Below are positions 1 through 51,545 of a stretch of DNA of 51,545 bases, in pieces. The notes under the pieces are model-generated. The model did no database searches and was not told the DNA's origin. It saw only the letters and a program-made list of their open reading frames with translations. Source of the stretch: Gammaproteobacteria bacterium (GTDB lineage Bacteria; Pseudomonadota; Gammaproteobacteria; Thiohalomonadales; Thiohalomonadaceae); assembly GCA_026196575.1 (NCBI GenBank), contig JAPHSX010000065.1, positions 1-51,545 of the forward strand. The letters run 5' to 3'. Made by a program: the position numbers and the translations under genes. Position 1 is the first letter of the stretch, and each line of letters opens with the position of its first letter.

Positions 1-128
1 CAGTGCAGGAACTGCTGGGTCACGCCGATATCGCCACCACCCAGATCTACACCCACCTCGATTTCCAGCACCTGGCCAAGGTCTATGACGCGGCCCACCC
101 GCGCGCCAGAAAGCGGCGCGAGGAGTGA
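1..128 (+). CDS. xerC: Tyrosine recombinase XerC, C-terminal fragment
   Basis: The window opens inside this gene; frame 3 reads to a TGA at 126-128, giving about 41 residues. They contain [18 protein letters not shown], the XerC/XerD C-terminal block in which the last Tyr (IYTH) is the catalytic nucleophile that attacks DNA at dif. The ending [17 protein letters not shown] is the tail I associate with XerC rather than XerD; it contributes to the swap by which the C-terminal helix contacts the partner recombinase. XerC acts with XerD and FtsK to resolve chromosome dimers. The rest of the protein lies upstream of the window, so integrity cannot be judged. Confidence 0.9.
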
Positions 129-201
129 CTGACCGGGTTGAATCACAGACCCTAAAGCCGCAAACTAACAGCCACCCATAACCGTTACGAGATTCGCCGC
201 A

Positions 202-612
202 ATGGCCCGCTACCTCTTTTTACCCCTTGCCCTCATCCTGCTGGCAACCTCCCCTTCGCTCCTCCTTGCCGAGGAGAAGGAGGCGCCAAAGAAGGCGCTC
301 TACCTCCCCCTTGCCGACAAGTTTGTGGTCAACGTGCAGGACGGCAAACGGATGCGTTTCATGCAGGTCAAGGTGCAGGTGATGACCCGTGAGGAGCGGG
401 TATTCGACGCCATCGGCGAGCACCTGCCGGCTCTCAACCACGCCGTCATCATGCTGCTCAGCCACCAGGACGCCGACACCATGCGCAGTGCGCAGGGGCG
501 CGAACAGGTGCGGATAGAGGCCCAGCGCGAGATGCAACAGGTGTTGGCCGAGGTAGCCGGTCTGGGAGAGGGGCTGGAGGCGGTCTACTTTACCGACTTT
601 GTAATTCAGTAA
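202..612 (+). CDS. Exported FliL-like protein
   Basis: A 136-residue protein. Residues 1-23 form a signal peptide (hydrophobic stretch, LLLA then EEKE), followed by a charged linker and a FliL-type domain: a YLPLADKFVVNV strand, FMQVKVQVMT, a central helix with HAVIMLLSHQDADTMRSAQG, and the ending VYFTDFVIQ. FliL proteins normally have an uncleaved N-terminal membrane anchor and associate with flagellar stators. Here the N-terminus looks cleavable, which would give a soluble periplasmic protein. No other flagellar gene is in the window, so a flagellar role is inference from family only. A strong terminator follows, and it is separate from xerC. Start chosen at the ATG that opens the signal peptide. 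Confidence 0.75.
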   Translation: MARYLFLPLALILLATSPSLLLAEEKEAPKKALYLPLADKFVVNVQDGKRMRFMQVKVQVMTREERVFDAIGEHLPALNHAVIMLLSHQDADTMRSAQGREQVRIEAQREMQQVLAEVAGLGEGLEAVYFTDFVIQ

Positions 613-638
613 CGGGCGCGACTCGCCTGCACTGCGAC

Positions 639-660
639 AAGGCCCTGCGGGGCCTTTTTT
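639..660 (+). terminator. Rho-independent terminator after the FliL-like gene
   Basis: AAGGCCC (639-645), a TGCG loop, then GGGCCTT (650-656) continuing into a run of six T (655-660). It lies 27 bases after the stop of the FliL-like gene. Confidence 0.85.
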
Positions 661-745
661 GTTACCCACTTTCCTTTACGCCAGGGCGTCCCCATATCTG
701 CCGAGATGATGACCAAACAGCATGACGAGACAAAAAAGAGGACAC

Positions 746-1432
746 ATGCCAGCTGAATCAGCAACCATGCAGCAGCATGCCGCCTATGTCGGTATGTACG
801 AGCGCCACCTGCTGCGCCGCGACGGCAACCCCCTGTTCCGTCTCCCCGCCGCCGACTACAGCGCCAACGAGGTACTGCAGGCACGCCAGCGCGACAGCGA
901 GGAGTTGCAGCAGTTCCACCAGGAGATGCGCGAGGCGATTCAGCAGGCGATCGAGCTGCCGGGCAACGTGGCTAGCGAGGTGATCCTCGAGCTGCGCGGC
1001 AGGCTGGATCAGCTCTACACCCGTTGCAGCGGCTTTGGCAACAGCTGCCGGGAGCACAAGGAGAACCTGCGCAAGCTCATCGACCTGGTGATGAAGGCGG
1101 TGTGGCAGGCCGCCGCCGATGACCCCCAGGCCCGCCTGGAGCTGGAGCAGGAGGAGATGGCACGCCAGCAGCACTACCGCCTGCTGGAATATCCGCTGGT
1201 GGCCGATCTGCTGCGCCCCGACACCCCCATTGCGAGTGATGAGTTGGTCCCCTCCCTGCTGCTGGCCGCCGACGATGAGCTGGAGGCGGTGATGTGGCTG
1301 TTCGAGCGCGAGCAACTGCGACAGATCTGCAATGAGGCAGAGACGCTGTTGCAACAGCGCCGGGCCGAGGGTTTTGCACTGCCGCAGGCGTGGGAAAAAT
1401 TGCAGTTCATGCGGGAGCATCTTGAGGACTGA
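746..1432 (+). CDS. Conserved-type hypothetical protein, helical, acidic
   Basis: A 228-residue protein with no signal peptide or membrane segment that I do not recognise. It is predicted almost all-helical and rich in Glu, Gln, Leu and Arg, including a stretch around residues 45-80 (ARQRDSEELQQFHQEMREAI) with coiled-coil character. It has two cysteines close together (YTRCSGFGNSCREH, near residues 99-107). An in-frame start exists at 722, but the ATG at 746 is preceded by AAGAGGA at good spacing, so 746 is preferred. It has its own transcription unit: a terminator precedes it and an FNR-type promoter follows. A cytoplasmic adaptor or regulator is possible but nothing in the sequence assigns a function. 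Confidence 0.7.
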   Translation: MPAESATMQQHAAYVGMYERHLLRRDGNPLFRLPAADYSANEVLQARQRDSEELQQFHQEMREAIQQAIELPGNVASEVILELRGRLDQLYTRCSGFGNSCREHKENLRKLIDLVMKAVWQAAADDPQARLELEQEEMARQQHYRLLEYPLVADLLRPDTPIASDELVPSLLLAADDELEAVMWLFEREQLRQICNEAETLLQQRRAEGFALPQAWEKLQFMREHLED

Positions 1433-1502
1433 GGCCCATGATCAGAAGACACATCCCCTCTGCCACGCCCGTTTTATCAACTCCATCCACGGCACGTTGC
1501 GT

Positions 1503-1545
1503 TTGACATCGATCAAGGCAAATCAGGGGTGGCCGGGCGGATAAT
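1503..1545 (+). promoter_or_regulatory. Class II FNR/Dnr-type promoter of the hemerythrin operon
   Basis: TTGAC-ATCG-ATCAA at 1503-1516 matches the FNR-family operator TTGAT-N4-ATCAA at 9 of 10 specified positions. A -10-like GATAAT lies at 1540-1545. If transcription starts at about 1551, the operator is centred at -41.5, the canonical class II activating position. The hemerythrin ATG follows at 1573 behind AGGAG. FNR (O2-sensing) and Dnr/NnrR (NO-sensing) share this consensus, so the regulator cannot be named from the site alone. Confidence 0.8.
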
Positions 1546-1572
1546 CTTCCCCCCTTTTCAGGAGCTAGCACG

Positions 1573-2016
1573 ATGACATTCACCAGCCAGATGGGCGCCG
1601 ATCACCACCGCTGCGATGAGCTATTTGCCAGCGTCGAGCAGGCGGTAGAGGGTGGTCAGTGGCCGCAGGCCGCCCAGGCACACCAGCACTTTATCGAGGC
1701 GATGGAACAACATCTGCAGACCGAAGAGCAGCTGCTCTTCCCTGCCTTCGAGGAGGCGAGCGGCATGCGTGAGGGGCCGACCAGCATGATGCGCTACGAG
1801 CACGAACAGATGCGCGAGCTGTTCGCGCAGATGGGAGAGGCGCTGTCGGCCGAGCGCGGCGAGGATTACTTGGGGGCCGCCGAGACCCTGCTCATCCTGA
1901 TGCAGCAGCACAACGCCAAGGAGGAGCAGATCCTTTATCCGATGCTCGATCAGGTACTGGCGCCGCAGGCCGCCACCCTGCTCGCGCAGCTTGAGAGCCG
2001 CATCAAGCAGGGGTAA
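1573..2016 (+). CDS. Hemerythrin HHE-domain protein
   Basis: 147 residues forming one four-helix hemerythrin domain. Probable di-iron ligands are His11/His12, His47 with Glu51 (EQHLQTEEQ), His77 (YEHEQM) and His113 with Glu117/118 (QQHNAKEEQ), in the spacing usual for bacterial HHE proteins. There is no extra N-terminal ScdA domain, so it is not a full YtfE/RIC-type repair protein. Single-domain hemerythrins bind O2 or NO, or help protect and repair iron centres. An FNR-type promoter lies directly upstream, and the DUF2249 and NnrS-like genes follow with gaps of 7 and 4 bases, which together suggest a role in NO or low-oxygen physiology (inference). RBS AGGAG 9 bases before the ATG. Confidence 0.88.
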   Translation: MTFTSQMGADHHRCDELFASVEQAVEGGQWPQAAQAHQHFIEAMEQHLQTEEQLLFPAFEEASGMREGPTSMMRYEHEQMRELFAQMGEALSAERGEDYLGAAETLLILMQQHNAKEEQILYPMLDQVLAPQAATLLAQLESRIKQG

Positions 2017-2023
2017 CCGCGGC

Positions 2024-2302
2024 GTGGAGCACCTCCTCGACGTAAGTGGGCTGGAGGCGCCGGAGCCGCTGCTGCAGGCACTCGGCGCACTGGGGTCACT
2101 GGCAAAGGGGGACTATCTGCGCCTGCAACACCGCATGAAACCGTGCCACCTCTACCCGCAACTCGAGAAGGGCAATTTTGCCTGCGAGACCCGGTGCGGG
2201 GTAGAGGTGGCGTGCGAACTCTTCATCTGGCACCAAGGGGACGAGATGGCGGCCGCCGCCGCGCGCAAGGTTGCCGCCACCCTGCCACCGTGGTCGGAGT
2301 AA
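2024..2302 (+). CDS. DUF2249 domain protein
   Basis: 92 residues from GTG 2024. LLDVSGLEAPEPLLQALGAL opens the small alpha/beta DUF2249 fold, which is SirA/TusA-like in size. Four cysteines are present (MKPCHLYPQL, FACETRCGVEVACEL); whether they bind metal is not known. An upstream in-frame TTG at 1991 would overlap the hemerythrin gene, but the domain begins right after GTG 2024, so that start is chosen. DUF2249 proteins often sit beside hemerythrin and NnrS/oxidase-like genes in denitrifying and microaerophilic bacteria, with no established activity. It ends 4 bases before the next gene and is probably translationally coupled to it. Confidence 0.8.
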   Translation: MEHLLDVSGLEAPEPLLQALGALGSLAKGDYLRLQHRMKPCHLYPQLEKGNFACETRCGVEVACELFIWHQGDEMAAAAARKVAATLPPWSE

Positions 2303-2306
2303 GCAC

Positions 2307-3599
2307 GTGAACTACACCGCCCTCTCCCTCAGCCAGGCCCCGCCGCTCTCGGTGCCGCTGCGCTTCTTTCTTACCGCCCCGCTGTTTCTCGCCGCCGCCG
2401 CGCTGCTCTTCATCTTTGCCGATCCCACCCTGCTGTCGGGCCGCTGGAGTCCGCTGATGCTGGCGCTCACCCACCTCATCACCCTGGGCTTTCTTGCTAC
2501 CTGCATGGTGGGGGCGGTGCAACAGCTGCTGCCAGTGCTGATCGGCACCCCGTTCGGTTCACCGCGACGGGTGGCCGCCCTGCTCCACCTGCCGCTAGTG
2601 GCAGGCATCGCCCTGCTGGTGACGGGGATGGGGCTGACGCGGCCGCTACTGCTGCAGCTGGGCAGCGCCCTGCTGTTACCGGCGTTGCTGCTCTTTATCC
2701 TGCTCACCGCCCACGCTTTGTGGCGTACCCGCTCCCGCCACGCCACGGTGGCGGCGATGGGGCTGGCGCTGCTGGGGCTGCTGTTGCTGGGGGCGATCGC
2801 CCTGTGGGTGTTGCCATTGAGCCACTGGCAGCCGCCGCTGGCCCACCCCTACACCCGCCTGCATATCGGCTGGGGGGCGGTGGGGTGGATTGGCGCGCTG
2901 CTGATCGGTGTCGCCTATCAGGTGGTGCCGATGTTTCAGATCACCCCGGAGTACCCGCCACGGGTGCGCCGCTGGTTGATCCCGGCGCTCGCTCTGCTGC
3001 TGACGGGGTGGAGCCTCTCGCACGACTGGCTACCGATACTGACCCCGTTGCTGGGCCACCTGCTGGCGCTGCTGCTCGCCCTCTTTGCCGCGCAAACGCT
3101 CTGGCTGCAGGAGCAGCGGCGCCGCCGTCTGGCCGATGTCTCGCTCGATTTCTGGCGCCTGGCGATGCTCTCGCTGCTACTGGCGCTGCTGACCTGGGTG
3201 GCGGGGCAGTGGCTCCACTGGCCGCGGTTGGAGCTGCTGACGGGGGCGCTCTTTCTACTCGGTTTTGCCACCTCGGCGGTGAACGGCATGCTCTACAAGA
3301 TCGTGCCGTTTCTGGTCTGGCTGCACCTCAACAGTCGCCTGCAGGCACAGGGGCGCTGGCAAGGGGGGGTGCCCAATATGAAGCAGGTGATCCTGCCGGG
3401 GGTGACGCGCTGGCAGCTTCGCCTGCACCTGCTGGCGCTGGCGCTGTTGTTGCTGACCTTGGCGCTGCCCACCACCATACCGCCCTGGATCGCCGGTGGC
3501 CTCTGGTTGGCAAACGCGCTCTTTCTCTGGTGGAATCTGCTGCAGGGGGTGCGCTGCTACCGGCGTACCTTGCAGGCAGCGCAAGCGGTACCGGTGTAG
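2307..3599 (+). CDS. Polytopic membrane protein, NnrS / heme-copper-oxidase-I-like
   Basis: 430 residues from GTG 2307, with GGAG seven bases upstream; an earlier in-frame start overlaps the DUF2249 gene. It is almost entirely hydrophobic, with about 12 membrane segments and short loops. Recurring membrane-embedded histidines occur in patterns reminiscent of heme-copper oxidase subunit I and NnrS: LALTHLITLGF (His56), YTRLHIGWGAVGW (His186), and GMLYKIVPFLVWLH (His340). The motif GVAYQVVPMFQITPEYP follows the second. NnrS proteins are heme/copper membrane proteins linked to relief of NO stress. I cannot show that this one binds heme or is catalytic. As last gene of the FNR-box operon it ends 4 bases from the convergent nitronate monooxygenase gene. 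Confidence 0.7.
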   Translation: MNYTALSLSQAPPLSVPLRFFLTAPLFLAAAALLFIFADPTLLSGRWSPLMLALTHLITLGFLATCMVGAVQQLLPVLIGTPFGSPRRVAALLHLPLVAGIALLVTGMGLTRPLLLQLGSALLLPALLLFILLTAHALWRTRSRHATVAAMGLALLGLLLLGAIALWVLPLSHWQPPLAHPYTRLHIGWGAVGWIGALLIGVAYQVVPMFQITPEYPPRVRRWLIPALALLLTGWSLSHDWLPILTPLLGHLLALLLALFAAQTLWLQEQRRRRLADVSLDFWRLAMLSLLLALLTWVAGQWLHWPRLELLTGALFLLGFATSAVNGMLYKIVPFLVWLHLNSRLQAQGRWQGGVPNMKQVILPGVTRWQLRLHLLALALLLLTLALPTTIPPWIAGGLWLANALFLWWNLLQGVRCYRRTLQAAQAVPV

Positions 3600-3603
3600 G
3601 CCA

Positions 3604-4761
3604 TCAGGCGACGGCCGGGTCCTTGCCACTGAGCAGATAGGCGATGGTGTCGTGCACCGAGCGCATCTGATCGCCGAAGGGGAGCGGCTCGGAGCCACGG
3701 AAGAAGAGCCCCTTTTCGTAGTTACCCTGCACCGCCGCCTCCAGCTGGGTGTCAATGCAGAACTGGCCCGCATCGGGGTTGCCATCCTTCAGCCCACAGT
3801 GGCTCAGGCACTCGAACCAGACCGCGCAGGTCCCCTTCTCCGGGGTGGCGCGCGAGCGCACCCTCTCTTCACGCTCCAGATACTTTTTCAGCCACGGGGT
3901 AAGCACGGCACGGGCCGGCAGTCCGGCGGTGCTCATAAAGGTGACGACCTCCTCGGGCTTCGCCTCCAGCAGCACCTTCTTGAAATTGGGGTGGGCGTCG
4001 CCCTCCTCGGTGACGGCGAAGGGGGTGCCGATCTGCACCCCGCTGGCGCCCCAGCTGAAGAGCTCCCTGATCTTCTCGAAGGAGTTGATACCACCGGCGG
4101 GGATGAGCGGAATGGGGTCGATCTTCAGCGCCTCGAACACCTTGGGGATCTCGGCCAGCACCCGCTTGAAATCAAAGCGCGCATCGTTGATATCCTCCGG
4201 TTTGGGGGCGCCGAGGTGGCCACCTGCGTAGCGCGGGTGCTCCAGCACGATGGCATCGGGCAGTACCCCCTTGCGCAGCCAGCGTTTAAGCACGGCGCGC
4301 ACCCCGCGCTCCTCGGAGAGGATGGGGATGAGGGCAACATCGGGGTAGTCGCGGGTCAGATCGGGCAGCTCGAAGGGGAGTCCCGCCCCCATGATGATGG
4401 CATTGGCGCCGCTCTGGCATGCCTGTTTGACCAGCTCGGGAAAGCGGTCGACCGCCTTCATCACGTTGACGGCGATAAAGCCGTCGGGGCCGGCGATCTC
4501 CCTGGCGGCCTTGATCTCGCGATCCAGCGCCTCCATGTTGGCATCATCGATGACTTGCCGATCCTTGACCCGATGGGTGCGCGCCATCAGATCCGGATGG
4601 TGGACCCGCAGGTCGATGCTGGCGATGGTGCCGATGGCACCCTCCCTGGCGACGGCGCCGGCCAGTTTATGGGCCGATACGCCGACCCCCATCCCTCCCT
4701 GGATGATGGGCAGCAGTTCGCGGCCGCGAATCTTCAGCTTGGGTAGAGGGGTATCAATCAT
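3604..4761 (-). CDS. Nitronate monooxygenase-like FMN protein
   Basis: 385 residues. A TIM-barrel flavoprotein of the nitronate monooxygenase / 2-nitropropane dioxygenase superfamily: N-terminal PIIQGGMGVGVSAHKLAGAV, NVMKAV, the glycine-rich phosphate-binding IPAGGINSF and GASGVQIGTPFA. The C-terminal part has a Cys-rich segment (CAVWFECLSHCG) typical of the longer subgroup that includes PfaD-like and uncharacterised oxidoreductases. The substrate is not predictable; nitronates, quinones or enoyl groups are known in the superfamily. An upstream in-frame ATG at 4788 lacks an RBS and adds nine non-conserved residues; MIDTPLPKL at 4761 follows TAGGTG and is preferred. Convergent with the hemerythrin operon, divergent from the radical SAM genes. 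Confidence 0.8.
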   Translation of the reverse strand: MIDTPLPKLKIRGRELLPIIQGGMGVGVSAHKLAGAVAREGAIGTIASIDLRVHHPDLMARTHRVKDRQVIDDANMEALDREIKAAREIAGPDGFIAVNVMKAVDRFPELVKQACQSGANAIIMGAGLPFELPDLTRDYPDVALIPILSEERGVRAVLKRWLRKGVLPDAIVLEHPRYAGGHLGAPKPEDINDARFDFKRVLAEIPKVFEALKIDPIPLIPAGGINSFEKIRELFSWGASGVQIGTPFAVTEEGDAHPNFKKVLLEAKPEEVVTFMSTAGLPARAVLTPWLKKYLEREERVRSRATPEKGTCAVWFECLSHCGLKDGNPDAGQFCIDTQLEAAVQGNYEKGLFFRGSEPLPFGDQMRSVHDTIAYLLSGKDPAVA

Positions 4762-4772
4762 GCAACACCTAC

Positions 4773-4803
4773 TTGAGTCACGAGGCATAAAGGACGCTAT
4801 GAT
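4773..4803 (+). promoter_or_regulatory. Possible sigma-70 promoter for the radical SAM pair
   Basis: TTGAGT (4773-4778) and TATGAT (4798-4803) separated by 19 bases, upstream of the radical SAM gene starting at 4888. The leader holds an imperfect hairpin around 4836-4859 (GAGTGGGGGCGC and GCGCCCACTC). The long spacer makes this weak evidence. Confidence 0.35.
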
Positions 4804-4887
4804 ACATTAAGCGCGTTCATTGATCTGCACCCTGTGAGTGGGGGCGCAAGCGCCCACTCTCAAGCCCACAAATCAACAGGTTATAAC

Positions 4888-5517
4888 ATGCACACAGCCG
4901 CAACAGAGGCAGAGGCGTTTCGTTCAATTATCGCGTACCCCCTGCACGGCAACTGCTACCTCAACATCACCAGCGAGTGCACCCTGCGCTGCGGTTTCTG
5001 CCCCAAATACAACCGCAGCTGGGAGGTACAGAGTTACGATTTGCGCCTGCACCGCGAGCCGAGCGCCGAGGAGGTGCTGCAGGCGATTGGCGATCCCACC
5101 GCCTACAAGGAGATCGTCTTCTGTGGCCTGGGCGAGCCGACCACCCGCTTCGAGGTGTTGATGGCCATCGCCCGCGCGGTCAAGGCGGCGGGGGGGCGGG
5201 TGCGGGTCAATACCGACGGCCTCGCCAACCTGCGCGAGGGGCGTGACGTCACCGCCGAGATGGCGACCGCGGTCGATGCCCTCTCCATCTCGTTGAACGC
5301 ACAAAATGAGGCGCTCTACATCCAGCATACCCGCCCACGCCTGCCAGGTGCCTACGCCGCCGTGCTGGAGTTTGCCCGTCTTGCCGGGGAGCGCGGCATC
5401 GATGTCACCCTCACCGCCATCGATGGTCTGAAGGGGGTCGATGTAGCCGCCTGCGAACAGATAGCCCACCGGCTGGGGGTTAAATTCCGCCGTCGCGAAC
5501 TGGACAACGTCGGTTAG
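4888..5517 (+). CDS. Radical SAM protein, TatD-associated type
   Basis: 209 residues. The cluster motif CTLRCGFC (C-x3-C-x2-C) near residues 31-38 binds the 4Fe-4S cluster used to cleave S-adenosylmethionine. FCGLGEPTTR is the GGE-like SAM-binding segment, and VNTDGLAN and LSISLNAQ are later barrel strands. The short, C-terminally compact form fits the family described as TatD-nuclease-associated radical SAM proteins; no tatD is visible here and the substrate is unknown. Start at ATG 4888 (MHTAATEAEAFRS) with CAGG upstream; a GTG at 4834 is possible but would extend through the leader hairpin. Its TAG stop abuts the next ATG, so the two genes are probably translated together. Confidence 0.78.
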   Translation: MHTAATEAEAFRSIIAYPLHGNCYLNITSECTLRCGFCPKYNRSWEVQSYDLRLHREPSAEEVLQAIGDPTAYKEIVFCGLGEPTTRFEVLMAIARAVKAAGGRVRVNTDGLANLREGRDVTAEMATAVDALSISLNAQNEALYIQHTRPRLPGAYAAVLEFARLAGERGIDVTLTAIDGLKGVDVAACEQIAHRLGVKFRRRELDNVG

Positions 5518-6456
5518 ATGGCGCTCTCGGACTACGTTACCACCCTGGGACAGGCGCTGCTCGCCCGCCACGGCGAGCGGGTACACAAACTTGCGATTAA
5601 CGCCGGCTTCACCTGCCCCAATCGCGACGGCAGCAAGGGGCGCGGCGGCTGCACCTTCTGCAACAACGCCTCCTTCAGCCCGAATGCACGGCGCGAGCCG
5701 GGGGTGGCCGAGCAGATCGAGGCCGGGCGCCGGGTCATCGCCAAACGCACCGGGGCAAAAAAGTTTCTCGCCTACTTTCAGGCCTACACCAACACCTACG
5801 ACGACCCGGCGCGTCTCAAGGCGCTCTACGACGAGGCGCTGGCCGAACCCGATGTGATCGGCCTCTCCATCGGCACCCGCCCCGACTGTGTACCCCCGGC
5901 GGTGCTGCGGCTACTGGCCGACTACCGGGAGCAGGGCCACGAGGTGTGGCTGGAGCTGGGGCTGCAATCGAGCTTCGATCGCACCCTGGAGCGGGTCAAT
6001 CGCGGCCACGGTTTTGGCGAGTTTCGCCAGGCGGTGAAGGATGCCCACGCACTGGGGCTACAGGTCTGCACCCACCTTATCGTCGGCCTGCCCGGCGAGG
6101 AGGCGTCGCACAACCTGATCTCGCTGGAGCGGGTGCTGGCGCTGGGGGTGGAGGGGCTCAAGCTGCACCCGCTGCACGTGGTCAAGGGGACGATGCTGGC
6201 CAACGAGTGGCGGCGCGGCGAGTACCACCCCTGGGCGATGGAGAAATATATCGCCACCGTGGCTGATATGGTGGAGCAGACCCCGCCGGGGGTGATCTAC
6301 CATCGCCTCACCGGCACCGCCGAGGAGGCCATCCTGCTCGCCCCGGCGTGGTGCAACTGGAAGTGGCGGGTACTCAACGGCATCGAGGATGAACTGGCCC
6401 GACGCGGCAGCCGGCAGGGGCAACGCGGCAGTAATATTACGCAATCTTTACGGTAA
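5518..6456 (+). CDS. yhcC: Radical SAM protein YhcC (TIGR01212 family)
   Basis: 312 residues. The distinctive cluster motif CPNRDGSKGRGGCTFC (C-x12-C-x2-C) near residues 31-46 is the signature of the YhcC family. Further blocks are FQAYTNTYDD, IGLSIGTRPDCVP, WLELGLQSSFDRTL and HLIVGLPGE. It belongs to the Elp3/MiaB-like radical SAM group, and the family has no settled biochemical role. It starts immediately after the upstream gene's stop (TAG-ATG), which is unusual coupling and suggests joint function with the TatD-associated radical SAM protein. The C-terminal ending RGSNITQSLR is low-complexity and probably not conserved. Confidence 0.88.
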   Translation: MALSDYVTTLGQALLARHGERVHKLAINAGFTCPNRDGSKGRGGCTFCNNASFSPNARREPGVAEQIEAGRRVIAKRTGAKKFLAYFQAYTNTYDDPARLKALYDEALAEPDVIGLSIGTRPDCVPPAVLRLLADYREQGHEVWLELGLQSSFDRTLERVNRGHGFGEFRQAVKDAHALGLQVCTHLIVGLPGEEASHNLISLERVLALGVEGLKLHPLHVVKGTMLANEWRRGEYHPWAMEKYIATVADMVEQTPPGVIYHRLTGTAEEAILLAPAWCNWKWRVLNGIEDELARRGSRQGQRGSNITQSLR

Positions 6457-6519
6457 AATAGTGACCACGCGGGCGCGGCACGCCGATGCCTTTGTGGTTA
6501 CGTCATCTGGACAGAGGTT

Positions 6520-7527
6520 ATGACGAAAAAGATAGAATTGGTCTGCCCGGCGGGGAGCTTTCCCGCCCTGCGTGCCGCCGTCGACAACGGCGCCGACGCG
6601 GTCTACATGGGGTTTCGCGACGCCACCAACGCACGCAACTTTCCCGGTCTCAACTTCGATGAGCGCACCGCACGCCAGGGCATTGACTACGCCCATGCCC
6701 GCGGCACCAAGGTGCTGCTGGCCCTCAACACCTACCCGCAACCCCAGTCCTGGCCGGTCTGGACCGCCGCGGTGGACAAGGCCGCCGCCCTCGGTGTCGA
6801 TGCCCTGATCCTCGCCGACCCGGGGCTGATGGCCTATGCCCATCGCACCCACCCCAATCTCCGACTCCACCTCTCGGTGCAGGGGTCGGCCACCAGCGCC
6901 GAGGCGATCGCCTTCTACCGTGAACGCTTCAACATCCAGCGGGTGGTGCTGCCACGGGTGCTCTCGCTCGCCCAGGTCAGGCGCGTAATTGAGCATACCG
7001 ACGTCGAGGTGGAGACCTTCGCCTTCGGCTCGCTCTGCGTGATGGTGGAGGGGCGCTGCTACCTCTCCTCCTACGCCACCGGCGAGTCGCCCAACACCTG
7101 CGGCGCCTGCTCCCCGGCCAAGTCGGTGCGCTGGGAGGAGACACCCAAGGGGCGCAACGTGCGCCTCAACGGAGTGCTCATCGACAGCTACCTGGCGGAG
7201 GAGAGCGCCGGCTACCCGGTGCTCTGCAAGGGGCGCTTTCTGGTCAATGACAAGCTCGACTACGCCCTGGAGGAGCCGACCTCGCTCAGCGTACTCGACA
7301 TCCTGCCGCAGCTCATCAAGGCCGGGGTCTCGGCGATCAAGGTGGAGGGGCGCCAGCGCAGCCCCGCCTATGTAGCACAGGTGACCCGGGTGCTGCGCCA
7401 GGCGCTCGATGCGGCGCAGTCCAACCCCGAGGGCTACACCCCGCGCCGCGAGTGGGTGGCTGAACTCGACAAGGTGGCCGAAGGGTCAACACACACACTG
7501 GGTGCTCTGGAGAGGGAGTGGCAATGA
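6520..7527 (+). CDS. ubiU: UbiU, O2-independent ubiquinone hydroxylation protein (U32)
   Basis: 335 residues of the U32 peptidase-like family. [20 protein letters not shown] and [18 protein letters not shown] are the typical N-terminus. The cysteines Cys173, Cys180, Cys197 and Cys236 correspond to the four that hold the 4Fe-4S cluster in the E. coli protein. UbiU works with UbiV, and in E. coli with UbiT, to hydroxylate ubiquinone precursors without O2, using prephenate as hydroxyl donor. ubiV overlaps by four bases. An imperfect inverted repeat (GTGACCAC / GTGGTTAC) lies just upstream, between yhcC and ubiU. I see no FNR box in front of it. Confidence 0.93.
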
Positions 7528-8426
7528 AACTATCACTGGGACCCATTCTCTATTTCTGGCCGCGCCAGCAAGTGCTCGATTTTTATAAAGAGGTCGCCGG
7601 TTGGCCGGTCGATATCGTCTACCTCGGCGAGGTGGTCTGTTCCAAGCGCCGCCTGTTGCGCTACGATGACTGGCTGGCGATTGCCGACGAGTTGAGCGCG
7701 GCGGGCAAGGAGGTGGTGCTCTCCACCCTGGCGCTGGTGGAGGCCGAATCGGAGCTGCTGACCATGCGCCGTATCGTGGAGAATGGCCGCTATCTGGTCG
7801 AGGCCAACGACATGGCCGCAGTGCAGATGGCCGCCGGCAAAGAGGTGTCATTTGTCGCCGGGCCACACCTCAACCTCTATAACGACGAGAGCCTCGCCCT
7901 GATGCAGCAAGCCGGGGCAGAGCGCTGGGTGATGCCGGTGGAGCTCTCGCACGACACCCTGCAGCAGCTGCTCGACGGCTGCCCCGCCGGGCTGCAGACC
8001 GAGGTCTTTGCCTACGGGCGCCTGCCGCTCGCCTTCTCCGCCCGCTGCTTTACCGCGCGCCACGAGGGGCTACCCAAGGATGATTGCCAGCTGCGCTGCG
8101 GCGACTACGCCGACGGCCTGCTGATGCGCTCACAGGAGGAGCAGGAGTTTCTCGCCATTAACGGCATTCAGACCCAGTCGGCCACCACCGACAGCCTGCT
8201 CGACGCCCTGCCCGAGATGGCAAGGATGGGGGTCGATGTGGTGCGTCTCTCGCCGCAATCCCGCCACATGGGCGAGATAGTCGCGATCTTCCACCAGGTG
8301 CTGGGTGGCACGCTTGCGCCGGAGGCAGGAAACGAGCGCCTGCGCAAAGTCGCCGCCGGTGCGCTGAGCAACGGCTTCTGGCACGGCAAATCGGGAATGG
8401 AGTGGCATGCACCCCGCGCCGAATAG
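7524..8426 (+). CDS. ubiV: UbiV, O2-independent ubiquinone hydroxylation protein (U32)
   Basis: 300 residues, U32 family, partner of Ubi[20 protein letters not shown] and [15 protein letters not shown] are the family N-terminus; Cys39, Cys175, Cys188 and Cys192 fit the 4Fe-4S ligand set known from E. coli UbiV. Start chosen at ATG 7524, which overlaps the ubiU stop as ATGA and follows GGAGAGGGAG; the GTG two codons earlier is less likely. The overlap implies translational coupling, in keeping with the UbiU-UbiV heterodimer. No ubiT (SCP2 protein) is present in the window; instead a 69-residue unknown gene follows nine bases after the stop. Confidence 0.93.
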
Positions 8427-8435
8427 CCGCCCCGC

Positions 8436-8645
8436 ATGAGCGAGAGTGCCAGGGCGCAACAGCTCGCCCTCGCCGAGGCGGTGCGCCGCGCCTGTATCGA
8501 CGCGGCCCGCAACGGCTACCGGCGCGCCGCCATCAGCGGCCTCTGTCCCGAAGGGGCGCAAGAGGCCGCCCTGGGGGCGATCGAAATGGCCAACCTCGAA
8601 CCGATCATCGCGGCACTCGAGATGGCCACATCAGACCACGGATAG
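8436..8645 (+). CDS. Small conserved-type protein downstream of ubiUV
   Basis: 69 residues, helical, without signal or membrane segment. The pattern AVRRACIDAARNGYRRAAISGLCPEGAQEAALGAIEMANL resembles a short protein that I believe recurs in proteobacteria, sometimes labelled acetyltransferase without support. Two cysteines (residues 20 and 37) are present. It starts nine bases after the ubiV stop and so is probably in the same transcript. That position is where a ubiquinone partner such as ubiT might be expected, but this protein is far too short to be an SCP2-domain protein. Function unknown. The overlapping frames at 8402 and 8446 are judged spurious. Confidence 0.62.
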   Translation: MSESARAQQLALAEAVRRACIDAARNGYRRAAISGLCPEGAQEAALGAIEMANLEPIIAALEMATSDHG

Positions 8646-8723
8646 ACGGGAAGCGCCGGGGCAACACCGTCACGACATACAACACCCCCACCCCGTCCCA
8701 ATCCTGTTCCGGGCCGTTGCCTC

Positions 8724-9092
8724 TCAGCGCGGTTCGGGACGGCTCCAGAGAAAGAGGACGACGGCACCAAACAACACCGCCAACCCGGCCAGGAGCCAAG
8801 GGTTATCGAGGCGCCAGTACATCACCCCCCAACTACCGACAAGGAGCAGCAGCGCGAGGCGCTTGCCACGGCGCGACACCGCCCCCTGCTCCTCCCAGTC
8901 AATAAGCAGGGAGCCCAGTTGGGGGTGGGCATAGAGCCAGCGATGGAGCCGTGTCGAACCACGGGCGGCAAACCAGGCGCTCAGCAGCAGAAAGGGGACG
9001 GTCGGCAGGCCGGGCAGCGCAATGCCGATGATCGCCAGCACAAGAAAGAGGTAGGCGAGCAGCAACGCGGGCCAGCGGATCAAGCGTGACAT
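8724..9092 (-). CDS. YbaN/DUF454 inner-membrane protein
   Basis: 122 residues with the DUF454 layout: a hydrophobic N-terminus, the signature IIGIALPGLPTVPFLLLSAWFAARGS, the loop HRWLYAHPQLGSLLIDWEEQGAVSRRGK, and two further membrane segments (about residues 78-96 and 98-115). The family is widespread (YbaN in E. coli) and functionally unassigned. It is convergent with the small gene after ubiV; the 78-base gap shows no terminator. Downstream of mnmH on the same strand, 81 bases away. Confidence 0.85.
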   Translation of the reverse strand: MSRLIRWPALLLAYLFLVLAIIGIALPGLPTVPFLLLSAWFAARGSTRLHRWLYAHPQLGSLLIDWEEQGAVSRRGKRLALLLLVGSWGVMYWRLDNPWLLAGLAVLFGAVVLFLWSRPEPR

Positions 9093-9173
9093 GGACAGGG
9101 GGCGGCGGCGTGCCGCAGGCCGCCGGGCGGGGTGATGCGGTCCGGATTTACACGCAGGTGCCGGGGCAAGGTG

Positions 9174-10292
9174 TCACGGCTGGTAACGAATACCCTGTTG
9201 CGCCAGGTAGTCGATAACCGCCGCCCGCTCGCCCTTGAAGGCGATCTGTTTTTCGTTGCTCTGAATCTGGTAGTCATACATCGGGTCGTAGTAGTTGCCG
9301 AGCAGTTCGCGGATCCAGTCGCGGTGGGCGTCAAACTCGCCGTGATCGCGCTGTTGTGCGATGGCGCCCTGCATCACGGCGCGCAGTTGGGCGTGGCGCG
9401 CGGCGCCAAGGCGCTTCTTGATCTTGTCGAGGCTGGCGAGCAGGTAGTCGGCCCACTGGTTAAAACCTTCCGCCTCGCCGTAGAGGGCGGCGTGTTCGGC
9501 CAGCGCCTCGTGGATGTACTCCTGGTGGGTGTTCTCCACCCGCTCTTCCAGGCTCGCCTCAAGCAGCACCAGCGGCGAGTCGCGGAACTTGTCGCGAATG
9601 GCGTCGGGCATAAAGCAGGAGCCAACATTGCGGTGCTCATCCTCCACCACGAAGGGGGGGTTGCCGGCGGCGCGCAGCTTGATGAGCTCAATGGAGAGGG
9701 CGTTCTCGAAGCTGATCTGGCGCGGCTGCGGGGTGGCGTGGTTGCCGAAGGCGGAGCCACGGTGCCAGGCGAGCCCCTCCAGGTCGACCATCGGTGAGAG
9801 CTTATGCAGCAGCAGGGTCTTGCCGACCCCGGTGCGCCCGCCGATGACGATGGGGTGTACCTCACGCGCGCTCACCTCCAGCTCGTCGATAAGAAAACGG
9901 CGCAGCGCCTTGTAGCCGCCGCGGATACGCGGATAGCGGATGCCGCTCGCCTCATAGAGCCACCGCTGGGCGATCTTCGAGCGCATACCGCCGCGAAAGC
10001 AGTAGAGCACGCCGTCGGGGTGGCTTTCTGCGAAGGCCCGCCACGCGGCGATACGCTCATCCTTTTTCTTGCCGGTGACCAGCTCGTGGCCGAGGTCGAT
10101 GGCGGCGTTCTGTCCCAGGTGCTTGTACTGCCTGCCGATCTGCTCGCGCTCGGCATCATTGATGAGACAGTGATTTTCGGCATGGGGAAAGGCACCCTGG
10201 TAGAACTCGACGGGGGCGCGCACGTCGAGCAGCGGTACCCCCTCGATAACCAGGCGGCGGAAATCTTCTACCTGTGGCAGCTCTTCTGACAT
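9174..10292 (-). CDS. mnmH: tRNA 2-selenouridine synthase MnmH
   Basis: 372 residues. An N-terminal rhodanese domain (LLDVRAPVEFYQGAFPHAEN) with catalytic Cys98 in VLYCFRGGMRS is followed by a P-loop domain (GGRTGVGKT, about residues 144-152). The enzyme geranylates 2-thiouridine at the wobble base and replaces sulfur with selenium from selenophosphate. The length fits the E. coli protein (364). The start at 10292 is 13 bases after the selD stop; the open frame continues upstream through selD but without homology. The pairing with selD shows where the selenium donor is used in this genome; no selA or selB is in view. Confidence 0.95.
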   Translation of the reverse strand: MSEELPQVEDFRRLVIEGVPLLDVRAPVEFYQGAFPHAENHCLINDAEREQIGRQYKHLGQNAAIDLGHELVTGKKKDERIAAWRAFAESHPDGVLYCFRGGMRSKIAQRWLYEASGIRYPRIRGGYKALRRFLIDELEVSAREVHPIVIGGRTGVGKTLLLHKLSPMVDLEGLAWHRGSAFGNHATPQPRQISFENALSIELIKLRAAGNPPFVVEDEHRNVGSCFMPDAIRDKFRDSPLVLLEASLEERVENTHQEYIHEALAEHAALYGEAEGFNQWADYLLASLDKIKKRLGAARHAQLRAVMQGAIAQQRDHGEFDAHRDWIRELLGNYYDPMYDYQIQSNEKQIAFKGERAAVIDYLAQQGIRYQP

Positions 10293-10305
10293 GGGGCAGG
10301 GCTTG

Positions 10306-11349
10306 TTATTTGATGGTAATGAGCGGGCCGTCGCCCACCTCCAGCAGGCGTCCGATGGGCAGCAGCTCCATCCCCTCGGCCACGGTGACGGCATAGAACT
10401 CCGCCTCGCACTCCGGGTCAACAGCCACCAGCAGGCCGCCGGAGGTCTGCGGGTCACAGAGCAGGGCGCGCTGGGTGTCGCTCATCGCGCCGACCTTGTG
10501 GCCGTAGCTGGCGAAATTGCGCTCGGCACCGCCCGGTGAGCAGCCCATGGCGATGTACTCCTCGATATGGGGCAGCCTGGGCACCGCGGCGTAGTCAATC
10601 TCGGCACGCACCCCGCTCCCCTCGCACATCTCGCGCAGATGGCCAAGCAGACCGAAACCGGTAACGTCGGTCATCGCCCTGACCCCGCCAAGCTGGCCGA
10701 AGGCGGTGCCGATCTGGTTGAGCTGGCACATGGTGTCGGGGGCAAGACGCTCATGTTCTGGCTGCAAGAGCCCCTTCTTGCCCGCGGTGGTGAGGATACC
10801 GATCCCCAGCGGCTTGGTGAGATAGAGGCGGCAGCCGGGGGTGGCGGTGTTGTTCTGCTTGATCTTGTGGTTGTCGACGAGGCCGGTGACGGCGAGGCCG
10901 AAGATCGGCTCCGGCGAGTCGATGGAGTGGCCACCGGCCAGCGGGATCCCCGCATCGCGGCAGGCGGCACGACCACCGTCCACCACCTGGGCGGCGACCT
11001 CCGGCCCCAGCTTGTCGATGGGCCAGCCGAAGATGGCGATGGCCATCAACGGCTGGCCACCCATGGCATAGACATCGGAGATGGCGTTGGTGGCGGCGAT
11101 ACGCCCGAACTCGAAGGGGTCATCGACGATGGGCATGAAGAAGTCGGTGGTGCTGATCACCGAGCGGCCGTCGCCCAGGTCATAGGCGGCGGCGTCGTCG
11201 CGCGAATCGTTGCCCACCAGCAGCCGCGGGTCAAGCGGCACGGCAAAGCCGCTGTTGAGGATCTCCTCCAGCAAGTTGGGGGCGATCTTGCAGCCGCAGC
11301 CGGAGCCATGGCTGTATTCGGTCATGCGGATAGCGGGCTTCTGTGACAT
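10306..11349 (-). CDS. selD: Selenophosphate synthase SelD
   Basis: 347 residues. The N-terminal [12 protein letters not shown] carries Cys18 at the catalytic position (Cys17 in E. coli), so this is the Cys form and needs no UGA recoding. An ATP-binding AIR-synthase-like core follows ([49 protein letters not shown]). It makes selenophosphate from selenide and ATP. It is the first gene of a two-gene unit with mnmH and diverges from the Sel1-repeat gene across 123 bases. Confidence 0.96.
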
Positions 11350-11472
11350 GGTGCTTCGTTACCTGTTTGCAGGGTGCATATTGAGGACGCCGATTATACC
11401 ATGTCGCCGCTGCTTCGCCGATGCGCCAGCCAGCGGGCCTGGCTGACGCCGCCACTTGATGAGTAACTGAAG

Positions 11473-11937
11473 ATGAACAAGATATCGGGTTTACTGTTGC
11501 CACTGCTCCTGCTGTACGGTGCGCTGACGCACGCCGCGCCGCCGGCGGAGATAGCCACGCTGCAACAGGGGGCGGCAGCGGGCAACGCCTATGACCAACT
11601 CAATCTGGGCGCGGCCTATGACCACGGCATTGGCGTGGCGCGTGATATCGACAAGGCATTGCACTGGTACCAGCGGGCGGCGGAACAGGGGGTGGCCGAG
11701 GCGCAGTTCAACCTGGCCCACCTGCTGGTGACCGAGGAGATCAGCACAGTGGCCGCCGCCGAGTGGATGGAGAAGGCGGCGCGGCAGGGGCTGCTTGATG
11801 CCGAATACCTGATGGGGGCGATCCATGCCGAGGGGATCGGGGTTGAGGTGAATCCACAGGAGGCGCGCCGCTGGTGGCAGCGGGCGGCGGCCAGGGGGCA
11901 TACCGAGGCACAACGTCTGCTCAAGGAGATGAAGTAG
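11473..11937 (+). CDS. Exported Sel1-repeat (TPR-like) protein
   Basis: 154 residues. A signal peptide (residues 1-21, LLLPLLLLYGALTHA then APP) is followed by three Sel1-like repeats, at about residues 40-75 (NLGAAYDHGIGVARDIDKAL), 76-110 and 112-146 (YLMGAIHAEGIGVEVNPQEA). Sel1 repeats are scaffold helices for protein contacts; a periplasmic adaptor is likely but no partner is indicated. It starts behind GTAACTGAAG, a weak RBS. The next gene, typA, starts 128 bases downstream and has its own AT-rich promoter-like region. Confidence 0.85.
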   Translation: MNKISGLLLPLLLLYGALTHAAPPAEIATLQQGAAAGNAYDQLNLGAAYDHGIGVARDIDKALHWYQRAAEQGVAEAQFNLAHLLVTEEISTVAAAEWMEKAARQGLLDAEYLMGAIHAEGIGVEVNPQEARRWWQRAAARGHTEAQRLLKEMK

Positions 11938-11976
11938 CACGGCGTAGCGGCGGGGATCGGGCACTGTTTTATTATT

Positions 11977-12008
11977 TTTATGTGGAGCGCGCCGCTTTCA
12001 GGTACAAT
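11977..12008 (+). promoter_or_regulatory. Possible promoter of typA
   Basis: A TACAAT (12003-12008) -10-like element lies 57 bases before the GTG start in a locally AT-rich stretch. The -35 region (TTTATG/TTATGT, 11977-11983) is poor and the spacer long, so only the -10 is suggestive. Confidence 0.3.
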
Positions 12009-12065
12009 CGCGCCCTATTTCGCCCCAATACGCCACATTCTGCCCCATTAACCGGAACTACCCCC

Positions 12066-13883
12066 GTGATTGAGAACCTTCGCAACATCGCCATTATCGC
12101 CCACGTTGACCACGGCAAAACTACCCTGGTCGATCAACTCCTGAAGCAGTCCGACACCCTCGATGCGCGCACCCAGCTTGCCGAGCGCGCCATGGACTCC
12201 AACGATCAGGAGCGTGAACGCGGCATTACCATCCTCGCCAAGCCCACCGCCATCAAGTGGGGCAAGTACCACATCAACATCGTCGACACCCCCGGCCACG
12301 CCGACTTCGGCGGCGAGGTGGAGCGCGTGCTCTCCATGGTCGACTCGGTACTGCTGCTGGTCGATGCGGTCGAGGGGCCAATGCCGCAGACCCGTTTTGT
12401 GACCCAGAAGGCGCTGGCGCGCGGCCTCAAGCCGATCGTGGTGGTGAACAAGGTAGACCGCCCGGCGGCGCGTCCCGAGTGGGCGCTGGACCAGACCTTC
12501 GACCTCTTCGACCGTCTCGGTGCCACCGATGAGCAGCTCGACTTCCCGGTGGTCTACGCCTCCGGCCTTGGCGGCTTCTCCGGCCTGACACCCGATGTGC
12601 GCTCCGGCACCATGGAGCCGCTGCTGCAGACTGTGGTCGACAAGGTACACCCGCCGCAGGTCGAGCTGGAGGATCCCTTCCAGCTGCAGGTCTCGCAGCT
12701 CGATTACAACAGCTACACCGGCGTCATCGGCATTGGCCGTATCGCCCGTGGCCGCATCAAGGCCAACACCCCGGTGACGGTGGTGGACAAAGAGGGCAAA
12801 CGACGCAACGGCCGCGTATTGCAACTGTATGGCTTTATGGGGCTGGAGCGTATCGAGGTGCAGGAGGCACAGGCGGGCGACATCGTCTGTTTCACCGGTC
12901 TGGACCCGCTCAATATCTCCGACACCCTCTGCGACCCCAACGCCGTGGAGGCGCTGGCCCCGCTGTCGGTGGATCAGCCGACCGTGAGCATGACCTTCCA
13001 GGTCAACAACTCCCCCTTCGCCGGTAAGGATGGCAAGTACGTCACCTCACGTCAGATTAAGGAACGCCTCGATCAGGAGCTGATCCACAACGTGGCGCTG
13101 CGCGTGGAGCAGGGCTCGGATCCGGACAAGTTCCGCGTCTCCGGCCGTGGCGAGCTGCACCTCTCGGTGCTGATTGAGAACATGCGCCGCGAGGGGTTCG
13201 AGCTGGGCGTCTCCCGTCCCGAGGTCATTATCCGCACCATCGACGGCGAACCGCAGGAACCCTTCGAGCAGGTCACCGTCGACGTCGAGGAGCAGCACCA
13301 GGGCGGCGTAATGGAGCGGCTGGGGATACGCGGCGGCGACCTGAAGAACATGGTGCCCGACGGGCGTGGCCGGGTGCGCCTCGACTACATCATGCCGGCC
13401 CGTGGCCTTATCGGTTTTCGTACCGACTTCCTCACCGCCACCCAGGGTTCGGGGCTGCTCTACAGCGTCTTTGACCACTACGGCCCGTTCAAGCGCGGTG
13501 ACTACGGCAGCCGCAAGAACGGGGTGATGATCGCCAACGCCACCGGCAAGGCGCTGACCAACTCCATCTACAACCTGCAGGAGCGTGGCCGCATGTTCAT
13601 CGGCCATGGCGATGAGGTCTACGAGGGGATGGTTATCGGCCTGCACTCGCGCAGCAATGACCTGGTGGTGAACGCCCTCAAGGGCAAGCAGCTGACCAAC
13701 GTGCGTGCCTCAGGCACCGACGAGGCGCAGGTGCTCACCCCGCCGGTGGTGCACACCCTGGAGCAGGCGCTGGAGTTCATCGACGACGATGAGCTGGTCG
13801 AGGTGACCCCCAACCACATCCGCCTGCGCAAGAAGCTGCTCAATGAGCATGAGCGCAAGAAGGCCGGGCGCGGCAAGGAGTAG
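12066..13883 (+). CDS. typA: Ribosome-associated GTPase TypA/BipA
   Basis: 605 residues from GTG 12066, matching the usual 600-615. [16 protein letters not shown] (G1), [11 protein letters not shown] (G2), [14 protein letters not shown] (G3) and VVNKVDRP (G4) define the translational GTPase domain. Beta-barrel, EF-G III/V-like ([16 protein letters not shown]) and BipA-specific C-terminal domains follow. BipA assists 50S assembly and growth under cold or stress. The frame is open 64 codons further upstream through the Sel1 gene, but the family begins with the residues encoded at 12066. A strong hairpin terminator follows. Confidence 0.97.
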
Positions 13884-13902
13884 AGGCCGGGAAGTGCGTA
13901 CA

Positions 13903-13927
13903 AAAACGGGGCCGAGTGCCCCGTTTT
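13903..13927 (+). terminator. Terminator after typA
   Basis: A perfect 10-base inverted repeat AAAACGGGGC / GCCCCGTTTT with a 5-base CGAGT loop, ending in TTTT. It lies 19 bases after the typA stop. The A-run on the other side would also allow function on the opposite strand. Confidence 0.85.
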
Positions 13928-13991
13928 CATACCCACGACAAAAAGGCGATTACACCGCGTTATTTGACAGCGCGATGGAATTATTTTGTCT

Positions 13992-14000
13992 TGCTACACT
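13992..14000 (+). promoter_or_regulatory. Possible extended -10 promoter of the OmpA-like gene
   Basis: TGCTACACT (13992-14000) fits an extended -10 (TG-n-TACACT) 36 bases before the ATG at 14037. A TTGACA at 13964-13969 is too far upstream (25 bases) to be its -35. Confidence 0.35.
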
Positions 14001-14036
14001 CTATAGTACTTAGTGTTTTTTAATGGAGTAGACAGG

Positions 14037-14693
14037 ATGAAGCGGTTAACGATTTTTGTGGCAGTGGGAACCCTGGCGCTGGGCGGTTGCGCCACCACCA
14101 GCGAGACCGATGATGGCGGTGCCGACAAGGCGACCGCCGGGGCGATCATCGGCGGCATTGTTGGCGGGGTGATTGCCAACAACACCGGCAGGCAGTCCAG
14201 CGGCAAGACCGCGCTGGGGGTGATGGCCGGCGCCGTGGCGGGCGGGGTGATTGGCGACTCGATGGACAGGAAGGAGACCTCACTGCGCCAGATCGCCTCC
14301 GAACGCGATGCCAAGGATATGGAGATCGTGCGGGTGCGTGAGGATCTGCTGCGCATCAGCGTCTCCTCCGAGGCCTCATTCGATTTTGATCGTGCCGAGC
14401 TGAAGCCGGAGTTCAAGCCGACCCTCAACAAGGTGGCCGATGTGCTCTACAACGACCCCAATCAGCGCATTCGCGTGGTCGGCCACACCGACAGCCGGGG
14501 TAGCGATGCCTACAACCAGGGGCTCTCCGAGCGTCGTGCCCAGGCCACCGCCAGCTATCTCATCAGTCAGGGGGTTGCCTCCTCCCAGGTGACGGTGGAG
14601 GGGCGTGGCGAGAGTGAGCCGCGCGCCGATAACGCCACCGCCGAGGGGCGGGCGCAGAATCGCCGCGTCGAGATCTTCCTGCAGCAGTTCTAG
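14037..14693 (+). CDS. OmpA-family lipoprotein with glycine-zipper segment
   Basis: 218 residues. A lipoprotein signal peptide ends in LALGGC (Cys18). Residues about 36-80 form a Gly-rich zipper-like membrane-interacting segment (AIIGGIVGGVIANNTG; GVMAGAVAGGVIGDSM). The C-terminal half is an OmpA-like peptidoglycan-binding domain (FDFDRAELKPEF; VVGHTDSRGSDAYNQGLSERRA; NRRVEIFL). This architecture is like YiaD/Pal-type proteins that tie the outer membrane to peptidoglycan. Start at 14037 after GGAG, rather than the GTG at 14013, because the signal peptide begins there. Confidence 0.9.
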   Translation: MKRLTIFVAVGTLALGGCATTSETDDGGADKATAGAIIGGIVGGVIANNTGRQSSGKTALGVMAGAVAGGVIGDSMDRKETSLRQIASERDAKDMEIVRVREDLLRISVSSEASFDFDRAELKPEFKPTLNKVADVLYNDPNQRIRVVGHTDSRGSDAYNQGLSERRAQATASYLISQGVASSQVTVEGRGESEPRADNATAEGRAQNRRVEIFLQQF

Positions 14694-14772
14694 GAGTCCA
14701 CCCGCAGGTCTGCCGCCGTGACGGGAAATGGCCCGGTCACGGCTCCAACTCTCATGCGGAGCGCGCCTTGCC

Positions 14773-15723
14773 ATGCATATCCTCTATCCCGATCTCCATC
14801 CCTATGTGCAACACACCCTGGCGGTAGATGAACCCCATCTGCTGCATCTGGAGGAGTGCGGCAACCCCTTGGGCATTCCGGTACTGTTTGTCCACGGCGG
14901 GCCGGGGGCGGGCTGCGAGCCCTATCACCGCCGCTTCTTCGACCCGCAACGCTACCGCATCATCCTCTTTGATCAGCGCGGTTGTGGCCGCTCCACCCCC
15001 CACGCCGCACTGGAGAACAACACCACCCAGGCGCTGGTGGCCGACATGGAGACGATCCGCGAGCACCTGGGGATCGACAAGTGGCTGCTGTTCGGCGGCT
15101 CCTGGGGCTCCACCCTCAGCCTGGTCTATGCCCAGAGCCACCCCGAGCGGGTGCTGGGACTGGTGGTGCGCGGCATCTTTCTCTGCCGCCCACAGGAGAT
15201 CGCCTGGTTCTACCAACAGGGGGCGAGCCGCCTCTTTCCCGACTACTGGCAGGAGTACCTCGCCCCGATCCCCGAGGCGGAGCGCGGTGAGCTGCTGCAC
15301 GCCTATCATCGCCGCCTCACCGGCGAGGATGAGATGGCGCGCATGGCGGCCGCCAAGGCATGGTCGCTGTGGGAGGGGCGAACCGCCACCCTCAAGCCCA
15401 GCGAGTCGGTGATTAATCATTTCGGCAACCCCTTTACCGCACTCTCGCTGGCACGCATCGAATGCCACTACTTCGTTAATGACAGTTTTCTTGAATCAAA
15501 CCAGATCCTGCGCGATGCCGGACGCCTCAAGGGCATTCCCGGTGTTATCGTGCATGGCCGCTACGATGTGATCTGCCCGCTGGAGAACGCCTGGCAACTC
15601 GCCCAACTCTGGCCCGAGGCGCAGTTGAAGGTGATCGCCGATGCCGGCCATGCCGCCTCCGAACCCGGCATTATTAACGCCCTGGTGCAGGCCACCGACG
15701 ACTTTGCCGATCAGCTGGCATGA
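14773..15723 (+). CDS. pip: Proline iminopeptidase
   Basis: 316 residues, alpha/beta hydrolase. [20 protein letters not shown] is the oxyanion-hole block of the prolyl iminopeptidase family, [13 protein letters not shown] follows, and [10 protein letters not shown] contains the nucleophile Ser. The catalytic Asp is in [12 protein letters not shown] and the His in [10 protein letters not shown]. It removes N-terminal proline from peptides in the cytoplasm. Start at ATG 14773 ([11 protein letters not shown]), the conserved N-terminus; the frame is open upstream without similarity. Its TGA overlaps the dtd ATG (ATGA). Confidence 0.93.
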
Positions 15724-16193
15724 TCGGCCTGTTGCAGCGGGTGAGCGAGGCGGCGGTGCGCGTGGAGGGGGAGAGCGTGGGTGCCATCGGTCGCGGCCTG
15801 CTGGTACTGCTGGGGGTGGAGCGGGGTGACCGCGAGGAGCAGGCCGACCGCCTGCTGGAGCGTCTGCTCGGCTACCGCGTCTTTGCCGATACCGCCGGCA
15901 AGATGAATCTCAGTCTGCGTGATATCGGGGGGGGATTGTTGCTGGTACCGCAGTTCACCCTGCCCGCCGACACCCGCAAGGGAAACCGTCCCGGCTTCAC
16001 CCCTGCCGCCCCGCCCGTCGAGGGGCGGCGCCTGTTCGACTATGTGGTGGCGCGGGCGCGCGCCGCACACCCCGTCGTGGCGAGCGGGGTGTTTGGCGCC
16101 GAGATGCAGGTAGCACTGATTAACGACGGGCCGGTCACCTTCTGGCTACAACAGCCGCCGCAACAGGGAGATACGCTACAGCGCCTGCAGTAA
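15720..16193 (+). CDS. dtd: D-aminoacyl-tRNA deacylase Dtd
   Basis: 157 residues. The N-terminal [41 protein letters not shown] and [10 protein letters not shown] are DTD signatures. DTD hydrolyses D-amino acids (and glycine) mischarged on tRNA, and its cross-subunit Gly-cisPro motif is NDGPVT. An oddity is that the usual SQ-x-T-L segment reads VPQFTL: residue 77, normally Ser, is Pro. The nucleotides (GTACCGCAG) are unambiguous. Four-base overlap with pip upstream, a common arrangement in gammaproteobacteria. Its last 18 bases overlap the convergent lipoprotein gene. Confidence 0.95.
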
Positions 16194-16688
16194 CTCACTG
16201 CGCTTGCTGTGGTACTCCTCTTCGCTGATCAGCCCCTCATCAAACAGATCTTTTAGCTGCCGCAGCCGCTGCTTTAACCCAGGGGTAACGGCTGGCGGTT
16301 GCGCCACCTCGCTCGCGGCGGGTTCTGCAACGGGGGCGAGCGCGGGCAGCGCCTCTGCGGCCGTGCCGGCATCGCAAGTGAGACGGGCCGTGATTCCCTC
16401 GTTGATCACCCGACTGCTAACGGTGGCGATAAAGGGTTCACAACCCGGATAGACCAGCTCAATACGACCGTAGAGATGTTTTTTCGCAGGGTCGAAACTC
16501 TGCGGGAAGACATCCTGTTTGCGCAGGGTAAGCGGGGTCTGCCCCAGCGTCTCGCCCAGCACCAGCACCGAGGCGCCCACCGGCGCCGAATCGACCAGAA
16601 ACTGATCGCGCGAGGAGGAGAAGAGCGGGTTACCGCTGCAACCGACTAGCGGCAGTGCAAGGAGTACGGAGAGGTGTCGATAACGCAT
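16176..16688 (-). CDS. Lipoprotein with PEGA-like and SHOCT domains
   Basis: 170 residues from ATG 16688 (RBS AGGAC). A lipobox ends in LVGC at Cys17. Residues about 28-105 look like a PEGA-type beta domain ([26 protein letters not shown]), then an Ala/Pro-rich linker. The C-terminus is a SHOCT module ([30 protein letters not shown]), a short helical oligomerisation motif. It is predicted membrane-anchored and periplasmic or outer-membrane; the function is unknown. The 3' end overlaps dtd by 18 bases. Confidence 0.8.
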
Positions 16689-16818
16689 GGTGAGTGTCCT
16701 TGTTTTTGTGGCATTATTACCGCAACCGGGCGGCGGGTAAACCCCAGCCGCAGTGTCGCTGCATTTGACTGGTGATCTTTCGGGTACGGTGGTGCCCGGC
16801 AACATAAAAGAGGGTTCC

Positions 16819-17331
16819 ATGCACTACGATGTCAGCGCGGCAGAGATGAATGATGCCAAACATCCCCACGAAATATTTCTGATCAATCTCATCACCAACC
16901 ACATCCTGATCTTTGTCGGCCTGCTCGGCATGGCCAAAACCTGTCCGTGGGTAATGCTGATCACCCCGGCCATCTCCATCGGCGTGCTGGGTTATGTGAT
17001 GGTGCGGGCACGCAGTAAATTGCAGGGCGCCAGCTGGTTTGCCGCCTGCCACTGGCAGCTCTGTGCCCGGCGCAGCCGGCTTTTTATTGGCATGATGGCG
17101 GTGGCGGCGCTGGTACTTGGCGGGTTGTTGCTCTCGGTCGGGTGGGACACCTCGCAACTCAAACCCGGCCACTACGCCCTCGGTGGTGTCTCGGCGCTGC
17201 CCGTCCTGCTCTTTGTCATGGTGCTTATCGTGATGGAGTCGGATGCCCTGCACAAGGCGAAGAGCGGTGAGGTGCCGCAGTGGCTGGTGGAGAAGTACCC
17301 CAATCCACAGGCGAAAGCCCGCACCGAATAG
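16819..17331 (+). CDS. Unknown four-helix inner-membrane protein
   Basis: 170 residues. A polar N-terminus (MHYDVSAAEMNDAKHPHE) leads into four predicted membrane segments at about 19-38, 44-61, 89-107 and 123-141, with a charged tail (KSGEVPQWLVEKYPNP). His17, His28, His76 and a Cys/Trp-rich loop (ASWFAACHWQLCARRSR) could in principle bind a cofactor, but I do not recognise the family. Start at 16819, preceded by AGAGGG at six bases; an upstream in-frame start at 16753 is less likely. Monocistronic: terminator directly after. Confidence 0.7.
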   Translation: MHYDVSAAEMNDAKHPHEIFLINLITNHILIFVGLLGMAKTCPWVMLITPAISIGVLGYVMVRARSKLQGASWFAACHWQLCARRSRLFIGMMAVAALVLGGLLLSVGWDTSQLKPGHYALGGVSALPVLLFVMVLIVMESDALHKAKSGEVPQWLVEKYPNPQAKARTE

Positions 17332-17349
17332 GTGCACGCACTCCCCTTC

Positions 17350-17374
17350 AAATGGCCGGATTAGCGGCCATTTT
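17350..17374 (+). terminator. Terminator after the four-helix membrane protein gene
   Basis: AAATGGCCG (17350-17358) pairs with CGGCCATTT (17365-17373) across a GATTAG loop, ending in TTTT. Confidence 0.8.
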
Positions 17375-17402
17375 CATCTGACGACATAAAAAGTGAAACT
17401 CT

Positions 17403-18098
17403 ATGGAACGGTATATCTTTCTGGGCGTGCTGCTCTTTACCCTGCTGGCGCTGGCCATTGGCATTATGGTGCCGGGCAACGGCAAACCGGAGGCGCCGCC
17501 AGAGGCGGTCTATCTGCCGTGGCAGGTTGACCTGACCGCCAGCGGATCCAGTCGTGTCCTCGGCCTGGAGCTGGGCCACAGCACCCTGGCCGAGGCACAG
17601 CAGCGCTTTCGCGCCCCCTATGAGGTGAGTCTCTTTGCGCATGACGGTGGGGAGCGGGTGGTGGAGGCCTATTTCGACAGCATCACACTGAACGGCCTGC
17701 GTGCCCGTGTGGTGTTGGTGATGGCACTCACCCCCGAGCAGCTGGATGGCCTCTATGGCCGCGGGGTGCGCATCGCCACCCTGGGTAGCGGCAGCCGCAA
17801 GGTGACCTTGGCCGATAGCGATCTGCAACAGCTCGCCGCGCTGCCGTTCACCAGCCTCACCTACATCCCCAAGTTAGACCTCAGTGCGGAGCTAATTGAG
17901 GCGCGCTTTGGCCTGCCCGCCGAGCGTGTTCGCGAGCGCCGTGACGAGGGTCGGGTGGAGCACTGGCTCTATCCACAACTGGGGCTCGATGTGGCGCTGC
18001 ATGAAAAGGGCAAGGAGGTGTTGCAGTATGTGCCGCCGGCGCATTTCGAACGGCTGCGCCGGCCACTGCTCGAACAGGGAGCATTGCTGGCACACTAG
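17403..18098 (+). CDS. Unknown membrane-anchored protein convergent with the cco operon
   Basis: 231 residues. One N-terminal membrane anchor (about residues 4-23, IFLGVLLFTLLALAIGIMVPG) is followed by a soluble domain facing the periplasm. Within it, LPWQVDLTASGSSRVLGLELGHSTLAEAQQRF begins a domain with alternating strands and helices. Sequence near residues 165-190 (LDLSAELIEARFGLPAERV) and LYPQLGLDVALHEKGKEVLQYV suggest a repeated lipoprotein-like beta unit. I cannot assign a family. It overlaps ccoS by four bases, tail to tail, without a terminator between them. Confidence 0.72.
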   Translation: MERYIFLGVLLFTLLALAIGIMVPGNGKPEAPPEAVYLPWQVDLTASGSSRVLGLELGHSTLAEAQQRFRAPYEVSLFAHDGGERVVEAYFDSITLNGLRARVVLVMALTPEQLDGLYGRGVRIATLGSGSRKVTLADSDLQQLAALPFTSLTYIPKLDLSAELIEARFGLPAERVRERRDEGRVEHWLYPQLGLDVALHEKGKEVLQYVPPAHFERLRRPLLEQGALLAH

Positions 18099-18313
18099 TC
18101 GCCGCCATCGCCATCATCCTCGGCATCGGGCCAGTTGCGCCGGTCACCCCGCTTTTCACCCCCCATCATCTCATCGTCCTCGTCGAGCAGGATGCGGTGG
18201 GCATCGCCCTCCAGGTCGTCGTACTGGCCCCGTTTTATCGCCCAAATGAGAATGCCGACCAGGATCAGGCCGATAAGGATCATGCCGGGAATGAGGCGGT
18301 AGATAACTTCCAC
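18095..18313 (-). CDS. ccoS: cbb3 oxidase maturation protein CcoS
   Basis: 72 residues. One membrane helix (residues about 8-26, LIPGMILIGLILVGILIWAIKRGQYDDLEGDAHRI) precedes the motif GQYDDLEGDAHRILLDED that typifies CcoS/FixS, then an acidic low-complexity tail. CcoS is required for heme and copper incorporation into CcoN. Last gene of the cco operon, 52 bases after ccoI. Confidence 0.93.
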   Translation of the reverse strand: MEVIYRLIPGMILIGLILVGILIWAIKRGQYDDLEGDAHRILLDEDDEMMGGEKRGDRRNWPDAEDDGDGGD

Positions 18314-18365
18314 TGCGATACCGTTATGCGCTGGGCCAAAGAGGGCGAGGGGCGATTATAGGCGT

Positions 18366-20840
18366 TTAGCGCAAACCTTTGAACAGGGTGCGAATGCGCG
18401 CGGCGTTGCCGATCACCAGCAGCGAGCTGATGGGCATGGCTATGGCCGCCACCAGCGGGGTGATGAACGCCATCATCGCCAGCGGCACCATGATCGCGTT
18501 GTAGGCGAGCGAGAGGGTGATGTTCTGGCGGATGGTGCGCAGGGTGCGGCGCGAGAGGGCGGTGGCCAGGCGCACCTTGTCGAGTTCGTCACCCATCAGC
18601 ACGATGTCGGCGCTCTCCATCGAGACATCGGTGCCGGAACCCAGTGCGATGCCGACGTTGGCGCGCATCAGCGCCGGGGCATCGTTGACCCCGTCACCGA
18701 CCATCGCCACCCACTCGCCGCGTGACTGCAGGGCGGCGATGGCCTGATCCTTGTCCTGCGGCAGCACCTCGGCGATCACCTCCATACCGCCCAGCTGGGC
18801 GGCGACGGCGGCGGCGACCCGGCGCCGGTCGCCGCTGAGCAGGGTCATGCGAATGCCCGCAGCGCGCAGTTGCTGCACCAGCCGGGGGGCATCGGGGCGC
18901 AGCTGATCGGCAATCGCCAGGATTGCCACATGCTCACCATCGACCGCCATGTGCACCACGGTGGCGGCGCCCTCCTCCAGCTGCCACGCCTCCTCACGCA
19001 GCCCCTCGTCAATCTCCGTCTTGTGTTGCCGCAACCAGTGGAGGGTGCCAAGCAGGATGAAGCGACCCTCGACCACCCCCTGCACGCCGTACCCAAGCTG
19101 ACTCTCGAAGGCCTCGGGGGTAATGTCGCTGAGGGGAAGCCCCTGCTCCCGCGCCGCCTCCACAATGGCCCGCGCGATACTGTGTTCGGAGTAGTGCTCG
19201 ACACTGGCGGCCTGGCGCAGCAGCTCCTCCGCCCGCGCGGGTTCGCGCGCACTCAGCTGCTGCAGCTGCATCTGGCCGCTGGTGAGAGTACCGGTCTTGT
19301 CGAACACCACATGGGTAACGTGCGAGAGCGTCTCCAGCACGGCGCCGTTCTTCACCAGGATGCCGTAACGGGCGGCCAGTCCGGTGGCGACGGCGATGGA
19401 CATCGGCGTGGCCAGGCCGAAGGCGCAGGGGCAGGTGATGATGAGCACCGAGGTGGCGGCCAGCAGTGCCAGCTCAAAATCGCCCCTCACCCACCAGAGA
19501 AAGGTGAGGGTGGCAAGCAGCAACGTCACCACCACAAACCACGGCACGATGCGGTCGGCCATGCACTGAATCGGTGCCCTGGAGGCTTGTGCCTCCTCCA
19601 CCAGGGCGATGATGTGCCCCAGCGAGGTGTTGCGCAGGGTGGCGGTAACGCGCAGGGTGAGGGCGCCGTGCAGGTTGACCGTGCCGGCGCAGACCGGCTC
19701 GCCCGCCCCCTTGCGCACCGGTTGCGACTCCCCGCTCAGCATACTCTCGTCGATCTCGCCCTGACCGCTAATCACCACACCGTCGACCGGCACCTTCTCG
19801 CCCCCCCTCACCAGCACCGTCTCTCCGGCCTTAACGCTGCGAATCGGCACCACCCTTTCGTCGTCCCCGACAAGCAGGGTGGCGACGCGCGGTTGCAGAT
19901 CGAGCAGGCGCTGGGTGGAGGCAACGGCCTGGCGTTTGGACATCGCCTCCAGATAGCGGCCGATGAGGATGACAAAGAGAAAATTGACCACGGTATCGAA
20001 GTAGACCTCGCCCGAGATGGCGGGGTTGAAGGTGACGTAGGTCGAGTAGAGATAGGTGGCGCTGGCGCCGATGGCGATCGGCAGATCCATGGTGAGGTGG
20101 CGGTGGCGCAGCCCGGCCCATGCCCCCTTGAGGAAGGGCGAGCCGGAGTAGAAGAGGGTCAGGGTGGCGAGGGCAAAGCCGATGCCGTGAAACAGGGGGC
20201 GGAACTGGCCGCCGTCGGCGGTATCGGCGCCGCTGTAGAGGGCAATGGAGATCCACATCAGATTCATCATCGCAAACCCCGCCACCGCCATGCGGAACAG
20301 CAGGGCGCGGTTCTGCTTTTTTATCGCCCCCTCGGCGCTCTCCGGGTCGAAGGGGGTGGCGGTGTAACCGATATCGGCAAGACGTTTGATGATGGTCGAG
20401 AGCTGCACCTGGCGGTTGTCCCAGCGCAGCAGCAACCGCTTGTTGGCGAGGTTGACCTGAGCGCGCAGGATGCCCGGCAGGGTGCCGAGACGACGCTCAA
20501 TGAGCCAGACACAGGCGGCGCAGTGGATCCCCTCGACCAGCAGGTTGATCTCACGCTCCGCGCCCAGCTCGCGGACAAACTCCTCCTGCACCGCATCGAG
20601 GTCGAACAGGGCGAGATCCCTGGGTGGTTCGGGGGGCGGTGCCAGCAGGGTGCCGTCGGGGGTGCGTTGGTAAAAACCGTCAAGACCGGCCTCGTAGATC
20701 GCGGCGCAGACCGACTGGCAACCAAGGCAGCAGAAGTGGCGTCTCTGGCCCTCGATCTGCTGCTGGAACTCCCCATGGGGCGGCAGCGGCAGACCACAGT
20801 GAAAACACCCTCCGCCATCGGCCGCTTGTTGCGTACTCAT
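18366..20840 (-). CDS. ccoI: Copper-transporting P1B-ATPase CcoI
   Basis: 824 residues from ATG 20840; a GTG codon directly before it is possible. An N-terminal Cys-rich metal-binding domain (CFHCGLPLP, CCLGCQSVC) is followed by a heavy-metal-associated domain with GIHCAACVW. Membrane segments include the CPC ion-binding motif (ITCPCAFGLATP). The phosphorylation motif DKTGTLTSG and the hinge GDGVNDAPAL are intact. CcoI (FixI) exports copper for assembly of the CuB centre of cbb3 oxidase. It lies between ccoH (17 bases upstream) and ccoS, as in most cco assembly operons. The RBS is not obvious, so coupling with ccoH is likely. Confidence 0.95.
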   Translation of the reverse strand: MSTQQAADGGGCFHCGLPLPPHGEFQQQIEGQRRHFCCLGCQSVCAAIYEAGLDGFYQRTPDGTLLAPPPEPPRDLALFDLDAVQEEFVRELGAEREINLLVEGIHCAACVWLIERRLGTLPGILRAQVNLANKRLLLRWDNRQVQLSTIIKRLADIGYTATPFDPESAEGAIKKQNRALLFRMAVAGFAMMNLMWISIALYSGADTADGGQFRPLFHGIGFALATLTLFYSGSPFLKGAWAGLRHRHLTMDLPIAIGASATYLYSTYVTFNPAISGEVYFDTVVNFLFVILIGRYLEAMSKRQAVASTQRLLDLQPRVATLLVGDDERVVPIRSVKAGETVLVRGGEKVPVDGVVISGQGEIDESMLSGESQPVRKGAGEPVCAGTVNLHGALTLRVTATLRNTSLGHIIALVEEAQASRAPIQCMADRIVPWFVVVTLLLATLTFLWWVRGDFELALLAATSVLIITCPCAFGLATPMSIAVATGLAARYGILVKNGAVLETLSHVTHVVFDKTGTLTSGQMQLQQLSAREPARAEELLRQAASVEHYSEHSIARAIVEAAREQGLPLSDITPEAFESQLGYGVQGVVEGRFILLGTLHWLRQHKTEIDEGLREEAWQLEEGAATVVHMAVDGEHVAILAIADQLRPDAPRLVQQLRAAGIRMTLLSGDRRRVAAAVAAQLGGMEVIAEVLPQDKDQAIAALQSRGEWVAMVGDGVNDAPALMRANVGIALGSGTDVSMESADIVLMGDELDKVRLATALSRRTLRTIRQNITLSLAYNAIMVPLAMMAFITPLVAAIAMPISSLLVIGNAARIRTLFKGLR

Positions 20841-20857
20841 CACCGTGACGGAGTGGA

Positions 20858-21364
20858 TTATCGGGCGGCCACGCTGATGCGCCGCGCCGTCTGCAGCTGC
20901 TCCTCACCCTGCACCACCTCCAGCTGCAGCTCCCACACCCCTTTTAGTGCCAGCGGCAGCTTCGCCTGAAACACCCCCTGACCGATGCGCTCCAGTGCGG
21001 CCGTGAAGTCGGCGGCGGCATCCGAGGGACGATAGGCGTGCAGGGTGACCTGCGCATCCCTGAGCGGGTTGCCGAGGCGATCGGTAACCGAGACGCTGAA
21101 GGTGGCTGGGACGCCGACGGTGATGGTCTCTGGAACCTGCAGGGCGATATTCCAGCCGAGGCGGTGGCGCGCCTCCATCTTCTGCTGAAAATTCTTTTCG
21201 TGGTCGCGCCCCTTCTCGTAATAGCCCTCATCGACCAATCCGGGAGTGGTATTGAAGGCGGTGACGATGAAGGCGACATTGACACCGATCACGGTCACGA
21301 GGATACCGAGCCAGCCCAGCACCCAGGGGTTGCGCAGGGCCTCTTTATTGTCTTGCGAAATCAT
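20858..21364 (-). CDS. ccoH: cbb3 oxidase assembly protein CcoH (FixH)
   Basis: 168 residues from ATG 21364 with AGG upstream; an in-frame start at 21406 would overlap ccoG. One N-terminal membrane helix (about residues 14-38, VLGWLGILVTVIGVNVAFIV) leads into the conserved NTTPGLVDEGYYEKGRDHEKN. A periplasmic beta-sandwich with RLGNPLRDAQVTLHAYRP follows. CcoH is a stable part of cbb3 assembly intermediates, close to CcoP. Placed between ccoG and ccoI. Confidence 0.93.
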   Translation of the reverse strand: MISQDNKEALRNPWVLGWLGILVTVIGVNVAFIVTAFNTTPGLVDEGYYEKGRDHEKNFQQKMEARHRLGWNIALQVPETITVGVPATFSVSVTDRLGNPLRDAQVTLHAYRPSDAAADFTAALERIGQGVFQAKLPLALKGVWELQLEVVQGEEQLQTARRISVAAR

Positions 21365-21402
21365 GGCGTTACCTGTCGGTTTTGCAGTGGGGAAAGTGGG
21401 CA

Positions 21403-22821
21403 TCACGGCTGGCTGAAGAAGGCGCTGTCGTAACTTGCCGACTCCTCCGGGTTGTCGACATTTTGCACCGTAAAGGTGAGGGGCAGGCGGCTGGCGTCAA
21501 GGTTGCTGCTCGCCACCTTGATGTAGATGATGCGCGAGGTGAGTCTGCCCGACTTCAGGGTGAGGAGCCGCTCGCCATCCACCAGCTCCAGCCCCGGCGG
21601 GCCGCTGGCGCTGATGCGGGCCTCGATGTCGTGATCGAGTTTGTTGAGGATCTTCAAGTCATATTTGTTCTGAATTGTGCCATCGCTCATCTGCACGAAG
21701 AGCGGCGCGCGCGAGTGGATCACCTTGAGCTCCAGCGTGCCGAGGTGGGTCAGCCCGTAATAGATGCCGGCCACCGAGAGGAGCAGGATCGCCAGGTAGA
21801 TGAGAATGCGCGGACGCTTGAGCAGCGGGATGTGCGGCACCCCCTGCAACGCATCCAGTGAGCTGTAGCGGATCAGGCCGCGCGGCTTGTTGATGCGGCT
21901 CATCACCGAGTCGCAGGCGTCGAGACAGAGGCCACAGGTGATGCACCCCTCCTGCTGCCCCTCGCGAATATCGATGCCGGTGGGGCAGACGGCGATGCAC
22001 TGGTTGCACTCGATGCAGTCACCGGTTCCCGTCACCGCCTCGCCCTTTTTCAGGCGGGCGCGCGGCTCGCCACGGTTGAAGTCGTAGGCGGGGACGATGG
22101 TCTCGGCGTCCATCATCACCCCCTGAATACGGGCGTAGGGACAGAGCCAGAAGCAGACCTGTTCACGCATAAATCCGCCAAACAGGTAGGTAAAGATGGC
22201 GAAGGTGGCCACCGTGCCCCAGGCAATGGGGGCGGCATCCAGCGCGAAATAACTGCGCCACATCTCGTAGGCATCACCAAACCAGAGGGTAAAGGTAATG
22301 CCGGTAAGGATGCCGATGGCGATCCAGAGGGCATGCTTGACCCCCTTGATCAGCAGCTTGCGCCCGTCCCAGGGGGCCTTGTCCAGTTTGTGGCGCTGCG
22401 CCGGACTCCCCTCCAGCCGCTCCTCGATGAGGGTGAAGATGTCGGTCCACACCGTTTGAAAACAGAAATAGCCGCAAAAGACGCGGCCGGCAACCGAGGT
22501 GACCACGGCGAGCAGGATGGCAAAGAAGAGCAGCACCAGCGAGAGCATCCAGACATCCTGCGGCAGGATGGTGATATCGAAGATCTGAAATTTGCGCTGG
22601 GGGATGTCGAGGATGATCGCCTGGCGCTCGCCCCAGCGCAGGTAGGGACCAAGGAAGAAGATGAGCCAGACCGAGGCGGTGAACCACTTCAGCCGGCGAA
22701 AGCGTCCCGGCATCCGTTTGGCGTGAATGGTCTTCTCACCGGTATTGATATGCCAGTGACCCTGCTCATCATAGAGCGCGTCTATCTGTGTCGCGCCGGG
22801 GGACCCGGTGTCGTTCGACAT
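21403..22821 (-). CDS. ccoG: cbb3 oxidase accessory ferredoxin-like protein CcoG (RdxA)
   Basis: 472 residues. Several membrane helices (LKWFTASVWLIFFLGPYLRW; five to six in all) include the Cys-containing FCGYFCFQTVW and CFWLCPYARIQGVM. Two 4Fe-4S motifs, CIECNQCIAVCPTG and CITCGLCLDACDS, lie around residues 270-310, and a C-terminal periplasmic immunoglobulin-like domain follows. CcoG is reported as a cupric reductase supplying Cu(I) for cbb3 assembly. It is 14 bases downstream of the small 37-residue gene. Confidence 0.95.
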   Translation of the reverse strand: MSNDTGSPGATQIDALYDEQGHWHINTGEKTIHAKRMPGRFRRLKWFTASVWLIFFLGPYLRWGERQAIILDIPQRKFQIFDITILPQDVWMLSLVLLFFAILLAVVTSVAGRVFCGYFCFQTVWTDIFTLIEERLEGSPAQRHKLDKAPWDGRKLLIKGVKHALWIAIGILTGITFTLWFGDAYEMWRSYFALDAAPIAWGTVATFAIFTYLFGGFMREQVCFWLCPYARIQGVMMDAETIVPAYDFNRGEPRARLKKGEAVTGTGDCIECNQCIAVCPTGIDIREGQQEGCITCGLCLDACDSVMSRINKPRGLIRYSSLDALQGVPHIPLLKRPRILIYLAILLLSVAGIYYGLTHLGTLELKVIHSRAPLFVQMSDGTIQNKYDLKILNKLDHDIEARISASGPPGLELVDGERLLTLKSGRLTSRIIYIKVASSNLDASRLPLTFTVQNVDNPEESASYDSAFFSQP

Positions 22822-22835
22822 GGCGGCGATGGTGG

Positions 22836-22949
22836 TTACTCTTTGGAGTGGGTGGTGTTAATCAACCGCATCACCCGAACACCAATGACGATCACCACCA
22901 CCAGTGAACCGACAACGGCCAGAATGGAACCAATAGCTACCGCATCCAT
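22836..22949 (-). CDS. 37-residue single-helix membrane protein inside the cco operon
   Basis: Short gene between ccoP and ccoG. The ATG at 22949 is preceded by AAGGGG seven bases upstream; another ATG lies just before it at 22952. The product is one membrane helix (about residues 4-26, VAIGSILAVVGSLVVVIVIG) with a basic tail VRVMRLINTTHSKE. ccoQ is present elsewhere in the operon, so this is an additional subunit-like peptide. In size and topology it recalls CcoM, the small helix found in the Pseudomonas stutzeri cbb3 structure, but I cannot claim homology from so short a sequence. Gaps are 64 bases to ccoP and 14 to ccoG. Confidence 0.72.
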   Translation of the reverse strand: MDAVAIGSILAVVGSLVVVIVIGVRVMRLINTTHSKE

Positions 22950-23013
22950 CATATAACCCCTTGTGCTTGGCGGGCCGTCGACAGCGCGGACGGCCCAGAC
23001 CGGTTGCTGATTT

Positions 23014-23865
23014 CTACTGCCCACCGCCCAGCTTGTGGACGTAGACGGCAAGTTTGCGGATCTCGGTATCGCTGAGCTTGCCGCCACCAAACTGCGGCAT
23101 TACCGCATTGCGGCTCTGGCTGTTACCGGGAACATTCACACCATGCTGTATGGTGTGTTTCACGCTCTCACGCTGATCCGCCGCGACAAAGCGCCAGATA
23201 GGGTCGGTCAGGTTGGCCGCCCCCAGGGCGTGCATCCCCTTGCCGTCGGTGCCGTGACAGGCGGCACACCCCTTGCCTTCTGGCGGGAAACCGAAGAGCG
23301 GCTCGCTGGCGGGGTTGCCAGCAATAATGGCATCGGCCAGACGGTTCAACTCCGCCTCACTCAGCGGGTGGGCGGGCATCATGCCGTTTCGCCCGGTGGT
23401 GATGCTCTGTTCGATGGCCTGAATGGTGCCGCCATAGAGCCAGTCATTGTCATTCAGCACCGGGTAACCCTGATTGCCCTGACCCTCGATACCGTGACAG
23501 GCGGCGCAGTTGTCACCAAACAGCACCTTGGCGGATCGTTGCACATAGTCGGCAAGGTTGTCATCGGCCAGGATGGCGGCGGCGGACATCTCCTGCAACG
23601 GCCTTTCAAACTCGGCACGCTTCTCCTCGATTACCGCCAGGTCCTCCTTGTACTCCTTGATGGAGGTCCAGTCCAACAGCCCCTTGGTGTGGCTGCTGAC
23701 CAGCGGAATCGCCGGGTAGATAATGACATAGACAACCACCAGGGCGAGGCTGGCGTAGAAGCCGAGCATCCACCACCTTGGCGGCTGGTTGGTCAGCTCG
23801 CGCAGGGTGTCGTCCCACACATGCCCGGTATCCGGGGCGCTATACGGATTCTGTTTGTCACTCAT
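23014..23865 (-). CDS. ccoP: cbb3 oxidase diheme cytochrome c subunit CcoP
   Basis: 283 residues. The N-terminal HVWDDTLRELTNQPPRWWM is the typical CcoP start, followed by one membrane helix (about 32-55). Two cytochrome c domains carry CAACH motifs (CAACHGIEGQG and CAACHGTDGKG), each with a downstream Met ligand (MMPAHPLSE; VMPQFGGG). CcoP passes electrons from cytochrome c to CcoO/CcoN. Start overlaps the ccoQ stop as ATGA. Confidence 0.97.
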   Translation of the reverse strand: MSDKQNPYSAPDTGHVWDDTLRELTNQPPRWWMLGFYASLALVVVYVIIYPAIPLVSSHTKGLLDWTSIKEYKEDLAVIEEKRAEFERPLQEMSAAAILADDNLADYVQRSAKVLFGDNCAACHGIEGQGNQGYPVLNDNDWLYGGTIQAIEQSITTGRNGMMPAHPLSEAELNRLADAIIAGNPASEPLFGFPPEGKGCAACHGTDGKGMHALGAANLTDPIWRFVAADQRESVKHTIQHGVNVPGNSQSRNAVMPQFGGGKLSDTEIRKLAVYVHKLGGGQ

Positions 23866-24071
23866 GTTCTCTTCTCCGTTTCGATCTTGTCGTCGTCAGC
23901 GAATGGCAGATGGCGCTGCGATTCGAGTCTCTCTCTGTTCTTCGGATGGAATGCATAGACGTAGGCCCAGATCATCAGACAGAAGATGCCCAGCGTGACG
24001 ATGGTGCCTATCCAGTCGGCCAGCGTCATCGCCGCCCAATCGGTCTGAAAATATTCCCGCAGGCCGGCCAT
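23862..24071 (-). CDS. ccoQ: cbb3 oxidase small subunit CcoQ
   Basis: 69 residues. One membrane helix (about residues 20-40, WIGTIVTLGIFCLMIWAYVY), then the CcoQ-typical tail FHPKNRERLESQRHLPFADDD. CcoQ stabilises the complex, especially the CcoP interaction. Its ATG overlaps the ccoO stop (TAATG) and its stop overlaps the ccoP start, so the three genes are translationally coupled. The longer reading frame upstream is antisense-like noise inside ccoO. Confidence 0.92.
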   Translation of the reverse strand: MAGLREYFQTDWAAMTLADWIGTIVTLGIFCLMIWAYVYAFHPKNRERLESQRHLPFADDDKIETEKRT

Positions 24072-24781
24072 TAGTTGCGGTAATCCTTGTCCTCGAACCT
24101 GACCATGGTTCCCAGCACCTGCAGATAGGCGATCATCGCCTCCATCTCGCTCTTGCCCTGCACCTCGGCGTAGCCACTGGCGAAATCCTCCTCGCGGTAG
24201 GGCACACCCACCATCTGCATCGCGCGCATCATCTTTTTCACCTGCGCGGGGTCGAGGGTCGCCTTTTCCAGCCAGGGGTAGTTGGGCATTACCGACTCCG
24301 CGACCACCGAGCGCGGCGCCTTCAGGTGACGCCGGTGCCAGTCGTCCGAGTACTTGCCGCCGACACGGGCCAGATCGGGGCCGGTACGCTTGGAGCCCCA
24401 CTGGAAGGGGTGGTCGTACATCGACTCGGAGGCGAGGCTGTAGTGGCCATAGCGCTCCTTCTCATCACGGAACGGACGAATCATCTGCGAGTGGCAGGTG
24501 TAGCACCCCTCGCGCAGATAGATCTCGCGCCCCGCCAGTTCCAGCGCGGTGTAGGGGCGCACCCCGTCGCCCGCCTTCCAGTCGGCCAGGGTCGCCCCCT
24601 CCGGCCGATCCCAGACGATCTCGGGGTGCTGGTTGTGCTCCATCGTCTCATCCAGATAGAACAGCGGGATGATCTCCACTGCCCCCGGGATAGCGACCAA
24701 TATGGCCAGCATGACAAGCATGACGAAGACATTGCGTTCGGTCTTGTCCTGCAGCTTGGTGGAATGAATTTGATCAGCCAT
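24071..24781 (-). CDS. ccoO: cbb3 oxidase monoheme cytochrome c subunit CcoO
   Basis: 236 residues from ATG 24781 ([11 protein letters not shown]). One N-terminal membrane helix (about 16-38). The heme c motif [15 protein letters not shown] sits around residues 90-105, and [18 protein letters not shown] and MPNYPWL are conserved CcoO blocks with the Met ligand in the latter. CcoO is the middle electron carrier. 25 bases after ccoN. Confidence 0.97.
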
Positions 24782-24806
24782 GGTGTGTAATCCTCTCCTT
24801 TGCGGC

Positions 24807-26228
24807 TCAGGCGGTGGCAACGGCGGCGCTAACACGCCGACCGGCTGCCTGACGAATGGTCATTACCACGTTGTAGAGCATGATGGCGCCACCCAGCCAG
24901 AAGATCATGCCGCCGATGGCGCGCATCGCGTAGTAGGGGTGCATCTCGTAAACCGACTCGGCGAAGGTGTAGAGCAGCACGCCGTTGTCGTCATACATGC
25001 GCCACATCATCCCCTGCATGATGCCGGAGACCCACATCGCGGTGATGTAGACCACGGTGCCGATGGTGGCCAGCCAGAAGTGGGTGTTGACCAGCTTGGG
25101 CGAGTAGATGCGCGTATCCCACAGCTTCTCCACCATATGGTAGATGGCGCCGGAGGCGACCATCGCCACCCAGCCGAGGGCGCCTGAGTGGACATGGCCC
25201 ACAGTCCAGTCGGTGTAGTGAGAGAGGGCATTAACGGTCTTCGCCGACATCACCGGACCTTCGAAGGTGGACATGGCGTAGAAGGCCAGGGACATGATGA
25301 GAAAACGCAGGATATAGTCGTCGCGCAGTTTGTCCCAGGCACCGGAGAGGGTCATCATGCCGTTAATCGCACCGCCCCAGGAGGGAATGATCATCGCCAG
25401 CGAGACAGCGGCGCCAAGCGAGCCGGTCCAGTCGGGCAGCGCGGTGTACTGCAGGTGGTGCGCCCCCAGCCAGACATAACCGAACATCAGCGCCCAGAAG
25501 TGAATCACCGAGAGGCGGTAGGAGAAGATCGGACGGTTGGCCTGCTTCGGCACGAAGTAGTACATGATGCCGAGGAAGCCGGCGGTGAGATAGAAGCCTA
25601 CCGCGTTGTGGCCCCACCACCACTGAATCATCGCATCCTGCACCCCGGAGAAGACGGAGTAGGAGTCCCACAGACCCACCGGAATGGCCAGGGAGTTGAC
25701 CACATGCAGGTAGGTGATCATCACCATCATCCCCATGAAGAACCAGTTCGACACATAGATGTGGCTGGTCTTGCGGGTGGCCACGGTCATCACAAAGTTC
25801 ACCGTATAGGCGATCCAGACCAGGGCGATGGCAATGTCGAGCGGCCACTCCAGCTCGGCGTACTCCTTGCCGGAGGTGAGCCCCAGCGGCAAGGTGATCA
25901 CGGCGCCGACGATAATGAGGTTCCAGCCCCAGAAGGTGAACCACGCCAGCTTGTCACTCCACAGGCGGACACCGCAGGTGCGCTGCACCGAGTAGAAGGC
26001 GGTGGCCATCAGCACGCAACCCCCAAAGGCGAAGATCACCGCATTGGTGTGCAGGGGACGCAGGCGGCCAAAACTGAGCTCGGCCAGGTCAAAGTTTAGA
26101 ACCGGCCAGGCCAGCTCCGATGCAATGTAGACACCCAGCAGGGTACCCACAACCAGATAGACGACCGCCATCACGGTGAACCACCGCACGACGTCGAAGC
26201 TGTACCTCTCTACTTGTGTCGTTGCCAC
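24807..26228 (-). CDS. ccoN: cbb3 oxidase catalytic subunit CcoN
   Basis: 473 residues from GTG 26228, with AAGGAG eight bases upstream; the open frame extends further upstream but has no RBS. Twelve membrane helices. Heme and CuB ligands can be placed: [12 protein letters not shown] (low-spin heme b), [25 protein letters not shown] (CuB His and the cross-linked Tyr typical of the C family), [13 protein letters not shown] (CuB His pair) and [12 protein letters not shown] (heme b3 and heme b His). It reduces O2 to water with high affinity. First gene of ccoNOQP-x-GHIS under an FNR-type promoter. Confidence 0.97.
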
Positions 26229-26500
26229 GAGTAGTCTCCTTTTTGTTATGACAAAACTGTAAGGGCCATATCTGCACGGATGGCGCCAAGAGATGCAACA
26301 GGGACGACACCATCGCGGCCTTCGCTCACCAGCACCGCCCGCTGCGCCCCGCAAAGCAGGGCATCTTGCTGAGATGCCTGTCGATAAAAGAGTCTAGCCA
26401 CTCTGCACGACTCCGCAGCGGCCAAGAGTGGTGGAGCCCCTCTCAACCCGCCTCCTCCCTGGCCCGGCCCATCAGATCCAATCCGACGGCATGCCCGACA
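26229..26500 (-). other. Long untranslated leader of the cco operon
   Basis: If transcription starts at about 26500 (see promoter), 272 bases precede the ccoN GTG. There is a hairpin at 26360-26378 (GGCATCT with AGATGCC, TGCTG loop) and otherwise no recognised riboswitch. A 111-codon frame on the same strand (26246-26581) has no RBS and begins upstream of the start site, so it is not counted as a gene. Confidence 0.45.
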
Positions 26501-26505
26501 ACCAC

Positions 26506-26548
26506 ATGATAGACGCGGAAACAATACCAGAATCTTGATATATGTCAA
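26506..26548 (-). promoter_or_regulatory. Class II FNR-type promoter of ccoNOQP-GHIS
   Basis: On the minus strand TTGAC-ATAT-ATCAA (26548-26535) matches the FNR operator at 9 of 10 specified positions. TATCAT (26511-26506) is a 5/6 -10 element. A start at about 26500 puts the operator centre at -41.5. FNR or Anr control of cbb3 oxidase genes is well known, and this site fits it exactly. Confidence 0.85.
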
Positions 26549-26811
26549 ACAATCGCCACTTTGCGCCGGGCACCACCGCATCCCAGCACCGGGAGAGAGG
26601 CAGCACCGGTGTTATGCCAACAGCCCACCGGGCGAGTGTGCGCAAGAAAGAAACTGGCTCCGACATCGAGGGAGCCCCAAGAAATAGCTATTCAGATCAC
26701 TTGATTGAATGGGTAGATTCCTGCCGCTACCACACAGGAGGGGGTGTGCGCCACCCTGTTTGCTCCGTGAAGCGGTTTTTATCCACACACCGCATGGCGT
26801 GAGGCCAGTGG
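26549..26811. other. Intergenic stretch between glmS and the cco promoter
   Basis: About 260 bases with no supported gene; the plus-strand frame 26542-26802 has no RBS, and its composition and content look random. A minus-strand hairpin, GGCTCC (26656-26661) with GGAGCC (26671-26676), is followed by AGTTTCTTTCTT and could be a weak terminator for glmS. A second short repeat, CAGTGG / CCACTG, straddles the glmS stop codon (26806-26822) without a T run. Confidence 0.4.
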
Positions 26812-28644
26812 CTATTCCACTGTTACCGACTTTGCCAAATTCCTCGGCTGATCCACATCGGTGCCCTTGAGGATCGCGACGTGATAGGCGAGCAGTTGCA
26901 GCGGGATGGTGAAGATGATCGGTGCGACGTGGCCGCCGCCCGGCGGGACGGTGATCACATGCAGTCGCTCGCTGCTGCCCATGCCGGTGTCATAGTCGGC
27001 GAAGACGTAGAGTTCGCCGCCACGGGCGCGCACCTCTTCGAGGTTGGATTTAAGCTTCTCCAGCAACTCGTCGTTGGGGGCGACGGCAATCACCGGCATC
27101 TCCTCGTCGACCAGCGCCAGCGGGCCGTGCTTTAACTCGCCGGCGGGATAGGCCTCGGCGTGGATGTAGGAGATCTCCTTGAGCTTGAGCGCCCCCTCCA
27201 GCGCCACCGGGTACTGTACGCCACGGCCAAGAAAGAGGGCATGGTGCTTGTCGGCGAAGCGTTCGGCCAGCTGCTGGATGGAGGCGTCGAGCTTGAGCAC
27301 CTCCTCAAGATGACGCGGCAGGGCGAGCAGTTGCCCGATAATGATCGCCTCGCGTTCGGCGCTGATGCGGTGGCGTCGGCCGATGGCGGTGACCAGCAGC
27401 AACAGCGCCACCAGCTGGGTGGTAAAGGCCTTGGTGGAGGCGACACCGATCTCGGGGCCGGCGCGGGTCATCAGGGTGAGGTCGGCCTCGCGCGCGAGCG
27501 AGCTCTCGGGGACGTTGCAAATGGCCAGCGAGGGGCCGTAACCCCACTTCCTGGTGGCGCGCAGCGCGGCCAGGGTGTCGGCGGTCTCGCCCGACTGGGA
27601 GATCACCACTACCAGGGCATCGGGGTTGGCCACCGGGTGGCGGTAGCGGAACTCGCTCGCCACCTCGACGTGACACGGCACCCCGGCCAACCCCTCGAAC
27701 CAGTTGCGCGCCACCATCCCGGCGTGAAAGCTGGTACCGCAGGCGATGATCTGAATCGCCTTAATGCGATCGAATATCGCCGTGGCCTCGGGGCCAAAGC
27801 TTGCCTCCAGCACCCGGCCAGCGGCGACCCGCCCCTCCAGGGTCTCGGCCACCGCCCGCGGCTGCTCGTGGATCTCCTTGAGCATGTAGTGGCGATAGTG
27901 GCCGCGCTCGGCGGCGGCGGCAGTTAGCGCCGACTCGCGGACTGGACGCTCCACCTGGTTGCCTGATGCGTCATAGATGGTGATCGCGTCGCGGCTTAGC
28001 TGCGCCATATCACCCTCCTCCAGGAAGATGAAGCGGCGTGTCACCGGCAGCAGCGCTGCCACGTCGGAGGCAATGAAGTGTTCGCCAATGCCGACACCAA
28101 TCACCAGCGGGCTGCCCCGGCGGGCGGCGATGAGCTGCCCCGGCTCAAGATTGCTCACTACCCCTAATGCGTAGGCCCCCTCCAGCTCGGCGATGGCGTC
28201 GCGGGTGGCCTGCAGTAACCCCTTGCCCGCGGCCTGGTGGAGGTGGATCTGGTGCACCACCACCTCGGTATCGGTCTCGGAGGTGAACTCGTAACCCTGC
28301 GCCAGCTGGCGTTGCCGCAACACGGCATGGTTCTCGATGATGCCGTTGTGCACCACCGCGACCCCCCCCTTACAGATGTGGGGATGGGCATTCCGCTGCG
28401 AGGGCTGGCCATGGGTGGCCCAGCGGGTGTGGGCGATGCCGAGGTGACCGCGCAGCGGTCGTACCCGTAGCGCCTCGGCCAGGATTTGTACCTTGCCCAG
28501 CATGCGTTCGCGCTCGATGCACCCCTCGCCATTGATCACGGCGATACCGGCGGAGTCGTAACCGCGGTACTCCAGGCGGCGCAACCCCTCCAGCAGGATC
28601 CCCACTACATCGCGCTCGGCTACCGCACCGACGATCCCGCACAT
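26812..28644 (-). CDS. glmS: Glucosamine-6-phosphate synthase GlmS
   Basis: 610 residues, the usual length. Met-Cys2-Gly-Ile-Val begins the class II glutaminase domain with Cys2 as nucleophile; HTRWATHGQPSQRNAHPH and HNGIIENH are glutamine-site blocks. Two SIS domains (AIQIIACGTSFHAGMV; ISQSGETADTLAAL) bind fructose-6-phosphate, and the C-terminal PRNLAKSVTVE is characteristic. It makes glucosamine-6-P for peptidoglycan and LPS. It starts three bases after the glmU stop, so glmU-glmS is an operon. No ribozyme or obvious GlmZ-type site is seen. Confidence 0.98.
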   Translation of the reverse strand: MCGIVGAVAERDVVGILLEGLRRLEYRGYDSAGIAVINGEGCIERERMLGKVQILAEALRVRPLRGHLGIAHTRWATHGQPSQRNAHPHICKGGVAVVHNGIIENHAVLRQRQLAQGYEFTSETDTEVVVHQIHLHQAAGKGLLQATRDAIAELEGAYALGVVSNLEPGQLIAARRGSPLVIGVGIGEHFIASDVAALLPVTRRFIFLEEGDMAQLSRDAITIYDASGNQVERPVRESALTAAAAERGHYRHYMLKEIHEQPRAVAETLEGRVAAGRVLEASFGPEATAIFDRIKAIQIIACGTSFHAGMVARNWFEGLAGVPCHVEVASEFRYRHPVANPDALVVVISQSGETADTLAALRATRKWGYGPSLAICNVPESSLAREADLTLMTRAGPEIGVASTKAFTTQLVALLLLVTAIGRRHRISAEREAIIIGQLLALPRHLEEVLKLDASIQQLAERFADKHHALFLGRGVQYPVALEGALKLKEISYIHAEAYPAGELKHGPLALVDEEMPVIAVAPNDELLEKLKSNLEEVRARGGELYVFADYDTGMGSSERLHVITVPPGGGHVAPIIFTIPLQLLAYHVAILKGTDVDQPRNLAKSVTVE

Positions 28645-28647
28645 ACT

Positions 28648-30006
28648 CTACTGTCCCTTTTTCTGTGGCCGCTTCCAGCCCTTGACACCCTTTTGCGGCA
28701 CGCGGCTGAGGCTCAACTCGTCCGCCGCCACATCCCTGGTGATGGTGGCGCCGGCGCCGATGGTCGCGCCAGCCCCGATGCGTACCGGTGCCACCAGCTG
28801 GCTGTCGGAGCCGACAAAGACGTTGTCGCCGATCTCGGTGCGATGTTTGTTGGCGCCATCGTAGTTGCAGGTGATGGTGCCGGCGCCGATATTCACCCCG
28901 GCACCCATGGTGGTGTCGCCGATATAGCTGAGGTGGTTGACCTTGGAGCCGGCGCCGATCTGGCTGTTCTTCACCTCGACGAAGTTGCCGATGCGCGCCC
29001 CGGCGGCCAGCTCGGTGCCGGGGCGGATGCGGGCAAAGGGGCCGATGTGGCAGCCGGCGCCGATCACCGCGTTTTCCACCACCGAGTAGGGGGCGATGGC
29101 GACATCATCGCCGATGGTGACATTGGTTAACACACAGCCGCTGCCGATGGTGACGCGATGGCCCAGCGTTACCTTGCCGCTGAGGATCACATTGGTGTCG
29201 ATCACCACATCCTCCCCCGTCTCGACCGTGCCGCGCAGGTCAAAACGGGCGGGGTCGATGAGGGTGGCACCGGCACGCATCAACCGCTCCGCCTGCCGCC
29301 GCTGGTAGACACGCTCCAGGTGGGCCAGCTGCACGCGATCGTTGACCCCCGTCACCTCATCGTTATCGGCGGTACAGAGGGCCGTTACCGACGCCCCGTC
29401 GCCCACCGCCATGGCGATGATATCGGTAAGGTAGTACTCCCCCTGGGCGTTGCCATTCTCCAGGCGCGCCAGCCAGCCGGCCAGCCGCTCACCGGCCACG
29501 GCAAGGATGCCGCTGTTGACCTCGGTGATGGCGCGCTCATCCGCGCTGGCGTCCTTCTCCTCGACGATGCGCTGCACCCTACCGTCGCCATCGCGCACGA
29601 TGCGTCCATAGCCGGTGGGGAGGGAAAGCTCCATGGTGAGCAGGGCGAGGCCGCCCGCCACATGCTGCAGCAGGGCGCGCAGGGTCTGGGCGCTGACCAG
29701 CGGCACATCGCCGTAGAGCACCAGCACGGTGGAGTCGGCTTGCAACTGCGCCTGCGCCAGCGCGTGACCGGTGCCCAGCTGCTGCGCCTGCTCCGACCAG
29801 GAGAGTGCGGGGTCGTCGATGCACCGCCTCACCGCCTCGCCGCCGTGGCCATAGACCACATGCACCGCGTGCGGCTCCAGCGTGCGGGCGCAGTCGATGA
29901 CGTGCTGCAGCAGCGGCTTGCCGGCGAGGCGGTGCAACACCTTGGGCAGGGAGGAGCGCATGCGGGTGCCTTTACCGGCAGCGAGGATGACGACTTCAAG
30001 CTTCAT
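28648..30006 (-). CDS. glmU: Bifunctional N-acetylglucosamine-1-P uridylyltransferase GlmU
   Basis: 452 residues. The N-terminal pyrophosphorylase domain has [18 protein letters not shown], and YGDVPL, EEKDAS and EVNSGI line the UDP-GlcNAc site. The C-terminal left-handed beta-helix acetyltransferase domain consists of hexapeptide repeats ([38 protein letters not shown]) with the conserved [14 protein letters not shown]. It carries out the last two steps to UDP-GlcNAc. First gene of glmU-glmS; its start is 88 bases downstream of slyD. Confidence 0.98.
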
Positions 30007-30066
30007 CTACGGTCTCTTCTCAACCTGCTTTTATTCAACGTATCCGGCCGCAGGCCCACCATCACT

Positions 30067-30094
30067 CCTGCAACCTGCAACCCGTAACCCGCCT
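30067..30094. repeat. Short degenerate heptad repeat before glmU
   Basis: Four 7-base units, CCTGCAA, CCTGCAA, CCCGTAA, CCCGCCT, run directly up to the slyD stop codon. Too short and degenerate for a firm call; it may be a slippage tract. Confidence 0.35.
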
Positions 30095-30565
30095 TTAATG
30101 AAGTGAAGGCATCTGCTGCACGCCGTTGCGCAGCTCCTCGGGCGTGGGCTCGCGCACGTCGACCACACGAACATGGAAGACGATATCCTTGCCCGCCAGC
30201 GGGTGGTTGCCGTCGAGGGTGACAGTACCGGCGTCGATGTGGGTAACGGTCATCTGCAACGAGCCGCCCGCCTCGTTCACAAACTCGGCGATGGCACCCA
30301 GTTTGCGATACTCTGCCGGCACATTTTCGATCCGGTCGGAGAAGGTTCGTTGCGGATCCCAGGCACCGAACGCCTCATCGGCAGCGAGGCTCACCGAGAC
30401 CAGGTCACCCACCGCCTTGCCCTCCAGCGCCGCCTCCACCTTTTCGAACAGGCCGCTGTCGCGCCCGTGCAGATAGTTCACCGGGGTATCCACCTGCTCC
30501 AGGGTCTCGCCATCCGCCGCCGCGATGCGGTAGTTAACGGTCACCACCTTGTCTTTACTAATCAC
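30095..30565 (-). CDS. slyD: FKBP-type peptidyl-prolyl isomerase, SlyD-like
   Basis: 156 residues from GTG 30565 (VISKDKVVTVNYRI) with AGGA nine bases upstream. SlyD features: VNYLHGRDSGLFEKVEAALEGKAVGD, followed by the insert-in-flap chaperone domain (FGAWDPQRTFSDRIENVPAEYR) and the return to the FKBP fold (GNHPLAGKDIVFHVRVVDV). It lacks the long His/Cys-rich metal-binding tail of E. coli SlyD, ending at NGVQQMPSLH, so the nickel-storage role is unlikely here. It lies between the atp operon terminator and glmU. Confidence 0.88.
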   Translation of the reverse strand: MISKDKVVTVNYRIAAADGETLEQVDTPVNYLHGRDSGLFEKVEAALEGKAVGDLVSVSLAADEAFGAWDPQRTFSDRIENVPAEYRKLGAIAEFVNEAGGSLQMTVTHIDAGTVTLDGNHPLAGKDIVFHVRVVDVREPTPEELRNGVQQMPSLH

Positions 30566-30597
30566 TCGCTCTTCCTCTGGCCCGTAACGCGGCCCAT

Positions 30598-30628
30598 AAA
30601 AAAAGGGCAGTTTACCACCGCCCTTTTT
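30598..30628 (-). terminator. Terminator of the ATP synthase operon
   Basis: On the minus strand AAAAAGGGC and GCCCTTTTT pair across an 11-base loop, followed by T residues to 30598. It is 56 bases beyond the atpC stop. The arm symmetry would also allow termination on the plus strand, but no plus-strand gene reads into it. Confidence 0.85.
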
Positions 30629-30683
30629 CGATAACACCCTCTGCCCGACAGCATCAGGCGCCGCCTGCGCACATCAGTCGGGA

Positions 30684-31109
30684 CTATTTCCCCAGCTTCT
30701 TGCGCAGCCGCTGGATAGTCTGTAGCTGCGCGATCGCCTCGGCCAGCTCGGCCTCGGCGGTGGCGTAGTCAACCTCGCTCTGACGATCCTGCAGCGCCTG
30801 TTCAGCGCGTGCCTTGGCCTCCATCGCCTTCGCCTCGTCCAGGTCACGGGCCCGCAGCACGGTGTCGGCCAGTACGGTGACCACATGGGGCTGCACCTCC
30901 AGCATCCCGCCGGAGACAAAGTAGAACTCCTCCTCGCCGCCCGGCTTCACCACACGCACCTCGCCCGCCTTGAGCGGTGTCAGCAGCTGGGTGTGGCGCG
31001 GGTAGATCCCCACCTCGCCCATCTTCGCCGGTGCGATCACCTGCTCGACAGTGCCGGAGAAGATCTCCTGCTCCGCACTGACGATATTCACGTGCATTGT
31101 CATGGCCAT
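30684..31109 (-). CDS. atpC: F1 ATP synthase subunit epsilon
   Basis: 141 residues from ATG 31109 ([19 protein letters not shown]). The N-terminal beta-sandwich ([42 protein letters not shown]) and C-terminal helical hairpin ([19 protein letters not shown]) are intact. Epsilon couples the c ring to F1 and can inhibit hydrolysis. Alternative ATG codons two and four residues on are possible. Last gene of the operon. Confidence 0.96.
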
Positions 31110-31134
31110 AGTGCTATCCCCGTCGTGGGCCCAA

Positions 31135-32532
<1,398 letters not shown>

Positions 32533-32553
32533 TTAGAAATCTTTGCCGGACAT

Positions 32554-33417
32554 TCAGACCGCCGAGGCGCCGCTCACAATCTCTGACAGCTCCTGCGTGA
32601 TCGCCGCCTGACGCGCCTTGTTGTAGGCCAGCTGCAGGCCATCGATCATGTCGCCGGCGTTGTCGGTGGCGGCCTTCATCGCCACCATCCGTGCCGCCAT
32701 TTCACAGGCGATATTCTCGACCACGCCCTGATAGACCATCGACTCCACATAGCGCATCAACAGACCATCCAGCACCTCCCTGGCATCGGGCTCATAGATG
32801 TAGTCCCAGTGGTGCTCCAGCTCCCGCTCTGGGCTCTGCGCCGAGATGGGCAACAGTTGCATCACCTGGGGTTTCTGGCTCATGGTGTTGACGAACTCGT
32901 TGTAGACCACCAGCAGCTGGTCAATCTCGCCGTTGCTGTAGGCGTCGAGCATCACCTTGACCGAGCCGATCACATCCTCCAGGCGCGGTGCATCACCGAG
33001 GTGACTGACCTCACTGACCACCGGGGCGCCGGTGCGGCGGAAGAAGCTCAGCCCCTTGGAGCCGATGGTGCTCAACCGCACCTCGGCGCCCGCCTCGCGC
33101 CACTCCTTCATCGCCATCACCCCGGCCTTGAACATATTGGTGTTGAGGCCGCCGCACAGGCCGCGATCGGTGGAGATCACAATCATCCCCACCCGCTTCA
33201 CCGGACGCTCCAGCATGAAGGGGTGGCGGTACTCCGGATTCGCCTGGGCCAGGTGGGCAATGACGCGACGAATATTCTCCGCATAGGGACGGCTGGCGGC
33301 CATGCGCTCCTGCGCCCGGCGCATCTTGCTGGCCGCCACCATCTCCATCGCGCTGGTGATCTTCTGCGTGTTTTTCACGCTCTTGATCTGCGTGCGTATC
33401 TCTTTTCCGCTTGCCAT
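32554..33417 (-). CDS. atpG: F1 ATP synthase subunit gamma
   Basis: 287 residues. The N-terminal helix [20 protein letters not shown] and C-terminal helix [20 protein letters not shown] form the rotor coiled coil, and [13 protein letters not shown] is the conserved central block. Gamma is the rotating shaft of F1. Gaps of 42 and 21 bases to its neighbours. Confidence 0.98.
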
Positions 33418-33438
33418 AAAATTGGACTCCCCGCCCCG

Positions 33439-34980
33439 TTACCAGGTGCTGCTGGCCTTAAAGCTCTCCAGGGCGGCACGCAGCGCGGTTTCGATCTCCT
33501 CGTTGTAATCGCCGCTCTCGTTAATCCGGGCCAACAGTTCGGCCTGTGCGGACTTCATGTAGGACTGCATCGCCCCCTCGAAGTCGACCACCTTGCTCAC
33601 CGCCACATCATCCAGGTAACCCTGGTTGGCGGCGAACAACGAAACGGCCATCTGCGCCACGCTCATCGGCGAGTACTGGAATTGCTTCATCAGCTCGGTA
33701 ACGCGCTGGCCGCGCTCGATCTGCTTGCGCGTCGACTCATCCAGGTCGGAGGCGAACTGGGCGAAGGCGGCCAGCTCGCGGTACTGGGCGAGGTCGAGGC
33801 GCACCCCGCCACCCAGCTTCTTGATGATCTTGGTCTGGGCGGCACCGCCGACGCGCGATACCGAGAGACCAGCGTTGATGGCGGGACGGATACCGGCATT
33901 GAACAGATCCGACTCGAGGAAGATCTGCCCATCGGTGATGGAGATGACGTTGGTCGGGACGAAGGCGGAGACGTCACCGGCCTGGGTCTCGATGATCGGC
34001 AGTGCGGTGAGTGAACCGGTCTTGCCCGTCACCGCACCGTTGGTCGCCTTCTCCACAAACTCGGCGTTGACGCGCGCGGCACGCTCCAGCAGGCGCGAGT
34101 GCAGGTAGAAGACGTCACCGGGGTAGGCCTCACGGCCCGGCGGACGGCGCAGCAGCAGCGATACCTGACGGTAGGCCCACGCCTGCTTGGTGAGGTCATC
34201 GTAGACGATGAGGGCATCTTCGCCCTTGTCGCGGAAGTACTCGCCCATGGTGCAGCCGGCGTAGGGGGCGATGAACTGCATCGCCGCTGACTCGGCGGCG
34301 CTGGCCGCGACCACGGTGGTGTACTCCATGGCGCCGTGCTCTTCGAGCTTGCGCACCACGGCCGCCACCGAGGAGGCCTTCTGGCCGATGGCGACGTAGA
34401 TGCACTTAACGCCGCTCCCCTTCTGGTTGATGATGGCGTCGATGGCCACCGCGGTCTTGCCAGTCTGGCGGTCACCGATGATCAGCTCGCGCTGGCCGCG
34501 ACCGATGGGCACCATCGCGTCGATCGCCTTGAGACCGGTCTGCAGCGGCTGGTCTACCGACTTGCGCCACACCACGCCGGGCGCAATCTTCTCGATGGGC
34601 GCGCTGCTCTCGGCATTAAGCGGTCCCTTGCCGTCAATGGGGCTGCCCAGCGAATCGACCACGCGGCCCAGCAGCGCTTCGCCGGTGGGGACCTCCATGA
34701 TGCGGCCGGTACACTTCACCGCGTTACCCTCGGAGACGTGCTTGTAGTCACCGAGGATTACCGCACCCACGGAGTCACGCTCCAGGTTGAGTGCCAGGCC
34801 AAAGGTGTTGTTGGGGAATTCGAGCATCTCGCCGGACATGACGTCGGAGAGTCCGTGTACCCGCACGATACCGTCGGACAGGCTCACCACCGTGCCTTCG
34901 GTACGCGCTTCACTCACTGTCTCGAAGCTTGCGATACGCTTCTTGATCAGGTCGCTGATTTCAGATGGATTCAACTGCAT
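33439..34980 (-). CDS. atpA: F1 ATP synthase subunit alpha
   Basis: 513 residues, exactly typical. [16 protein letters not shown] start; Walker [36 protein letters not shown]; and the alpha-specific [17 protein letters not shown]. Alpha carries the non-catalytic nucleotide sites. The residues around the P-loop and the arginine finger (SVSRVG) are intact. Confidence 0.99.
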
Positions 34981-35003
34981 TTTCTTGCGTCCTCTATCCC
35001 GGC

Positions 35004-35540
35004 TTAATGCGTTAGTGCGGCAGCCAGCTTCTCCAGCTTGCCAATTACTGAGCCATCAATGACGACGTCGCCCGCACGAATGATGGCGCCACCCACGAGG
35101 GCCGCGTCAACACGGCAATTCAGGGTGACGTCACGGCCCAGGCGTCTCTTCAGGCTCTCGGTGATACCGCTCTTTTGCGCAGCGCTTAACTCGATGGCGG
35201 AGATCACCTCCGCCTCGACCGTGCCCTCGGCATGGGCGCGCTCAATCTCAAACAGCGCGCTGATCTCACCCACCAGGTCGAGACGGCCGTTGGCGGCCAG
35301 CACGCGGATCATGTTGCGGCCGTGCTCATTGAGCCGGTCGCCACAGATCTCCAGAAACAGCGCCGCCAGCTGCTCGCCGCTCAACCTGGGGCTGGCAATC
35401 AGCGCCGCCATCTCTTCATCGGCGGCGACGGCGGCGGCAAAGTGCAGCATCCCGGACCACGGTTGCAGCGCGTCCTGCTCCCGGGCCAACCTCAGGATGG
35501 CCTGGGCGTAGGGACGTGCGATGGTTCTCTTTTCGGCCAT
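35004..35540 (-). CDS. atpH: F1 ATP synthase subunit delta
   Basis: 178 residues. [21 protein letters not shown] opens the helical N-terminal domain, and [32 protein letters not shown] is the conserved C-terminal block that contacts subunit b. It forms the stator clamp at the top of F1. Starts 11 bases after atpF. Confidence 0.97.
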
Positions 35541-35551
35541 GTCCCGTATCC

Positions 35552-36022
35552 CTATATGCGCGCAATCAAATCTTGCAGCAGCTCATCATGCGCCTGGCTA
35601 TCCAGCTCGCGGTTGATGACCCGACCGGCGCCGGCCACGGCGAGCGCGGCCACCTGAGCGCGCAGACTCTCCTTGGCGCGATGCACCTCCTGCTCGATCT
35701 CGGCGGTGGCGGCGGTAATGATCCGCTCACCCTCGGTGCGGGCCGTCTCCTTCGACTCCTCGACAATCTCGCTGGCACGCTTTTGCGCCTGGACGAGGAT
35801 CGCGCCGGCCTCCTCCTTGGCCTTCTGGATCACATCCCTGGCGCGCTGCTGCGCCAACTCCTGCTCATGCCTACCGCGCTCTGCCGCGGCCAGCCCCTCA
35901 GCAATCTTCTTCTTCCGCTCTTCGAGGGCCGTCATGATCGGCGGCCACACATACTGCATACAGAACCAGACGAAGATGATGAAACTAATGGCCTGCCCGA
36001 TTAGGGTCGCATTAATGTTCAT
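35552..36022 (-). CDS. atpF: Fo ATP synthase subunit b
   Basis: 156 residues, length as in E. coli. A single N-terminal membrane helix (INATLIGQAISFIIFVWFC) and the conserved PPIMTALEERKKKIAEGL lead into a long polar coiled coil that forms the peripheral stalk. Only one b gene is present, consistent with a b2 homodimer and unlike phototrophs with b and b'. Confidence 0.97.
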   Translation of the reverse strand: MNINATLIGQAISFIIFVWFCMQYVWPPIMTALEERKKKIAEGLAAAERGRHEQELAQQRARDVIQKAKEEAGAILVQAQKRASEIVEESKETARTEGERIITAATAEIEQEVHRAKESLRAQVAALAVAGAGRVINRELDSQAHDELLQDLIARI

Positions 36023-36081
36023 GCTTGTTCCTCTTCTCTTAGCTGGTTAATTCGATGGGACAACCGTCGGACTCGAATCAA

Positions 36082-36351
<270 letters not shown>

Positions 36352-36372
36352 TTAAAGATAAAAATCCGTAAT

Positions 36373-37642
<1,270 letters not shown>

Positions 37643-37939
37643 GCGTGAAAGTCCTGACGACCCCGTGAACGACGTCCCGTAGCAGAGAAACAGGGCCTGT
37701 GGGGGCAAAGCTCTCAGCGGCGCGAAAGTATAACGACCCACCCCAGCAGGGTCAATGATACTCGGATAAAAGAAGTTTATATAAGCAAGGCCGCATATGC
37801 AGGTATGTTATTGAAATGCATCGGAATAAGCGCGTAACAGCCTGATTTAAATTGGTAATTATCTCCCGTTTCCCTCTGCGACAGCGCGCAAAAATTTGAT
37901 TTTTATTAAATTTGTGCGCACTGTCCGTTTCCGTCGTGA
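37643..37939. promoter_or_regulatory. AT-rich intergenic region between parB and atpI
   Basis: About 300 bases, clearly more AT-rich than the flanking genes, with an inverted repeat at 37880-37925 (listed separately). On the minus strand AT-rich hexamers such as TATATA near 37780 could serve as the -10 of the atp promoter, but no convincing -35/-10 pair stands out. No parS consensus (TGTTTCACGTGAAACA) is present and no gene is seen. Confidence 0.5.
37880..37925. repeat. 18-base-arm inverted repeat downstream of parB
   Basis: GACAGCGCGCAAAAATTT (37880-37897) is repeated as its reverse complement at 37908-37925 with 16 of 18 matches, around a 10-base AT spacer. It begins 15 bases after the parB stop. 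There is no T run beyond either arm, so a simple intrinsic terminator is not the best reading. It could be a protein-binding palindrome or a stabilising 3' hairpin. Confidence 0.75.
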
Positions 37940-38827
37940 CTACTTGATATGCTGCAGGATACCGTCCAGCTCATCAAGGCTATTGTAGTTGATCACCAGT
38001 TTGCCCTTGCCCTTGGCGCCGTGTTGAATCGCCACCCGGGCACCGATGCGCTCACCCAGGTCCTGCTCCAGGCGGTGGATATCGGGGTCGGTGCGTTTCT
38101 CCTTCACCGCACCGGGAGGGTGCCCCTCCAGGGTACGCTTCACCAGGCGTTCGGTCTCGCGCACCGAGAGTCCCTTGCCGACCACACTGCGCGCCACCTC
38201 GCTCTGCTGCTCGCCACTGAGTGCCAGCAGGGCGCGGGCGTGACCCATCTCCAGGTCGCCGTTGCCCAACATGCGCTTGATATCCTCGTTCAGCCCCAAC
38301 AGGCGCAGCAGGTTGCTGACCGAGGCGCGCGAGCGACCGACCGCATCGGCGGTCTGCTGGTGGGTCAGGCCAAACTCCTCGATCAGGCGATGGAGCGCCT
38401 GGGCCTCCTCCATCGGATTGAGCTCCTCGCGCTGAATATTCTCGATGAGGGCCATTGCCATCGCCGCCTGATCCGGCACGTCGCGCACCACGGCCGGGAT
38501 TTCGTGCAAACCGGCCAGCTGGGTGGCACGCCAGCGACGCTCACCGGCAATGATCTCGTAGCGGCCACCACCAATGGGACGCACCACGATGGGCTGCACC
38601 ACCCCCTGGGCACGAATGGAGTTGGCCAGCTCCTCCAGCGCCTCGGGATTCATGTCGATACGCGGCTGGTAGACGCCACGCTGCAGAATATCGACCGGCA
38701 GGATCTTCATCTCGCCGTCACCGTTGCCCTGCACCATGACCTGATCAGTAGCGCTGCCAAGGGTGGCTCCCGCACCCAGCAACGCCTCCAGCCCCTTACC
38801 CAATCCACGTTTTTTAACTGCTGCCAT
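37940..38827 (-). CDS. parB: Chromosome partitioning protein ParB
   Basis: 295 residues. MAAVKKRGLGKGLEALLG is the Spo0J/ParB-type N-terminus. The CTPase domain has QPIVVRPIGGGRYEIIAGERRWRATQLAGL (the GERRxRA box) and ENIQREELNPMEEAQAL, followed by the helix-turn-helix TADAVGRSRASVSNLLRLLGL. It binds parS near oriC and loads SMC. Starts 24 bases after parA. Confidence 0.97.
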   Translation of the reverse strand: MAAVKKRGLGKGLEALLGAGATLGSATDQVMVQGNGDGEMKILPVDILQRGVYQPRIDMNPEALEELANSIRAQGVVQPIVVRPIGGGRYEIIAGERRWRATQLAGLHEIPAVVRDVPDQAAMAMALIENIQREELNPMEEAQALHRLIEEFGLTHQQTADAVGRSRASVSNLLRLLGLNEDIKRMLGNGDLEMGHARALLALSGEQQSEVARSVVGKGLSVRETERLVKRTLEGHPPGAVKEKRTDPDIHRLEQDLGERIGARVAIQHGAKGKGKLVINYNSLDELDGILQHIK

Positions 38828-38851
38828 CGTCTTTGCCGTCTGTTTGTTGAT

Positions 38852-39640
38852 TTAGTGTCGAGCCGCCACGGCCTGCTCACCGCGGCGCAGGATCTCACCG
38901 GCCAGCGCCAGATAGGCGACGGCGCCGCGTGAGGTGCGATCATGGGCCAGCGCAGGCAGGCCGAAGCTGGGGGCCTCGGCCAGGCGCACGTTACGCGGGA
39001 TCACGGTGCGGTAAACCTTGTCGCCAAAGTGCAAGATGAGCTGACCGGAGACATCGGAGGAGAGGTTGTTGCGCGGGTCGTACATGGTGCGCAGCAGTCC
39101 CTCGATCTCCAGATGCGGATTGACGCTGCCCCGGATCTCCTCAATCGTGTTGATGAGCGCCGAAAGCCCCTCCAGCGCGTAGTATTCGCACTGCATCGGG
39201 ATCATCACCGAGTCGGCGGCCACCATCGCATTGAGGGTGAGCATGTTGAGGGAGGGGGGGCAGTCGATGAGGATAAAGTCATAGTTATCGCGCACCTTGG
39301 CCAGCGCCTGACGCAGCCGCTGCTCACGCGCCACCAGCATGTTCATCAGCTCCACCTCTGCGGCGGTGAGGTCGCCATTGGTGGGCAGAACATCGTACTT
39401 GGCGGCCTCGGCGCGCACGATCACCGCCTGCGCCTCGGCCTTGCCCAGCAGCACGTGATAGCTGCTGAGCTCCAGGCTATTCTTGTCGATGCCGCTGCCG
39501 ACGGTGGCGTTACCCTGGGGGTCGAGGTCGACCAGCAGTACCCGCCGCTTGGTGGCGGCGAGGGAGGCGCCAAGATTGATGCAGGTGGTGGTCTTGGCGA
39601 CACCACCCTTCTGATTCGCTATCGCGATGATCTTGCCCAT
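38852..39640 (-). CDS. parA: Chromosome partitioning ATPase ParA
   Basis: 262 residues. MGKIIAIANQKGGVAKTTTCINLGASLA is the deviant Walker A region; the motif reads KGGVAKTT where most chromosomal ParA proteins have KGGVGKTT. DLDPQGNATVGSGI and DFILIDCPPSLNMLTLNAM are the Walker A' and B blocks. It moves ParB-parS complexes over the nucleoid. The ATG overlaps the rsmG stop by one base (TAATG), so translation is coupled. Confidence 0.97.
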   Translation of the reverse strand: MGKIIAIANQKGGVAKTTTCINLGASLAATKRRVLLVDLDPQGNATVGSGIDKNSLELSSYHVLLGKAEAQAVIVRAEAAKYDVLPTNGDLTAAEVELMNMLVAREQRLRQALAKVRDNYDFILIDCPPSLNMLTLNAMVAADSVMIPMQCEYYALEGLSALINTIEEIRGSVNPHLEIEGLLRTMYDPRNNLSSDVSGQLILHFGDKVYRTVIPRNVRLAEAPSFGLPALAHDRTSRGAVAYLALAGEILRRGEQAVAARH

Positions 39641-40308
39641 TACAACCCCTCTCCAGCTCGGCTCTCACTTCCGCTGTCATTATCGCGCCCGATGCGTATC
39701 AGGTGGCGCTGCTCCTGCTCCAGTCCCGGCACACGCAGGGGTAACACCTCCAGCAGGCGGTACCCCACAGGCAGGGCGCTCAGCTCCGCGGCGGGAACCT
39801 CCCCCTTCATCGCCATCATCTGCCCATTGCTGGCCAGCAGATGCCGGGAACTTGTCAGGATATCAGCAACCGAGGCAAAAGCGCGAGTGATCACGCAATC
39901 GAAGGGGTGCGCGGGGTGGAACTGCTCTACCCGCTGATTGACCACCGTGACGTTCGCCAGCCCCAGCTCGGCGCGAGCCTGCACCAGAAAGCGGCTCTTC
40001 TTGCCGTTGGCATCAAGCAGGGTAAAGTCGCGCTCGGGAAAGACCAGTGCCAGCGGGATCCCCGGCAGACCGGCGCCGCTGCCCACATCGATAATGCGCC
40101 CCGCCGGCAGGTGGGGCACCACCGCCAGCGAGTCGAGCAGGTGGCGGGTCACCATCTCCTGCGGGTCACGCACGGCGGTGAGGTTGTAGGCCTTGTTCCA
40201 CTTTACCAGCAGCCTGATGTAGGCGATTAACCGCGCGCGCACCGCCTCCGGCAGTTCCAGCCCAAGCTGTTGCAGGCCACTATCCAGCCTTGCGCGCAAC
40301 TCACCCAT
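39640..40308 (-). CDS. rsmG: 16S rRNA m7G527 methyltransferase RsmG
   Basis: 222 residues from ATG 40308. SAM-binding motif IDVGSGAGLPGIPLALVFPE, LLDANGKKSRFL, and ITRAFASV are GidB/RsmG blocks. It methylates G527 of 16S rRNA; its loss gives low-level streptomycin resistance in other species. No Shine-Dalgarno is visible, because the region just before the start is an inverted REP pair. A GTG at 40338 lies inside that repeat and is less likely. Confidence 0.95.
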   Translation of the reverse strand: MGELRARLDSGLQQLGLELPEAVRARLIAYIRLLVKWNKAYNLTAVRDPQEMVTRHLLDSLAVVPHLPAGRIIDVGSGAGLPGIPLALVFPERDFTLLDANGKKSRFLVQARAELGLANVTVVNQRVEQFHPAHPFDCVITRAFASVADILTSSRHLLASNGQMMAMKGEVPAAELSALPVGYRLLEVLPLRVPGLEQEQRHLIRIGRDNDSGSESRAGEGL

Positions 40309-40314
40309 GGATGC

Positions 40315-40382
40315 CGTAGGGTGGGCACCGCCCGCCACATTGCCGGTTAGAGAAAATTTTGGTGGGCGGTGCCCACCCTACG
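40315..40382. repeat. Inverted pair of REP-like elements (BIME-type)
   Basis: CGTAGGGTGGGCACCGCCCG at 40315 (arm to 40337) and its near-perfect reverse complement at 40360-40382 (22 of 23 match) flank a 22-base AT-rich spacer. Each arm has a GTAG head followed by an internal hairpin (GGTGGGC / GCCCACC in the right arm), the layout of REP sequences mobilised by RAYT transposases. It is in the mnmG-rsmG gap, six bases from the rsmG ATG. No RAYT gene or other copy is in the window. Confidence 0.85.
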
Positions 40383-40393
40383 ATGTGGTTCAT

Positions 40394-42262
<1,869 letters not shown>

Positions 42263-42337
42263 GGATCTCGATCTTGTAAAATGGCCACGTATTGTACGTG
42301 CGGCACGGGGGTTCGCCAATGGCCAGCGAACCGCTCA

Positions 42338-42898
42338 TCAGCCGCCCCTAATCACATCCCCACCCAGCAGGTCGCGGATCACCGTCGGCCGCGCGGCCCC
42401 GCCCAGCTCGCCATGCAGACAGTAGTCCACCTCATCGCCCAGGGCGCGCAACACCCGGAGTGCGTTTTTGGCCGGCCTCCTTCCCGCACGATTGGCGCTG
42501 GTGGAGACGAGGGCGCCGCCGAAGACAGTGCAGAGCGCCTGCACCAGCGGGTGTGCCGTGACCCGTACCGCGACCGTGGTGTGGGTGCCGCAGATCCACG
42601 CCGGACACGACTCACTAGCGGGAACCAGCCAGGTGTTGGGGCCGGGCCATGTGGCGTCGAGTTGCGGCTGGTAGCGGGGGTCGATGGGCTGGATATAGGG
42701 TTGCAATTGTTCAACGCTGGCGGCAATAAGGATCATCCCCTTCTGCCAGGGGCGCTGCTTGAGGTGCAGCAGCCGCGCTACCGCCTGCTGATTACGCGGG
42801 TCACAACCGAGGCCATAGACCGCCTCGGTGGGATAAGCGATGAGGCCGCCTGCGTGTAGCACGCGGGCGGCCTCTCTGATCTGAAATGGTGTTGCCAA
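42338..42898 (-). CDS. tsaC: Threonylcarbamoyl-AMP synthase TsaC
   Basis: 186 residues, YrdC/Sua5 short form. AYPTEAVYGLGCDPRN is the ATP/threonine-binding signature; LHLKQRPWQKGMILIAAS, TWPGPNTWLVPAS and LVSTSANRAGRRPA are the remaining conserved blocks. It makes threonylcarbamoyl-AMP for t6A37 of ANN-decoding tRNAs. It follows purE by two bases, an arrangement that replaces the usual purK. Confidence 0.95.
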   Translation of the reverse strand: MATPFQIREAARVLHAGGLIAYPTEAVYGLGCDPRNQQAVARLLHLKQRPWQKGMILIAASVEQLQPYIQPIDPRYQPQLDATWPGPNTWLVPASESCPAWICGTHTTVAVRVTAHPLVQALCTVFGGALVSTSANRAGRRPAKNALRVLRALGDEVDYCLHGELGGAARPTVIRDLLGGDVIRGG

Positions 42899-42900
42899 GG

Positions 42901-43410
42901 TTAGGCCAGACCGAGTTCCTTCTGCACCTCTTCATTGCGGGCGAGGATCTTGCGCTTGTTCTCCTCACGCTCGTCGCGCAGCTTTTGCGCCAGCGCCGCA
43001 TCGGAGACGGCCATAATCTGCGCGGCAAGATAGGCGGCGTTCTTGGCGCCGGCACTGCCGATGGCAACAGTGGCCACCGGGATACCGCCGGGCATCATCA
43101 CCGTGGAGAGCAGCGCATCCTGCCCCTTGAGTGGGCCGCCCTCCATCGGCACACCGATCACCGGGCGGATAGTAATGGCGGAGACGGCACCGGCGAGGTG
43201 GGCCGCCAGACCGGCGGCACAGATAAAGGCCTGGCAGCCGCGCTGCTCGGCACCGGTGACATAGTCGTGGGTCGCCTCAGGGGTGCGGTGTGCCGAATGG
43301 ATACGCACCTCGTAGGTGATGCCGAACGACTGCAACACCTTGAAGGTGACCTGCATCGCCGGCAGGTCGGAATCGGAACCCATCAGGATCGCGACAAATG
43401 GCTGACTCAT
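42901..43410 (-). CDS. purE: N5-CAIR mutase PurE
   Basis: 169 residues. [20 protein letters not shown] (substrate-binding SDSD), [14 protein letters not shown] and [36 protein letters not shown] are class I PurE signatures. It moves carboxylate from N5 to C4 of aminoimidazole ribonucleotide. purK, its usual neighbour, is not in the window. Confidence 0.97.
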
Positions 43411-43454
43411 CGTAATACTCCGTAAACGCTAGCAGAAAAAATTCTTCGACCCGA

Positions 43455-45761
43455 TCAGGCCTCGGCCTCTTCGACGTCCTCTTTCTCAAAGGGTTCCGTA
43501 AAGCCGCACTCCTTCTGCGGACAGACCTTCTCGCTACCCTTGCGCTTGGTGGTCTTGATAGTGAGGATCGGCCAGCCACAGTCGGGGCAGGGCTCGTTGA
43601 TGGGCTCGTTCCACACCGCATAGTCGCAGTCGGGATAGGTAGAGCAGGAGAAGAAGATCTTGCCGCGACGCGACTTGCGCCGCAGCATCGTCCCCTTGGC
43701 GCACTTGGGGCAGGGCACACCGGTGTCCTCGGGCTGCTCCAGCGACTCGATATGTTTGCAGGTGGGGTAGGCGCTGCAACCGATAAACTTGCCGTAGCGG
43801 CCGTCACGGATCAACAGCGGCGAGTTGCACTCCGGGCAGGTACGCCCCTCCACCACCTGCGGCTCGGCCCGCTTCTCCTCACCGTCGATGTTACGGGTGT
43901 AACTGCAATCGGGGTAGCCGGTACAGGCGACAAAACGGCCGCGCTTGCCAAGCTTGGTGACCAGTGGCTTGCCGCACTCGGGGCAGACCTCATCCATCGA
44001 CTCTTCGGTGACATCGCGGCGGCTGACCGACTGCTCCTTGTCATCCACCAGCTGTTTGAAGGGCTGCCAGAATTTGTGCATCAGCGGCACCCACTCCTCC
44101 TCGCCACGGGAGACCGCATCGAGCTCATCCTCCAGCCTGGCGGTGAAGTCGTAGTCGACATAGCGGGTAAAGTGCTGGGTGAGGAATTTGTTCACCACGC
44201 GGCCGACGTCGGTGGGGATGAAGCGGCGCTTGTCCATCTCCACATACTCGCGGTTCTGCAGCGTCGAGATGATGGCGGCGTAGGTGGAGGGACGGCCGAT
44301 GCCGTGCTCCTCCAGCGCCTTGACCAGCGACGCCTCGGAGAAGCGCGGCGGCGGTTCGGTAAAGTGCTGCTCGGGACGGATCTTCAGCATTTCGATCTTC
44401 TCCCCCGCCAGCATCTTGGGCAGCAACTTGTTGTCGTCGTCCTTCTTCTCCGCGTCGTCCACCGACTCCTGGTAGACCGCCATGAAGCCGGGATGGACGA
44501 TGGTCGAGCCGTTGGCGCGGAACAGGTTGCCCTCGCCGGCGCTCAAGTCCACCGCCACGGTATCGAGGGTGGCATGCACCATCTGGCAGGCGACGGTGCG
44601 CTTCCAGATCAGCTCATAGAGGCGGAACTGATCCTTGGAGAGGGCGTCCTTGATCGATTCGGGGACACGCAATACCGAGGTGGGGCGGATCGCCTCGTGC
44701 GCCTCCTGGGCGTTCTTCGACTTGGTCTTGAAGATGCGCGCCTCGTCCGGCACGTTGTCGGTGCCATAGCGCTGACCGATAAAGCCACGCAGCTCCTCCA
44801 GGGCATCCTGGGAGAGGGTCACCGAGTCGGTACGCATGTAGGTGATAAGACCGACGGTCTCACCGCCGATATCGATACCTTCATACAGCTGCTGCGCGGT
44901 ACGCATGGTGCGCTGGGTGGTGAAACCGAGTTTGCGCGATGCCTCCTGCTGCAGCGTGGAGGTGGTAAAGGGGGCGGCGGGGTTACGCTTGCGCTGCTTT
45001 TTCTCCACCCGGGTGACGGTGAGCCTGCCCTCGGCACCCCGCAATAAGCCCGCCTCAACCTCATCGGCACGGCCGCTGTTATTGATGGTGAACTGCTCGA
45101 CCTTCTCCCCTTCAAACTGGATCAGTTTGGCGCTGAAGTTCTCCCCCTGTTTGGTGACATCGGCCTCAACGCTCCAGTACTCCCTGGGTTCAAACGCCTC
45201 GATCGCCTCCTGCCGCTCGACGATCAGGCGCAGTGCCGGTGACTGCACCCGCCCGGCGGAGAGGCCGCGGCGGATCTTCTTCCACAACAACGGCGAGAGG
45301 TTGAAGCCGACCAGATAATCGAGGGCACGGCGCGCCTGTTGGGCATTGACCAGGTCCATCGCCAGCTCGCGCGGATTGGCCACCGCCTCCTGGATCGCCT
45401 TCTTGGTCACCTCATGGAACACCACGCGACCGACCGGTTTGTCCTTCAGCAGCCCCCGCTTCTGGCGCAGGATCTCCAGCAGATGCCAGGAGATCGCCTC
45501 ACCCTCGCGGTCCGGGTCAGTGGCCAGATAGAGGGCATCGGCCTGGCGCAGTGCCTTGACGATGGCGTCGACGTGCTTGCTGTTCTTGTCGATCACCTGG
45601 TACTTCATGGCGAAGTTGTGGTCGGGGTCAACCGCCCCCTCCTTGGGCAGCAGGTCGCGTACATGGCCATAGGAGGCCAGTACCTCGAAATCCTTGCCCA
45701 GGTATTTTTTGATGGTCTTGGCCTTGGCCGGCGACTCTACGATTACCAGATTTTTACTCAT
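43455..45761 (-). CDS. topA: DNA topoisomerase I
   Basis: 768 residues from ATG 45761 (MSKNLVIVESPAKAKTIKKY). A Toprim domain (ATDPDREGEAISWHL) is followed by the catalytic Tyr in GLITYMRTDS. The C-terminus has three clear four-Cys zinc ribbons (CPECGKPL..CTGYPDC; CPECNSPL..CSAYPTC; CPKCAKG..CSTYPDC) and a fourth, less regular one (CPDCGWPIL..CPQKECG). Shorter than the E. coli enzyme (865), which has extra C-terminal repeats. It relaxes negative supercoils. A terminator separates it from the upstream smg. Confidence 0.98.
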   Translation of the reverse strand: MSKNLVIVESPAKAKTIKKYLGKDFEVLASYGHVRDLLPKEGAVDPDHNFAMKYQVIDKNSKHVDAIVKALRQADALYLATDPDREGEAISWHLLEILRQKRGLLKDKPVGRVVFHEVTKKAIQEAVANPRELAMDLVNAQQARRALDYLVGFNLSPLLWKKIRRGLSAGRVQSPALRLIVERQEAIEAFEPREYWSVEADVTKQGENFSAKLIQFEGEKVEQFTINNSGRADEVEAGLLRGAEGRLTVTRVEKKQRKRNPAAPFTTSTLQQEASRKLGFTTQRTMRTAQQLYEGIDIGGETVGLITYMRTDSVTLSQDALEELRGFIGQRYGTDNVPDEARIFKTKSKNAQEAHEAIRPTSVLRVPESIKDALSKDQFRLYELIWKRTVACQMVHATLDTVAVDLSAGEGNLFRANGSTIVHPGFMAVYQESVDDAEKKDDDNKLLPKMLAGEKIEMLKIRPEQHFTEPPPRFSEASLVKALEEHGIGRPSTYAAIISTLQNREYVEMDKRRFIPTDVGRVVNKFLTQHFTRYVDYDFTARLEDELDAVSRGEEEWVPLMHKFWQPFKQLVDDKEQSVSRRDVTEESMDEVCPECGKPLVTKLGKRGRFVACTGYPDCSYTRNIDGEEKRAEPQVVEGRTCPECNSPLLIRDGRYGKFIGCSAYPTCKHIESLEQPEDTGVPCPKCAKGTMLRRKSRRGKIFFSCSTYPDCDYAVWNEPINEPCPDCGWPILTIKTTKRKGSEKVCPQKECGFTEPFEKEDVEEAEA

Positions 45762-45773
45762 ACGCTTCACTAG

Positions 45774-45799
45774 AAAAAATGCCCGCTACGCGCGGGCAT
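45774..45799 (-). terminator. Terminator between smg and topA
   Basis: On the minus strand ATGCCCGC pairs with GCGGGCAT around a GCGTA loop (45779-45799), followed by a T run (45779-45774). It ends the dprA-smg transcript 28 bases after the smg stop. Confidence 0.85.
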
Positions 45800-45826
45800 T
45801 GATAGCCGTCTCCACAGTGGGCAGAC

Positions 45827-46303
45827 TCAATGCAACTGAGCTACCACCTCATCCAATACCAGGTCTTCCATCCACGCCACCGCCGCCTCCTGGCCGGGCT
45901 GGTTGAACAGGACCATCAGGATCACCCACTTCAGCTGCTCCAGGTCGACCTCGTCGCTATCGAGCGCCATCACCCGGTCGATCACCATCTCGCGGGTGGC
46001 GTGATCCAGCACCCCCATCTGCTCCAGAAAAAGGATAAAACCACGACACTCACTGTCAAGTTTTTCACTCTCCCGCTCACCGTAGATACGGAACGACTGT
46101 TGCGGCGCGCTCGGCAGGGTGCCGTCCAGACCGGCCACGGTCAACCCCTCAAGCCAGTCGAAGGCCTTGCCAATCTCACTGCGATGAAAGCCGGCATCCA
46201 TCAACTCCTGTTGCAGCACGTCGCGGTCCTGCTCCAGCTCACCCTCGTCATACATATAGTTTTCGAAGAGGTAGATCAGGATTTCAAATACGTCTTGTTT
46301 CAT
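45827..46303 (-). CDS. smg: Smg family protein (DUF494)
   Basis: 158 residues. MKQDVFEILIYLFENYMYDE is the invariant Smg start, and GFHRSEIGKAFDWLEGL, FRIYGERESEKLDSECRGFILFLEQMGVL and KWVILMVLFNQPGQE are the remaining conserved blocks. Smg sits between dprA and topA in many gammaproteobacteria and has no known biochemical function. One base separates it from dprA. Confidence 0.93.
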   Translation of the reverse strand: MKQDVFEILIYLFENYMYDEGELEQDRDVLQQELMDAGFHRSEIGKAFDWLEGLTVAGLDGTLPSAPQQSFRIYGERESEKLDSECRGFILFLEQMGVLDHATREMVIDRVMALDSDEVDLEQLKWVILMVLFNQPGQEAAVAWMEDLVLDEVVAQLH

Positions 46304-46304
46304 C

Positions 46305-47423
46305 TCACAGTCTCTTGGTGGTTCGTGCGTAACCGCCGACGGTCGCCGCTACGAAACCTTGCAGTTCAAGGGGCAACAGCATGGAGGAAACCGCCTCCGC
46401 CGTCAATCCGCTGCGCTCCACCAGCAGGTCCACCGCTGTCGCCTCGTAACCGAGACACTCCAGCAGACGCCGCGACTCATCGTCCAGCACCACCTCACCC
46501 GCCACCGTCGCTGATGACTCTGCCGCCAGCACGGCATGCAGTTGCGGCGCCAGCTCTTCGAGGACATCCGCCGCCGACTCCACCAGCTTTGCCCCCTGGC
46601 GAATTAACTGATGACAGCCCCTCGCCAGAGGATTGTGGATGGAGCCGGGAATGGCAAACACCTCGCGCCCCTGCTCGGAGGCGAGCCGCGCCGTGATCAG
46701 CGAGCCGCTGCGCAGCGCCGCCTCCACCACCAGGGTGCCAAGCGAAAGACCGCTGATAATACGGTTACGTCGGGGAAAGTTACTCGCATGGGGCTGGGTA
46801 CCGGGAGGAAACTCCGAAATCAGGGTGCCGCCGCCATCGACAATGGCATGCGCCAGCTCGCGGTTGCTGGCCGGATAGACACGATCCAGCCCGGTGCCGG
46901 TCACCGCGATGGTCTGGCCGCCCCCCTGCAGCGCCCCTTGATGGCTCGCCGCATCAATCCCCTGCGCCAGACCGCTGGTGATCACCATGCCGACGCGACT
47001 CAGGGTGCAGGCAAAGTCGTGGGCAGTTTCACGACCGCTGCTGCTGGGGTTGCGGCTACCGACCATCGCTAGCTGCGGGGTGGCCAGCAGCGCCGTGCTG
47101 CCGCGCACAAAAAGCAGCGGCGGGGCATCATGGAGCTCACGCAATAACGGCGGGTAGGCGGCATCATGCAGGGTGACGAGGGCACACCCCTCCCCCTGCA
47201 GCCAGGCCAAATCGCGATCCACCGCTGGCCAGTCCGGCTGGCGCAGGTAGGCCGCAAGAGCCTGCAGTGAAGAGTCGAATGAAGACGGGGGGGTGTGAAA
47301 CAGCGCCTGCGGCTCGCCGTAGCGATCCAGCAGCTGGCGAAACTTTACCGCACCAATGCCGGGTGCGTGCAACAGGGCCAGCCAGTAACGCCACTCCCCG
47401 CCCTCGGCACTCAGCGCCGACAC
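46305..47423 (-). CDS. dprA: DNA processing protein DprA
   Basis: 372 residues. AMVGSRNPSSSGRETAHDFA and TSGLAQGIDAASHQGAL form the Rossmann-type ssDNA-binding core; TGTGLDRVYPASNRELA, SEFPPGTQPHASNFPRRNRI and VEAALRSGSLITARLA follow. A C-terminal winged-helix domain is present. DprA loads RecA on incoming DNA during transformation. Start at GTG 47423, five bases after AGGGAGG; a GTG two codons earlier would sit on the RBS. Confidence 0.95.
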   Translation of the reverse strand: MSALSAEGGEWRYWLALLHAPGIGAVKFRQLLDRYGEPQALFHTPPSSFDSSLQALAAYLRQPDWPAVDRDLAWLQGEGCALVTLHDAAYPPLLRELHDAPPLLFVRGSTALLATPQLAMVGSRNPSSSGRETAHDFACTLSRVGMVITSGLAQGIDAASHQGALQGGGQTIAVTGTGLDRVYPASNRELAHAIVDGGGTLISEFPPGTQPHASNFPRRNRIISGLSLGTLVVEAALRSGSLITARLASEQGREVFAIPGSIHNPLARGCHQLIRQGAKLVESAADVLEELAPQLHAVLAAESSATVAGEVVLDDESRRLLECLGYEATAVDLLVERSGLTAEAVSSMLLPLELQGFVAATVGGYARTTKRL

Positions 47424-47495
47424 GGCCACCTCCCTGTGGCAATGGCCATCGGTTAACAGGTTGTTGAAATTCGCATGGGCAGAGTGTCAGCGCGG

Positions 47496-48680
47496 CTAGG
47501 GGTTAGTCACCTGATCATGGAGGCGGATAGTGCGCGTGGCATCCATCACCAGGGCGTAACTGACACGGTCGAAGACGCGGAAGATCATCACCGTACCGGC
47601 ACGCTCGCTGGGCAACACCACGCCATCGTCGCCGCTGACGACATCGCGCACCTTAAGACCACTCTGGTTAATCGCCAGCACATGCCCTGGTACCACATCC
47701 TCCTGCCGCCCCAGATCCAGCACCACCACCTGATACTGACTGATCATGTTGACCCCATCCAGCACGGCGATGATCTGGCCGTTAACCGGCTGCGTGGGGG
47801 CGCGCGGGGTGAAACTGTGCTGCTGCACCTCGTCCCCCTTGGGGATGAGGCGATCACCGCGCAGGATCTCGCGTGCGCTGTCGATAACCTGCATCGTGGA
47901 GGGATCGCCAAAGCGGGTCAGCCTCGCCTCGCCCAGATAGATCGCCTCGTAACCAAGCACCTCATCCTGATCACGCGGATTGCGGTAGACCTGGCCGGCG
48001 CGCACCACCACATAGTCACCCTGCAGCGCCTGCTCACTCAGGCCACGGGTGTAAATTCTGTAGCCGCTACCCGACATCATGCGATCATCGTCGTGCGCCA
48101 CCACATAGGGGGCCTGCCCCAGCTCCCCCTCGCCGACAACACGCGGCCGCACCAAAAAGGGACCGATGGCGTCGATAGAGATGGTGGGGATCGCACTCTC
48201 CAGCCCCTGCTCGCGAATGCGCGGACTGAGCTTGACGGTGGGATATGGCTGTCCGGCCACCTCGGCCGGCAGCTCCATCGGCGCCGTCACCACCTTGCCG
48301 TTACGCGTCACCTGCATCATCGGCTGGCCGTTAATAAAGATGATGGTAAGGATGTCACCCGGATAGATAAGGTGCGGGTTGGCGATATGGGGATTGAAGT
48401 GCCACAACCTAGGCCACATCCATGGGTCCTTGAGAAAACGTGCGGAGATATCCCACAGGGTATCCCCCTTCACCACCACATATTTTTCGGGATAGTCGGG
48501 TTTTAACACTACCGTGACCGGCTCCACCGGCTTGACGGCGGCGGCCGGTGCCTCCACCACCTCACGCTCTTCCACCACCACCTCCTCGGGGGTAGCGGCG
48601 CACCCAGCCAGTGCAAAAATCAGCACCGCCACCAGCGAGGCGGGAAGAAAGCGGGTAGAATAAAGAGGTTTGATATCCAT
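47496..48680 (-). CDS. LysM-domain lipoprotein
   Basis: 394 residues from ATG 48680 (AAGGG six bases upstream; an ATG at 48686 has no RBS room). A lipoprotein signal ends in LAGC (about Cys26), then a Val/Glu/Pro-rich linker. A LysM module follows (KYVVVKGDTLWDISARFLKDPWMWPRLWHFNPHI), then a long uncharacterised beta-rich region with YVVAHDDDRMMSGSGYRIYT. It is the usual gene upstream of dprA in this part of gammaproteobacterial genomes. It probably binds peptidoglycan in the envelope. Confidence 0.9.
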   Translation of the reverse strand: MDIKPLYSTRFLPASLVAVLIFALAGCAATPEEVVVEEREVVEAPAAAVKPVEPVTVVLKPDYPEKYVVVKGDTLWDISARFLKDPWMWPRLWHFNPHIANPHLIYPGDILTIIFINGQPMMQVTRNGKVVTAPMELPAEVAGQPYPTVKLSPRIREQGLESAIPTISIDAIGPFLVRPRVVGEGELGQAPYVVAHDDDRMMSGSGYRIYTRGLSEQALQGDYVVVRAGQVYRNPRDQDEVLGYEAIYLGEARLTRFGDPSTMQVIDSAREILRGDRLIPKGDEVQQHSFTPRAPTQPVNGQIIAVLDGVNMISQYQVVVLDLGRQEDVVPGHVLAINQSGLKVRDVVSGDDGVVLPSERAGTVMIFRVFDRVSYALVMDATRTIRLHDQVTNP

Positions 48681-48787
48681 GGGCATCCCTTTTTTTCTCT
48701 ACAATTTGTATTGAGTCGGCCGAACTTTCCCGCCCTCACAGCCTGGCGGATCATAGTAAGAGTTCAGTATGATCATTACTTTAGCAA

Positions 48788-48816
48788 CAAAAGCTGTGGA
48801 TTTACTATAGCTTTTT
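48788..48816 (+). other. Hairpin in the def leader
   Basis: AAAAGCTGT pairs with ATAGCTTTT (one G-U pair) around GGATTTACT and is followed by TTT, 12 bases before the def ATG. The same stretch contains TACTAT (48803-48808), a possible -10. It may be only the promoter, or a weak terminator-like structure; the stem has few GC pairs. Confidence 0.3.
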
Positions 48817-48828
48817 TATGGGATCAGT

Positions 48829-49332
48829 ATGTCGCACCTCACAATTTTACACTTCCCGGATGAGCGTCTGCGTACCGTGGCCAAACCGGTAGCGCGGATT
48901 GACCAATCGTTGCAGCAGCTTATCGACGATATGCTCGAAACCATGTATGACGCCCCCGGTATCGGTCTGGCGGCCACGCAGGTGAACTGCCACCAGCGAC
49001 TGATCGTCATCGATATCTCCGAGGAGAAGAACCGCCCCCTGGCACTCATCAACCCCGAGATCCTGGAGCGCGACGGGGTGGAGGAGATGGAGGAGGGGTG
49101 CCTTTCGGTTCCCGGCATCTATGAGCCGGTACAGCGCGCCGAGCGGGTAAAAGTGCGGGCACTGGATCGCAACGGCAAGCCCTTTGAGCTGGAGGCCGAT
49201 GGCCTGCTGGCGGTCTGCATTCAGCACGAGATCGACCACCTCGACGGCAAGCTCTTCGTCGACTACCTCTCCTCTCTCAAGCGCCAACGCATCAAGAAAA
49301 AAGTGGAAAAACAGCTGCGCGAAACGATGTGA
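48829..49332 (+). CDS. def: Peptide deformylase
   Basis: 167 residues. All three metal-site motifs are present: GIGLAATQ (45-51), EGCLS with Cys91, and QHEIDHLDG with His133, Glu134 and His137. It removes the formyl group from nascent peptides. Divergent from the LysM gene and 22 bases upstream of fmt. Confidence 0.98.
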
Positions 49333-49354
49333 CCACTCACCAACACGACACGCC

Positions 49355-50302
49355 ATGACCTCACCTTTGAATATCGTCTACGCTGGCACCCCCGAGTTCG
49401 CCGCCACCGCCCTGGCGGCGCTGTTGCAGAGCGGACACCACATCAGCGCCGTCTACACCCAGCCGGATCGCCCCGCCGGACGTGGCCGCAAACTCAAGGC
49501 GAGCCCGGTCAAGGAGCTGGCGCTGGCGCACGGCATCGAGGTGCGCCAGCCCGAGACGCTGAAGGAGGCGGCAACACAACAGGCGCTGGCGGCGCTACAC
49601 CCTGATGTGATGATCGTTGCCGCCTACGGCCTGCTGTTGCCACCCGAGGTGCTGGCCATGCCGCGCCTGGGCTGCCTCAACATCCACGCCTCGCTGCTGC
49701 CGCGCTGGCGCGGCGCCGCCCCCATCCAGCGCGCCATCCTCGAAGGCGACCGCGAAACCGGTATCACCATCATGCAGATGGATGCGGGGCTCGACACCGG
49801 CGCCATGCTCTACCAGCTCGCCACCCCGATCAGCGCCGAGGACAACGCCCAGACCCTGCATGATCGCCTCGCCACACTGGGGGCACAAGCCATCCTTGAG
49901 GCACTGGCGGCGCTACAGACAGGCACCCTCACCCCCCAGCCACAGGATGGGAGCCAGGCCAACTACGCAAAAAAACTCAATAAGGCCGAGGCCGAAATTG
50001 ACTGGCGTCTCCCCGCCCCCCGCCTCGCTCGCCAGATAGCCGCCTTCAACCCCTGGCCGGTGGCGCAGAGTCTGCTGGGGGAGCAGGTGCTGCGCGTCTG
50101 GGAGGCCGAGGCACTCCCCGGCACCCATCCCGGCACCGCCCGCCCCGGCCAGGTCATCGCCGCCGATAAACAGGGAATCGATGTGGCCTGCGGTGAGGGC
50201 ACACTTCGCCTGAAACGGTTGCAGCTGCCGGGTGGCAAACCGCTCAGCGCCGCCGAGTTTCTCAATGGCCGCACCCTTGACGGAGCCATCCTGGGTGGCT
50301 AA
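49355..50302 (+). CDS. fmt: Methionyl-tRNA formyltransferase
   Basis: 315 residues. NIVYAGTPEFAATALAAL opens the formyltransferase domain; NIHASLLPRWRGAAPIQRAI is the folate-site signature, followed by MDAGLDTGAML. The C-terminal OB-like domain recognises initiator tRNA (ANYAKKLNKAEAEIDW; FNPWPVA). It formylates Met-tRNAi. Start at 49355; the upstream open frame lies inside def. Its end overlaps rsmB by eight bases. Confidence 0.97.
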   Translation: MTSPLNIVYAGTPEFAATALAALLQSGHHISAVYTQPDRPAGRGRKLKASPVKELALAHGIEVRQPETLKEAATQQALAALHPDVMIVAAYGLLLPPEVLAMPRLGCLNIHASLLPRWRGAAPIQRAILEGDRETGITIMQMDAGLDTGAMLYQLATPISAEDNAQTLHDRLATLGAQAILEALAALQTGTLTPQPQDGSQANYAKKLNKAEAEIDWRLPAPRLARQIAAFNPWPVAQSLLGEQVLRVWEAEALPGTHPGTARPGQVIAADKQGIDVACGEGTLRLKRLQLPGGKPLSAAEFLNGRTLDGAILGG

Positions 50303-51545
50303 GGCGGCCCCCACCCCTCGCCTGATCGCCATCTCGGTTCTCACCCGCGTCAGCGGCGAGGGGCAGTCGCTCTCCTCGTTACTGCCCCACGCCTTCGGCC
50401 CGCTGCCGCCCGAGCGCCGTGCACTGGCGCAGGAGCTCTGCTACGGCACCCTGCGCTGGTGGCACCAGCTTGAGGCCCTGCTTGGCAAACTGATGGAGAA
50501 ACCGCTGCGCCACAAGGATGCCGACATCCACTGCCTGCTGCTCTGCGGCCTCTATCAGCTCGCCTATATGGATCTTCCGCCGCACGCCGCCGTCTCCGAA
50601 ACGGTGGCGATCACTGCCACCCTCAACAAAGGGTGGGCCAAGGGGCTGGTCAACGCGGTGCTGCGCCGCTACCTGCGTGAGCGGGAGGCGCTGGAACAAC
50701 AGCTGGCCGACGATGCCGAGGCGCGCTACGCCCACCCGCGCTGGTTTATCGAGGCCGTGCGTGAGGCGTGGCCGTCACAGTGGCAAGCCATTCTGGAGGC
50801 CAATAACCTGCGCCCGCCGATGACCCTGCGCAACGCCCGCAACCATCAGTCGCGCGATGCCTGCCTGGAGGAGCTGGCGGCTGCCGGGGTTGAGGCCACC
50901 GCCAGCCCACACGCCCCCGACGCCCTCACCCTGGCTCACCCGCGGGAGGTGGAGGGGCTACCCGGCTTCGCCGCGGGGAGGCTCTCGGTACAGGACGCCG
51001 CCGCCCAGCTGGCCGCCACCCTGCTCGCCCCCCAGCCGGGGATGCGTGTGCTGGACGCCTGCGCGGCCCCCGGGGGCAAAACCGGTCATCTTCTGGAAAT
51101 ATGCAGCGATATCACGCTAGTTGCGCTCGATATAGATGAAAAGCGGGTAGCGCGCATCGCCGCCAATCTGGAGCGGTTGCAGTTGCGGGCGACGCTGCTT
51201 TGTGGCGATGCGGCCCACCCCGAGGGGTGGTGGGACGGCCACCCCTTCGACCGCATCCTGCTCGACGCCCCCTGCTCGGCCAGTGGCGTCATCCGCCGCC
51301 ACCCCGATATCAAGCTGCTGCGCCGTCCCGAGGATATCGAGAAACTGGTCACGCTACAGGCGCGCATCCTCACGGCGCTGTGGCCCCTGCTCAAGCCTGG
51401 GGGTATGCTTGTCTACGCCACCTGTTCGGTGCTGCCGCAGGAGAACAGCCTCCAGCTGGAGCACTTTCTCGACGGCAGGGGGGGTGCGCGGGAGAGGAGG
51501 ATCGCCGCCAGCTGGGGGGAAGGGACCACGATCGGCAGACAGATC
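50295..51545 (+). CDS. rsmB: 16S rRNA m5C967 methyltransferase RsmB, 3' end missing
   Basis: 417 residues are visible, running off the window; the E. coli protein has 429, so little is missing. It starts at GTG 50295, with GGAG nine bases upstream, overlapping fmt. An N-terminal NusB-like domain (FGPLPPERRALAQELCYGTLRWWHQLEALL; HAAVSETVAI) is followed by the methyltransferase domain with LDACAAPGGKTGHLLE. The two cysteines are Cys327 in DAPCSASGVIRRHPDIK and Cys377 in YATCSVLPQEN, the latter the nucleophile. Part of def-fmt-rsmB. Confidence 0.95.
   Translation, partial: MAKAAPTPRLIAISVLTRVSGEGQSLSSLLPHAFGPLPPERRALAQELCYGTLRWWHQLEALLGKLMEKPLRHKDADIHCLLLCGLYQLAYMDLPPHAAVSETVAITATLNKGWAKGLVNAVLRRYLREREALEQQLADDAEARYAHPRWFIEAVREAWPSQWQAILEANNLRPPMTLRNARNHQSRDACLEELAAAGVEATASPHAPDALTLAHPREVEGLPGFAAGRLSVQDAAAQLAATLLAPQPGMRVLDACAAPGGKTGHLLEICSDITLVALDIDEKRVARIAANLERLQLRATLLCGDAAHPEGWWDGHPFDRILLDAPCSASGVIRRHPDIKLLRRPEDIEKLVTLQARILTALWPLLKPGGMLVYATCSVLPQENSLQLEHFLDGRGGARERRIAASWGEGTTIGRQI

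Follow-up and report, generated by a model that had tools for sequence, protein, structure and literature searches.

A conserved hemerythrin-DUF2249-membrane protein operon led by an FNR-type box and linked to denitrification

Introduction

What might a soluble hemerythrin-like protein, a small DUF2249 protein and a polytopic membrane protein do together when their genes are packed behind a single FNR/Dnr-type operator? The question is raised by a locus near the start of a 51,545-nucleotide stretch of gammaproteobacterial DNA (family Thiohalomonadaceae, contig JAPHSX010000065.1), which was analysed as a whole and is referred to here as the window. An initial annotation, made from the letters of the sequence alone, proposed that the three genes form a sensing, scavenging or reduction module for NO or O2, and described the membrane protein as NnrS-like or oxidase-I-like. 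The components of this trio and their pairwise associations are already known; a three-gene, FNR-box-led hemerythrin-DUF2249-membrane unit was not described in the literature searched, in which three papers mention DUF2249 or COG4309. DUF2249 proteins and non-catalytic oxidase relatives have long been associated with denitrification but have no assigned function, and a compact, widely conserved trio with a conserved promoter provides a defined set for joint expression, deletion and assay. Should NO handling be its role, the trio would be relevant to the ways in which denitrifiers, sulfur oxidisers among them, keep NO damage and N2O release in check.

Organization and conservation of the operon

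The three genes lie on the plus strand and constitute one tight operon (1573-3599). The first (1573-2016) has an ATG start preceded by AGGAG and encodes a hemerythrin-like di-iron protein of 147 aa, the second (2024-2302, GTG start) encodes a 92-aa DUF2249 protein, and the third (2307-3599, GTG start) encodes a 430-aa membrane protein with 12 helices. All three open reading frames are present as first described, and the tight spacing was confirmed, with 7 bases between the hemerythrin and DUF2249 genes and 4 bases between the DUF2249 and membrane protein genes. Upstream, a gene unrelated to the trio ends at 1432 and, downstream, a nitronate monooxygenase-like gene (3604-4788, minus strand) is convergent with the trio, so the operon is complete. 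The upstream neighbour (746-1432, plus strand), which lies 5' of the operator, encodes a 228-aa product that matches no Pfam or NCBIfam family above cut-off. The product of the convergent gene is a flavoprotein, and strong homologues of it are encoded near the membrane protein gene in nine related loci and likewise in two distant ones. A search of the whole window against Rfam gave no matches.

The membrane protein was used to search 84,980 species genomes, from which the 80 best relatives were kept. The order hemerythrin-DUF2249-membrane protein on one strand was found in 75 of these 80 similarity-selected loci, where the DUF2249 and membrane protein genes commonly overlap by 4 bases. Since the 80 loci were selected by similarity, even samples of the class and the phylum were added. 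The membrane protein gene occurs in 27 of 232 genomes of the class sample, and 18 of the 20 loci fetched from it hold the complete trio in the same order. Conservation outside the source genome, on which the initial annotation had made its proposal depend, is borne out. In the phylum sample (48 of 299 genomes with the membrane protein gene), more distant relatives have this gene with DUF2249 alone, or opposite a hemerythrin gene that is read in the divergent direction and has an FNR box close by, and some have neither hemerythrin nor DUF2249 within the stretch examined. Five distant loci have a hemerythrin gene divergent from the membrane protein gene and no detected DUF2249 gene; an exact FNR box is close at hand, in most cases in the interval that separates the two genes. 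Eight further distant loci pair the membrane protein gene with DUF2249, which often follows it directly, and no hemerythrin gene was detected there. No annotated relative was found in a plasmid search.

Operator and promoter

The operator TTGACATCGATCAA (1503-1516, unstranded, centre 1509.5) is a perfect FNR-family site that matches the consensus exactly. A -10 hexamer, GATAAT (1540-1545, plus strand), begins 23 nt past the end of the box and predicts a transcription start at about 1551-1553, which places the centre of the box between -41.5 and -43.5. The box had initially been assigned to the class II position, exactly at -41.5; the class II assignment holds, with this predicted range in place of the single value.

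In the genome (2.7 Mb), TTGAY-N4-RTCAA occurs in exact form 17 times, compared with 2 times for the reversed pattern; several of the 17 sites fall within coding sequence, so not all of them are functional. Others are located upstream of norC, nirS (cd1 nitrite reductase), ccoN and a NosR-like ORF of 703 aa that we read as NosR. The window contains one more exact FNR box, TTGATATATGTCAA (26535-26548), which lies 5' of a cbb3 oxidase ccoN-ccoO cluster on the minus strand (24807-26354 and downstream); a TATCAT hexamer is found about 23 bases past this box.

Comparison of orthologues is a stronger test of the operator than this genomic site count. The exact box is present in 41 of 76 orthologous upstream regions, where about 0.07 would be expected (mean after mononucleotide shuffling), and a -10-like hexamer follows 21-24 nt past the box in 36 of 42 promoters, namely the 41 box-bearing orthologues and that of the window (shuffled mean, 3.8). 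A palindromic box and a -10 element at fixed spacing, the arrangement of a class II promoter, are thus conserved in orthologues. The exact box is absent from about half of the orthologues, mostly from Thiobacillaceae and Thiotrichaceae. In 15 loci, Thiobacillus-type orthologues that lack the FNR box share another conserved element before the operon, approximately CATACRACATNTTGTG...GTCAAGATGAATTT, which is positioned upstream of the hemerythrin gene and is possibly a site for another regulator.

Among the several Crp/Fnr proteins encoded in the genome of the window, one carries FNR-type cysteines and another, Dnr-like, lacks them; a recognition motif of the E-x-x-S-R type occurs in all four FNR-like members. 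Because several such regulators are encoded, the box does not tell FNR from Dnr. Control by the FNR family, as first proposed, is backed by the conserved box and its spacing, by gene order and by the denitrification neighbours described below.

Association with denitrification

Matches in the flanks of the 80 loci include dnr (24), the nirS family (18, some of them partial), norC (11), norB (7), norQ (6) and nosR (3), and the loci of the class sample add further dnr/nir/nor/nos-type neighbours. The genome of the window itself encodes nirS and norCB. In the class sample, nirS or norB is found in 25 of the 27 genomes with the membrane protein gene versus 60 of the 205 without it (Fisher p = 1.7e-10, a value inflated by phylogenetic relatedness; physical adjacency in many families is independent of kinship). 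The two remaining genomes with the membrane protein gene have neither nirS nor norB by the searches used. Taken together, genomic context and regulation provide good support for a link between the trio and denitrification or NO handling. A role as a replacement for NorB was also considered and rejected, as no enrichment was seen in the class sample (4 of 11 nirS+ norB- genomes versus 14 of 35 nirS+ norB+ genomes).

The hemerythrin-like protein

The product of 1573-2016 matches the hemerythrin family PF01814 (E=3e-22) with a domain that begins at residue 5. Across 63 orthologues, H11, H47, E51, H77, H113 and E117 are invariant and correspond to the di-iron ligand set; second-shell E76, C14 and D15 are also invariant. 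By sequence, the best match among solved structures in the PDB is Escherichia coli YtfE (E=1.5e-12), whose ligands are H84, H129, E133, H160, H204 and E208, with E159 hydrogen-bonding a ligand (PMC9268430). Direct alignment pairs H47, E51 and H77 with H129, E133 and H160, and E76 with E159; H113 and E117 were assigned to H204 and E208, and H11 to H84, by motif and order. The protein therefore has the four His and two Glu ligands within a hemerythrin fold that characterize the RIC/YtfE/NorA group, and shares with YtfE, RIC, NorA and DnrN the Glu beside the third His (E159 in YtfE) and the connection to NO and denitrification.

It differs from them in other respects. At 147 aa, it has no N-terminal ScdA domain with vicinal cysteines, the domain whose di-Cys motif delivers electrons in YtfE (PMC9052748). 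Its scores fall below every RIC cut-off of NCBIfam (42.7 bits versus the 254 set for the YtfE equivalog, and 36.9 versus 204.7 for RIC), and its gene is in one operon with that of a membrane partner. From its sequence, the protein looks like the core of RIC without being filed as RIC. Catalysis by the di-iron protein of the trio is uncertain, because the NO reductase activity of YtfE is itself very low (PMC9052748).

The DUF2249 protein

Membership of the second product in DUF2249 (PF10006) is supported by 32.2 bits against a gathering cut-off of 29.5, and its structural model (pLDDT 93.5) has SirA-like, TusA and YeeD proteins as its best fold matches, which identifies a TusA/SirA fold in the predicted structure. 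In contrast to TusA, the position of the catalytic Cys (CPxP motif) is occupied by A12 here, and by Ala or Pro in each of the 49 orthologues, which makes TusA-type sulfur transfer unlikely. The cysteines of the protein itself had been put forward as a functional hint; none is conserved among the 49 orthologues, and the hint was dropped. We infer that the protein is a docking or adaptor subunit.

The family has been connected to NO before. COG4309 (DUF2249) was described as co-transcribed with norB and under the control of NO regulators, in the NnrR and NsrR regulons, and was suggested to matter to NO reductase function (Rodionov et al., PMC1274295). DUF2249 genes are also induced in denitrifying haloarchaea (Haloferax), and earlier links of the family to hemerythrins and heme-copper oxidase relatives have been summarised (PMC11218638).

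The membrane protein

The 430-aa membrane protein scores below every Pfam and NCBIfam cut-off, and its profile gave no significant sequence match to heme-copper oxidases of solved structure. Profile comparison with NorB was not significant either, with a NorB alignment that is shallow. Its predicted structure (pLDDT 95.2, 12 helices) superimposes over about 380 residues on CcoN (Z 33.9) and on cNOR (Z 31.6 and 30.0), which points to the subunit I fold of heme-copper oxidases and NO reductases; this assignment is that of a predicted model, and a shared fold shows no function. The early description as oxidase-I-like agrees with the predicted fold.

Only three His residues are conserved in at least 90% of 67 sequences: H56 (helix 2), H186 (helix 6) and H340 (cytoplasmic end of helix 10). 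These do not make up the six-His set for low-spin heme, high-spin heme and CuB/FeB. Read from the alignment, the spacing to a helix-end proline (H56-P76 and H186-P208) equates H56 with the low-spin heme ligand in helix 2 of NorB. Unlike heme-copper oxidases and NorB, which the protein resembles in whole-chain fold and in this helix 2 His, it lacks a His at the heme positions of helix 10 (from an alignment reading rather than a measured superposition) and also the helix 7 His pair, and these absences rule out a standard binuclear centre. His conservation suggests that a single heme could possibly be held between H56 and H186. The most conserved stretches, YQVVPMFQxT and GMLYKIVPFLxWLHL, are on the cytoplasmic side by the positive-inside rule, and it is at this conserved face that the two soluble partners would dock.

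The label NnrS did not survive. NnrS (PF05940) is likewise a 12-helix membrane protein tied to NO and denitrification, but the trio protein has no PF05940 match at E<=1 and no profile similarity (hhalign probability 0.4%), its conserved His are different (H63/H65/H306/H328 in NnrS versus H56/H186/H340), and the genome has a genuine NnrS gene at another site. Pei et al. 2014 reportedly counted NnrS among the heme-copper oxidase homologues (HCOH) and are said to have defined HCOH families that include it. The three-unit HCOH proteins of that study are a further point of comparison and a candidate group for the trio protein: it agrees with them in helix number (12) and in the small number of conserved His, possibly compatible with one heme, and they share the denitrification context and DUF2249 neighbours (HCOH side summarised in PMC11218638). 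Separately, another membrane protein, of 443 aa, was noted at locus L107 (G000:C69:18485-18715); its match to COX1 is weak (E=0.002), and locus L157 encodes a relative (9292-10692) roughly 3 kb on the 3' side of the membrane protein gene.

Proposed function and alternative explanations

On a modest balance of probability, we consider the operon to be an accessory NO-handling module of denitrification, in which the most likely arrangement is a cytosolic di-iron protein, putatively reactive towards NO or nitrite, that works with a single-heme membrane partner. Low O2 and/or NO would activate an FNR/Dnr-type regulator, which would bind the box at about -41.5 and recruit RNA polymerase. By analogy with YtfE and NorA, the di-iron site of the cytosolic hemerythrin may bind NO or nitrite, and may then buffer or slowly reduce it. 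The membrane protein, probably with one heme between H56 in helix 2 and H186 in helix 6, could trade electrons or ligand with its di-iron partner at the conserved cytoplasmic face formed by Q73, Y204-Q211 and K331-H340. The DUF2249 protein, a TusA fold without the sulfur-carrying Cys, would serve as the docking or adaptor subunit. We hold this division of labour, with di-iron NO/nitrite chemistry, a single-heme membrane partner and a DUF2249 adaptor, with moderate confidence.

Alternatively, the trio might measure NO, nitrate or O2 and tune the FNR/Dnr regulon, with DUF2249 as a signal relay. The Thermus DUF2249 proteins DrpA and DrpB are proposed nitrate sensors that alter nar expression (PMC6282519), and the trio adjoins dnr in many loci (the 24 matches among 80). 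However, the Drp proteins are periplasmic or membrane-bound and no signal peptide was seen in the DUF2249 protein of the trio, the trio lacks a signalling output domain and a DNA-binding domain, and a 12-helix protein with a heme-copper oxidase fold is elaborate for a sensor; we regard sensing as unlikely.

A role in assembly or repair, in which the trio supplies iron or heme to NirS, NorCB or Fe-S proteins or stabilises them, is improbable to a similar degree. It would fit the linkage of the trio to norCBQ and nir genes, the suggestion by Rodionov et al. that COG4309 is important for NO reductase function (PMC1274295) and the original account of YtfE, in which it gives iron to Fe-S repair (PMC9268430), an activity that is disputed (PMC9052748). 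However, the trio is missing from 60 of the 85 nirS- or norB-bearing genomes of the class sample and hence is no general requirement for the assembly of NirS or NorB.

We give still less weight to a membrane-coupled reductase of a new kind, in which the cytosolic di-iron protein would reduce NO or nitrite. With the quinol or cytochrome c pool as its electron source, the single-heme, oxidase-fold protein would send electrons across the membrane to the di-iron protein, thereby replacing the ScdA di-Cys domain of YtfE.

Finally, microoxic O2 handling, with a hemerythrin that binds O2 for a high-affinity oxidase and an oxidase relative as its membrane partner, recalls the Anr-regulated Pseudomonas hemerythrin Mhr, which is epistatic to cbb3 oxidases (PMC12403760), and the ccoN gene behind its own FNR box in the window (26535-26548), but appears very unlikely given the YtfE-type ligand set (four His, two Glu), the lack of a CuB ligand set in the membrane protein and the nir/nor/nos/dnr neighbours in relatives. 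Returning to the accessory NO-handling module, the NO and denitrification part of the module first annotated is sustained by neighbours, box and gene order; as between O2 and NO, gene context favours NO.
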